A stretch of 38,376 nt of DNA from a candidate division WOR-3 bacterium (lineage in GTDB: Bacteria > Hydrothermota > Tepidihabitantia > Tepidihabitantales > Tepidihabitantaceae). Position 1 is the first letter of the stretch. Each line of letters begins with the position of its first letter. Location: contig JBDRUN010000012.1 in assembly GCA_039801365.1 (NCBI GenBank), positions 1 to 38,376 on the forward strand, read 5' to 3'. Below are positions 1 to 38,376 of the stretch, one piece after another. The translations under genes were made by a program, and so were the position numbers. The notes under the pieces were generated by a model that saw nothing but the letters and a program-made list of their open reading frames with translations, had not been told where the DNA came from and searched no databases.

Positions 1-9
1 TAGGGCAAG

Positions 10-1902
10 ATGCGTCGCTTTCCGTTTCACCCCTGGCTGTTTGCCGTGGCACCGATTTTGTTTTTGTTTGCCCATAATGCCGGCAAGCTGTCGCTGAGCC
101 CTTCTGAGCTTGTTCTGCCTTTTGCCGCTGGATTCTTGCTTGCGTGCATCGCCTGGTTAGTCATGTTCTTGGCCATTGGTTCTGGCCGCAAGGCTGCTGC
201 TGCGGCGTCGTTCTTTCTGGTTCTTTTCTTTCTCTATGGTCATGTGGCCACCGGGTTCGGGTTGAAGTCCAATCCGGATTTGTACCTCGTGCCGGTCTGG
301 GTTACCTTGTTCGTGCTCGGCGCTGTGTCTATTGCTCGTGCACGTTCTGACCTTGCCGGGGTCACGACCTTTCTGAACTTCGTTGCGCTCGTTCTTGTGG
401 CCGCGAACCTTGGCATTGCCTTCCCGGCGATTTTGCGGTCCCGGCATAGTTCCGTGAGCCATGGGCCTAGTCTGCGCCGGGAATCAGGGACGCTTTCCGG
501 TACCCCGCCAAGCATCTACTACATCATTCTGGATGGCTATGGTCGGCAGGATGTGCTCGAACGGGTGTACCGTTTCGACAATTCCGACTTCACCGAGTAT
601 CTGCGCAGCCGGGGCTTCTTTGTTGCATCCAGCAGCCGCTCTAACTACAGCCAGACCTACCTTTCGCTTGCGTCGTCGCTCAACATGACCTACCTGGACT
701 CAGTTGCTAGGTGCGTTGGTGCTGAGTCAGATAATCGCTCTGCTTTGCTTAGAATGATTGCCGACAATCGCGTCATGGCCGAGCTTAAGCGCCGCGGCTA
801 TACGACCGTTTCGTTTGCCTCGGGCTACACCGGAACCGAGTTCAAGAATGCCGACGTGCACTACGCACCGCGCTGGGTGCTGAGTGAGTTCCAGAATGTG
901 GTCATCAGCACCACACCTTTGCCGTTGTTGCTGGACCGTGTGCTTAGGAGAACGCAGCACGACCTTCACCGGGAGCGCATCCTTTATGCCTTTGAGCGCC
1001 TGCCTGACCCCGCATGCCTCAGGCCGCCAGTCTTCGTCTTCTGTCACGTACTCGCACCCCACCCGCCGTTCGTGTTCGGTCCGTCCGGCGAGAAAGTGAG
1101 GCCTCGGGGGCTGTTTACGCTTACAGAGGGCGGCAACTTCCAGATCATTGACAAACAAAGGGTCCGCGATGACTACATCCGTGACTACCGCGACCAGCTT
1201 GCCTTCATTACGATGAAAACTAGACAGACGATTGATCGCATACTTGCGCGTTCGGATAGACAACCGGTCATCATCATTCAGGCTGACCACGGCCCGGGCT
1301 CAATCCTCAACTGGGATGACCCGGAACCAGAAGAGGTCGCTGAACGTATGGCCATCCTGAATGCCTGTCTGTTACCGCAAGATTCTGCTGTTTCTGCCTG
1401 GTACGATTCCATTTCTCCGGTCAACACGTTCCGGCTTGTCTTCAATCGTTTGTTTGGTGACACTCTGGCGCTGCTTGAAGACCGAAGCTGGTTTTCGACA
1501 ATTGCCAAGCCGTACCGCTTCTTTGATGCTGACAGGCCCGAGAGTTACGCTGCGGGCCGTGGCCCGGACGTTCAACCCCTCACTATTATCGCGTTTCGCT
1601 GTTCTGGCGAGTCCGAAGCCGGTGACTTGGCGGCTTATGCGCGCAGGCTTGCGAGTATCAAATACCATGGCGAGACGCGGCCGATAGCCAGAATTCACAT
1701 TAGACAGGTTCAGGCCAATTTTGAGGGAGTATCAGTGGAGCTAGCATACCGGATGTACCGGGATGCAGTCGCGGCCGGAGAAATTCCTGATTTGGGCGAG
1801 GAATACGAGACCTATTCGGGCCTTGGACCTGATCGGCGACCGGTTATTGCGTTGTTTTTCCCGGCTCGTCAGCCGTCCAAGCCGGCTGGCGACCGGCCTT
1901 GA
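10..1902 (+). CDS. Membrane-anchored sulfatase / LtaS-like alkaline-phosphatase-superfamily protein
   Basis: The 630-residue protein starts with about five hydrophobic segments (roughly residues 10-29, 34-56, 62-82, 92-110 and 120-142), followed by a large extracytoplasmic hydrolase domain. Residues 171-178 (YIILDGYG) look like the first metal-binding strand of the alkaline phosphatase superfamily. SQTYLSLASSLN around residue 216 offers a Thr nucleophile as in LtaS-like enzymes. HVLAPHPPF (345-353) and IIIQADHG (420-427, Asp425-His426) match later metal ligands. Family members transfer or hydrolyse phospho- or sulfo-groups on envelope glycans or lipids; the substrate here is unknown. The ATG follows AGGGCAAG closely. 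Any upstream gene lies outside the window. It converges on the next gene with only 3 bases between stops. The superfamily is fairly sure, the specific role is not. Confidence 0.8.
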   Translation: MRRFPFHPWLFAVAPILFLFAHNAGKLSLSPSELVLPFAAGFLLACIAWLVMFLAIGSGRKAAAAASFFLVLFFLYGHVATGFGLKSNPDLYLVPVWVTLFVLGAVSIARARSDLAGVTTFLNFVALVLVAANLGIAFPAILRSRHSSVSHGPSLRRESGTLSGTPPSIYYIILDGYGRQDVLERVYRFDNSDFTEYLRSRGFFVASSSRSNYSQTYLSLASSLNMTYLDSVARCVGAESDNRSALLRMIADNRVMAELKRRGYTTVSFASGYTGTEFKNADVHYAPRWVLSEFQNVVISTTPLPLLLDRVLRRTQHDLHRERILYAFERLPDPACLRPPVFVFCHVLAPHPPFVFGPSGEKVRPRGLFTLTEGGNFQIIDKQRVRDDYIRDYRDQLAFITMKTRQTIDRILARSDRQPVIIIQADHGPGSILNWDDPEPEEVAERMAILNACLLPQDSAVSAWYDSISPVNTFRLVFNRLFGDTLALLEDRSWFSTIAKPYRFFDADRPESYAAGRGPDVQPLTIIAFRCSGESEAGDLAAYARRLASIKYHGETRPIARIHIRQVQANFEGVSVELAYRMYRDAVAAGEIPDLGEEYETYSGLGPDRRPVIALFFPARQPSKPAGDRP

Positions 1903-1905
1903 GCG

Positions 1906-2745
1906 TTAGCGATCCAGCACGACCTTCTGTACTTCGGTTCGGCCTTCAGACCAAGTTGCGACCGCAAAGTACAGGCCTGAGGGTAGCGGCCGGCCTGAAC
2001 TGTCAGTTCCGGCCCAGGCAATTGTCTGCGAACGACTGACCGGGCCGGCGTGAATGATGTTTCTTAGGCAGCCGGCCATGTCATAGACCTCAAGCCGGAC
2101 CGGGCCAGCTCCGGCCAGGTCAAGCGAAAAGGTTATCGAACCTGAACTGGGGTTGGGCGCAGCCAGGAGCGCGGTGCGGACCCGTGGGTGCGTCGGCTCG
2201 GCCACGGCTGCTGTCAGGTTCAATTCGGCATCGTCAACATAAACAATACCACCCGGTTGACTGTTGGTGAAGCCGTAAACCCGGAGTGTGACTTTGGCCA
2301 GTCCAGCGGTAGAAGGCGCAGTAGCTGTCTTTACCAGCCGCTGCCAGGTGGTTATCGCCGAGTCGGTGTAGGTGATGCCGGTAGCGCTAATATAGGTCGA
2401 ATCCTGAGTGTACCAACTGATGCCGATACCGCCCCGAGCATTAGGGTCGTTGTCCAGATACCACGCGGTCAGGGTGTAGTCCTGGTCCGGAGAGACAACT
2501 GTCCACTGGTTGACGCCAAAATTGTTGCCAGTTCCGCTAACCATACGCGTGATTCGGGCCGAGTATGGTGCAGAGTGGTAGGTGGTACTCTGGGCGACCG
2601 GAGCCCGGACAGTGTCCTCAACGGTCCAGCTTGCAGGGTGGGTCGGGTCGGTCCAGTTCGAAAAGTCGCCGTTAACAAGCAGGTTGGCCGTAGCAACAGA
2701 ACATACTAGCAGCAAGAAAACGCCAAGTATCATTCTCAGGCTCAT
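1906..2745 (-). CDS. Secreted protein with carbohydrate-binding-like domain and C-terminal sorting domain
   Basis: The 279-residue protein begins with a clear signal peptide (MSLRMILGVFLLLVCSVATA). Residues about 22-180 begin LLVNGDFSNW and contain a WYTQDS / VYVDDAELN pattern typical of CBM_4_9-like jelly-roll domains. The last ~80 residues resemble a FlgD-like or type IX secretion sorting domain: a PNPSSG turn, LEVYDMAG, LPSGLYFAVATW and a final KVVLDR. A GGAGG precedes the ATG by 5 bases, and a promoter lies just upstream. No catalytic motif is visible, so it may bind a surface glycan or act as a structural surface protein. Secretion through a PorV-dependent system is inferred from the tail and from the PorV-like gene nearby. 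Confidence 0.8.
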   Translation of the reverse strand: MSLRMILGVFLLLVCSVATANLLVNGDFSNWTDPTHPASWTVEDTVRAPVAQSTTYHSAPYSARITRMVSGTGNNFGVNQWTVVSPDQDYTLTAWYLDNDPNARGGIGISWYTQDSTYISATGITYTDSAITTWQRLVKTATAPSTAGLAKVTLRVYGFTNSQPGGIVYVDDAELNLTAAVAEPTHPRVRTALLAAPNPSSGSITFSLDLAGAGPVRLEVYDMAGCLRNIIHAGPVSRSQTIAWAGTDSSGRPLPSGLYFAVATWSEGRTEVQKVVLDR

Positions 2746-2768
2746 TGTACCTCCACGTTAGCAGCCTA

Positions 2769-2796
2769 AGGATAGACTATAACTGGCGATTGTCAA
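2769..2796 (-). promoter_or_regulatory. Candidate sigma70-type promoter for the sorting-domain gene
   Basis: On the minus strand a perfect TTGACA (2796-2791) is followed after 16 bases by TATCCT (2774-2769). The start codon at 2745 then has a short leader carrying GGAGG. The 16-base spacing recurs at other promoters in this window. Confidence 0.5.
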
Positions 2797-2941
2797 CGCC
2801 GCGACACAGGCTGGCGACAGTTCTGAACTCAGAATTCCCGAAAGGGATTCTCAGTGCGAAGCGCCGGGCGACGGAGGTCCGGAGTCCCAGCGGCACGTGC
2901 CGCTTGACAGGTGGCTTTTTGCGTCTAGATTTCATGCAGGT

Positions 2942-2980
2942 TTGACAGTGCGTTGACATTTGCAGGCACTGCTTTACACT
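2942..2980 (+). promoter_or_regulatory. Candidate promoter of the surface operon
   Basis: TTGACA occurs at 2942-2947 and again at 2953-2958. The second copy is followed after 16 bases by TACACT (2975-2980). This would give a leader of about 125 nt before the lipoprotein start at 3113. The duplicated -35 may be chance or an operator-like direct repeat. Confidence 0.5.
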
Positions 2981-3112
2981 TGTGATTGTTTGATGTCGGG
3001 AATAGCTGGTCGCAGACTAGCCGTTGACGGCCGCCTCTGCGTTGGAGCCGGGCGGCTGTGGCGGGGTCTTGCTGCCGGCACAAGTAGGAAACGAAAGACA
3101 TAAGGAGGCACG

Positions 3113-4123
3113 ATGAATTCGAGGACTCCCACGAGCAGTCCCAGTCTGTTCTCACGGATGGTCGCAATCGGTCTGGGTCTGTTCGCGGCCGCGCTGTATG
3201 TCGGGTGCGGTCGCATGCCCGAAGAGCCGTTCTGGGAGCCAAATGCAGAAGACACGACGGCAATCGAGTCCATTGTCCAGGCGAATAAGGCGCTGTTCAT
3301 GACGAGTTTCGCAGAAGGGTCGCTGGCGCCACTGGACACGGCATTGTCTGATACGAACAAGAAGCGGCTGAAGAAGGAGATGACGGAGAACCCGTTCAAG
3401 CAGCGGTTCCGGACGAACGGATTGCAGCATCTCTTCTTCACCGACTCGTTCGACTTGGAGTACCGGTTTGTTGCTACCCTCGATACTGCCAAGGCCGAAA
3501 CGACATGTACGGTTTTCATGGCCGAGACAATCCCCGGGCTGTTGAGACTCCATGCCTACAGCTATACGAGATTCCTGCGCGACTCGGTAATCGGTACGGA
3601 CACGCTCAAGTTCTACGATACAGTCTTCTCGGCAATTGATACCGTTATCGAGAAGCGGCTGAACGCAACCACGCTCGACGGCTGCGTGCTGAAGAAAGAG
3701 GGCGGTCAATGGAAACTGTGGAAACGGGGAGGCGCAAGCCGTCTGTATGCTCCGACGCCGGATGACGCACCGTACCTCGACCGGATCTTCATTACCAACG
3801 GCCGGAAAGAAGACACGTTCATGCTTCGGCCCGACACTCTGCACCACGGGGTTCAGCGCTTCTACGCAGACGATGAACTGCCGACGTTCACCGTTGGGGA
3901 TAGTATCTATGTCCGCAGTCTCCTGACTACCGTGGTGGATGCTAAGAACTTGCTCTACTTCGATGGAGAGCGCCACGAGTTCAAGTCAAGCGACAAGATT
4001 GCGCTCACTAGGCCAGGTCTTTTCCGTTTGTATGTCGAGCAGATTCCTATTGATGTGCTCTACGAGATGGGTGGTACCTACGTCGGACTGGTCTGGGGCG
4101 CGTGGATAAGAGTTGTCGAATAA
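3113..4123 (+). CDS. Putative lipoprotein, first gene of the surface operon
   Basis: This 336-residue protein is not recognised as a named family. Its N-terminus is a lipoprotein-type signal: basic residues, a hydrophobic core (about residues 16-29) and an LYVGC lipobox with Cys32, so a lipid-anchored envelope location is likely. The mature part is charged and beta-rich by eye, with no catalytic motif. The ATG has an excellent AAGGAGG eight bases upstream. The TonB-dependent receptor starts 12 bases after the stop and has its own ribosome site, so the genes are almost certainly co-transcribed. By analogy with receptor/lipoprotein pairs it could be an accessory subunit of the receptor. It does not look like SusD, so that role is only inference. 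Confidence 0.75.
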   Translation: MNSRTPTSSPSLFSRMVAIGLGLFAAALYVGCGRMPEEPFWEPNAEDTTAIESIVQANKALFMTSFAEGSLAPLDTALSDTNKKRLKKEMTENPFKQRFRTNGLQHLFFTDSFDLEYRFVATLDTAKAETTCTVFMAETIPGLLRLHAYSYTRFLRDSVIGTDTLKFYDTVFSAIDTVIEKRLNATTLDGCVLKKEGGQWKLWKRGGASRLYAPTPDDAPYLDRIFITNGRKEDTFMLRPDTLHHGVQRFYADDELPTFTVGDSIYVRSLLTTVVDAKNLLYFDGERHEFKSSDKIALTRPGLFRLYVEQIPIDVLYEMGGTYVGLVWGAWIRVVE

Positions 4124-4135
4124 CAGGAGGCATAG

Positions 4136-7057
4136 ATGAGCAGATTGACCAATTTCCGATACCTGCCGGCCAGGCTACTGGTTCTAGTTCTGGTCATTGT
4201 CGGAACGGTTCTTGCCGGCAATACCGGTGTGCTCGTCGGCCGGGTCGTGGACAAGAAGACCGGTGAGCCGCTGGCATTCGCCAACGTCGTCATCGAGAAG
4301 ACCGAACTCGGCGCGGCCACGGACGCGAACGGCCGATATGAGATAATCAATATCCCGCCTGGCCGTTATACGGTGACTGCTTCGTACGTGCGGTACAATC
4401 CGATGTCGGTAACTGACGTGCTCATTGTGCAGGACCAGACCGTGACGGTGGACTTCCGTCTGTCCGAGACGGTGGTTGAGATTGGCCGGGTGGTCGAGGT
4501 TACGGCCAAGAAGGTAGAGCTTGTCAACCCGACCACGGTTTCGGTCGAGCGAATCATTACCGACGAGGAGTTCAAGCGTTTGCCGGTAACACAGCTGACC
4601 GAGCTGGTCGGCATGCAGGCCGGCGTGACTCAGACTCAGAGCCGTGGCTGGACCCATATCCGCGGGGGGCGGTTCGATGACGTATCGTACCTGGTGGATG
4701 GGGTCGCAGCCCAAGACCAGGTCTATGGTACGCTGTGGTCCAGCCCGAAGCCGACAACCGATGCCATCCAGTCGGTAGTTGTAATCACTGGCGGATTTGA
4801 CGCCGAGTATGGCGAGGCGATGTCCGGAGTCATCAAGGCGGTGACCAAGGAAGGCGGACAGAAGACGTCGGGCCGGTTCCGGTACGCAACCGACGAGGTC
4901 TTTCCAAAGCCCGATCTAAACTTTGGATACAACCGTCTGAGCTTCAGTCTCGGTGGTCCGACACCGTTTTGGAACCGACTGCGCTACTTCCTCTCGACCG
5001 AGTACTTCAAGACTGATGACGACCGCGGCTGTCGGTACCACGTGGATGCACCGCGCGGCGAGTACGCACTCGAGGGAAAGGTGACGTTGGCGATGCCCAA
5101 GTCTTTCTTCCTGACTAAGGAAGGACTTAAGCTTACGCTTGATGGGCATCACTCGAATTATCAGTGGCGAACCTACTCGCATACCTACCGGTTCTGGCTT
5201 AGAGGGCTGTATGCGAACCGGGTACGTTCTTACAAGGGTAACTTGACTCTGAACCACATGTTGAGTCCGACCACGGTGTATGAGGCCAAGTTCGGTATGT
5301 TCATGACTTCGCTCATGCGTTCAGTACGCAACTTTTACGCCGAGGCCGCGGACACGACTGGATTCTGGGGTTCGATGCGTAAACTGGGTATCTGGGACCG
5401 GTTCTTCTTCCGGGGTGAAGACTGGGTGTTTGACTGGAAGAAGTACCGTGACTACGAGCTTGCGCATCCGGAATTGTTTGATACGACGAAGACGCCAAAG
5501 GATCAGCGGGATGCAGTGGTGAAGCTGTTCCGCTCGTACTGGTTGGCCAAGACTGCTGGTGGTGCGGACACGATGGTATATGCTCACCCGGGCGAACACA
5601 ATTTCGTTACCGGCTACGCGCTGATTGACTACCCGTACGGCGTTGCCGGGTTGTTTATCACCGAGGGCGACGACCGGTCGTGGCACTACCGGGCGACCAA
5701 CGACTACTTCGGCAAGTTTGACTTCACCAGGACAGTGAACAAGGTGCACGAGGTCAAGGCCGGGGTCTCGGTTACTCAATACGTCATCTCGGTGTATGAG
5801 AACTCCCTGCCCTGGGACCCGAACCCGTTCTGGGATGCGTTCAGCTACAAGCCGGTGGTGGCAGCGGCGTACGTCCAGGACAAGGCCGATTTCGAGGACC
5901 TCGTAGTTCGGGCCGGGCTGAGGTTTGATTACCTCGACTCCAAGGCTAGGGTCAGGGCCTATCCTGAGAGCCTGGGTGCACGGCCAGAGATTGCCGATAG
6001 TATGCTGCCAGTTCCGGCCAAGTACCGGCTGTCCCCGCGGCTCGGACTTTCCTATCCGATTACGGAAAGAATAAAGTTCCGGTTCTCGTACGGCCACTTC
6101 TTCAAGAACCCGACCTTCAGCAATCTCTACACTTACGCGGACAAGAGTGCGGCTGAACTTCGCGGCCGGGGCAACATCGTTGTCGGCAACGCGGATATGG
6201 GTGCGGAGAAGACTATCGCCTATGAGCTTGGCTTCGATGCACAGCTCTCCGACATATTCCAGTTCGACATCACCGCGTTCTACAAAGACGTGTATGACCT
6301 GTCCGGCATCAGGGTGGTACAGGCTCTGCCCCAGCCGTATTCGATGTTCTATAACGTCGAGTATGCCCGGATTCAGGGGTTTGAGGCAACGATGAACAAG
6401 GTACTTTCTGACTACTGGTCAGCACGACTTGGATACACGTTCACGATTGCCAAGGGTACGGCTTCAGACGCGTGGACTCAGTATGGCCGCTCCGACCCGT
6501 ACAAGATTGACTACTATCTGGACCAGGACCAGCGTCACGCGCTGCACGGTGATCTCGGGTTCTCTTTCCCGAGCGATTTTGCCTTTGTGCCGCTGCGGGA
6601 CTTTGACGTCTCAGGCGTCGTAGCCTACGGTTCGGGTACACCCTACACGCCGACCGACATCCGCGGTAACCCTACCGGCCCGGAGAACTCAGCCCGGTTG
6701 CCTGGAACGCTCAATGTTGATGCCCGGGCCTCAAAGGACTTGAGGCTCGGTGGGATGACGTTCTCCCTGTCCTGCGATGTCACTAATGTGGTGAACGCAA
6801 CCCAGATTGTCAACGTGCACACGGCAACCGGCAAGCCGGACTTCACCGGCAGGATTATTACCAGGTACGAGTTCGGGTCCGGGATTGCGTTCGGCGATTT
6901 CTACTACCATCCGTATCGCGACTACAACCACGATGGCTACATGAGCCAGTTCGAACAGTACGATTCCTACGTGCGCGCGTACCAGGACAAGAATGACCCG
7001 CCGACCTATTACGGGCCGCCGCGGAAGATAAGGTTTGGACTCAGCTTGTCGTTCTAA
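4136..7057 (+). CDS. TonB-dependent outer-membrane receptor with carboxypeptidase-regulatory-like domain
   Basis: The 973-residue protein has a signal peptide (hydrophobic core about residues 12-27). Residues ~30-115 form a CarboxypepD_reg-like fold (GRVVDKKTGEPLAFANVVIE ... YEIINIPPGRYTV). Residues ~140-240 are the plug, including LVDGVAAQDQVYG and GGFDAEYGEAMSGVIKAVTK. The rest is a long aromatic-rich beta-barrel ending in LSLSF with the terminal Phe typical of outer-membrane barrels. A small Asp-rich EF-hand-like stretch (DYNHDGYMSQFEQ) sits just before the last strands. Such receptors import large or scarce substrates using TonB energy; the ligand cannot be told from sequence. AGGAGG precedes the ATG. 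It lies between a lipoprotein gene and a large secreted protein gene, 19 bases from the latter's start. Confidence 0.93.
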   Translation: MSRLTNFRYLPARLLVLVLVIVGTVLAGNTGVLVGRVVDKKTGEPLAFANVVIEKTELGAATDANGRYEIINIPPGRYTVTASYVRYNPMSVTDVLIVQDQTVTVDFRLSETVVEIGRVVEVTAKKVELVNPTTVSVERIITDEEFKRLPVTQLTELVGMQAGVTQTQSRGWTHIRGGRFDDVSYLVDGVAAQDQVYGTLWSSPKPTTDAIQSVVVITGGFDAEYGEAMSGVIKAVTKEGGQKTSGRFRYATDEVFPKPDLNFGYNRLSFSLGGPTPFWNRLRYFLSTEYFKTDDDRGCRYHVDAPRGEYALEGKVTLAMPKSFFLTKEGLKLTLDGHHSNYQWRTYSHTYRFWLRGLYANRVRSYKGNLTLNHMLSPTTVYEAKFGMFMTSLMRSVRNFYAEAADTTGFWGSMRKLGIWDRFFFRGEDWVFDWKKYRDYELAHPELFDTTKTPKDQRDAVVKLFRSYWLAKTAGGADTMVYAHPGEHNFVTGYALIDYPYGVAGLFITEGDDRSWHYRATNDYFGKFDFTRTVNKVHEVKAGVSVTQYVISVYENSLPWDPNPFWDAFSYKPVVAAAYVQDKADFEDLVVRAGLRFDYLDSKARVRAYPESLGARPEIADSMLPVPAKYRLSPRLGLSYPITERIKFRFSYGHFFKNPTFSNLYTYADKSAAELRGRGNIVVGNADMGAEKTIAYELGFDAQLSDIFQFDITAFYKDVYDLSGIRVVQALPQPYSMFYNVEYARIQGFEATMNKVLSDYWSARLGYTFTIAKGTASDAWTQYGRSDPYKIDYYLDQDQRHALHGDLGFSFPSDFAFVPLRDFDVSGVVAYGSGTPYTPTDIRGNPTGPENSARLPGTLNVDARASKDLRLGGMTFSLSCDVTNVVNATQIVNVHTATGKPDFTGRIITRYEFGSGIAFGDFYYHPYRDYNHDGYMSQFEQYDSYVRAYQDKNDPPTYYGPPRKIRFGLSLSF

Positions 7058-7076
7058 GAAGGGGCAGGTGAGAAAA

Positions 7077-10001
7077 ATGACCAAAGACCAATTCCCAATG
7101 ACTAGACGCGGCGTGGCGGTTCTCCTACTGCTTGTCGCGCTCATGCTGGCATGGGCCAGGACAGCCACTCCGCTGCCGGCCGGCAAGCGGGTGTATGACA
7201 TGAAGTGGTTGAACATCAACAAGTGGCTGTGCCCGTTCTACAACGACGGCCGCTACGGCATAGATGTAACCATCGGTTCAGGCGAAGCCGGCGGTAGTTG
7301 GCCTCAGCCGTTCAAGAATAAGTACATCTTTGGCGCCGGGCTGTGGTTCGGCAGCCTGAAGCCGCGGGCAGACGGCAAGGTAGATACGCTCGTGACTTTC
7401 GGTTACAACCCGAACTCAGGCGGTACCGAGATGACACCGACTTCGGCGGCATATGCCGAGGCGGGTGCGGGTGATCCCCTGGACCGCATTTACATGTTCC
7501 CGAACGACTGGCCGCCGCCGCGGTCGCGGTACACCGCCAAGGGCTGGCGACTGGGTGCGACGATTCACGATACCGTTGATGTCGAGCTCGTGCCCAAGGA
7601 GAACTTTTCGCTCCAGGATATGTGGTGCGTGTACTGCGACCTGGGGAAAGACAATCATATCGCACCGGGCTATCCTCAGGGAGTAGAGTTCTACCAGACG
7701 GTATATGCCTGGAACTACCCGTCGAACCAGGACATATTCTTCATCATCTACAAAGTCCGAAATGCCAGCTCGGATACGCTGAAGAACTGCTACATGGGTG
7801 CGGTCAACGATCCCGACATTGGTGAACACTCCGACGATATGGTTGGGCTGCTTCTGAATACGCTGGTGCCGGGCGTGCCGGATACGGTGAGGAATGTCGG
7901 TTACGCAGGCGACTACGATAACCACGAGCAGCAGAACGCGCGCGGCCAGTGGGACCGGGGAACACCCGGAGTGTTTGCCTACAAGTTCCTCGAAAGCCCG
8001 CTGACGCTCGGAAACAACGACTCAACCAGACCGCTCGGCATGACGGCATTCAAGAAGTTCACGATTGACATTGACCCGGTCACCGACCAAGCCCAGTATC
8101 TGACGATGGCCGGCTACGATTACCGGACCGGAGTCCGGTCACCGTATGACTCGGTTGACGTCGCAGCCGCAGACAAGCGGTTCATCCAGTGCTCGGGCCC
8201 GTTCAATCTGGCGCCAGGCCAGGTCGAGGTGCTGATTGTTGCGGGAATCGCCGCGCCATACGGCGGTGAGGGGCAGCCATGGGAGAGCCGGGGACTGGAT
8301 TCGCTGGTGCACCTCGGGACCGTGGCGAACAACGCCCAGTTCATTTACGACCAGGGCTGGCTTCTGCCCGGGCCACCGGCGTCGCCTAACATCACGCTCG
8401 TACCGGGCGACAACAAGGTGCGGATTGTGTGGGACAACCTGCCTGAGGTCACGCCGGACCCGTACTGGGAGAAGGTTGCCTCAAAACCGTGGCCCAGTCC
8501 GGGTTCGGACCCGAAGTACCGAGGCTACGACTTCCAGGGCTATATCGTGTACAAGTCCTCAAACGGCTCAGACTGGGGCATACTGGCTCAATGTGACCTG
8601 GCTGATTCCATCATGTTCAGTTACCCGCCATCGGGTGACTCAACCATAGCCGAGAGTCTTTGGTTCAAAGCTACTGACAAGGGCATATTCTACTCAGTTG
8701 AGGACAAGAACGTCATCAACGGTTTCACCTACTACTACTGTGTCACGGCCTATGACTGGAACTACGTGACGACCGAGTGGGATACGACTCAGACTCCGCC
8801 GGTACCGGTCGCGTGGGATACCCTTATCCTGCGTTCGGGGATTGTGGCGAACTACTCGACGGTTCCGCGTTGGGACGCGGCGAACTATGAGGAACCGACG
8901 ACCCGGGTTGTAACGGTTGCAGGTAACCCGGATACGCTGACCCGCGGACTAAAACTGACAAGCAGCGTGGTGGTGCCGTACAATGTCAAGGCTGATACCT
9001 ACGAGGTCCGGTTCCTTGGGCCGACGTACCTGGCAGCGTCCAAGTCCCGTTGCCGTTATGTAGTTACGAACCTGACGACCGATAGTATCATCGTGGATAC
9101 GACCGGCTTCGACTACACAGTAGGTTCGACCGTGTCCTTTTCATTGCCGGTTTTCAATGGCCAGGAAAGCAAGATCAAACTGAGCTACGCAACTCCGACT
9201 AAGCCATACGATACTGCTTATGTCGAGAGCGGCAACTACCCGACTGAAAGGGTTCGGCCTACCCGGGTTACATCGGGTGAGCAGCGGGCGGTTTGGTGCT
9301 TCCGAGGTTCGGATTACAAGGTTGAGTGGAAGAATGCAGGCGGGCAGCTGACCGCGAAAGTGTACGATTTGACTAACGGCAGTATCGAGGTGCCTTCGAC
9401 AAGATATGACGGTGCGCAGGGTCAGAACGCGAATGGTTGGTGCTTTGTGGACCGGGTGGCACGCAAACCGAATGACACGCTCTGGACTGGTGCGGCCCTG
9501 CTATACATCTGCGGTGGGTACGTGGCGATGAACTATACCGGCACGAATGAGACCTTGGGTGCGATGATAAACCAGATAAACGACGGGGATGTATGGATGG
9601 TTGTCGGCCACAAGAACGAGAAGACCGCGGCTCACTACAACGTGTACAACATCGTCTCGACACCCGGTAAGGAAGGAACCGAACCGCTGGATTCACTTGT
9701 GGTCAAAGTCGTGCCCAATCCGTATATCGTGTTCAATGCTTGGGAGACGAACTCGGAGAATCGGAGGGTAAAGTTCACCCACCTGCCGATGACCTGCACG
9801 ATCCGCATCTTCACCTTGTCCGGTGACTTGGTCAAGGTGCTGGAGCACAAGGACGACGGTAAGCATCCGCTTGATGAGGGCGGCACTGAGACATGGGACT
9901 TGCTGAACGACAACGCTCAGCTGGTTGCGTCCGGGGTCTATGTCTTTCACGTCGAGTCCGAAGCCGGGCAGTATACCGGCAAATTCGTGCTCATTCACTA
10001 A
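7077..10001 (+). CDS. Large secreted surface protein with Fn3-like segment and FlgD-like C-terminal domain
   Basis: I chose the ATG at 7077 because it follows a GGCAGGTGAG ribosome site and leads directly into a signal peptide (core about residues 12-26). An upstream in-frame ATG at 7035 would overlap the receptor gene. The 974-residue product belongs to no family I can name. Its body is rich in Trp, Tyr, Asp and Gly like beta-sandwich surface proteins. A fibronectin-III-like stretch begins near residue 440 (PPASPNITLVPGDNKVRIVW). The last ~95 residues are FlgD-like (VPNPYIVFNAW, IRIFTLSGDLVKVL, ASGVYVFHVES, GKFVLIH), a tail common on exported proteins of FCB-type bacteria. It is the third gene of the surface operon, 11 bases before the PorV-like gene. 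A ligand-binding or surface-layer role is plausible but unproven. Confidence 0.85.
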   Translation: MTKDQFPMTRRGVAVLLLLVALMLAWARTATPLPAGKRVYDMKWLNINKWLCPFYNDGRYGIDVTIGSGEAGGSWPQPFKNKYIFGAGLWFGSLKPRADGKVDTLVTFGYNPNSGGTEMTPTSAAYAEAGAGDPLDRIYMFPNDWPPPRSRYTAKGWRLGATIHDTVDVELVPKENFSLQDMWCVYCDLGKDNHIAPGYPQGVEFYQTVYAWNYPSNQDIFFIIYKVRNASSDTLKNCYMGAVNDPDIGEHSDDMVGLLLNTLVPGVPDTVRNVGYAGDYDNHEQQNARGQWDRGTPGVFAYKFLESPLTLGNNDSTRPLGMTAFKKFTIDIDPVTDQAQYLTMAGYDYRTGVRSPYDSVDVAAADKRFIQCSGPFNLAPGQVEVLIVAGIAAPYGGEGQPWESRGLDSLVHLGTVANNAQFIYDQGWLLPGPPASPNITLVPGDNKVRIVWDNLPEVTPDPYWEKVASKPWPSPGSDPKYRGYDFQGYIVYKSSNGSDWGILAQCDLADSIMFSYPPSGDSTIAESLWFKATDKGIFYSVEDKNVINGFTYYYCVTAYDWNYVTTEWDTTQTPPVPVAWDTLILRSGIVANYSTVPRWDAANYEEPTTRVVTVAGNPDTLTRGLKLTSSVVVPYNVKADTYEVRFLGPTYLAASKSRCRYVVTNLTTDSIIVDTTGFDYTVGSTVSFSLPVFNGQESKIKLSYATPTKPYDTAYVESGNYPTERVRPTRVTSGEQRAVWCFRGSDYKVEWKNAGGQLTAKVYDLTNGSIEVPSTRYDGAQGQNANGWCFVDRVARKPNDTLWTGAALLYICGGYVAMNYTGTNETLGAMINQINDGDVWMVVGHKNEKTAAHYNVYNIVSTPGKEGTEPLDSLVVKVVPNPYIVFNAWETNSENRRVKFTHLPMTCTIRIFTLSGDLVKVLEHKDDGKHPLDEGGTETWDLLNDNAQLVASGVYVFHVESEAGQYTGKFVLIH

Positions 10002-10012
10002 GGGAGGACGAG

Positions 10013-11083
10013 ATGACAAGAATGACCAATACCCAACGCCCAATGACCAAGAAGATACTGGCGGTCGCTTTCGCGTGGCTCCTGGTCGCCTCGGTCGGTT
10101 TGGCCGCGTTCTCCAAGGTCGGTACGACCGGCGCGGCGTTCCTGAAAATCGGCGTCGGGCGGGCGACTGCGATGGGCGAGGCATTCACGGCAATTGCCGA
10201 CGATGCTTCGGCCTGCTACTTCAATCCGGCCGGGCTGGCCCATGTTGGACGGCAGGTCCAGTTCAACCACGTTGACTGGATTGCCGACATCAATCACGAC
10301 CACTTGGCCGTGGTGCTGCCGATGACCAGTTTCGGTACGATGACTTTCGCGATCACGGCGCTGACGATGGGCGACATCGAGCAGACGACAATCGACAATC
10401 CAGGTACCAAGGCGCGAGAGGACGAAGGCACCGGGCTGTTCTTCGGCGCAGCGGATTTCTGCGTGGCAGCTACCTATTCCCGGGTTATTACCGACAAGCT
10501 TTCCTTTGGCTTCACGGCCAAGGGCGTGCAGCAGTCGATCTGGGACATGGCGGCAAGTGCGCTCGGAGTTGACCTGGGGCTTTTCTACAACACCGGGTTC
10601 CGGTCGCTCAGAATCGGTGCAACAGTAGCGAACTTCGGCACCCAGCTTGCCTTTTCTGGACGTCAGCTTCAGTATGGTATTACCTGGCCTGACTCCGGGC
10701 CGCCGTCGCTGCCGGGGACTTATCGCACCGACGCAATGCCGCTGCCGACCACGTTCCGCTTCGGCATCGCCTACGACCTGGTTGATGTGAGCCCGAGTAA
10801 GTTGACCGCGGCGATTGACCTGACCCATCCGTCGGACATCAATGAGACGGTGAACATCGGCTTAGAGTACGGCTACAACGAGCTGTTTGCGCTGCGCGGC
10901 GGGTATATTCTGAACGTTGATCGGGAATACGCGAAGAATGTCGGTGAGCTTTCCGGGCTCACAGCCGGGCTTGGAGTCAGGACCGAGCCGGCCAAAGGTT
11001 TGAAGCTCGGCCTGGACTACACGTTCCGCTACCTCAAGTATCTAAAGCCAACGCACCGTGTCCAGTTGACCGTGGGCTTCTAA
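10013..11083 (+). CDS. PorV/PorQ-family outer-membrane barrel protein
   Basis: The ATG at 10013 has AGGGAGG nine bases upstream and opens a signal peptide (core about residues 15-32). The start of the mature protein has the PorV/PorQ signature: GVGRATAMGEAFTAIADD followed by ACYFNPAGLA (about residues 47-76). The remaining ~280 residues alternate as a FadL/OmpP1-like beta-barrel and end in VQLTVGF with a terminal Phe. The 356-residue length fits the family. PorV proteins act in type IX secretion as outer-membrane shuttles for sorting-domain cargo. At least five proteins in this window carry cargo-like C-termini, which fits that role. It is the last gene of the surface operon and is followed by an intrinsic terminator. 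Confidence 0.9.
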   Translation: MTRMTNTQRPMTKKILAVAFAWLLVASVGLAAFSKVGTTGAAFLKIGVGRATAMGEAFTAIADDASACYFNPAGLAHVGRQVQFNHVDWIADINHDHLAVVLPMTSFGTMTFAITALTMGDIEQTTIDNPGTKAREDEGTGLFFGAADFCVAATYSRVITDKLSFGFTAKGVQQSIWDMAASALGVDLGLFYNTGFRSLRIGATVANFGTQLAFSGRQLQYGITWPDSGPPSLPGTYRTDAMPLPTTFRFGIAYDLVDVSPSKLTAAIDLTHPSDINETVNIGLEYGYNELFALRGGYILNVDREYAKNVGELSGLTAGLGVRTEPAKGLKLGLDYTFRYLKYLKPTHRVQLTVGF

Positions 11084-11106
11084 GAGGTCGGCGAAAAGTC
11101 TGGTTT

Positions 11107-11135
11107 AGGAGCGGCCCAACCGGGCCGCTCCTTTT
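11107..11135 (+). terminator. Intrinsic terminator of the surface operon
   Basis: An 11-base perfect stem (AGGAGCGGCCC, 11107-11117, pairing with 11122-11132) closes a four-base loop and runs into TTTT. It sits 24 bases after the PorV-like stop codon. Confidence 0.92.
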
Positions 11136-11865
11136 CGGTTGAGCCGGCACCTGGTGGCGGCGATACGTCGGCGGCGGCACCAATTCGAGCATTTTGTCGT
11201 TTGCGCGTGACTGGGCAGTCACACGAGGCGCGAGCTCGGAAACCACCCTAACTTCTTGGCAATCAATCCACTGCGCAAGATTGGACATAATACCCTCCCC
11301 GGCTCCCCAGGCGGCTTCGGTAGCTACAGGACGGTGTGTCTAACCGGGCCCGGCCGGAGTTCGGACTTGAGCTGCGATGCAGGACGCGACACCAGGTGCG
11401 AGGTCGGGCGCGAATTCTGGTGCCGCGGCCAGCACAGCGCAGTCCGCGGCGCAAGCCAGAGCTCGGGGTGCACGGGTCCGAGCCGATGCGGATGGAGCGC
11501 GCAGCGCAGCCGGAAAAAGAACGCTGGGCGTTTCCCCGGACGCGACCAGAGCAGAAGCACCGGATGCAGCTCAGTCTGCGGCAGGAGAAGCAGCAGGGCG
11601 GACGTTTTTCGGTTTTTCTGAAAACGTGCCCCAACTTCGGGATTGTTGTGGTCGAAGTCCTGCGAAATCCTCGGGCCATTTGGCCGCTTGCGCTGTCTCT
11701 CGTTTATGGTAATGTAGGACTGTGTCAGGACAGACAACATCGTCACCCAGGAGTGCCGAGCGGATGTCGCCTGCTTGCCGGGTTCGATGCGTGTCTGCGT
11801 AGCGTCGGCTCGCCGGTTGGCCGGTGCCTTGGCAAGCCGGCGTTTGTCAACCGAAGGAGGTAGTA
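11136..11865. other. Intergenic region, no supported gene
   Basis: These 730 bases separate the terminator from the clostripain gene. Overlapping open frames exist on both strands, but they are Arg/Ala/Ser-rich, lack conserved motifs or ribosome sites, and behave like chance frames in GC-rich DNA. The only features I support are a promoter candidate near 11.7 kb and the AAGGAGG before 11866. A structured RNA is possible but I cannot show one. Confidence 0.5.
11688..11715 (+). promoter_or_regulatory. Candidate promoter for the C11 peptidase
   Basis: TTGCGC (11688-11693) is followed after 16 bases by TAATGT (11710-11715). The implied leader to the start codon is about 145 nt. The match is moderate; the 16-base spacing agrees with stronger promoters in the window. 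Confidence 0.35.
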
Positions 11866-14025
11866 ATGCGCATTGCTAATTCCTGTCTTCGTGTCTTAGA
11901 TTCACGGTTACAGGTACTCCTGTGGTGCCTGGTATTTTTCTACTCCGGTTTTGCCGCACAGTGGACAGTCGGGGTCTATATGTGCGCGGATAACGGGATG
12001 AACGACCAGGCGTATGTTGACCTTGCGGAGATGAAATCCGTGGGTTCAACTGAGGAAGTGAATATTGTGGTGCAGGTTGATAATGCGGCTCGAGACTCGA
12101 ATCCCGGATGCCGGCGTTACCTTGTCAAACGGACCGGGCTGGAGCTTTTGGCTGAACTCGGCGAGGTTGATATGGCTGATACCGCGACACTTGCCGGGTT
12201 CGGACGTTTTCTTGCGCAGCGCTATCCGGCCAGGAACTATATGCTTGTTCTCTGGGACCATGGCAACGGCTGGCAGGAAGGGGCAGGCGGTCTGGACTGG
12301 ATATTCCAAGACGAGTCGCCGGCATTTTCTCAGATGGGTGTTGCGGGTGGCGAGTTTGGAGCAGCGGTGGCCGCGGTCAGAAAGGCACTCGGCAAGCGGA
12401 TTGCTGTGCTCGGGCTTGATGCTTGCCTTATGGGCATGATTGAGGTTGCGACTGAAGTACTTGACTGTTGTGACTATATGCTTGCGTCTGAGGGTCTTGT
12501 ACCGTGGGGCGGCTGGCCGTACGATGAAGTCCTGAACCTTCTAGTTGCGAGGCCGACCTTAACACCGGAGGAGTTCCTGCCTGAGATGTGCGCAAAGTAT
12601 GTTGCCGAGTATCCGGATGAGGACATCTGTCTGTCGGCCTTGGACATGCGGCAACTGCAGCGCGTGCTGATTGCAGCACGCGCTGCCATCCGGGACAGTA
12701 TTGACCCGGCTGAGGCTGGTTTTAGGGACGCGCGGGCTGGAGTTCAGACATTTTCTTCAGACCCGGGTCATGCACCGTGCCCTACAGACGACAACATTGA
12801 TTTTTCCGACTTCTGGCAGCTCGCTCCGCAGTCTGGTGCGGCCACGCTGCGGTCTACGCTCGGGCCGCTTGCGGTTGCGAACCGCGGCCAAGGTGCATAC
12901 GGCCGGGCAAGGGGCGCTGCGGTGTGGTTTCCGGATAACTATCTTGCTCTTAAGACATTGGCTGGGTCATACGCGAAGCTGGCATTTGCTGATTCAGTGC
13001 CGTGGCTGGAGTTTCTTAATTGCTATTTCGCAACTGATGATGTCAAACCGACGCAGCCTGAAATCAGTGGGCACCGACTCGGCGGTCGAGGCGACCTACG
13101 GCTGTACTGGAATACTGCGACCGACATTGCACCGGTTGGGTACAACCTTTACGAGGCCGGTTCGACGGTCGAGGAGTTCAGCGATTACTGCGAGGAACTC
13201 AGCCGCTGGAGCGCAACCGGCTGGAGTGCGAGCGAGCAGTATGCTCATTCTGGGGCAAGGTCGTTCTTTTCTGGTTCGGGCCCGAACCTTTGCAACCAGC
13301 TCGTCTTGATGACACCATGGGAGATGCCGCATGGCGGTCTGCTTTCGTTCTATGCGTATTTCCAGACCGAGGAGGTGCTGGATTCGCTTGGGCGATTCAA
13401 GCGCGACGTGTGCTATGTCGAGGCATGTTCAGGGCCGCCGTGGGACTGGCAGCCGCTGGATTCTATCTACGGAACGGCATCTGGCTGGCACGAGCGTCGG
13501 TACCTTATTCCGCCTTCGTACCAGGCCTGGCTGAGGCTGCGCTACGTCACCGATTCAAGCGATAACCGGCTCGGAGTGTTTGTGGACGACATCAAGGCAT
13601 ACCGGTTCGGGTCGATGCGGATCGTCGGAACAGGGCTTGTGGATACGACCTTCTACATTTTCAACCTTGCTTGTGGCACCTACCACTACTGTGTCACCGC
13701 CCAGGATTCTTTCGGCAATACATCAATGGTGAGCCAGTTCTACCCGGTTCCGGTGACAAGCTACGCCGAGCCCTATACCCGGCCCGCACCTTTTGCCGGT
13801 GCGTGTGAGCTGTGGGTTGATTTTCCACCGAAGGACACGGTGGATGTTCTCGTGTACACCATCTCCGGGACGCTAGTCAGGAAGTTTGAAGAAGTGAGCG
13901 GGCCGATGATTGAGTGGGACGGCAAGAATTGGGCGGGCAAGGCACTTGCCGACGGACTCTACCTGGTTGTGGTGCAGGGCAAGAATTTCCGTAAGGTCGG
14001 CAAGATTGCCAAGGTAGCCCGATAG
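11866..14025 (+). CDS. Secreted clostripain-family (C11) cysteine peptidase with beta-sandwich and FlgD-like tail
   Basis: The ATG at 11866 follows AAGGAGG by five bases and gives 719 residues; an upstream in-frame ATG (11824) would spoil the signal peptide, whose core is about residues 15-31. The catalytic pair of the clan CD C11 family is visible: His132 in LVLWDHGNGW and Cys187 in VLGLDACLMGM. After the protease (to ~residue 385) comes a galactose-binding/MAM-like beta-sandwich (about 430-590, ending FVDDIKAYRF), a short Fn3-like strand set, and a FlgD-like terminal domain (VLVYTISGTLVRKF ... ADGLYLVVV). Clostripains cleave after Arg or Lys and may mature by self-cleavage. Export through the PorV pathway is inferred from the tail. 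The gene stands alone and converges on the FAD oxidase gene. Confidence 0.9.
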   Translation: MRIANSCLRVLDSRLQVLLWCLVFFYSGFAAQWTVGVYMCADNGMNDQAYVDLAEMKSVGSTEEVNIVVQVDNAARDSNPGCRRYLVKRTGLELLAELGEVDMADTATLAGFGRFLAQRYPARNYMLVLWDHGNGWQEGAGGLDWIFQDESPAFSQMGVAGGEFGAAVAAVRKALGKRIAVLGLDACLMGMIEVATEVLDCCDYMLASEGLVPWGGWPYDEVLNLLVARPTLTPEEFLPEMCAKYVAEYPDEDICLSALDMRQLQRVLIAARAAIRDSIDPAEAGFRDARAGVQTFSSDPGHAPCPTDDNIDFSDFWQLAPQSGAATLRSTLGPLAVANRGQGAYGRARGAAVWFPDNYLALKTLAGSYAKLAFADSVPWLEFLNCYFATDDVKPTQPEISGHRLGGRGDLRLYWNTATDIAPVGYNLYEAGSTVEEFSDYCEELSRWSATGWSASEQYAHSGARSFFSGSGPNLCNQLVLMTPWEMPHGGLLSFYAYFQTEEVLDSLGRFKRDVCYVEACSGPPWDWQPLDSIYGTASGWHERRYLIPPSYQAWLRLRYVTDSSDNRLGVFVDDIKAYRFGSMRIVGTGLVDTTFYIFNLACGTYHYCVTAQDSFGNTSMVSQFYPVPVTSYAEPYTRPAPFAGACELWVDFPPKDTVDVLVYTISGTLVRKFEEVSGPMIEWDGKNWAGKALADGLYLVVVQGKNFRKVGKIAKVAR

Positions 14026-14067
14026 CATACGGTTCTCGGCTGTCTTATCGGCTGGACTTTTCAGGCT

Positions 14068-15471
14068 TCAGTCCGGCAGAATCTTACCGGGGTTGAGAAT
14101 ACGATCCGGGTCAATGGCGTGTTTGAGCCGGCGCATGAGCTCGAGCTCGTTCGCGCCCAGGGCCCGTTTCATCCACTTCCTTTTCTCCGAACCAATACCG
14201 TGCTCGGCCGAAATCTGGCCGCCGTGTGACAACACGAAACCTACGAGTTCGTCAAGCAGCCGGTCCCGGGCTTCTCGCCAGCCGGGTCGGTCGTCCTCAC
14301 GGCAGATATCAACGTGGATGTTGCCGTCGCCGATGTGGCCAAAGGGAACGACGATAAGGCCGTATTTGGCCTGCAGCCGCGCGATCTCCTCGACCGTGGC
14401 CGGCAAATCGTTGAGCGGTACGACGATGTCCTCAGCCGTGACCTCAGGGTATAGCTGCTTCAGGGTATCGGCGAGCTTGCGGCGTGCGGTCCACAGGCGG
14501 GTCTGGTCGGTCGGATTGTCTGCGACGAGCGGCTCCTTGGCGCCGAGTTCCATTGCCATCTCGCCAAGCCGTACGCAGTCTTCGAGCACCTGGTCACGGT
14601 TGTTGCCCTCCAGTTCGACCAGAACCTGCACTTCGGCGTCGGCAAAAGGCAGGTTCGATCCGAGGACCTGGTTCGTGGCACGAATACCCTGACGCTCGAC
14701 AAACTCAACCACCGCTGGCAGGAGCCGGTCGTCGTGAACCAGACGCAGTACGAGCTCGATACCCTGGTGCAACCGGGTGAACGGGATGAGAACATCAATC
14801 TGGTATTTAGGTTTCGGGACAAGACGCAGCACGACCTCGGTGATGACCGCAAGTGTGCCCTCAGAACCAACGAGCAATCGTCCTAGACCGTAGCCGGTGG
14901 CGTTCTTGAGGATCTTGCCACCCCAGCGGATCAGGCGGCCGTCAGGCAGGACTGCTTCCAATCCCCGGACATAGTCAGCGGTAACGCCGTACTTGAAGGC
15001 ACGCGCACCGCCAGCATTGGTGGCGATGTTGCCGCCGATTGAACAGTCCTCAAGCGATGCGGGGTCAACCGGGTAATACAGGCCATGTTCGGCACAGGTT
15101 TTTTGAACGCGGTCGGTCGTGACACCAGGTTCGGTCCGTACCGTAAGGTTATTGGTGTCAACCTCGATTAGCGTGTTCATCAGCTCGGTCGAGATCATGA
15201 TTCCGCGTTGAACCGGCACCGAGCCGCCGGCGAGTCCGGTACCAAGCCCGCGCGGGGTAACCGGTATGCGTTCATCCCGACATAGCGCGAGAATTCCGGC
15301 TACTTCTTCTGCCGAGCAAACTTTGACGAGTGCCTCGGGTGGATAACTGGGGCCAGGACTCTCGTCCCGGCCGTAGTCAAAAAGTGCAGCCGGGTCGGTG
15401 ATGACCCGGTCCAGGGCAGTGAGTTCTCTGAGCCGTGTGAGTACTGCTGAGGTAACCGGCCTGTACGTCAT
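14068..15471 (-). CDS. FAD-binding oxidoreductase, GlcD / D-lactate dehydrogenase family
   Basis: The 467-residue protein has the family's usual length and two parts. The N-terminal PCMH FAD domain shows PRGLGTGLAGGSVPVQRG, the DPASLEDCSIGGNIATNAGG motif and LVGSEGTLAVITEV. The C-terminal oxidase cap shows PFGHIGDGNIHVD, SAEHGIGSEKRKWM and DPDRILNPGKILPD. Members oxidise 2-hydroxyacids (glycolate, D-lactate, D-2-hydroxyglutarate) to 2-oxoacids. The exact substrate cannot be assigned, and no iron-sulfur GlcF partner is adjacent. The gene lies 33 bases downstream of thioredoxin on the same strand, so it probably shares its transcript. Its ATG has no good Shine-Dalgarno site. Confidence 0.9.
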   Translation of the reverse strand: MTYRPVTSAVLTRLRELTALDRVITDPAALFDYGRDESPGPSYPPEALVKVCSAEEVAGILALCRDERIPVTPRGLGTGLAGGSVPVQRGIMISTELMNTLIEVDTNNLTVRTEPGVTTDRVQKTCAEHGLYYPVDPASLEDCSIGGNIATNAGGARAFKYGVTADYVRGLEAVLPDGRLIRWGGKILKNATGYGLGRLLVGSEGTLAVITEVVLRLVPKPKYQIDVLIPFTRLHQGIELVLRLVHDDRLLPAVVEFVERQGIRATNQVLGSNLPFADAEVQVLVELEGNNRDQVLEDCVRLGEMAMELGAKEPLVADNPTDQTRLWTARRKLADTLKQLYPEVTAEDIVVPLNDLPATVEEIARLQAKYGLIVVPFGHIGDGNIHVDICREDDRPGWREARDRLLDELVGFVLSHGGQISAEHGIGSEKRKWMKRALGANELELMRRLKHAIDPDRILNPGKILPD

Positions 15472-15504
15472 GCGACGGTACGTGCCGCAGCAGTAGGGAG
15501 CACG

Positions 15505-15834
15505 CTAACCGGCAAGGTGGGGTTCGATTTTCTGGGCGAGTGCTGGCTCGGACATCGCACCTACCATGCGGTCCACTTCAGCTCCGTTCTTGAACACGAT
15601 GAGCGTGGGAATGCCGTAGATGTTGTATTTGCCAGGCGTTTCCGGACTCTCGTCGGTGTTGAGCTTACACACTTTCATCCGGCCGGCGTACCGGTCGGCG
15701 AGCTTCTCGACAATCGGAGCGATCATCCTGCAGGGTCCGCACCACGGAGCCCAGAAATCAACGAGTACCGGGATTTCGGACTTGAGAACCTCGGATTCGA
15801 AGTTGGCGTCGGAAACGTGCTTTACTTCGGCCAT
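15505..15834 (-). CDS. trxA: Thioredoxin
   Basis: The 109-residue protein is a standard single-domain thioredoxin. The redox site is [11 protein letters not shown] with WCGPC at residues 31-35, and the cis-proline is in YGIPTLIVF. There is no signal peptide, so it acts in the cytoplasm as a protein disulfide reductant, normally recharged by thioredoxin reductase (not in this window). GGAAGG precedes the ATG by six bases. The FAD oxidase gene follows 33 bases downstream; the DUF4097-like gene ends 76 bases upstream on the same strand. Confidence 0.96.
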
Positions 15835-15910
15835 GCAATACCTTCCTTTCTATACTGTTCTCTTGACCATGTTAGACCAACCGGATGGGGAGACCGGTTC
15901 AACAAGATTG

Positions 15911-16711
15911 CTACCTGGCCCTAATCAGTATGTCACCGTTGCTCGTGTTGAGTGTGATGATGGAGGCTCCAGACCCCAGCCGGCCGCGCTTGTGCCAGCG
16001 TTCGGATATTTCGTAGCTGACCGGTCCGAACCCGGTGACTGTTACCTCGGCATTGGAGGTTGTTGCATCGAATGTCGCGGACACGTCGGCAGGCAGGTAG
16101 AGCGTGAGTTTAGCATTTGAGGTCGTAAGGTTTGCTGTTTCAGTTGCACCGAGTTCAGCCAGGTCGCAGTCAATATTTCCGCTTGTGGTTGAGACGCTGA
16201 TGCCGCCGCGGTGGACCTGAACTTGGACCTCGCCATAAGTTGTTGAAAGGTTCATCTGTCCCCGCGTGTTCAGAAGCTTGATTGCGGCGTTGGAGGTTGA
16301 GACGGTTGCACCGGCTTTTGTACCGGTGAGCGAGACCGAGCCGTTTGTGGTTGAGAGTACGAGTCTGGTTGATTCCGGGCAGACAATGTCGTAGTAGGCG
16401 CCATAGGCACGGTTGCCGCCCGGCATTTCGACCCAGAGCCGAAGTTCACCGGCCTGGACAGTATCCCTGACCAAGACGTTCTCGATTGCCCGTTCGGCAT
16501 CGGCTCTGTCCCGACCGTAGCAGCGTCGGGTGACCACGGCCGTGACAACGGTGTCGGGCGAGCCCGCGACGTTGATATGGCCATTTGCCGAAGAAGCGGT
16601 GATGCCAGAGACATCCCGGGCCGGCCAGGTGCGCGTTTCAGAAAGCTCGAGTTTGTAGGTGTAAATACAGGCAGCAGCCAGGAGCAGAAGCAGGTAGAGT
16701 CGGCGGCTCAC
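15911..16711 (-). CDS. DUF4097-like beta-helix envelope protein
   Basis: I chose GTG at 16711 because AGGAGG (16722-16717) stands five bases before it and the product then begins with a signal or anchor (VSRRLYLLLLLAAACIYTY). An ATG at 16729 is the alternative and would overlap the upstream stop as ATGA. The 266-residue protein is made of short repeats: LSTTNGSVSLTG, VSTSNAAIKLLN, LSTTYGEVQV, VSTTSGNIDCDL, LTTSNAKLTL, TTSNAEVTVTG, LNTSNGDILIR. This ladder of Thr-Ser-x-Gly/Asn rungs is typical of DUF4097/DUF4098 beta-helix proteins, whose biochemical role is unknown. It overlaps or abuts the upstream gene, so the two are probably translated together. Confidence 0.8.
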   Translation of the reverse strand: MSRRLYLLLLLAAACIYTYKLELSETRTWPARDVSGITASSANGHINVAGSPDTVVTAVVTRRCYGRDRADAERAIENVLVRDTVQAGELRLWVEMPGGNRAYGAYYDIVCPESTRLVLSTTNGSVSLTGTKAGATVSTSNAAIKLLNTRGQMNLSTTYGEVQVQVHRGGISVSTTSGNIDCDLAELGATETANLTTSNAKLTLYLPADVSATFDATTSNAEVTVTGFGPVSYEISERWHKRGRLGSGASIITLNTSNGDILIRAR

Positions 16712-16725
16712 TTGTACCTCCTGGC

Positions 16726-17415
16726 TCATGACCTGATACTCGTATTCTGAGCCGCGGGCATCAGGAGTAGTCCGAGCGAAAAGAACGGGCCGGCCAGCTT
16801 GACTGCAGGAGTGCCGACAATCCTTGCGCCGTTCACCAAGTGCCAAGTGACGGACAAGGGCGAGTAGAGATACCCGGCGCGAACTGCCAGCCCGTATCGG
16901 CCGCTCGTCGTTCTTGTCGCAAGCCCGAACTCCAGAGCGGCAAGGCCAGTGAGTTTCATCCCAGACAGGATGGTTGCGGCCTGGCCGGGTGCGCCGAGCA
17001 ACTCCTCGAAGTTGAGGTCGCCGGTTCTTGCCCGGATGCTGAAGGACTGGGACAAACCGCCAGCCCCAATTATCGGCGTGATGGTCAGGAATGAGGTCGG
17101 CACGAGCTTGAGGCCAGCTTCGGCAAACATGCCGGATGCTTCGGTACGTAGGTGGAAGCTGTCGGTGCTGGCGTCATCCCAAGTTCGAAAAAACATCGGG
17201 CCGAGGAGAATGTTATCAACGAGCGAGCGGACTTCGATGCCCCAGCCATAGTGCCGAGTTGCGGCCATGGGCAGGCCGTGTCCTGCGAAGCTCTGGTTGA
17301 AACCGCGGATATCGGGCTGAAACGCGGCCGCGAACGGAATGAGCCAGGCTTCCTGGCCGGATGCAACGGTTACTGTCAATATCAAGACCGCGGGAGCAAG
17401 TCGGAATAGCTTCAT
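16726..17415 (-). CDS. Secreted protein of unknown function, putative outer-membrane barrel
   Basis: The ATG at 17415 is preferred over the in-frame GTG at 17418, because the promoter's -10 box ends seven bases upstream and would start transcription at the ATG. The product is 229 residues with a signal peptide ending near VASGQ. The mature part has alternating hydrophobic strands with many Gly, Phe and Tyr residues and no catalytic motif. That suggests a small beta-barrel, but I recognise no family. The next gene (DUF4097-like) begins at the stop codon, pointing to a two-gene unit. It may form an envelope pair with that protein; function unknown. Confidence 0.7.
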   Translation of the reverse strand: MKLFRLAPAVLILTVTVASGQEAWLIPFAAAFQPDIRGFNQSFAGHGLPMAATRHYGWGIEVRSLVDNILLGPMFFRTWDDASTDSFHLRTEASGMFAEAGLKLVPTSFLTITPIIGAGGLSQSFSIRARTGDLNFEELLGAPGQAATILSGMKLTGLAALEFGLATRTTSGRYGLAVRAGYLYSPLSVTWHLVNGARIVGTPAVKLAGPFFSLGLLLMPAAQNTSIRS

Positions 17416-17422
17416 CACAGCC

Positions 17423-17450
17423 AGTATAGACAGATGGGTAGAGGTGTCAA
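17423..17450 (-). promoter_or_regulatory. Strong sigma70-type promoter giving a probable leaderless mRNA
   Basis: Minus strand: perfect TTGACA (17450-17445), 16-base spacer, TATACT (17428-17423). The ATG of the downstream gene is seven bases beyond the -10 box, where transcription itself should begin, so there is no room for a ribosome site. Confidence 0.7.
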
Positions 17451-17461
17451 ACTACCGTGAT

Positions 17462-17485
17462 CCGGCGCAGATACCCGTGCGCCGG
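17462..17485 (-). terminator. Hairpin after the C25 peptidase gene
   Basis: CCGGCGCA (17462-17469) pairs perfectly with TGCGCCGG (17478-17485) across an eight-base loop, nine bases beyond the stop codon of the minus-strand gene ending at 17494. No clear U-tract follows, so it may be a weak or factor-assisted terminator or a 3'-protecting stem. Confidence 0.5.
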
Positions 17486-17493
17486 CTGCCCGG

Positions 17494-20049
17494 CTATCTG
17501 GCCAACAAGAGACGGGCGATGAGCTCCCGGCCTGGCAAGTTGACGCGGATGAGGTACACACCGCTCGGCTGGTTCCGCAGGTCGAGCATAGTGCCAAGCT
17601 CAAAGTTACCGGTGACCGGTTGCTGATTCAGGACACAGCAGCCCGATGCGTCGTAAACTCGGACAGCTTCAGGCCGAGTCACTGATTCCCTGAATCCGCG
17701 GATTCGTAGAACTGCGAAATCGGTAGCAGTCGGATTCGGATAGACTTCGAGGCTCAGAAATGCAAGCTCCTGTGTTTTCCCGCCGACTCCGGTAAGCGGA
17801 TTCCGGGCAGCATAGATGTTCCAGTACCCGCGGCGGTCCGATGCCCACGCGGTCCACACCTGACCGGAAGTATCAGTACACACTGTCACGTCATAGTCGT
17901 TTGCCGCATCGTTCGTAACCGGGGTGGGCTCGGTCCAGCCGTTGGAGTAGCGCGACGTGTAGATGTCCCATGGTCCATTCCTTCGGGACTGCCACGCGAC
18001 CCACACGGTGCCATCTGGAGCTGCAGCGATGTCGGGCAGCAGGTCTTCGGTGGAGTGGGCGCAAAGCGGAGCAGGTGGTGTCCAGTTTGAGCCGTCGCGG
18101 CAGGAAAAGTAGATGTCAGCGTCATTACCCTGCCACTTGTGCCACACAACCCAGACGCGGCCGTCCTGGTCAACCACGGCACGTGGATGAGCGTTTGCAC
18201 CGGTCGAGTCCAAGTCAAATATCGGCTGCCAGCCGCTATTGTATGTGCGGCCCTGAATGCGCCAGCGACCACCGGTCAGTGAGGACCAGAACACCCAGGG
18301 ATGATTGTCGTGGTCAACGGTGACGCAGGGGTCAATCTGGTCCATTGAGTCCGAGGTCAACCGAACGGGTGTGGTCCAGGTGCCCGCATTGTCCGCATAG
18401 GAAACCCAGATGTCGCCTTGGCCGTTGCGCCAGGACTTGAATGCGCACCACACCCGGTTGTCGGTGCCGGACGCAAGCGCCGGTTGCACGTCGTGATAAC
18501 CGGCCAGGGGGCCGATGCGCTGAACCGAAGACCAGGCATTGTTGTAGTAATATGTACTGAAAAGCTGGAAATGGTCATATCCGCTTGAATAGTCGCGGAA
18601 GCTCTGCCAGGCGACCCAGAACCGACCCGCAGCGTCGGTGCAGCAAGAAGAGAACAGGTCATAGTACTCGTGCCAGGCAATGGATTCGGGCTGGGTGAAG
18701 CTCGTGCCATTGAAGGAAGAGAAAAAGTTGTCAGATCGGACCTTGCGGCCAGAGTCGAATACGACCCGGATTCGGCCTTGGGAAAAACCGATGTCCGGTC
18801 GGCCGTTCACGAAGTTCGAGTTCTCGACCGCGTACTCGGTCCACGTGAGTTCAGCTGAACCGTTGCGGCTGAACTCCGGCGGATGTGCCACCGACGACCC
18901 GGACCGTCTGACCTTCAGTGTCGGGTCGCCCAAGAGGCAGGTCCCGAGAAATGATGCGTAGTTTGAACGGTGCCACTTGAGAAATGATTCTCCAAAACAG
19001 GAGTCGTGTGCCAGCGCACGGTACACGGTTGAGAGGTCACTCACGCCGTACATCAATTCGGCCGAGGCGATGACCGCAAGACCCCAAGGCCGGGCAAACA
19101 GATACCAGTTGCCGAGGTTGTCGAGTTCGGTGTAACGACCGCACATGCAGGCGTTCAGGAAGTAGAAGGCGGCCTTCGGTTCAAGGGCCGGGACCTCGAA
19201 GTTGAAGATCGAACCACCGCCCGGCACCTCCCCGGCTAGAAAGAAAGTGTGTACCCAGGGTGACGAATGAGCAATGATATGTACGAACTCGAATCCCAGC
19301 GCAAGCTGGCCTTTGTAGTGGTACGCGGTGGTAGTGTTCTCGTCGTTGAATATCGTAATATCCGAGTAAAGGTTGGACATGCCGTGGTCATTCGGGTACC
19401 ACGTAACCTCGTTATAAACCAGTCCGCGTCGCGGTACCGGTAGCTGGCCAGTGCGGTAGGCATGGTTCCGTTGGAAAAACGAGCGGATGACACGCACTTC
19501 GCCGTCATAGGTGAGGCGGGACGCATAGATGCGACCAAGCCAGATTTCGGGTGCGCGGTTACCAGAGTGGGTGTCATACTTGCCGTCTCCGTCTGCGTCG
19601 GAGAAAACGCCGTCAAGGTCGGTGAAGAACAGGTCAAGCGGAAAATCCTCACCCGAATTGGACGATTCCCACCACGCGACCGGCAGGTCCCCGACCATTA
19701 CCGCACCAACCAGACCGGAATCGCGGTGAACCTGTAGGAGCTGCCTTAGGTTCGCCGGTCGGCCGCCGGATGTGGCGACGAGCTTGGTCGAGAAACCTTC
19801 GCTAGTCAGGTCAGAGAGGTAGGTCGAAATCTCAGTTGTCAGACTCTGGTACAGCTCGGCGTTGACGAGTACCAGAACTAGGCGGGCATCGCCGCCGGTG
19901 CGCACAAGGCATGCAGAGCGGAACGGTGCGTCAATCTGGGTGGCGGCGAAGTCCTCGTACGCAGTCGGCTTGCGGCCCAATGGGTCGTAGTATGGAATCG
20001 GTTCAGGTGCCTGTGCGACGATGGTTAGCAGCAAGAGAAATGACGACAT
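17494..20049 (-). CDS. Secreted gingipain-like C25 peptidase with propeller repeats and sorting domain
   Basis: The 851-residue protein starts at an ATG preceded by AGGAGG at five bases and has a short signal peptide (MSSFLLLLTIVAQA). Residues ~45-390 are a C25-type caspase-like fold: AVMVGDLPVAWW, a calcium-site-like DLDGVFSDADGDGKYD (144-159), catalytic His261 in VHIIAHSSPW and Cys301 in YFLNACMCG. From ~residue 400 there are repeated blades such as FWVAWQSFRD, VWCAFKSWRNG, VWVVWHKWQG, VWVAWQSRRNG and VWTAWASDRRG, consistent with a beta-propeller. The last ~80 residues are a sorting domain (LEVYPNPTATD, VRVYDASG, QPSGVYLIRV). C25 enzymes cleave after Arg or Lys. It may degrade protein at the cell surface; the propeller is an unusual partner. 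Confidence 0.9.
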   Translation of the reverse strand: MSSFLLLLTIVAQAPEPIPYYDPLGRKPTAYEDFAATQIDAPFRSACLVRTGGDARLVLVLVNAELYQSLTTEISTYLSDLTSEGFSTKLVATSGGRPANLRQLLQVHRDSGLVGAVMVGDLPVAWWESSNSGEDFPLDLFFTDLDGVFSDADGDGKYDTHSGNRAPEIWLGRIYASRLTYDGEVRVIRSFFQRNHAYRTGQLPVPRRGLVYNEVTWYPNDHGMSNLYSDITIFNDENTTTAYHYKGQLALGFEFVHIIAHSSPWVHTFFLAGEVPGGGSIFNFEVPALEPKAAFYFLNACMCGRYTELDNLGNWYLFARPWGLAVIASAELMYGVSDLSTVYRALAHDSCFGESFLKWHRSNYASFLGTCLLGDPTLKVRRSGSSVAHPPEFSRNGSAELTWTEYAVENSNFVNGRPDIGFSQGRIRVVFDSGRKVRSDNFFSSFNGTSFTQPESIAWHEYYDLFSSCCTDAAGRFWVAWQSFRDYSSGYDHFQLFSTYYYNNAWSSVQRIGPLAGYHDVQPALASGTDNRVWCAFKSWRNGQGDIWVSYADNAGTWTTPVRLTSDSMDQIDPCVTVDHDNHPWVFWSSLTGGRWRIQGRTYNSGWQPIFDLDSTGANAHPRAVVDQDGRVWVVWHKWQGNDADIYFSCRDGSNWTPPAPLCAHSTEDLLPDIAAAPDGTVWVAWQSRRNGPWDIYTSRYSNGWTEPTPVTNDAANDYDVTVCTDTSGQVWTAWASDRRGYWNIYAARNPLTGVGGKTQELAFLSLEVYPNPTATDFAVLRIRGFRESVTRPEAVRVYDASGCCVLNQQPVTGNFELGTMLDLRNQPSGVYLIRVNLPGRELIARLLLAR

Positions 20050-20060
20050 CCTAACCTCCT

Positions 20061-20075
20061 ACGTAGCCGCTACGT
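20061..20075 (-). promoter_or_regulatory. Perfect inverted repeat beside the C25 ribosome site
   Basis: ACGTAGC and GCTACGT flank a single central base, directly against the AGGAGG (20060-20055) of the C25 gene. It could be an operator or an RNA stem that limits ribosome access. No partner copy was seen elsewhere in the window. Confidence 0.35.
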
Positions 20076-20128
20076 TTCTTAGCCGGCTTTGTCTGCTTCA
20101 CACCTAGAATGCTAGGCCAAACTTCGGT

Positions 20129-21046
20129 TCAGTCAACCGCTCGGTCCGAAGTTGTGACCGGCGGTCCTTCGAGCCGGGCGATACTGGTGAAGTACCGCTC
20201 GACCCACTCGGCTGCGAACCTGCGGTTTGAACAGAAGGCAATCTGAAGCCCGGGAAACCCGGTTGAGAGCTCAGCAATGACATCGGCCACAAGCCCGGCC
20301 GAGTAGAACCGGGCCTTTTTCGGATTCACGAGGTCGGAATAGTTGGCCTCGACAACAAGGGCACAGTGAGGATAGCGTGCGGTCATTTCAAGAAGGCGGG
20401 CACGCAGGACCTCGAGCGTACCGATGTCAGCCAGGAACTGGTCCCGGGTCTTGCGTTCCACTACCGCGATGATTTCACCGGATGAGTTCTTGAGCGCGTA
20501 GTCGCCGACCGGCATCGTTTCCCGCACGACTTCGTGCCGGGGAAAGCGGTACCCGTAGCGCTCGCGGGAATCGCGGACAATGGCGAGGTCAGAGGTCTTA
20601 CCACGCGTTGATAGATAGGCGCCACCACGGCGGACCGTGGCCGACGACTGGGTTATCCAGAATGTCTGCTTATAGGTCTTGCCTGGTGTGGTCTTGGATT
20701 GCTTCTCGACGGTCAGAAACCAGGAGCGTTTACGAATCTTCCGGTTGAGAAGCACGGTCAGCTTGCGGCCGTAGCGCTTTATGAACACGATGCCGCAGGA
20801 ATCGACCGGTTGCTGGTCGAGTGGTAACTGCTCCTCGCTTACGTCAGGCCGGGCTAGACAGAAGATGCCCTTGCCCGGACCAGGCCACTTGTCCTGTACG
20901 TCAAAGCAGAGGAAGCGGCCGGGTTCCTCTTCGATCAACAGGTGATAGGGAAATCGCTCGTGCTCAGTCCTGTACAGAAGCCAGCGCAAACCGGGCGGGG
21001 CAGGCATGTCGGCAGTTGCCACGAGGCAGGATAGCAGCTCAGACAT
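20129..21046 (-). CDS. ERCC4-fold nuclease domain protein
   Basis: I place the start at the ATG at 21046 (305 residues); an in-frame TTG at 21055 is an alternative, and neither has a clear ribosome site. The C-terminal half carries the XPF/ERCC4 nuclease signature: IVRDSRERYG (acidic Asp near residue 159), PVGDYALKN (near 180) and VVERKTRDQF (Glu197-Arg-Lys199), with a following Asp. These residues bind metal and cut branched or flap DNA in XPF/Mus81 enzymes. The first ~150 residues are not recognised. There is no helicase domain and no obvious helix-hairpin-helix tail. Its neighbours are not DNA-repair genes. A stand-alone repair or mobile-DNA-related nuclease is likely; substrate unknown. 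Confidence 0.85.
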   Translation of the reverse strand: MSELLSCLVATADMPAPPGLRWLLYRTEHERFPYHLLIEEEPGRFLCFDVQDKWPGPGKGIFCLARPDVSEEQLPLDQQPVDSCGIVFIKRYGRKLTVLLNRKIRKRSWFLTVEKQSKTTPGKTYKQTFWITQSSATVRRGGAYLSTRGKTSDLAIVRDSRERYGYRFPRHEVVRETMPVGDYALKNSSGEIIAVVERKTRDQFLADIGTLEVLRARLLEMTARYPHCALVVEANYSDLVNPKKARFYSAGLVADVIAELSTGFPGLQIAFCSNRRFAAEWVERYFTSIARLEGPPVTTSDRAVD

Positions 21047-21055
21047 CGGCGTCAA

Positions 21056-21199
21056 GCGCTAGGGGTACGGCGCGTTCAGATACTGGTCACCTGGCGGCTA
21101 GCCTGTTATTCACTGGTACTTCAACGTAGGAGACGGTTATCCCTAATTCATTTTGCCGGCGAGCAGGCCGCAGACGAGAACAGGTTACTGCCAGATCGT
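21056..21199. other. Short intergenic gap
   Basis: The 144 bases between the ERCC4 nuclease start and the GH106-like stop show no gene, terminator with U-tract, or confident promoter. Confidence 0.4.
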
Positions 21200-23014
21200 T
21201 CAGTCTATGACGGGTGGAACGTAATCCAGATTTTCGAAGCCCGGAGCTCCGGACTTGGAAACCTTCAGTAGCAAGGATTGATGAGGGGCGAATCTAAGTT
21301 CCAGTTCCTTGGAGGTCTGGAGTTTGATGCTGACGGTCACGGGGCTACTTGCGTCCTTGTGTGCCTGACCATACTCAAGCGGGTAGGTCAGGTTCCGGGA
21401 GCCCGGGTTGGCGAAGAAGATGAGGCGGTCGCCGTCAATCTCCCGGCACCAGTAGTCGATCAGAATATCAGTCTCAACCAGTGGTCTTGAGCGAACAACG
21501 TGCTTGAAGTCAGGACTCACATTGGGCAGGGACACAAGCATACTGAGCTGGTGATAGTAGTTTCCGGTCTGCACGTGACCAGGTTGTTTCGGTTTCTGCT
21601 TCAGACATACAGGTAATCCCTGACGGGCCAGGCGCAGGATGTCGTCCAGTGCTTCTGAGTCAAGCCACTCGCAGTCAAGGTAGAGTAGACTGAACGTAGC
21701 ATCGCCACAGAGCAGTCTGTGTTTCTCGTACCTCGCATTTTTCAGGAAGTGGTGCGACACCCACAGCGGGTGAAAACCGGTCAATTCTGCCGGCGGTCGC
21801 AGATAGTGCATCTCCCAGTGGTACTTCGCACTCGGCTTCTGCAGTTTCTTCGGCAGTTCGCCCAGCATCAGGTTGTCCTCAAGTGGCAGATAAACAGCGA
21901 CGTCCGAATAGGTGCGACCCTGTTTCATCAGGCGGCACACCTTTTCCATATAGGCATTGAATGCCGGCAGGTGAGGTGCGAGCGCTCCGTCCGGCCCGAC
22001 GTGGACCGTGGCATAGAAGCGATGTGGCTGGTATGGCATTCCGTGCCAGAAGATGTGATTGATGCCATTGGCGAACAAGGCGTCGGCCAGGAGTTTCAGA
22101 TCAGCCACCTGTTCTTTGCCTTGATGTTGTCCCGGACCAGGCCAGGGAACCCAGCCGTAAAGGCAGGTGAATGCCTCGGCCGAAACAACTGGCTTGCCCG
22201 TAAGTGTGGCGGCTGAAGCAGGGATACGGGAGAACTCCGGGTCGAAAAGAATCGCCTCTGACTCTGGAACGTCCACCGCGGCGTATGCGGCCAAGAGATC
22301 GGTAGGAGCACCATGACATTGTACCCGGGTGAAAGAGCCCAGCCTGTGGCTGACTTCCGTGAAGGGCCGATAGAAACTTTCGAGTACATACTCGGCGATG
22401 AGCTTGCGGTAGTCGTATCTGATGCCCGGATGCTTGTCGAGCTCAGGCATGAAGGGTTCAACGTCGTAGCCGTACTTCGCCTGGAATGATTCGCCGAATC
22501 CTTCGGTCCACAGTCCTTCTGTTTCCACTTCCCAGGAGTCGCAGAACAGAGCCGATCGCGAACCCTTGAGGGCTTCGGCCAGAGCCGAGCTCATTCGGGC
22601 CGAGTAGCGCTCGATCGCTTCTGCGCTGAGGTGGTTCAGAATCCGACCTTCGACCGGCAGTTCCCACGAGCGGCCCAGCTTCTGTTTAGACGGGCCGGCA
22701 AAGGTCTGCGAGGCATCCTCGGGTGCGATGAACGAGCCGCCGAAGGGCCAGAGCGTGCCGAAGGTGAAGTCACAGCCCAGGCCGATGGAGTCGCAGTAGT
22801 GCTTGGCAAGAGCGACCTTCTGCGACCATTCGGGGCTGAGCCAGTCCGGGCCGCGCGGCTGGCCAGGCAGCGGATAGACAAAAGCGAGTTCCACACCACC
22901 GAAGCCGTTGGCCTTGGCCCAGTCCAGTTGGCCGCGGATGTCTTCATCCTTCAACTCGACGTTGAACCACCACCAGCGGGTCCAGGGCTTAGAATCGGAG
23001 TAAAAGTTCACCAC
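21200..23014 (-). CDS. GH106-like glycoside hydrolase, probable alpha-L-rhamnosidase
   Basis: The 604-residue protein opens with KPWTRWWWFN and continues FGGVELAFVYPLPG, LSPEWSQKVALAKHY, FTFGTLWPFGG, SLFC-type DSWEVETEGLWTEGF and KPVVSAEAFTCL. This succession matches my knowledge of GH106 alpha-L-rhamnosidases and their relatives. It is shorter than typical ~1000-residue GH106 enzymes, lacking the extra beta-domains, and has no signal peptide. It would therefore cut rhamnosyl groups from imported oligosaccharides in the cytoplasm. It follows rhaB and rhaA by 115 bases on the same strand, which strongly supports rhamnose as product. The start is one of two tandem GTG codons at 23014; both lie in a degenerate interspersed repeat, so the true start deserves care. 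Confidence 0.8.
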   Translation of the reverse strand: MVNFYSDSKPWTRWWWFNVELKDEDIRGQLDWAKANGFGGVELAFVYPLPGQPRGPDWLSPEWSQKVALAKHYCDSIGLGCDFTFGTLWPFGGSFIAPEDASQTFAGPSKQKLGRSWELPVEGRILNHLSAEAIERYSARMSSALAEALKGSRSALFCDSWEVETEGLWTEGFGESFQAKYGYDVEPFMPELDKHPGIRYDYRKLIAEYVLESFYRPFTEVSHRLGSFTRVQCHGAPTDLLAAYAAVDVPESEAILFDPEFSRIPASAATLTGKPVVSAEAFTCLYGWVPWPGPGQHQGKEQVADLKLLADALFANGINHIFWHGMPYQPHRFYATVHVGPDGALAPHLPAFNAYMEKVCRLMKQGRTYSDVAVYLPLEDNLMLGELPKKLQKPSAKYHWEMHYLRPPAELTGFHPLWVSHHFLKNARYEKHRLLCGDATFSLLYLDCEWLDSEALDDILRLARQGLPVCLKQKPKQPGHVQTGNYYHQLSMLVSLPNVSPDFKHVVRSRPLVETDILIDYWCREIDGDRLIFFANPGSRNLTYPLEYGQAHKDASSPVTVSIKLQTSKELELRFAPHQSLLLKVSKSGAPGFENLDYVPPVID

Positions 23015-23115
23015 AAAGACACCAAGAACGAAGAGAGCAAGGAATCCGAGAACCAGCGAAGGGACTCAGTTCTGACATCTTTCTTTTGTCGGAGCGTGAA
23101 GCATGAGGCGTGAGT
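23009..23115 (-). repeat. Composite degenerate interspersed repeat
   Basis: Read on the minus strand, this spacer holds two word-like degenerate motifs: CTCACGCCTCATGCTTCACG, and a tract including TTCGTTCTTGGTGTCTTTG followed by TGGTGAAC. I recall very similar strings as dispersed repeats in WOR-3 and planctomycete assemblies, which I cannot verify here. The second motif runs into the tandem GTG start of the GH106-like gene. Confidence 0.55.
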
Positions 23116-23129
23116 TGTGGAGCTTGATG

Positions 23130-24377
23130 TTATCCACGCTTGCTCTGTACTTCCCGTTCGTACGTCCGTACTTCGTTCAACCAGTCCATGCCCACTGGTA
23201 CTGATTGCCGGCGGCAGAATTCGTCCCACACAGCAGGCCAAGGCATGGCTTTCAGCTGTTCCAGCAGTGCGGAGCGGCCAAGGTTGTCGCTGGCGAGTTC
23301 TGCCAGCCGTGCCTGTGGTTCGAGCAGGGCTAGAAGCAGGGCCTGTTGCACGGCACGCGCGGCCAGAACCAGAGCGCCTACCCGGTTCAGCGAGGCATCG
23401 AAGAAGTCGAGTGCGATGTTGAACCGTCCCATGCCGCAGCGGACAATCTCCTGTGCCAGTTCGCGCAACTGGTCATCGAGCACCGGCACGTGGTCAGAGT
23501 CCCAGCGCACGCCCCGGCTGATGTGGAGAAGAAGGGTATCTGTGAACTGGAGCAGGGCAGACAGTTTGTCGGCCACTGACTCCGTGGGGTGGAAGTGGCC
23601 GGTGTCCAGACACAGGATAAGGCCGCGCTTGAGGGCGTAGCCGTAGTAGAAGTCGTAAGAGCCTGTTACGAACGATTCCGAGCCGATGCCCCACAGCTTG
23701 GACTCGACCGAGTCTCTCATTTCCTCTGCCGGGTAGGACCTGGCATATATTTCTTCTAGGGAACGCAGTAGTAGTGCCCGGCGTTGGAACCGGTCAGCTG
23801 GCATATCTTTCTGGCCATCAGGAATCCATAGATTATGGAGGCAAGCAGTACCCAGACTACGGCCAATGTACGCGCTGATTTCGCGGCAGGCCTGCACGTG
23901 TTCTATCCAGAACCGGCGGATTGATTCATCATAGTGTGACAGCGTGAAGCCGGTGGCAGCATGCGCGTGGCCGAACAGAGTGGCGTTGAAGTCCAAGCCG
24001 ATGCCGCGCTTCTTTGCCCATTCAACCCAGGGCTGAAAGTGCTCCGGCAGAATACGATTGCGGCTCACCAACCGTGAGAACTCGCCGTAGATGGAGTGGA
24101 GATTCAGTCGGTGCTTTCCCGGAATCAGGGACATCGCTTGGGCCGCGTCTTGGCGCAGTTCACAGGCGTTGCGGGGCCGGCCCGGGCTGTTGCCGGTCAC
24201 TGCCAGGCCTGACCCTTCCAGAGAGTGCGACTTTGGCTCGAACCCGGTAACGTCGTCCAGTTGCCAGCAGGGCAGAGAAAGAGATATCTTGCCGAGCTGG
24301 TCTAAGACGTCGTCGGTATTGACGCCCAACTCGGCGTAGCGCCCGCTTGCCTGCCGGTAGTCTTGCTCGTGTTTCAC
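23130..24377 (-). CDS. rhaA: L-rhamnose isomerase
   Basis: The 415-residue protein matches the enterobacterial RhaA family almost end to end (419 residues in E. coli). Shared blocks include CWQLDDVTGFE, GNSPGRPRNACELRQDAAQA, SLIPGKHRLNLHSIYGE, NLWIPDGQKDMPADR, VESKLWGIGSES, LCLDTGHFHPTESVADK, LLHISRGVRWDSDHVPVLDD and IALDFFDASLNRV. It interconverts L-rhamnose and L-rhamnulose using divalent metal; the metal-binding His and Asp residues of the TGHFHPTE and DSDHV blocks are intact. One departure is GLDFNATLFGHAH where E. coli has CFSHP, though the His is kept. It starts with GTG two bases after the rhaB stop, with a GGGTGAG site, so rhaB and rhaA are one operon. Confidence 0.97.
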   Translation of the reverse strand: MKHEQDYRQASGRYAELGVNTDDVLDQLGKISLSLPCWQLDDVTGFEPKSHSLEGSGLAVTGNSPGRPRNACELRQDAAQAMSLIPGKHRLNLHSIYGEFSRLVSRNRILPEHFQPWVEWAKKRGIGLDFNATLFGHAHAATGFTLSHYDESIRRFWIEHVQACREISAYIGRSLGTACLHNLWIPDGQKDMPADRFQRRALLLRSLEEIYARSYPAEEMRDSVESKLWGIGSESFVTGSYDFYYGYALKRGLILCLDTGHFHPTESVADKLSALLQFTDTLLLHISRGVRWDSDHVPVLDDQLRELAQEIVRCGMGRFNIALDFFDASLNRVGALVLAARAVQQALLLALLEPQARLAELASDNLGRSALLEQLKAMPWPAVWDEFCRRQSVPVGMDWLNEVRTYEREVQSKRG

Positions 24378-24381
24378 TTTC

Positions 24382-25869
24382 TCACCCTGCTATCTCGCAG
24401 AAGCGTTCGTATGCCTTGTCCCATTGCCGGGAGGGTCCGGGTGTGTACTCCTTCACCTTGAACGATGCCCTGACTACCTGACGAATCTCTTGAGGGGACG
24501 AAACCAGGCCGAGTGCCATCGCCTGAACCATAACGTTGCCGATGGCCGTGGCCTCGGCTGGCCCGGCATATACCGGCAAACCGGTGGCGTCAGCGGCCAT
24601 CTGGCACAGCAGGCCGTTCTTTGACCCGCCGCCGACAATGTGAATCCGACGTATCGGATGCTTGTGAAGCGCACGCAGTTTGTCCAGTACCCAGCGGTAC
24701 TTCAGTGCCAGGCTGGTCAGGATGACACTGCCGAATTCCCGGGGCCAGAAGGGCACTTTCTGTCCTGTCTGGTCGCAATAGCGGTCAACGAGCGAAGTCA
24801 TGCTGCCCGGGTAGGCGAACTGAGGCCAATCCGGGTCAAGAAGAGTCTCTGGGAATGGCTGCCTTGCCACTGCTTTCAGAAAAGAATCGTAGTTTAGCTG
24901 GCCACGTTCGTTCCATTCATCCAGACAGCGCCGCAGAAGCCATAGGCCGGTGACGTTCTTGAGCAGACGGAAAGTACCGCCGATGCCGCCTTCGTTGGTG
25001 AAGTTGTGCTTGAATGCGGCCTCGCTCGTGTTGGGTCTTGAGGTCTCCACACCAACCAGGGACCAGGTGCCGGAACTGATGTAGGCCCAGTCATTACCTT
25101 GGGCAGGAATGGCGGCAACTGCGGCCGCGGTATCGTGACTCGTGGTAGCGACAACCGGACAGCGGGGAAAACCGGTTTCCTCGCACACTCTGGGCAGGAC
25201 TTTGCCGATGATGCTGCCCGGGCGGACAACTCTCTGCATCAGCTTCACCGGGACACCAACAGCCTTGAACAGCTCGCCGGCCCACTCTTGCTTGAATGGG
25301 TTGTAGAGCTGAGAGGTAGTGGCAAAGGTGAATTCGGTTGCTTTCTGGCCGGTCAGAAGGTAGTTGAACAGGTCGGGCATGAACAAGAGGTCGCTGGCGA
25401 CATCCAGGAGCGGCGACTTCTCCCTGACCATCGAGTACAACTGGTACAAGGTATTCACGTTCATGAACTGGATGCCGGTCAACTCGTAGATGCGTTGCCT
25501 GGGTACGAGCTTCTGGAACTTGGGAATCATTCCTCGGGTTCGTGGGTCGCGGTAGGAAAAGGGCAGGCCGAGGATTGAGCCGTCGCTCGCCAGCAGCCCG
25601 AAATCCACGCCCCAGGTGTCAATGCCGATGGTCTGGAGCCGGGTGCGGGCAAGCTTCGCGTAGGCCCGCATGGCCTGCTTGATTTCCTCATACAGATGCC
25701 AGATGTCCCAGTACCAGTGTCCGTGCACATTGACCATACGATTGGGGAAGCGATGGATTTCCTCTACTGCCAGCTTGCCGGCTTTGAGAGTGCCGGCGAC
25801 TGCGCGGCCTGACTCAGTGCCGAGGTCAATAGCAAGGAAGCGGGTCTGCGGCTTGCGGCTCGATTTCAC
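24382..25869 (-). CDS. rhaB: Rhamnulokinase
   Basis: The 495-residue FGGY-family kinase has an N-terminal phosphate-binding loop (FLAIDLGTESGR), the DTWGVDFGLL and GLPFSYRDPRTRGM sugar-site segments typical of RhaB, the central CPVVATTSHDTAAAVAAIPA block with catalytic Asp, and IHIVGGGSKNGLLCQMAADATG near the C-terminus. It phosphorylates L-rhamnulose on O1 with ATP. GTG is the start; there is no ribosome site, but a good promoter ends six bases before it, so the operon mRNA appears leaderless. It leads the order rhaB-rhaA-GH106. No rhamnulose-1-phosphate aldolase or rhamnose transporter is visible in the window. Confidence 0.95.
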   Translation of the reverse strand: MKSSRKPQTRFLAIDLGTESGRAVAGTLKAGKLAVEEIHRFPNRMVNVHGHWYWDIWHLYEEIKQAMRAYAKLARTRLQTIGIDTWGVDFGLLASDGSILGLPFSYRDPRTRGMIPKFQKLVPRQRIYELTGIQFMNVNTLYQLYSMVREKSPLLDVASDLLFMPDLFNYLLTGQKATEFTFATTSQLYNPFKQEWAGELFKAVGVPVKLMQRVVRPGSIIGKVLPRVCEETGFPRCPVVATTSHDTAAAVAAIPAQGNDWAYISSGTWSLVGVETSRPNTSEAAFKHNFTNEGGIGGTFRLLKNVTGLWLLRRCLDEWNERGQLNYDSFLKAVARQPFPETLLDPDWPQFAYPGSMTSLVDRYCDQTGQKVPFWPREFGSVILTSLALKYRWVLDKLRALHKHPIRRIHIVGGGSKNGLLCQMAADATGLPVYAGPAEATAIGNVMVQAMALGLVSSPQEIRQVVRASFKVKEYTPGPSRQWDKAYERFCEIAG

Positions 25870-25875
25870 GCGCCT

Positions 25876-25903
25876 ATTGTAGGGCCGGAAACGCGTGCGT
25901 CAA
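25876..25903 (-). promoter_or_regulatory. Promoter of the rhamnose operon, probable leaderless start
   Basis: Minus strand: TTGACG (25903-25898), 16-base spacer, TACAAT (25881-25876). The GTG of rhaB follows six bases later, at the expected transcription start. Confidence 0.7.
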
Positions 25904-26031
25904 AGCCTACCGATGGAGAGGAACACTGATGCTGGAGCGACGAGAACACGAAAGACACGAGACGGACGATGGGGAAAAGTGGACACAATACTGATCAAAG
26001 ATGCGTCGAGGTAGGAGGACAACCCTAAACG

Positions 26032-26052
26032 CTGAGCACTGAGCGCTGAACC
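26032..26052. repeat. Degenerate GCTGA-type tandem repeat, copy 1
   Basis: Three overlapping degenerate units read CTGAGCA, CTGAGCG and CTGAACC. A related string occurs at 26777-26801 (CTGAACG, GTGCTGAACGCGGA). Both lie in the same gene-poor gap. Confidence 0.45.
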
Positions 26053-26776
26053 GGAAGGGTCGAGGATAGAAGAGGGGAGGACTGAAGGGAGAAAAGAGAA
26101 CGTGTTGAGTGGTGAGTCCCAAATGCGGAGCAGTGCGTTGTGGTTGCCCATGCAGAACAGGCTCCTTGGCCGTACGCAGACGTCAGAGCTGCGGGCCCAT
26201 ATGGCTCCGCCTTTAGCACCATGTCCTTTGAGTGGATAGAAGTCCGCAGTTCGGGATGCTTGTAGTGCTGGGTGGGTTGGCATCAGTGTCTTGGAGGTTG
26301 GAATTTCGTGTACTTTCAGCTTCCCGATGCCTTTGCAAGAAATCGCAGTTGAACTATTCGTGTGTGCGGGGTGTAAGGACTGTGTTTTCAGCAGGTTGGG
26401 CAGAACTCTAGGGCTGATAATTCAAGGGTAGGGGTCGCTGGGGGGGGGGGCGGCTACCCCAAGGCATCTTCGAGTTTGCGCCAAGTTGTGGTAGTGTTGG
26501 CAGATAGCCTTTTCAACTCAGTCCGGGCTACCCATACTGTTCCGGCCTGGACTCGCTCCACAGGTAGTCGGTTCTGGTCTAGGCCTTGCAACCGGTCTTG
26601 TGCACCAAGGTGTGATGGGTGTAGTCGCCGGACTTGTAGCAGAAGCGGTGCCTCATTCTGGTGACGTTCAAGCTACGGGGCCTCGGACCGAACCCCAGGC
26701 AGGGCCATGGTGAGAAGCAGACCGTGGAACGCAAATTACTCGGATTACGGCGCGTGAAGAGAAGGTCCGGGCAATT

Positions 26777-26801
26777 CTGAACGACGAGTGCTGAACGCGG
26801 A
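26777..26801. repeat. Degenerate GCTGA-type tandem repeat, copy 2
   Basis: The tract contains CTGAACGACGAG followed by TGCTGAACGCGGA, echoing the copy at 26032. Function unknown. Confidence 0.4.
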
Positions 26802-27078
26802 GCGAGAAGGGATTGGCGGGGAGTGGAGGGCAAAGACAGGGGAGCGGACTGAGCCTATTCGGGTTCGAGGCTGTCTTTGGACAGTATCCAGTTGGCGAAC
26901 GGTATGAAGCAAACGGGGTTCGACCTTCCCGCAGTGAGATGCATTAGCGAACAGATTAGGAAGGTCCGGCCATTCTTCAGCCGGGTACGCTACCACTATC
27001 TTCAGAATGGCATCGTGAATGATGCTATAGCTGATTCTGAGCCGAGGCTTCGTCTGCAATGCTTGCAGCCGTGGCGCA

Positions 27079-28509
27079 TCATGGGAGCGAGAGGTGTTTC
27101 GACAACACCTTTTTCAGCCCCTGGTTGATGCGGCAGTTGGGGAGCGCGAAGGACTGCATAGTCCGGTCGAGCTGGGCCTCGGTCATTCCCTTGAAACAGC
27201 GGGCGTAGAGCGGTTGCAGGAATGCGCCGGTGAAGTTGCTGAGTAGAGACTGCTGAACGTAGAAGCGGAACTGGGCCGGGTCAACGCCTGTTTCCGGCAG
27301 TCTGGCCAGAATCGCGTCTGCAAGCCTGGCCGCCTGTTTCTGCACCTGAGTCTGCGGCTGGTTGGAGACCCAGCAGTCGGTACCAAGTTCTCGCTTGGCC
27401 TTGAGTACCGGTGCTATAGTTCTGGCGTAGTCTGATTCCGGATCAACAGTGGCAAGGCCCATCATTCCCATATCTTTCCAGGTCCAGATTGTCCAGTCCA
27501 CCTGTGCCTGTTCGAATACGTCAATCTGGTCGTCCAGAGCCCGCAAGCGGTCAGGGACTTCTTCGGCTTTGCCGTCCAGAGCCGCGCCGAACTCGCCCAC
27601 CCAGAGCGGAACACCGTGCCTGCGGCAGAACTGCGTGCCTTCCTGCTCGGCGAAGTTGGAAGCGATTGCTGTCTTGTCCCAGCGAGCGCCTTGGAATTCA
27701 CCGGGGTACGGGCCGATGCCAAGGCAGGGCCGTATGTAGTTGTGGCTGGAGTAGACCAGGTTGTCGGCAAAGGGTGCATCCATACCGGTGAACAGCACCG
27801 AGAATTTGTCGCCTTCAAGGAAGATAATATGGTTCGGGTCAATCCTGCGAATCGCCTCGATGGTTCTGCGGTTGAGGCGGTTGAGTGCGTCCCAGTTGGA
27901 CTTGTAGAGGAAGCCAAAGAAGCCCCAGGGCACGCCGGTTACAGGCTCGTTCATTATGTTGTATCCAGCGATGACCGCCTCGTCCTTATAGCGCCGGGCG
28001 AACTCCTCCCAGAGTGCAACGAAGCGGTCCTGGAACTGCTTGTGCGACCAGATAAGGGTCAGGCGTCCGTAGTGGTCTGAGTGCCAGTCAGGGTCCTGCC
28101 AGCCGGGAACCGCGTGCATATCCAGGATGGCGTACAACTCGTGCTTGCGGCACCAGGCAAGCACCTGGTTCAGCCGGTTGTATCCCTTTTCCAGCCAGAC
28201 GCCCGGGGCCTCGTCCGCCTCAAAGTGACGGTAGTTCAGGGGCAGGCGCACAACCGTGCAGCCCAGTTCTTTCATCAGCTTGATGTCGTCCTCGGCTAGG
28301 AAGCAGTCAAGCATTCGGTCCCAGAAGAACTCGGCTTTGGCCGGGCCGAGTTCTTCAGCCAGCGCGGCGCGGAGCCCGGACTCGAACCCGGGGTAGCCGT
28401 TGATGAAGTTTTCCGAGTTCATCCAGCCGCCCACTCCGAATCCGCGCAGGCGCACTTTCCTGCCTTTCGCGTCGACGATACTTGTGCCTTCGACCTTCAG
28501 CATGTCCAT
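27079..28509 (-). CDS. GH5-family glycoside hydrolase (cellulase-like)
   Basis: The 476-residue protein begins near VDAKGRKVRLRGFGVGGWMN, the classic GH5 N-terminal strand, then VVRLPLNYRHFE, LYAILDMHAVPGWQ and YNIMNEP with Glu188 as acid/base. VPLWVGEFGAAL contains Glu306 as the probable nucleophile. The final ~110 residues form a helical tail of unknown role. There is no signal peptide, so it should act inside the cell on imported oligosaccharides; beta-glucan, mannan or xylan fragments are possible and sequence alone does not decide. AGGAG precedes the ATG and overlaps the end of the xylulokinase gene (nine bases between stop and start), so it is the last gene of that transcript. Confidence 0.88.
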   Translation of the reverse strand: MDMLKVEGTSIVDAKGRKVRLRGFGVGGWMNSENFINGYPGFESGLRAALAEELGPAKAEFFWDRMLDCFLAEDDIKLMKELGCTVVRLPLNYRHFEADEAPGVWLEKGYNRLNQVLAWCRKHELYAILDMHAVPGWQDPDWHSDHYGRLTLIWSHKQFQDRFVALWEEFARRYKDEAVIAGYNIMNEPVTGVPWGFFGFLYKSNWDALNRLNRRTIEAIRRIDPNHIIFLEGDKFSVLFTGMDAPFADNLVYSSHNYIRPCLGIGPYPGEFQGARWDKTAIASNFAEQEGTQFCRRHGVPLWVGEFGAALDGKAEEVPDRLRALDDQIDVFEQAQVDWTIWTWKDMGMMGLATVDPESDYARTIAPVLKAKRELGTDCWVSNQPQTQVQKQAARLADAILARLPETGVDPAQFRFYVQQSLLSNFTGAFLQPLYARCFKGMTEAQLDRTMQSFALPNCRINQGLKKVLSKHLSLP

Positions 28510-28518
28510 ATGTTTCTC

Positions 28519-30192
28519 CTAGTGTCGCCCGGCCGCATCGGCCAGGAGCGCGAACTCGTCCTTCAGTTTCGGGTACAGCGCACGGTAGCGCTGGTAGTAG
28601 TCGTCGTAGGCTTTTCGGTCCGGCCCTGGCTTCGTACTGCCTGTCTCCCGTATGGTGCGGGCGCAGGCTTCCTGAGCAGAGGCATAGGTGTCCGTACCCA
28701 CGCCGGCGAGCAGGGCCGCGCCAAATGCAGCGCCTTGTGTGATGTTCACGGTCACCACTTCTGCGTTGAAGACATCGGCCATTACCTGACGCCAGAACGC
28801 GGAGCGGGAACCGCCGCCTGATACGCGTATGCGGCCGCAGGCCAGATTGTGTTCGCACAGTAGTTCCAGGCAGTCGCGCAGGCTGAAGGTAACTCCTTCA
28901 ATCACGGCCCGTGTCAGGTGGGGCAGGGAGTGGCGCAGAGACAGGCCGAAGAACACGCCGCGGGCATTCGGGTCTGGATGCGGGCAGCGTTCGCCGGAAA
29001 GATAGGGCAGGAAGAGCAGGCCTTCACTGCCGGCCGGGATTCGTGACGCTTCTGCCGTCATCAGGTCATACAGGTCCGGGCCGGATTGCCCATCAGTAGA
29101 TTTCGCAGATTTCACAGATTCGTGTTCGGTTGTCGAACACCCCCTTCCTTCCATTCCCTCCCCCTTCAAGGGGGAGGGAGAGGGTGAGGGTGCGGCAATC
29201 TGCGTAATCTCTGGATGCAGTTCTGTTCTTCGCCAGAGCGTATCCCGCAGCCAGCGCAGGCTGCCTCCGGCAGAGAGTGTCACGCCCATCAGATGCCATC
29301 GGCCCGGTGCCGCGTGGCAGTAGGCGTGCATTCTGCCAGTCTTATCCGGCCGGTAGTCGTTTGTGGCGGCGAATACCACTCCTGAAGTGCCGATGGTAAC
29401 AGAGACAACGCCCTCATCTACGATGCCAGTGCCGACGGACTGGGTGGCCTGGTCGCCCGCGCCGACGACCACGGGTGTGCCAGAAAGCAGTCCGGTTTCT
29501 TCTGCGGCCTGCGCAGTGATGCGGCCGACAACTTCGTGGCACTCGTGTACTTTCGGCAGCCAGTCCAAGGGTATGTCCAGCAGACCGACTACTTCTTCCG
29601 ACCAGGCGCGCCTGCCGGTGTCGAGCAGGTTCGTGCCTGACGCGTCGGCCACGTCAATCGCATACTCGCCGGTGAGACGCAGTCGGACGTAATCCTTTGG
29701 CAGTTGGATGTGCCGCGCCCGGGCATAGACGTCAGGTTCGTTCTCGCGCACCCACAGAATCTTGCCCGCGGTGAAGCCGGTCAGGGCAGGTTTGCCGGTG
29801 ATTGTGATGATGCGGTCCAAGCCAACCCGGCGGTTGATGTCCTCGCACTGCTTGGCCGTGCGCTGGTCGTTCCACATTATGCAGGGCCGCAGTACCTTGT
29901 CCTTCTCGTCCAGCAGAACCAGCCCGTGCATCTGGCCTGTCAGGCCGATGCCCGCGATGTCCTGCGGCTTGAACTTGGACGAAGATAAGACTTGTCGGAC
30001 GCTTCGGACAGCCGCCTGCCACCAGTCCGCCGGATCCTGCTCGGCCCAGCCGGGCCGTAGTGTTGCCATCGGGTACTCGGTCGTGTGTTCGGCGAGCACG
30101 TCGCCTGGGCTGTCTATCAGCACCGCTTTGGCACCGGTGGTGCCGATGTCAATGCCGAGGAGAAGAGGCTTCACGCTACACGCCCCATACAC
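28519..30192 (-). CDS. xylB: Xylulokinase-like FGGY sugar kinase with an in-frame repeat insertion
   Basis: The protein is 557 residues, longer than the usual ~490-515 of XylB. FGGY landmarks are LLGIDIGTTGAKAVLID at the N-terminus, GLTGQMHGLVLLD, CIMWNDQRT, VVVGAGDQATQSVGTG with catalytic Asp, LPYLSGERCPHPDPNARGVFFGL and IRVSGGGSRSAFWRQVMADV. These fit D-xylulose 5-phosphorylation by ATP, though other pentulose kinases are similar. About residues 330-369 form a foreign-looking insert (SPSPLKGEGMEGRG then STTEHESVKSAKST) at a surface position between LRWLRDTLW and YDLMTAEA. ATG at 30192 is taken as start; GTG at 30174, nearer the domain, is possible. The GH5 gene follows immediately. Confidence 0.88.
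   Translation of the reverse strand: MYGACSVKPLLLGIDIGTTGAKAVLIDSPGDVLAEHTTEYPMATLRPGWAEQDPADWWQAAVRSVRQVLSSSKFKPQDIAGIGLTGQMHGLVLLDEKDKVLRPCIMWNDQRTAKQCEDINRRVGLDRIITITGKPALTGFTAGKILWVRENEPDVYARARHIQLPKDYVRLRLTGEYAIDVADASGTNLLDTGRRAWSEEVVGLLDIPLDWLPKVHECHEVVGRITAQAAEETGLLSGTPVVVGAGDQATQSVGTGIVDEGVVSVTIGTSGVVFAATNDYRPDKTGRMHAYCHAAPGRWHLMGVTLSAGGSLRWLRDTLWRRTELHPEITQIAAPSPSPSPLKGEGMEGRGCSTTEHESVKSAKSTDGQSGPDLYDLMTAEASRIPAGSEGLLFLPYLSGERCPHPDPNARGVFFGLSLRHSLPHLTRAVIEGVTFSLRDCLELLCEHNLACGRIRVSGGGSRSAFWRQVMADVFNAEVVTVNITQGAAFGAALLAGVGTDTYASAQEACARTIRETGSTKPGPDRKAYDDYYQRYRALYPKLKDEFALLADAAGRH
29085..29200 (-). repeat. Composite repeat inserted in the xylulokinase coding frame
   Basis: Two repeat-like parts are joined. 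One is a 25-base palindrome (29155-29179, arms TCCCTCCCCCTT with one central base). The other is a CTGTGAAATCTGCGAAATCT tract (about 29099-29118, minus strand). Together they encode ~38 extra residues without breaking the frame. Confidence 0.7.
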
Positions 30193-30334
30193 AGGTCATC
30201 TTCATCCGTGCCCACGATCTGGCCCTCTCATCTCTGTCAGCAGCAACGACTTGATGGGAACCGCCGGGTAGAAGACTGACCTCACTACTCGGCGTCTCGG
30301 AGAATATCATTGGGATTGACGAGGACTGCAGGAA
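30193..30334. other. Short intergenic gap
   Basis: The 142 bases between the PD-(D/E)XK-like gene stop and the xylulokinase start show no confident promoter, terminator or RNA gene. Confidence 0.4.
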
Positions 30335-30964
30335 TCAGAATCCAACCCCGGAGTCCATGACTAGCCTGTCCAGCTCGGGCAGGCCTATGAAGGAGATGAA
30401 TCTATGTTTTTCCGCCCACGTCACGTATGGATTCGCCGCGAAGTCACTATGGCCTATCGCGTGGTGTGTTCCGCCCCGCGACCCCACGCCGACACCGAGG
30501 TAGTAGAAAGCGGACCTGTCGCCTCCAAACTTCTTACCATTGCTCACCAGCATCGCTGCGGTGATAGCTGACAGGATTGAGTTCGTATCCATTCCGTAAC
30601 CCTTCACCTCTAGCAGCACGTATCTTCCGTCTTTCTTTCTGAAGCATGCATCGCACTTAGCCTTGAAGGGTATGTCGTGCTCCGCCGTCCTGTCTCTCAA
30701 CTCATCACCCTGACACAGAACCCACCCTGTCTTCTTCTCCAGCCAATCGCGCAGCACCTCGTCGAGCGGAATCCTGCTGCCCGTGGATCTGCGGCTACGT
30801 TGGACTAGTTCGAAGTACCTTGACCACAGAGCGTTAACCACCTCATTGTTGGGCGAGGCGTCATGCACCTCGTCGAAGTGCTGGAATCCGCAGCCGTAGC
30901 AGCGCGGATCGAGCTGTTGCTCGCATTTCTCTGCGAGACTGCAGTTTCCACTGGTGGTTACCAT
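30335..30964 (-). CDS. Putative PD-(D/E)XK-fold protein with N-terminal Cys cluster
   Basis: ATG at 30964 is preferred because AAGGAGG lies six bases upstream; GTG at 30967 would be too close. The 209-residue protein is not a recognised family. It has Cys8, Cys14, Cys22 and Cys25, a possible zinc site. A core then reads IPFKAKCDACFRKKDGRY followed by VLLEVKGYG. Asp105 followed by Glu119-x-Lys121 fits the PD-(D/E)XK nuclease signature, as in restriction and some CRISPR/recombination nucleases. By eye the gene is less GC-rich than its neighbours. With the ORF6N gene it interrupts a sugar-metabolism cluster, suggesting acquisition by transfer. The nuclease call is an inference from a short motif. 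Confidence 0.65.
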   Translation of the reverse strand: MVTTSGNCSLAEKCEQQLDPRCYGCGFQHFDEVHDASPNNEVVNALWSRYFELVQRSRRSTGSRIPLDEVLRDWLEKKTGWVLCQGDELRDRTAEHDIPFKAKCDACFRKKDGRYVLLEVKGYGMDTNSILSAITAAMLVSNGKKFGGDRSAFYYLGVGVGSRGGTHHAIGHSDFAANPYVTWAEKHRFISFIGLPELDRLVMDSGVGF

Positions 30965-30991
30965 CACTTGCCTCCTTAGACTGCTGTAGGA

Positions 30992-31642
30992 TTACTCACG
31001 CTTCTCACCCCTTGAACGACGCTGGCGAGTGGCGATCGCGCGCTCGCGGGCGATGAAGTCAGAGCCGGGGCCGGTCTGGTCAGGGCCGAAGCCGTCTGGG
31101 CGGAAGCCGATGCGGCCTTTCTTCGGTTCCGGCGGTTGCATCAGCCCGCGGATGGCGTCGAACACGACCTTGAACTGGACGTTGTACTTCTTCTCCAGTT
31201 CGTCCAGCCGTCGGGCCAGGCCCGCGTTCTCGGCCAAGATGCGGCGGAGCCGGACGAAAGTCCGCATTATCTCGACATTCACTTGCGCCGCACGTTTGCC
31301 GCGAAGCACGCTCGACAGCATCGCCACTCCTTGTTCTGTGAACGCGTAGGGTGGAGCTCTTCTTGCCCCACCCCAACTTGAAGTCGCAATTTGCGACTTC
31401 AAGATTCTCCGTTCGCCCGGCGTCAGTTGGAACATGAAATCTTCGGGGAAACGCTCGGCATTGCGCCTCACCTGTTCGTTCAGACGGCGGGCTGGCACGC
31501 CGTAGAGTACGGCCAAGTCGGAGCTGAGCATCACGCGATGTCCGCGGATGACCAGTATGGCCTGCTCTATGCGGCGGACCGGAGCCGACGGCAAGCCTTT
31601 TTCGCCTTCGGGCGCCTGGCCTATTCCGTTCTCCACGCTCAA
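30992..31642 (-). CDS. ORF6N-domain DNA-binding protein
   Basis: The 216-residue protein begins with a TTG codon six bases after GGAG. Residues ~22-115 are the ORF6N domain: LAVLYGVPARRLNEQVRRN, ERFPEDFMFQLTPGE and YAFTEQGVAMLSSVL. A probable coiled coil follows (about 128-155, RLDELEKKYNVQFKVVFDAI), then a basic tail rich in Arg and Lys. ORF6N proteins are related to phage KilA-N/anti-repressor proteins and are widespread in chromosomes of uncultured bacteria, with no firm function. The PD-(D/E)XK-like gene starts 27 bases downstream, so the two are likely co-transcribed. The gene contains a 27-base perfect palindrome. Confidence 0.9.
   Translation of the reverse strand: MSVENGIGQAPEGEKGLPSAPVRRIEQAILVIRGHRVMLSSDLAVLYGVPARRLNEQVRRNAERFPEDFMFQLTPGERRILKSQIATSSWGGARRAPPYAFTEQGVAMLSSVLRGKRAAQVNVEIMRTFVRLRRILAENAGLARRLDELEKKYNVQFKVVFDAIRGLMQPPEPKKGRIGFRPDGFGPDQTGPGSDFIARERAIATRQRRSRGEKRE
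31377..31403. repeat. 27-base perfect palindrome inside the ORF6N gene
   Basis: Two 13-base arms (CTTGAAGTCGCAA and its exact complement) flank one central T. It encodes the LKSQIATS part of the ORF6N domain. It could be an operator bound by the protein itself, an RNA hairpin, or a by-product of codon choice. Confidence 0.85.
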
Positions 31643-31667
31643 CTTCTACTCCGAACTGTGCCGAATT

Positions 31668-32834
31668 TCAAGCATCGGAGCGAGTGTCCCGTCTCAGTGG
31701 TTCCAGTAGCGATAATCGTTCCGGGTGAGCCGCCCTTGCACGCACCAGATACGCCTCCAGCCATCCGCGTGCCTTGTCGGGATTGTTGGTCGCGTACACG
31801 ATGGACTCATGGTCGAGTTCGTTGATGCGGTCATTCGCCGCGCGGAGGGCATCCATACTGATTTGCAGTGCAGTCTCGACCGGCATCCGCTCCGGGTTAA
31901 TGTCTATGCCGAACCAGCCTCGATAGCCGTGCATCTTGAGTACGTAGAGCAGGGCTTCCATCTGCTCAGGGGAAATCACGCCCACGTTCAGGTCCTGGTC
32001 ATAGTTGCCCAATGGCTGGCTGTTCAAGTGCATATGGCACAGGCGGCCTTCGGACAAGGGCCACGAGTAGGCATAGGGCAGGTCTTCGCAGGCCATCAGC
32101 GCGTGACCGACTTCAGGATTGAGGCCGACAAGCGCGTGTCCCTCAACCAGCAGTTGCTTGTTGTCCTCATTCGTGAGCAATTCCTCAACCTGGTGGCAGA
32201 GGAGCATTCCTTCAGGCGTTGTGCCGTAGATGATGTGGCCGCGGGGTTCGTAGGGCTTGGGCTCGAACGCCACACGCACGCCCGGTACCGCGTCCATCGC
32301 TTCGGCCAGTCCTTGCGCGAAGCGGTCACGCATAGCCGGGAAGTCAATGCCGAACGGGTTCTCGTACCCGTCTATGCCGGGCCAGACAACCGCGAACTCC
32401 GTGTCGAACTCGCGGTCCATCACGAACGCCCGCTTGGTGATTTCTATCGCTTTCTGCCGGGCCTTGGGCAGGGGGCTGGAGAGCGAACCCCATTCGAACT
32501 CGGGGTCGCGGAATAGAAGAGGAACGATAGTCACCAGCTTGAGGCCGGTGTCCTTGCAGAACTTCCTCCACAGTTCTGCGTTGTCTTCATTGATTTCGTT
32601 CGGGTAATGAGCCTCAAGGCCGCCGAGTCCATAGTCCTTGAGCTTGGCCGCGATGTCCAGCCGCTGACGGATGTCCAAGTTCGGTTTGTACTTCTTATGG
32701 AACCGGCTGTCTGAAGGCGAGAAGAACCAGATACCGGCTGAGAACTTCAGTTCAAGCTCGAAGCTCTTGAGATGCTTGACCAGTTCATCCGGGTTGCGAC
32801 GGGTTGCCTGGGAGCGCAGGTCGGGTAGCGGCAT
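31668..32834 (-). CDS. Xylose-isomerase-like TIM-barrel sugar isomerase
   Basis: The 388-residue protein has the length and motifs of actinobacterial-type XylA: GLEAHYPNE near residue 76, VVWPGIDGYE, AFEPKPYEPRGHI (Glu191, Lys193), LNPEVGHALMA (Glu241, His244), CHMHLNSQ, NYDQDLNVG (Asp279, Asp281) and FGIDINPER (Asp311). XylA enzymes interconvert D-xylose and D-xylulose with two metals. Here the ligand equivalent to Asp245 of classical XylA is His269, and the ring-opening Asp57 is replaced. Pseudomonas-type L-rhamnose isomerase and ketose epimerases use His at that ligand place. The substrate may thus not be xylose. A GGAGG lies upstream of the ATG. It leads the cluster that contains xylulokinase and GH5, separated from them by the ORF6N/PD-(D/E)XK pair. 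Confidence 0.82.
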   Translation of the reverse strand: MPLPDLRSQATRRNPDELVKHLKSFELELKFSAGIWFFSPSDSRFHKKYKPNLDIRQRLDIAAKLKDYGLGGLEAHYPNEINEDNAELWRKFCKDTGLKLVTIVPLLFRDPEFEWGSLSSPLPKARQKAIEITKRAFVMDREFDTEFAVVWPGIDGYENPFGIDFPAMRDRFAQGLAEAMDAVPGVRVAFEPKPYEPRGHIIYGTTPEGMLLCHQVEELLTNEDNKQLLVEGHALVGLNPEVGHALMACEDLPYAYSWPLSEGRLCHMHLNSQPLGNYDQDLNVGVISPEQMEALLYVLKMHGYRGWFGIDINPERMPVETALQISMDALRAANDRINELDHESIVYATNNPDKARGWLEAYLVRARAAHPERLSLLEPLRRDTRSDA

Positions 32835-32866
32835 CGTGGACCTCCAATGCGTTGCTCACTACGGTA

Positions 32867-32894
32867 ATTGTAGCGGGAGCAATGAGGAACACAA
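32867..32894 (-). promoter_or_regulatory. Candidate promoter of the second sugar cluster
   Basis: Minus strand: TTGTGT (32894-32889), 16-base spacer, TACAAT (32872-32867). The leader to the start at 32834 would be about 25 nt and carries GGAGG. Confidence 0.45.
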
Positions 32895-33022
32895 GCCGGG
32901 GCAGAGTGCGGAAGAGCGGCCCGGGTTGAGCATGTGGTGAGTTTCTGACGTAAGCGAACGTAGGATCGAGTATAGACTGGGATTCGCAGACACGCAGAGA
33001 GTCGCAATGAGTCAGCCGCGCG

Positions 33023-34240
33023 TTAGCGGACGATGACAACTTTCGTCACATCCGCTAGTCTACGTTCAAGGCCGGGTGTCCGTTCCGACCCGCCAACTCT
33101 CATCCCTGCATAAGGAAGAGAGTGGGCTGGCGCGGTGACGGCGAAGTATATGCCGGTCGGGAGTCGGGTAACGTCGTTTGTGCCCGGCCGGAGTGTGAGA
33201 GCTTTGCGGCCCGATGAAGTCAGTAGTAGGTAGTGAGCAGAAAACAGTGAAGGAGGCAGAAGGAGCTTGCCACGACAGATTGTTGGGCCAATGTTCAGCG
33301 TCGGCAACTTGCCGCCTTCTGTTTCCGCAACGCCAACTTTGCACTCAAACGTATCGTCTTCGATAACAAAGCTTGATCCGTTAGTCGTGATAACGATGTC
33401 GCCGTCCACTGCGCGGCCGCGGCGGTCTGCAGTCTGGTATACCGGGCCATAGGAACGCAGCCGGCTCACGACCCCGGGGTTCGGATGGCCATAGTCGTTC
33501 TTGCCGCAGGAAATGACCGAAGCCAGGGGAGACAGGGTTGAGCAGAAGTGCGGGTTCGAGCTGTACTCACTGCCGTGGTGATTGACGCGCAGGACCTCCA
33601 CCGGCCCGATTTCAGGCGCGACCGAGGTTTCGATGTCGCGGTAGTACGGAGTGCTTTCGCCGCTAAGGTCGCCTGATATCGAGAAGTCGAACCGGCCGTA
33701 CGAGATGCGGAGTGCGATTGATAGGTCGTTTTCGCTCCAGGGCGGGTCGGTGAACGGCTCGGTGAGCTGGTAATTGCCGTTCAGGCCGAGGCAGGTTGCG
33801 ATCGCACCGGCACCCAGGTCCAGCACAATGTTCTCGGTAATCGTCCGCCGTTTGGCGCCTGCAGCTTGCACATAGTCTTCATAGGCACTGGTGCTATAGG
33901 ACCACCCACGGTCAAACACTGCCTGTTTGATAGAGTCTTGGCCGAGTCCTGATATGACCTCATCGAGACCGCCGATATGGTCAGCGTGGTAGTGAGTGGC
34001 GACGACCCAGTCGAGGCTTCGGATACCGAGGCTGTCGAGCCACGGGAGGACCTTTTTGATGCCAAGACTATCGTAACCGGCGTCGATGAGCATAGTCCGA
34101 CCTGTCGGCGAGACAACAAGCGTCGCATCGCCTTGGCCAACGTTCAGACAGTGAATCTGGAGCACGCTGGCAAGCGACATACCTGCGGTGAATAACACCA
34201 AGAGTGCTGTTTGTCTCCGATGAAGTTGGTACGATACCAC
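33023..34240 (-). CDS. Secreted ComEC-like metallo-beta-lactamase hydrolase with sorting tail
   Basis: The 405-residue protein starts with GTG and a signal-peptide-like segment (core about residues 11-25). The metallo-beta-lactamase domain follows: LQIHCLNVGQGDATLV, the HxHxDH motif in ATHYHADHIGG (His83, His85, Asp87, His88), a later FSISGDLSGE metal Asp and RVNHHGSEYSS. This matches the C-terminal domain of the competence protein ComEC/Rec2, here free of its membrane channel. ComEC-type domains degrade nucleic acid strands, so an exported nuclease is possible. The tail (about 305-405) resembles a sorting domain (SGRKALTLRPGTND, LPTGIYFAV, final VVIVR) with an apparent repeat insertion. A TATAAT-type promoter ends five bases before the GTG, so the mRNA may be leaderless. 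Confidence 0.87.
   Translation of the reverse strand: MVSYQLHRRQTALLVLFTAGMSLASVLQIHCLNVGQGDATLVVSPTGRTMLIDAGYDSLGIKKVLPWLDSLGIRSLDWVVATHYHADHIGGLDEVISGLGQDSIKQAVFDRGWSYSTSAYEDYVQAAGAKRRTITENIVLDLGAGAIATCLGLNGNYQLTEPFTDPPWSENDLSIALRISYGRFDFSISGDLSGESTPYYRDIETSVAPEIGPVEVLRVNHHGSEYSSNPHFCSTLSPLASVISCGKNDYGHPNPGVVSRLRSYGPVYQTADRRGRAVDGDIVITTNGSSFVIEDDTFECKVGVAETEGGKLPTLNIGPTICRGKLLLPPSLFSAHYLLLTSSGRKALTLRPGTNDVTRLPTGIYFAVTAPAHSLPYAGMRVGGSERTPGLERRLADVTKVVIVR
33216..33254 (-). repeat. Degenerate repeat inserted in the sorting-tail coding frame
   Basis: The minus strand includes TCTGCTCACTACCTACTACT followed by GACTTC, a low-complexity string encoding PSLFSAHYLLLTS at residues ~329-341 just before SGRKAL. 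I recall similar strings in repeats of related genomes, unverified. Confidence 0.55.
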
Positions 34241-34245
34241 GAGCT

Positions 34246-34273
34246 ATTATATCAATTCAGCAGGCTCGAACAA
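34246..34273 (-). promoter_or_regulatory. Promoter of the MBL gene, probable leaderless start
   Basis: Minus strand: TTGTTC (34273-34268), 16-base spacer and a perfect TATAAT (34251-34246). The GTG at 34240 lies five bases beyond the -10 box. Confidence 0.65.
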
Positions 34274-34284
34274 CCCGCGCTGCC

Positions 34285-34313
34285 TTGACTCAAGCAGGCC
34301 TCGGCAATAGAAT
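34285..34313 (+). promoter_or_regulatory. Promoter of the M24 peptidase gene, probable leaderless start
   Basis: TTGACT (34285-34290), 17-base spacer, TAGAAT (34308-34313). The ATG at 34322 follows eight bases later and has no Shine-Dalgarno site. Confidence 0.65.
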
Positions 34314-34321
34314 CCGGACGC

Positions 34322-35380
34322 ATGAGAAAACGCATTACTGCACTGCGTCGGCTGATGGCCAAGGAAGGTTTATCGGCGATGCTCGTTTCCGACCTGCCTA
34401 ACGTTCGGTACCTGTGCGGTTTCACCGGCTCGAACGGTGCGCTGCTTGTGACCCAAAGGAACGCTTGGTTCTTTACCGATTTCCGGTACAAGGAGCAGAT
34501 GAAGCGCGAGGTGCGCGGATGCCGGTGCGAGATGCGCAAGCGCGACCTGTACGCCGACTTCCCGACCAGACACCTGAAGGGAATCAAGAAGCTCGGAATT
34601 GAAGAGGCCTATCTCAGCGTGTACCGCTTCAATCTGCTGAAGCGGCAGCTTCGGAAGGTCAGGTTCGTACCGGCCAAAGGAATCGTGCTCAGACTGCGCC
34701 GCAGGAAGGAGCCGTCCGAGTTTGAACTCATCCGCAAGGCTCAAGCCGTGACCGACAGGGTTTTTCGCGAAATCATCGCCCGGCTTCGGCCGGGGATGGT
34801 CGAGCGCGACCTTGCTGCAGAGATCGAGTTCCGGTTCAGACAAGCAGGCGAGAGCGCGTTCCCAGCAATCGTAGCTTCCGGGCCGAACGCAGCCATGCCG
34901 CACGCCGAACCATCGAGGCGCAGGTTGCGCTCAAGAGATGTGGTAACTTTCGACATCGGCTGTCGGTATCAGGGCTATTGCTCAGATATGACCCGAACGG
35001 TTTTTCTGGGGAAGCCGGAGCCAGACTTGGCTCAAGTCTATTACATTGTGCTTGAGGCACAGAAGCGAGCGCTTGATGCCATACGTCCGGGTGCGAAATG
35101 TGCGGAGGTGGATGCCCGAGCCCGGGATTACATCAGGGGTATGGGCTATGGCGAGTGTTTCGGCCACGGGCTTGGTCACGGGGTCGGCATCGAAGTGCAC
35201 GAGCAGCCCGGGCTCCATGCTACTGCCAAGGACCGACTTGCCCCGGGTGACGTGGTTACGATCGAGCCCGGCATTTACATCCCCGGGCTGGGCGGAGTGC
35301 GCATCGAAGACATGGTGTTGGTGACAAGTGACGGCTATGAGAACCTGACTAGGAGCCCGAAGCGGCTAATTCAGCTATGA
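34322..35380 (+). CDS. M24-family aminopeptidase (Xaa-Pro aminopeptidase type)
   Basis: The 352-residue protein has the creatinase-like N-terminal domain (about 1-125, with VSDLPNVRYLCGFTGSNG) and the C-terminal pita-bread domain. The five metal ligands are visible: Asp211 in TFDIGC, Asp222 in CSDMTRTV, His286 in GHGLGHGVGIEVHE, Glu315 in IEPGIYI and Glu329 in RIEDMVLV. It removes N-terminal residues before proline in the cytoplasm; PepP- and PepQ-type activities cannot be separated from sequence alone. The length matches short bacterial homologues (~350-360). It heads the plus-strand core genes and is followed by efp, an arrangement common in many bacteria. Confidence 0.94.
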   Translation: MRKRITALRRLMAKEGLSAMLVSDLPNVRYLCGFTGSNGALLVTQRNAWFFTDFRYKEQMKREVRGCRCEMRKRDLYADFPTRHLKGIKKLGIEEAYLSVYRFNLLKRQLRKVRFVPAKGIVLRLRRRKEPSEFELIRKAQAVTDRVFREIIARLRPGMVERDLAAEIEFRFRQAGESAFPAIVASGPNAAMPHAEPSRRRLRSRDVVTFDIGCRYQGYCSDMTRTVFLGKPEPDLAQVYYIVLEAQKRALDAIRPGAKCAEVDARARDYIRGMGYGECFGHGLGHGVGIEVHEQPGLHATAKDRLAPGDVVTIEPGIYIPGLGGVRIEDMVLVTSDGYENLTRSPKRLIQL

Positions 35381-35404
35381 ACACAATACGTCGAGGAGTC
35401 AAGT

Positions 35405-35531
35405 GGCCAGTTTCCAATTCCCAATGACCGGGCAAGGCTCGGTGTCGACACTGCTTGGATGCCGGAAGAGTATGTGCGTCGGTTGGGCGACCAAGACTGT
35501 ATCGGTAGTAATTGAGAGATGGAAGCTGGCC
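35405..35531. repeat. Element with 24-base imperfect inverted ends upstream of efp
   Basis: The left end (35405-35428) and the complement of the right end (35508-35531) match at 19 of 24 positions. The left end includes CCAATTCCCAATGAC, which also occurs exactly at 7088-7102. The transcript could form a long-range stem just before efp; a TTTTTT run at 35541-35546 lies ten bases after the right arm. Confidence 0.6.
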
Positions 35532-35557
35532 GCCAATTACTTTTTTCAAGGAGTTAG

Positions 35558-36115
35558 ATGATTACCCCGAACGATTTTAAGAATGGTACGCTGATAAAGT
35601 ACAAGGGCGAGGTTTACTCGGTCGTGAGCTATTCCAGGACCCGTACTGCGCAACGTCGTGCCCGGGTGCTGGCCAAAATCCGGAACATCAAGACCGGCGC
35701 TCTGCTGGAGGAGAGTTTCGAGTCCGAGACCAGACTTGAGGAAGCTGAGTTCGAGCAGCGTCGGAGTCAGTACATGTATTCGGACGACCTTGGTTTTCAC
35801 TTCATGGACCTTCAGAACTACGACCAGTTTACTTTGAGTGCTGAGATCATCGGCGACAAGAAGATGTACCTTACCGAGAACGCACAGATTGACGTCCTCT
35901 ACGTCGAAGGTCGGCCGGTGGATGTCCAACCGCCGATGTTCCTTGACCTTGAGGTCGTTGAGACTGACCCGGACTACCGCGGAGACACTGCGACTGGCAG
36001 CGGCAAGCGGGCAGTGCTTTCGACCGGCATGGTTGTGAATGTTCCGTTCTTCATAAAGGTCGGTGACAAGGTGCGAATTGACACCCGGACCAACACCTAT
36101 GTCGAAAGAGCGTAA
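35558..36115 (+). CDS. efp: Translation elongation factor P
   Basis: The 185-residue protein has the three OB/KOW-like domains and usual length: MITPNDFKNGTLIKYKGEVY at the start, QPPMFLDLEVVETDP and VLSTGMVVNVPFFIKVGDKVRIDTR near the end. EF-P binds stalled ribosomes and helps form proline-proline bonds. Its tip loop normally carries a Lys or Arg that is modified. Here the loop reads SRTRTAQRRARVLAK; aligning on GEVY and KIRNIKTG puts Gln32 where E. coli has Lys34, with Arg33 next to it. CAAGGAG lies eight bases before the ATG. No modification enzyme (EpmA/B, EarP, YmfI) is seen nearby. It precedes accC by 90 bases. Confidence 0.96.
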   Translation: MITPNDFKNGTLIKYKGEVYSVVSYSRTRTAQRRARVLAKIRNIKTGALLEESFESETRLEEAEFEQRRSQYMYSDDLGFHFMDLQNYDQFTLSAEIIGDKKMYLTENAQIDVLYVEGRPVDVQPPMFLDLEVVETDPDYRGDTATGSGKRAVLSTGMVVNVPFFIKVGDKVRIDTRTNTYVERA

Positions 36116-36205
36116 TAAATAAGATGGAGCAAGGGACTTCAGAGGCAGGGCGTATAGGGGCAGAATCCCGGAATCTGGCCGAGTTGGAGTCCTGAGGCCA
36201 TTTTC

Positions 36206-37543
36206 ATGTTCAAGAAGGTGCTGATCGCGAACCGGGGTGAGATTGCCCTCCGCATCATTCGCGCATGCCGAGATCTGGGTGTCCCATCGGTCCTGGTTTA
36301 TTCCGAGGCTGACCGCGACTCCCTGCCGGTACTGCTCGCTGATGAAGCAGTGTGCATCGGCCCGGCACCGGCCCAGGACAGTTATCTGAACGTTTCGCGC
36401 ATTCTATCCGCCGCAGAAATCGCCGGGTGCGATGCGCTCCACCCAGGGTACGGTTTTCTCTCAGAGAGCCCGGAATTCTGCGAGGCTACTGAATCCTGCA
36501 ATGTTACCTTTATCGGCCCACCTGCTTCGACCATGCGTCTTCTTGGAGACAAGATCGAGGCCCGCAAGACCGCAGCTCGAGCCGGCGTGCCGGTGATTCC
36601 TGGTTCTGGAGACGAGGTGCGGGAAGCAAAGGACGCAGTCCGGCTAGCGAAGGACCTCGGCTACCCTGTTCTTGTCAAAGCTGCGGCTGGCGGCGGTGGC
36701 AAGGGTATGAGGGTTGTCCGCCGGGAGAAGGATATGGAGAGTGGATTCCGAATGTGCCAGGCCGAGGCTAAGGCTGCGTTCGGCAGTCCCAGGGTGTATC
36801 TTGAGAAGTACCTTGCTGACTGTCATCACATCGAGATTCAGATTCTAGCCGACCGACATGGTCGGGTTGTCCATCTTGGAGAGCGCGACTGCTCGGCTCA
36901 GCGGCGTCACCAGAAGGTGCTTGAGGAGTCGCCGTCGCTTCTTGTTGATGATGCTCTGCGCGACCGACTTGGAGCTTGGGCAGTCGCCGTGGCCCGCGCC
37001 GCCGGTTATGTGAATGCCGGTACGGTGGAGTTTGCAATGGACAAGGAGGGCAACTGCTACTTCATGGAGATGAACGCCAGGCTTCAGGTTGAACATCCGG
37101 TTACAGAAATGGTAACAGGCGTTGATATCGTGTGTGAGCAGTTGCGCATCGCGGCGGGCGAGAAACTGGAGCTGGGTGCCGATGTCGCCCGGCCCCGGGG
37201 CCACGCCATCGAATGCCGGATATGTGCTGAGGACCCAGACGCGGGCTTTGAGCCTAGCCCAGGACTTGTTACGGAACTCCGCCTTCCGGCCGGGCCCGGC
37301 GTCCGGGTTGACTCATACCTGTTGCCGGGATACCGGGTCCCGCATCAGTATGACCCACTTGTCGCAAAGGTCATCGCTTGGGGCGTGGACCGGCAGCGGG
37401 CAATCGCACGGATTTCCCGAGCGTTGGCCGAAACCGAAATCACCGGTATCACCACGACGACCGTTTTCCATCGCCGTCTGCTGCGAAGCAGTCGTTTTTT
37501 GCGCGGCAAAGTCACGACCGCGATGCTGGATGAGGAAGTGTAG
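36206..37543 (+). CDS. accC: Acetyl-CoA carboxylase biotin carboxylase subunit
   Basis: The 445-residue protein has the exact family length and motifs: KKVLIANRGEIALRIIRAC at the start, HPGYGFLSE (79-87), the ATP-grasp loop AAGGGGKGMRVV (160-171), GERDCSAQRRHQKVLEESPS, and EMNARLQVEHPVTEMVTG with catalytic Glu and Arg. It carboxylates biotin on AccB using ATP and bicarbonate, the first step of fatty-acid synthesis. In many bacteria efp, accB and accC are adjacent; here there is no accB between efp and accC, so the biotin carrier must be elsewhere. A weak GAGG precedes the ATG. Pyruvate or other acyl carboxylase subunits are alternatives that share this domain. Confidence 0.94.
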   Translation: MFKKVLIANRGEIALRIIRACRDLGVPSVLVYSEADRDSLPVLLADEAVCIGPAPAQDSYLNVSRILSAAEIAGCDALHPGYGFLSESPEFCEATESCNVTFIGPPASTMRLLGDKIEARKTAARAGVPVIPGSGDEVREAKDAVRLAKDLGYPVLVKAAAGGGGKGMRVVRREKDMESGFRMCQAEAKAAFGSPRVYLEKYLADCHHIEIQILADRHGRVVHLGERDCSAQRRHQKVLEESPSLLVDDALRDRLGAWAVAVARAAGYVNAGTVEFAMDKEGNCYFMEMNARLQVEHPVTEMVTGVDIVCEQLRIAAGEKLELGADVARPRGHAIECRICAEDPDAGFEPSPGLVTELRLPAGPGVRVDSYLLPGYRVPHQYDPLVAKVIAWGVDRQRAIARISRALAETEITGITTTTVFHRRLLRSSRFLRGKVTTAMLDEEV

Positions 37544-37546
37544 TCC

Positions 37547-38248
37547 ATGAGGGTTGACGTTCAGCCAGTTGTAGCGCAGTTGACCGGGTTGGCTGAGCAC
37601 GGCACAGTTGTTGTTATTGACGTTTTCCGGGCAACGACGACCATCACCACCGCGTTGGCCAATGGCGCTAGGTATGTGTTGCCGGCGGCTGACGTTGAGC
37701 AGGCCCTCAAGCTGTATGAGCCCTATGAAGAAAGTGAAGCAGTGCTTGGTGGAGAGCGAGAAGGCGTCAAGATTCAGGGATTTCATCTTGGCAACTCACC
37801 GGCTGAATATAGCCCGGACCGGGTCAGAAACCGCGTCATTGTCTTCACCAGCACGAATGGCAGCCGGACGATACTTGCCTGCAGGGACGCTCGTAAGCTA
37901 TACCTTGGCTGCTTTCTAAACCTCTCCCGTGTAGCTGATGAGCTTGCCAGTGATGAGGAGGTCACGCTCGTCTGTGCAGGCGATAACGGTCGTCTGAGCC
38001 TCGAAGATTTCATCTGTGCCGGCGGCATCGTCGCCCGGCTGGCACGTTCGGCCGAACTGTCCGATTCAGCCCTTGCCGCCAAGCTCAGTTACCAGTCGGT
38101 ACGGACTCGGTTGGTCAAGACCCTGTGTGTGACCGCGCACGGCCGCGAGCTGACTCGTCTCGGGTTCCGGTCCGACATGGAGCAGGCGCTTCGACTGGAC
38201 GCGGTTTCGGTCCTGCCCCGTCTCACCGAGGGCCGCATCCAACTCTGA
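37547..38248 (+). CDS. 2-phosphosulfolactate phosphatase family (ComB-like)
   Basis: The 233-residue protein has the ComB family blocks: VVVIDVFRATTTITTAL (21-37), LGGEREGVKI (67-76), GFHLGNSPAEY (78-88), FTSTNGSRT (100-108) and a later CAGDNGRLSLEDFICAG. ComB removes phosphate from 2-phospho-3-sulfolactate, a coenzyme M precursor step in archaea. In bacteria without coenzyme M the role is less clear (sulfolactate formation or another phosphatase activity). The start lies three bases after the accC stop, so it is translated from the same mRNA. No ComA or ComC partner is in view. Confidence 0.92.
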   Translation: MRVDVQPVVAQLTGLAEHGTVVVIDVFRATTTITTALANGARYVLPAADVEQALKLYEPYEESEAVLGGEREGVKIQGFHLGNSPAEYSPDRVRNRVIVFTSTNGSRTILACRDARKLYLGCFLNLSRVADELASDEEVTLVCAGDNGRLSLEDFICAGGIVARLARSAELSDSALAAKLSYQSVRTRLVKTLCVTAHGRELTRLGFRSDMEQALRLDAVSVLPRLTEGRIQL

Positions 38249-38376
38249 CTCAGCCAGGGTAGTGTCAATTCTTTTGTGTAACTTCCGACTGGCATTTTAC
38301 GCTGCCGGCTTTCTTACCTTGGACTTGGCTCGACAGCGACACTTGCGCCCACAGCGCTGCTCCCACCGTTTGTTCG
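38249..38376. other. Window-edge spacer, possible start of a mobile element
   Basis: After the ComB-like stop there is TAGTGTCAATTCTTTTGTG followed by TAACTTCC (38261-38287). It resembles terminal sequences I recall from IS256-type elements (complement: TTACACAAAAGAATTGACAC). No transposase is inside the window, so this is only a suggestion. Confidence 0.3.

Follow-up and report, generated by a model that had tools for sequence, protein, structure and literature searches.

A composite palindromic repeat inserted in frame in a xylulokinase gene of a candidate division WOR-3 bacterium, with intragenic copies across its bacterial family

The window, the whole stretch of 38,376 nt that was analysed, is the entire contig C12 of a 2.5-Mb draft genome in 124 contigs, termed here the source genome (G000). 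It carries a gene for a xylulokinase (XylB) of the FGGY family (Table 1), the product of which has 557 residues; a GTG at position 30174 is a possible alternative start codon. The closest named XylB records are those of candidate division WOR-3, and the host is not Rickettsia. Between the segments GGSLRW and LLFLPY the protein displays 83 residues, compared with 43 in all 30 XylBs sampled from WOR-3, Chloroflexi, Planctomycetota, Verrucomicrobia, Ignavibacteria, Armatimonadetes and other groups. In alignments, the block of ∼40 residues is absent from the XylB of nine out of nine relatives in the class, and the E. coli protein has a gap at the same place. XylBs of relatives in the same family are 68–72% identical to the window XylB over the N-terminal segment. 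The DNA of the block is a 120 bp insert whose ends were set by protein alignment, with an uncertainty of a few bases, and its reading frame is open from end to end. An earlier note on this DNA had proposed a palindromic repeat in frame inside xylulokinase, and the empty sites in the nine relatives and the 30 XylBs bear this out. The alignment with related XylBs that it recommended confirms the empty site, and the insert is not conserved in distant XylBs. The size of about 38 residues given there needs correction to 40, and the position of 29085–29200 was off by about 15 bases. A different in-frame insert, of ∼16 residues around GTGTVFLGGKPCQSLA, is found nearer the C-terminus in the XylB of genome G008 (locus L055).

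Table 1. The xylB gene, the components of its insert, and other genes of the source genome with in-frame copies
Feature	Position or contig	Strand	Evidence and remarks
Gene for xylulokinase (XylB, FGGY family), with the insert	28519..30192	(-)	Pfam FGGY_N 5.6e-77, FGGY_C 5.6e-39; match to E. coli XylB 2itm, 3.6e-107; Foldseek 5vm1/2itm
Whole in-frame insert HPEITQIAAPSPSPSPLKGEGMEGRGCSTTEHESVKSAKS	29098..29217	(-)	120 bp/40 codons; protein alignment
Outer arm 1, AATCTGYG family, AATCTGCGTAATCTCTGGATG	29197..29217	(+)	Pairs with arm 2 in RNA and DNA folds
REP-like core, 54-bp palindromic repeat CCCTCACCC...GGGAGGG	29139..29192	(-)	nhmmer 8e-17, the xylB copy itself being among the profile seeds
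Perfect 25-nt palindrome inside the core	29155..29179		12-nt arms, 1-nt centre
Second small hairpin GTGTTCGACAACCGAACAC, between core and arm 2	29122..29140	(-)	Sequence and fold
Outer arm 2, AATCTGTGAAATCTGCGAAATCT, inverted relative to arm 1	29098..29120	(-)	Pairs in folds; further family members in this genome and in those of relatives
Peptide region SPSPLKGEGMEGR			Crosses the insert
PMT-like transferase with TPR repeats	C3		Two inserts, together holding three palindromes
HgdB-like protein	C7		Palindrome in frame
Kinase-PASTA-FGE protein	C16		Palindrome in frame
Cas4	C96		Palindrome in frame

Read along the coding strand, the insert consists of the arm CATCCAGAGATTACGCAGATT, the core CACCCTCACCCTCTCCCTCCCCCTTGAAGGGGGAGGGAATGGAAGGAAGGGGG, the hairpin GTGTTCGACAACCGAACAC and the arm AATCTGTGAAATCTGCGAAATCT. 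The 25-base perfect palindrome described previously is present within the core. The repeat-like tract reported with it is also real and corresponds to an AATCTGYG tract at 29104–29120 (-), but its inverted partner at 29197–29213 (+) had been missed. There are three AATCTGYG sites compared with 0.22 expected in shuffles, and a region of 146 nt folds far better than dinucleotide shuffles, both as RNA (z = -6.4) and as DNA (z = -6.9). The AATCTGYG arms belong to a separate repeat family, members of which are also found alone or around other sequence, e.g. at C114:2297–2417 of the source genome and at C118:2765–2810 of genome G017. The core, hairpin and one arm are found together again at C29:2744–2839, with 88% identity over 95 bp, and in this copy the small hairpin is degenerate. 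Because the arms form a family of their own and core, hairpin and arm recur as a unit at C29, the insert is a composite, with one palindromic repeat situated within another. At a further locus of the source genome (L162, C114:2288–2420), AATCTGYG arms surround a different interior, TGTCATTCTGAGG...TTCAGGGTGAGG; this suggests that several repeats use these arms as a common frame. A search for Rfam families in the window found none, and a literature search with the core sequence listed papers on other subjects, apparently through matches to primers or other short oligonucleotides.

At the protein level, an AlphaFold model of 551 aa, based on 31 aligned sequences, has a mean pLDDT of 88, and the modelled fold matches solved xylulokinases in Foldseek. 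The sole segment below pLDDT 50 comprises residues 324–363; these 40 residues lie between two helices, and their limits agree with those of the insert apart from a few residues. The structure modelling that had been proposed thus predicts the insert to be a disordered loop in an otherwise confident xylulokinase fold. All columns that are invariant over the 31-sequence alignment are retained in the window XylB, and the statement of the earlier note that frame and motifs survive holds. The dN/dS ratio relative to relatives is 0.08–0.24 on either side of the insert (dS being close to saturation), and purifying constraint acts on both halves of xylB. Constraint together with the predicted structure argue for a working kinase. 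The loop is probably neutral with respect to the predicted enzyme activity; the kinase could also be impaired. A single insertion has a chance of about 1/3 of retaining the frame, and xylB might on this account be a pseudogene, or its kinase inactivated by the insertion, with the frame kept by chance. This is very unlikely, however, as it is at odds with the retained invariant columns, with the low dN/dS on both sides, with the limitation of the insert to a disordered loop of the model, and with the similar behaviour of many other genes.

The source genome has about a dozen copies of the 54-bp core palindrome, so that the search for further genomic copies suggested at the outset had a positive result, and the palindrome is also present in most genera of the bacterium's family. 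The best partial copy of the core is 94% identical over 54 bp. In-frame intragenic copies in the source genome are those in XylB, the PMT-like transferase, the HgdB-like protein, the kinase-PASTA-FGE protein and Cas4; the others lie between genes or at the ends of genes. Empty sites are seen directly for HgdB and for the PMT-like transferase, which has two repeat-derived inserts, and Cas4 has an insert of ∼48 aa as opposed to an empty site in genome G030. Genome G002 has a copy, its own or shared, at the same HgdB linker. These filled and empty sites, along with the dispersion of the copies, point to transposition as the probable route of entry.

Several of these loci display additional sequence features. 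The PMT-like transferase gene (L157:1370–3493 (-), on C3) has a third extra segment, RVQGFQGSSAGPHPS, which is absent from relatives and has no visible link to the palindrome. In the HgdB gene (L160) a tract of the CGCTTCACGCTTTACGCTTCACG type adjoins the palindrome upstream and encodes FTLYASRFTP. In the CRISPR-cas region on C96 (L163), where Cas4 is assigned by Pfam, palindromes number at least three: the first is within the Cas4 gene, the second at the 3′ end of that gene and the third by the neighbouring gene.

A profile built from 23 seeds was run over loci retrieved from the genomes of the family and gave 73 distinct places, five of them in regions that were reached by protein search and not by DNA search. 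A copy was termed intragenic when a codon-usage model, derived from the genes of the window, showed both flanks to be coding and one open frame passed through the element. A census with 240-bp flanks was underpowered (eight intragenic copies found) and was replaced. Of the 73 copies, 24 are in frame inside coding genes, a count that the requirement for an open frame across the element makes one-sided. Among the remaining copies no frame-broken gene was seen by the codon-usage census, which has limited power to detect broken genes. Besides the genes named above, hosts identified by Pfam are asparaginase_2, GH106, POR, UvrC, DeoC, DUF1722, FG-GAP and Eco57I-type methylases. Different species share the site of an intragenic copy in asparaginase (G013 and G016), in DeoC (G003 and G008, the latter copy being below the strict cut-off) and in the FG-GAP family (G003 and G013). 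Thus several intragenic copies are old, as they occupy the same site across species. In the FG-GAP family, the palindrome is at one site in three G003 paralogues (L255, L256 and L257) and in G013 (L245); this copy is probably older than the paralogue duplications.

Repeats are often points of misassembly, and the draft to which the window contributes a single contig has 124 of them; an assembly or binning artefact is therefore conceivable. It is hardly credible, given that the insert is exactly 120 bp and in frame, that the same gene is on both flanks, and that equivalent insertions are present in separately assembled relatives.

The intragenic copies show an excess of the forward orientation, about 14:4 events as counted by hand. 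The elements have on average 2.30 open frames in the forward and 1.34 in the reverse direction, which gives an expected forward share of 0.63 (p = 0.23). Directional insertion into coding strands is not needed, as these open-frame numbers explain the excess. Adaptation of the elements to be stop-free was also considered and was rejected: 3.64 out of six frames are open, compared with 4.28 in genomic windows and 3.94–4.50 in shuffles. Since the elements are not unusually stop-free, insertions that are in frame and do no harm seem simply to survive, and passive filtering of in-frame insertions is enough to account for the intragenic copies.

These numbers bear on the suggestion in the earlier note of an active, ORF-tolerated repeat system. 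The high intragenic share, the presence of more than one copy in one gene (the PMT-like transferase, Cas4) and the recurrence of similar peptide frames in many genes might indicate an active system specialised for reading frames, with elements selected to be stop-free and a dedicated enzyme. This is nevertheless improbable, because the elements are not enriched in open frames, a RAYT-type transposase was not found in the source genome, the copies have diverged (to the 94% and 88% identities given above) and intragenic copies are common to species at one site; a fitting target-site duplication is also lacking at xylB. The term ORF-tolerated is apt; the term active is not supported.

The in-frame insertion of a palindromic repeat, passively tolerated, is very probably the best explanation overall. 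According to this explanation, a short palindromic repeat, i.e. a REP/MITE-like composite with an AATCTGYG inverted repeat around the core palindrome, would have entered xylB. The insertion may have survived because its length of 120 bp and its frame left the gene open and because the site is presumably a surface loop. The insert would then be translated as a disordered loop, with the kinase presumably still working. The process would be recurrent in the bacterial family, in-frame copies in loops and linkers being kept and others lost by selection.

Which enzyme may have mobilised the repeat was approached via the IS200/IS605-type transposases termed RAYTs. Genomes of the family with both the repeat and a Y1_Tnp gene number 10, those with neither six, and there is one with the RAYT only and one with the repeat only (Fisher p = 0.0025); the repeat-only genome is the source genome. 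Over 61 genomes the co-occurrence has p = 0.004. Both tests ignore shared ancestry and are based on draft genomes. RAYT-like proteins with the HxH motif are present in relatives, and two of 20 inspected RAYT genes of relatives (L224 and L235) have a palindrome-type copy within ∼600 bp. This is consistent with the palindrome being a canonical REP, moved by the IS200/IS605-like RAYTs of the family, the gene having been lost or left unassembled here. On the other hand, no GT(A/G)G head is seen by the palindrome when the 23-copy seed alignment is inspected by eye, and none of the 20 RAYT loci in relatives has the rayt gene between two inverted copies. Two related RAYTs have a different hairpin, GGGGCGGGC, downstream. 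In the source genome a Pfam profile search detected no RAYT-type transposase, nor did a search based on an alignment of the RAYTs of relatives, conducted without a positive control. At xylB there is no direct repeat of ≥4 bases at the 120-bp spacing that would represent a target-site duplication; an ACTG pair is found at a spacing of 124. Copy numbers are low, about a dozen in the source genome and up to at least 24 matches in relatives. The canonical RAYT/REP relationship is thus a possibility that falls short of an even chance. A RAYT acting in trans, and since lost from the source genome, would be the leading candidate for the mobiliser, tentative as this assignment is.

Rickettsia and some REP-rich bacteria provide the best-known cases of palindromic repeats in frame within protein genes. 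The Rickettsia palindromic elements (RPEs) and intragenic REPs have been described (PMC10969869; PMC3733652), with RPE sequences of R. conorii having a CGTC end tag and intragenic REPs falling into GTAG and CGTC super-families (PMC3733652). As with RPEs, the WOR-3 repeats are short palindromes found in frame in many unrelated genes, where they add a few dozen residues; host genes are conserved and there is no obvious transposase. Unlike RPEs, the 54-bp WOR-3 consensus does not show the CGTC tag (seed alignment of 23 copies inspected by eye, the tag being compared by description), the host is a WOR-3 bacterium, and the ∼54-bp core is enclosed by a second repeat family. The comparison with rickettsial elements drawn previously is valid at the level of function, in that in-frame copies occur in many genes, and carries no claim of kinship by sequence or descent. 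Intragenic REPs are similar in being palindromes, sometimes grouped, that reside in open reading frames including those of repair genes (UvrC here), and in having same-site copies in related species. They differ in their GTAG or CGTC tags, which the WOR-3 consensus lacks, and the WOR-3 repeat has a low copy number per genome; about one-third of its copies are intragenic, while the descriptions of REPs place most of them between genes.

RAYT-associated REPs and REPINs (PMC2817692; PMC3116915) are likewise non-autonomous, hairpin-forming imperfect palindromes, and the WOR-3 repeat co-occurs with Y1_Tnp across the family. It differs from them in having neither the GT(A/G)G head, nor a flanking inverted pair at RAYTs, nor a RAYT in the source genome, and in its copy number, RAYT-REPs usually exceeding 100 copies per genome. 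MITEs, for which in-frame fusions are known (PMC10969869), resemble the WOR-3 insert in having terminal inverted repeats, here the AATCTGYG arms at both ends, and no transposase gene of their own. Unlike MITEs, the insert lacks a target-site duplication, and a partner insertion sequence was not found. The WOR-3 repeat is not filed as an RPE or a RAYT-REP, since the CGTC and GTAG tags are lacking and the link to RAYTs fails the flanking test; it is a new family of intragenic palindromic repeats.

Intragenic palindromes are thus now found in an uncultured candidate phylum with genomes of 1.6–4.7 Mb. With empty sites for several hosts, they make up a natural collection that can be used to ask where proteins tolerate insertions and if inserted loops ever gain a function. 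Some intragenic copies (in DeoC, asparaginase, the FG-GAP family and HgdB) might have been kept because the loop is useful and not only harmless, which is rather unlikely; if true, WOR-3 palindromes would be a recurrent source of new peptide loops.

A second short repeat, similar to AATGACCAAAGACCAATTCCCAATGAC, is present in the window at 7070–7102, 10015–10047 and 35396–35428. At the first two of these places the repeat overlaps the start regions of the open reading frames at 7035–10001 and 9893–11083, and appears to supply the start codons and first residues of both.
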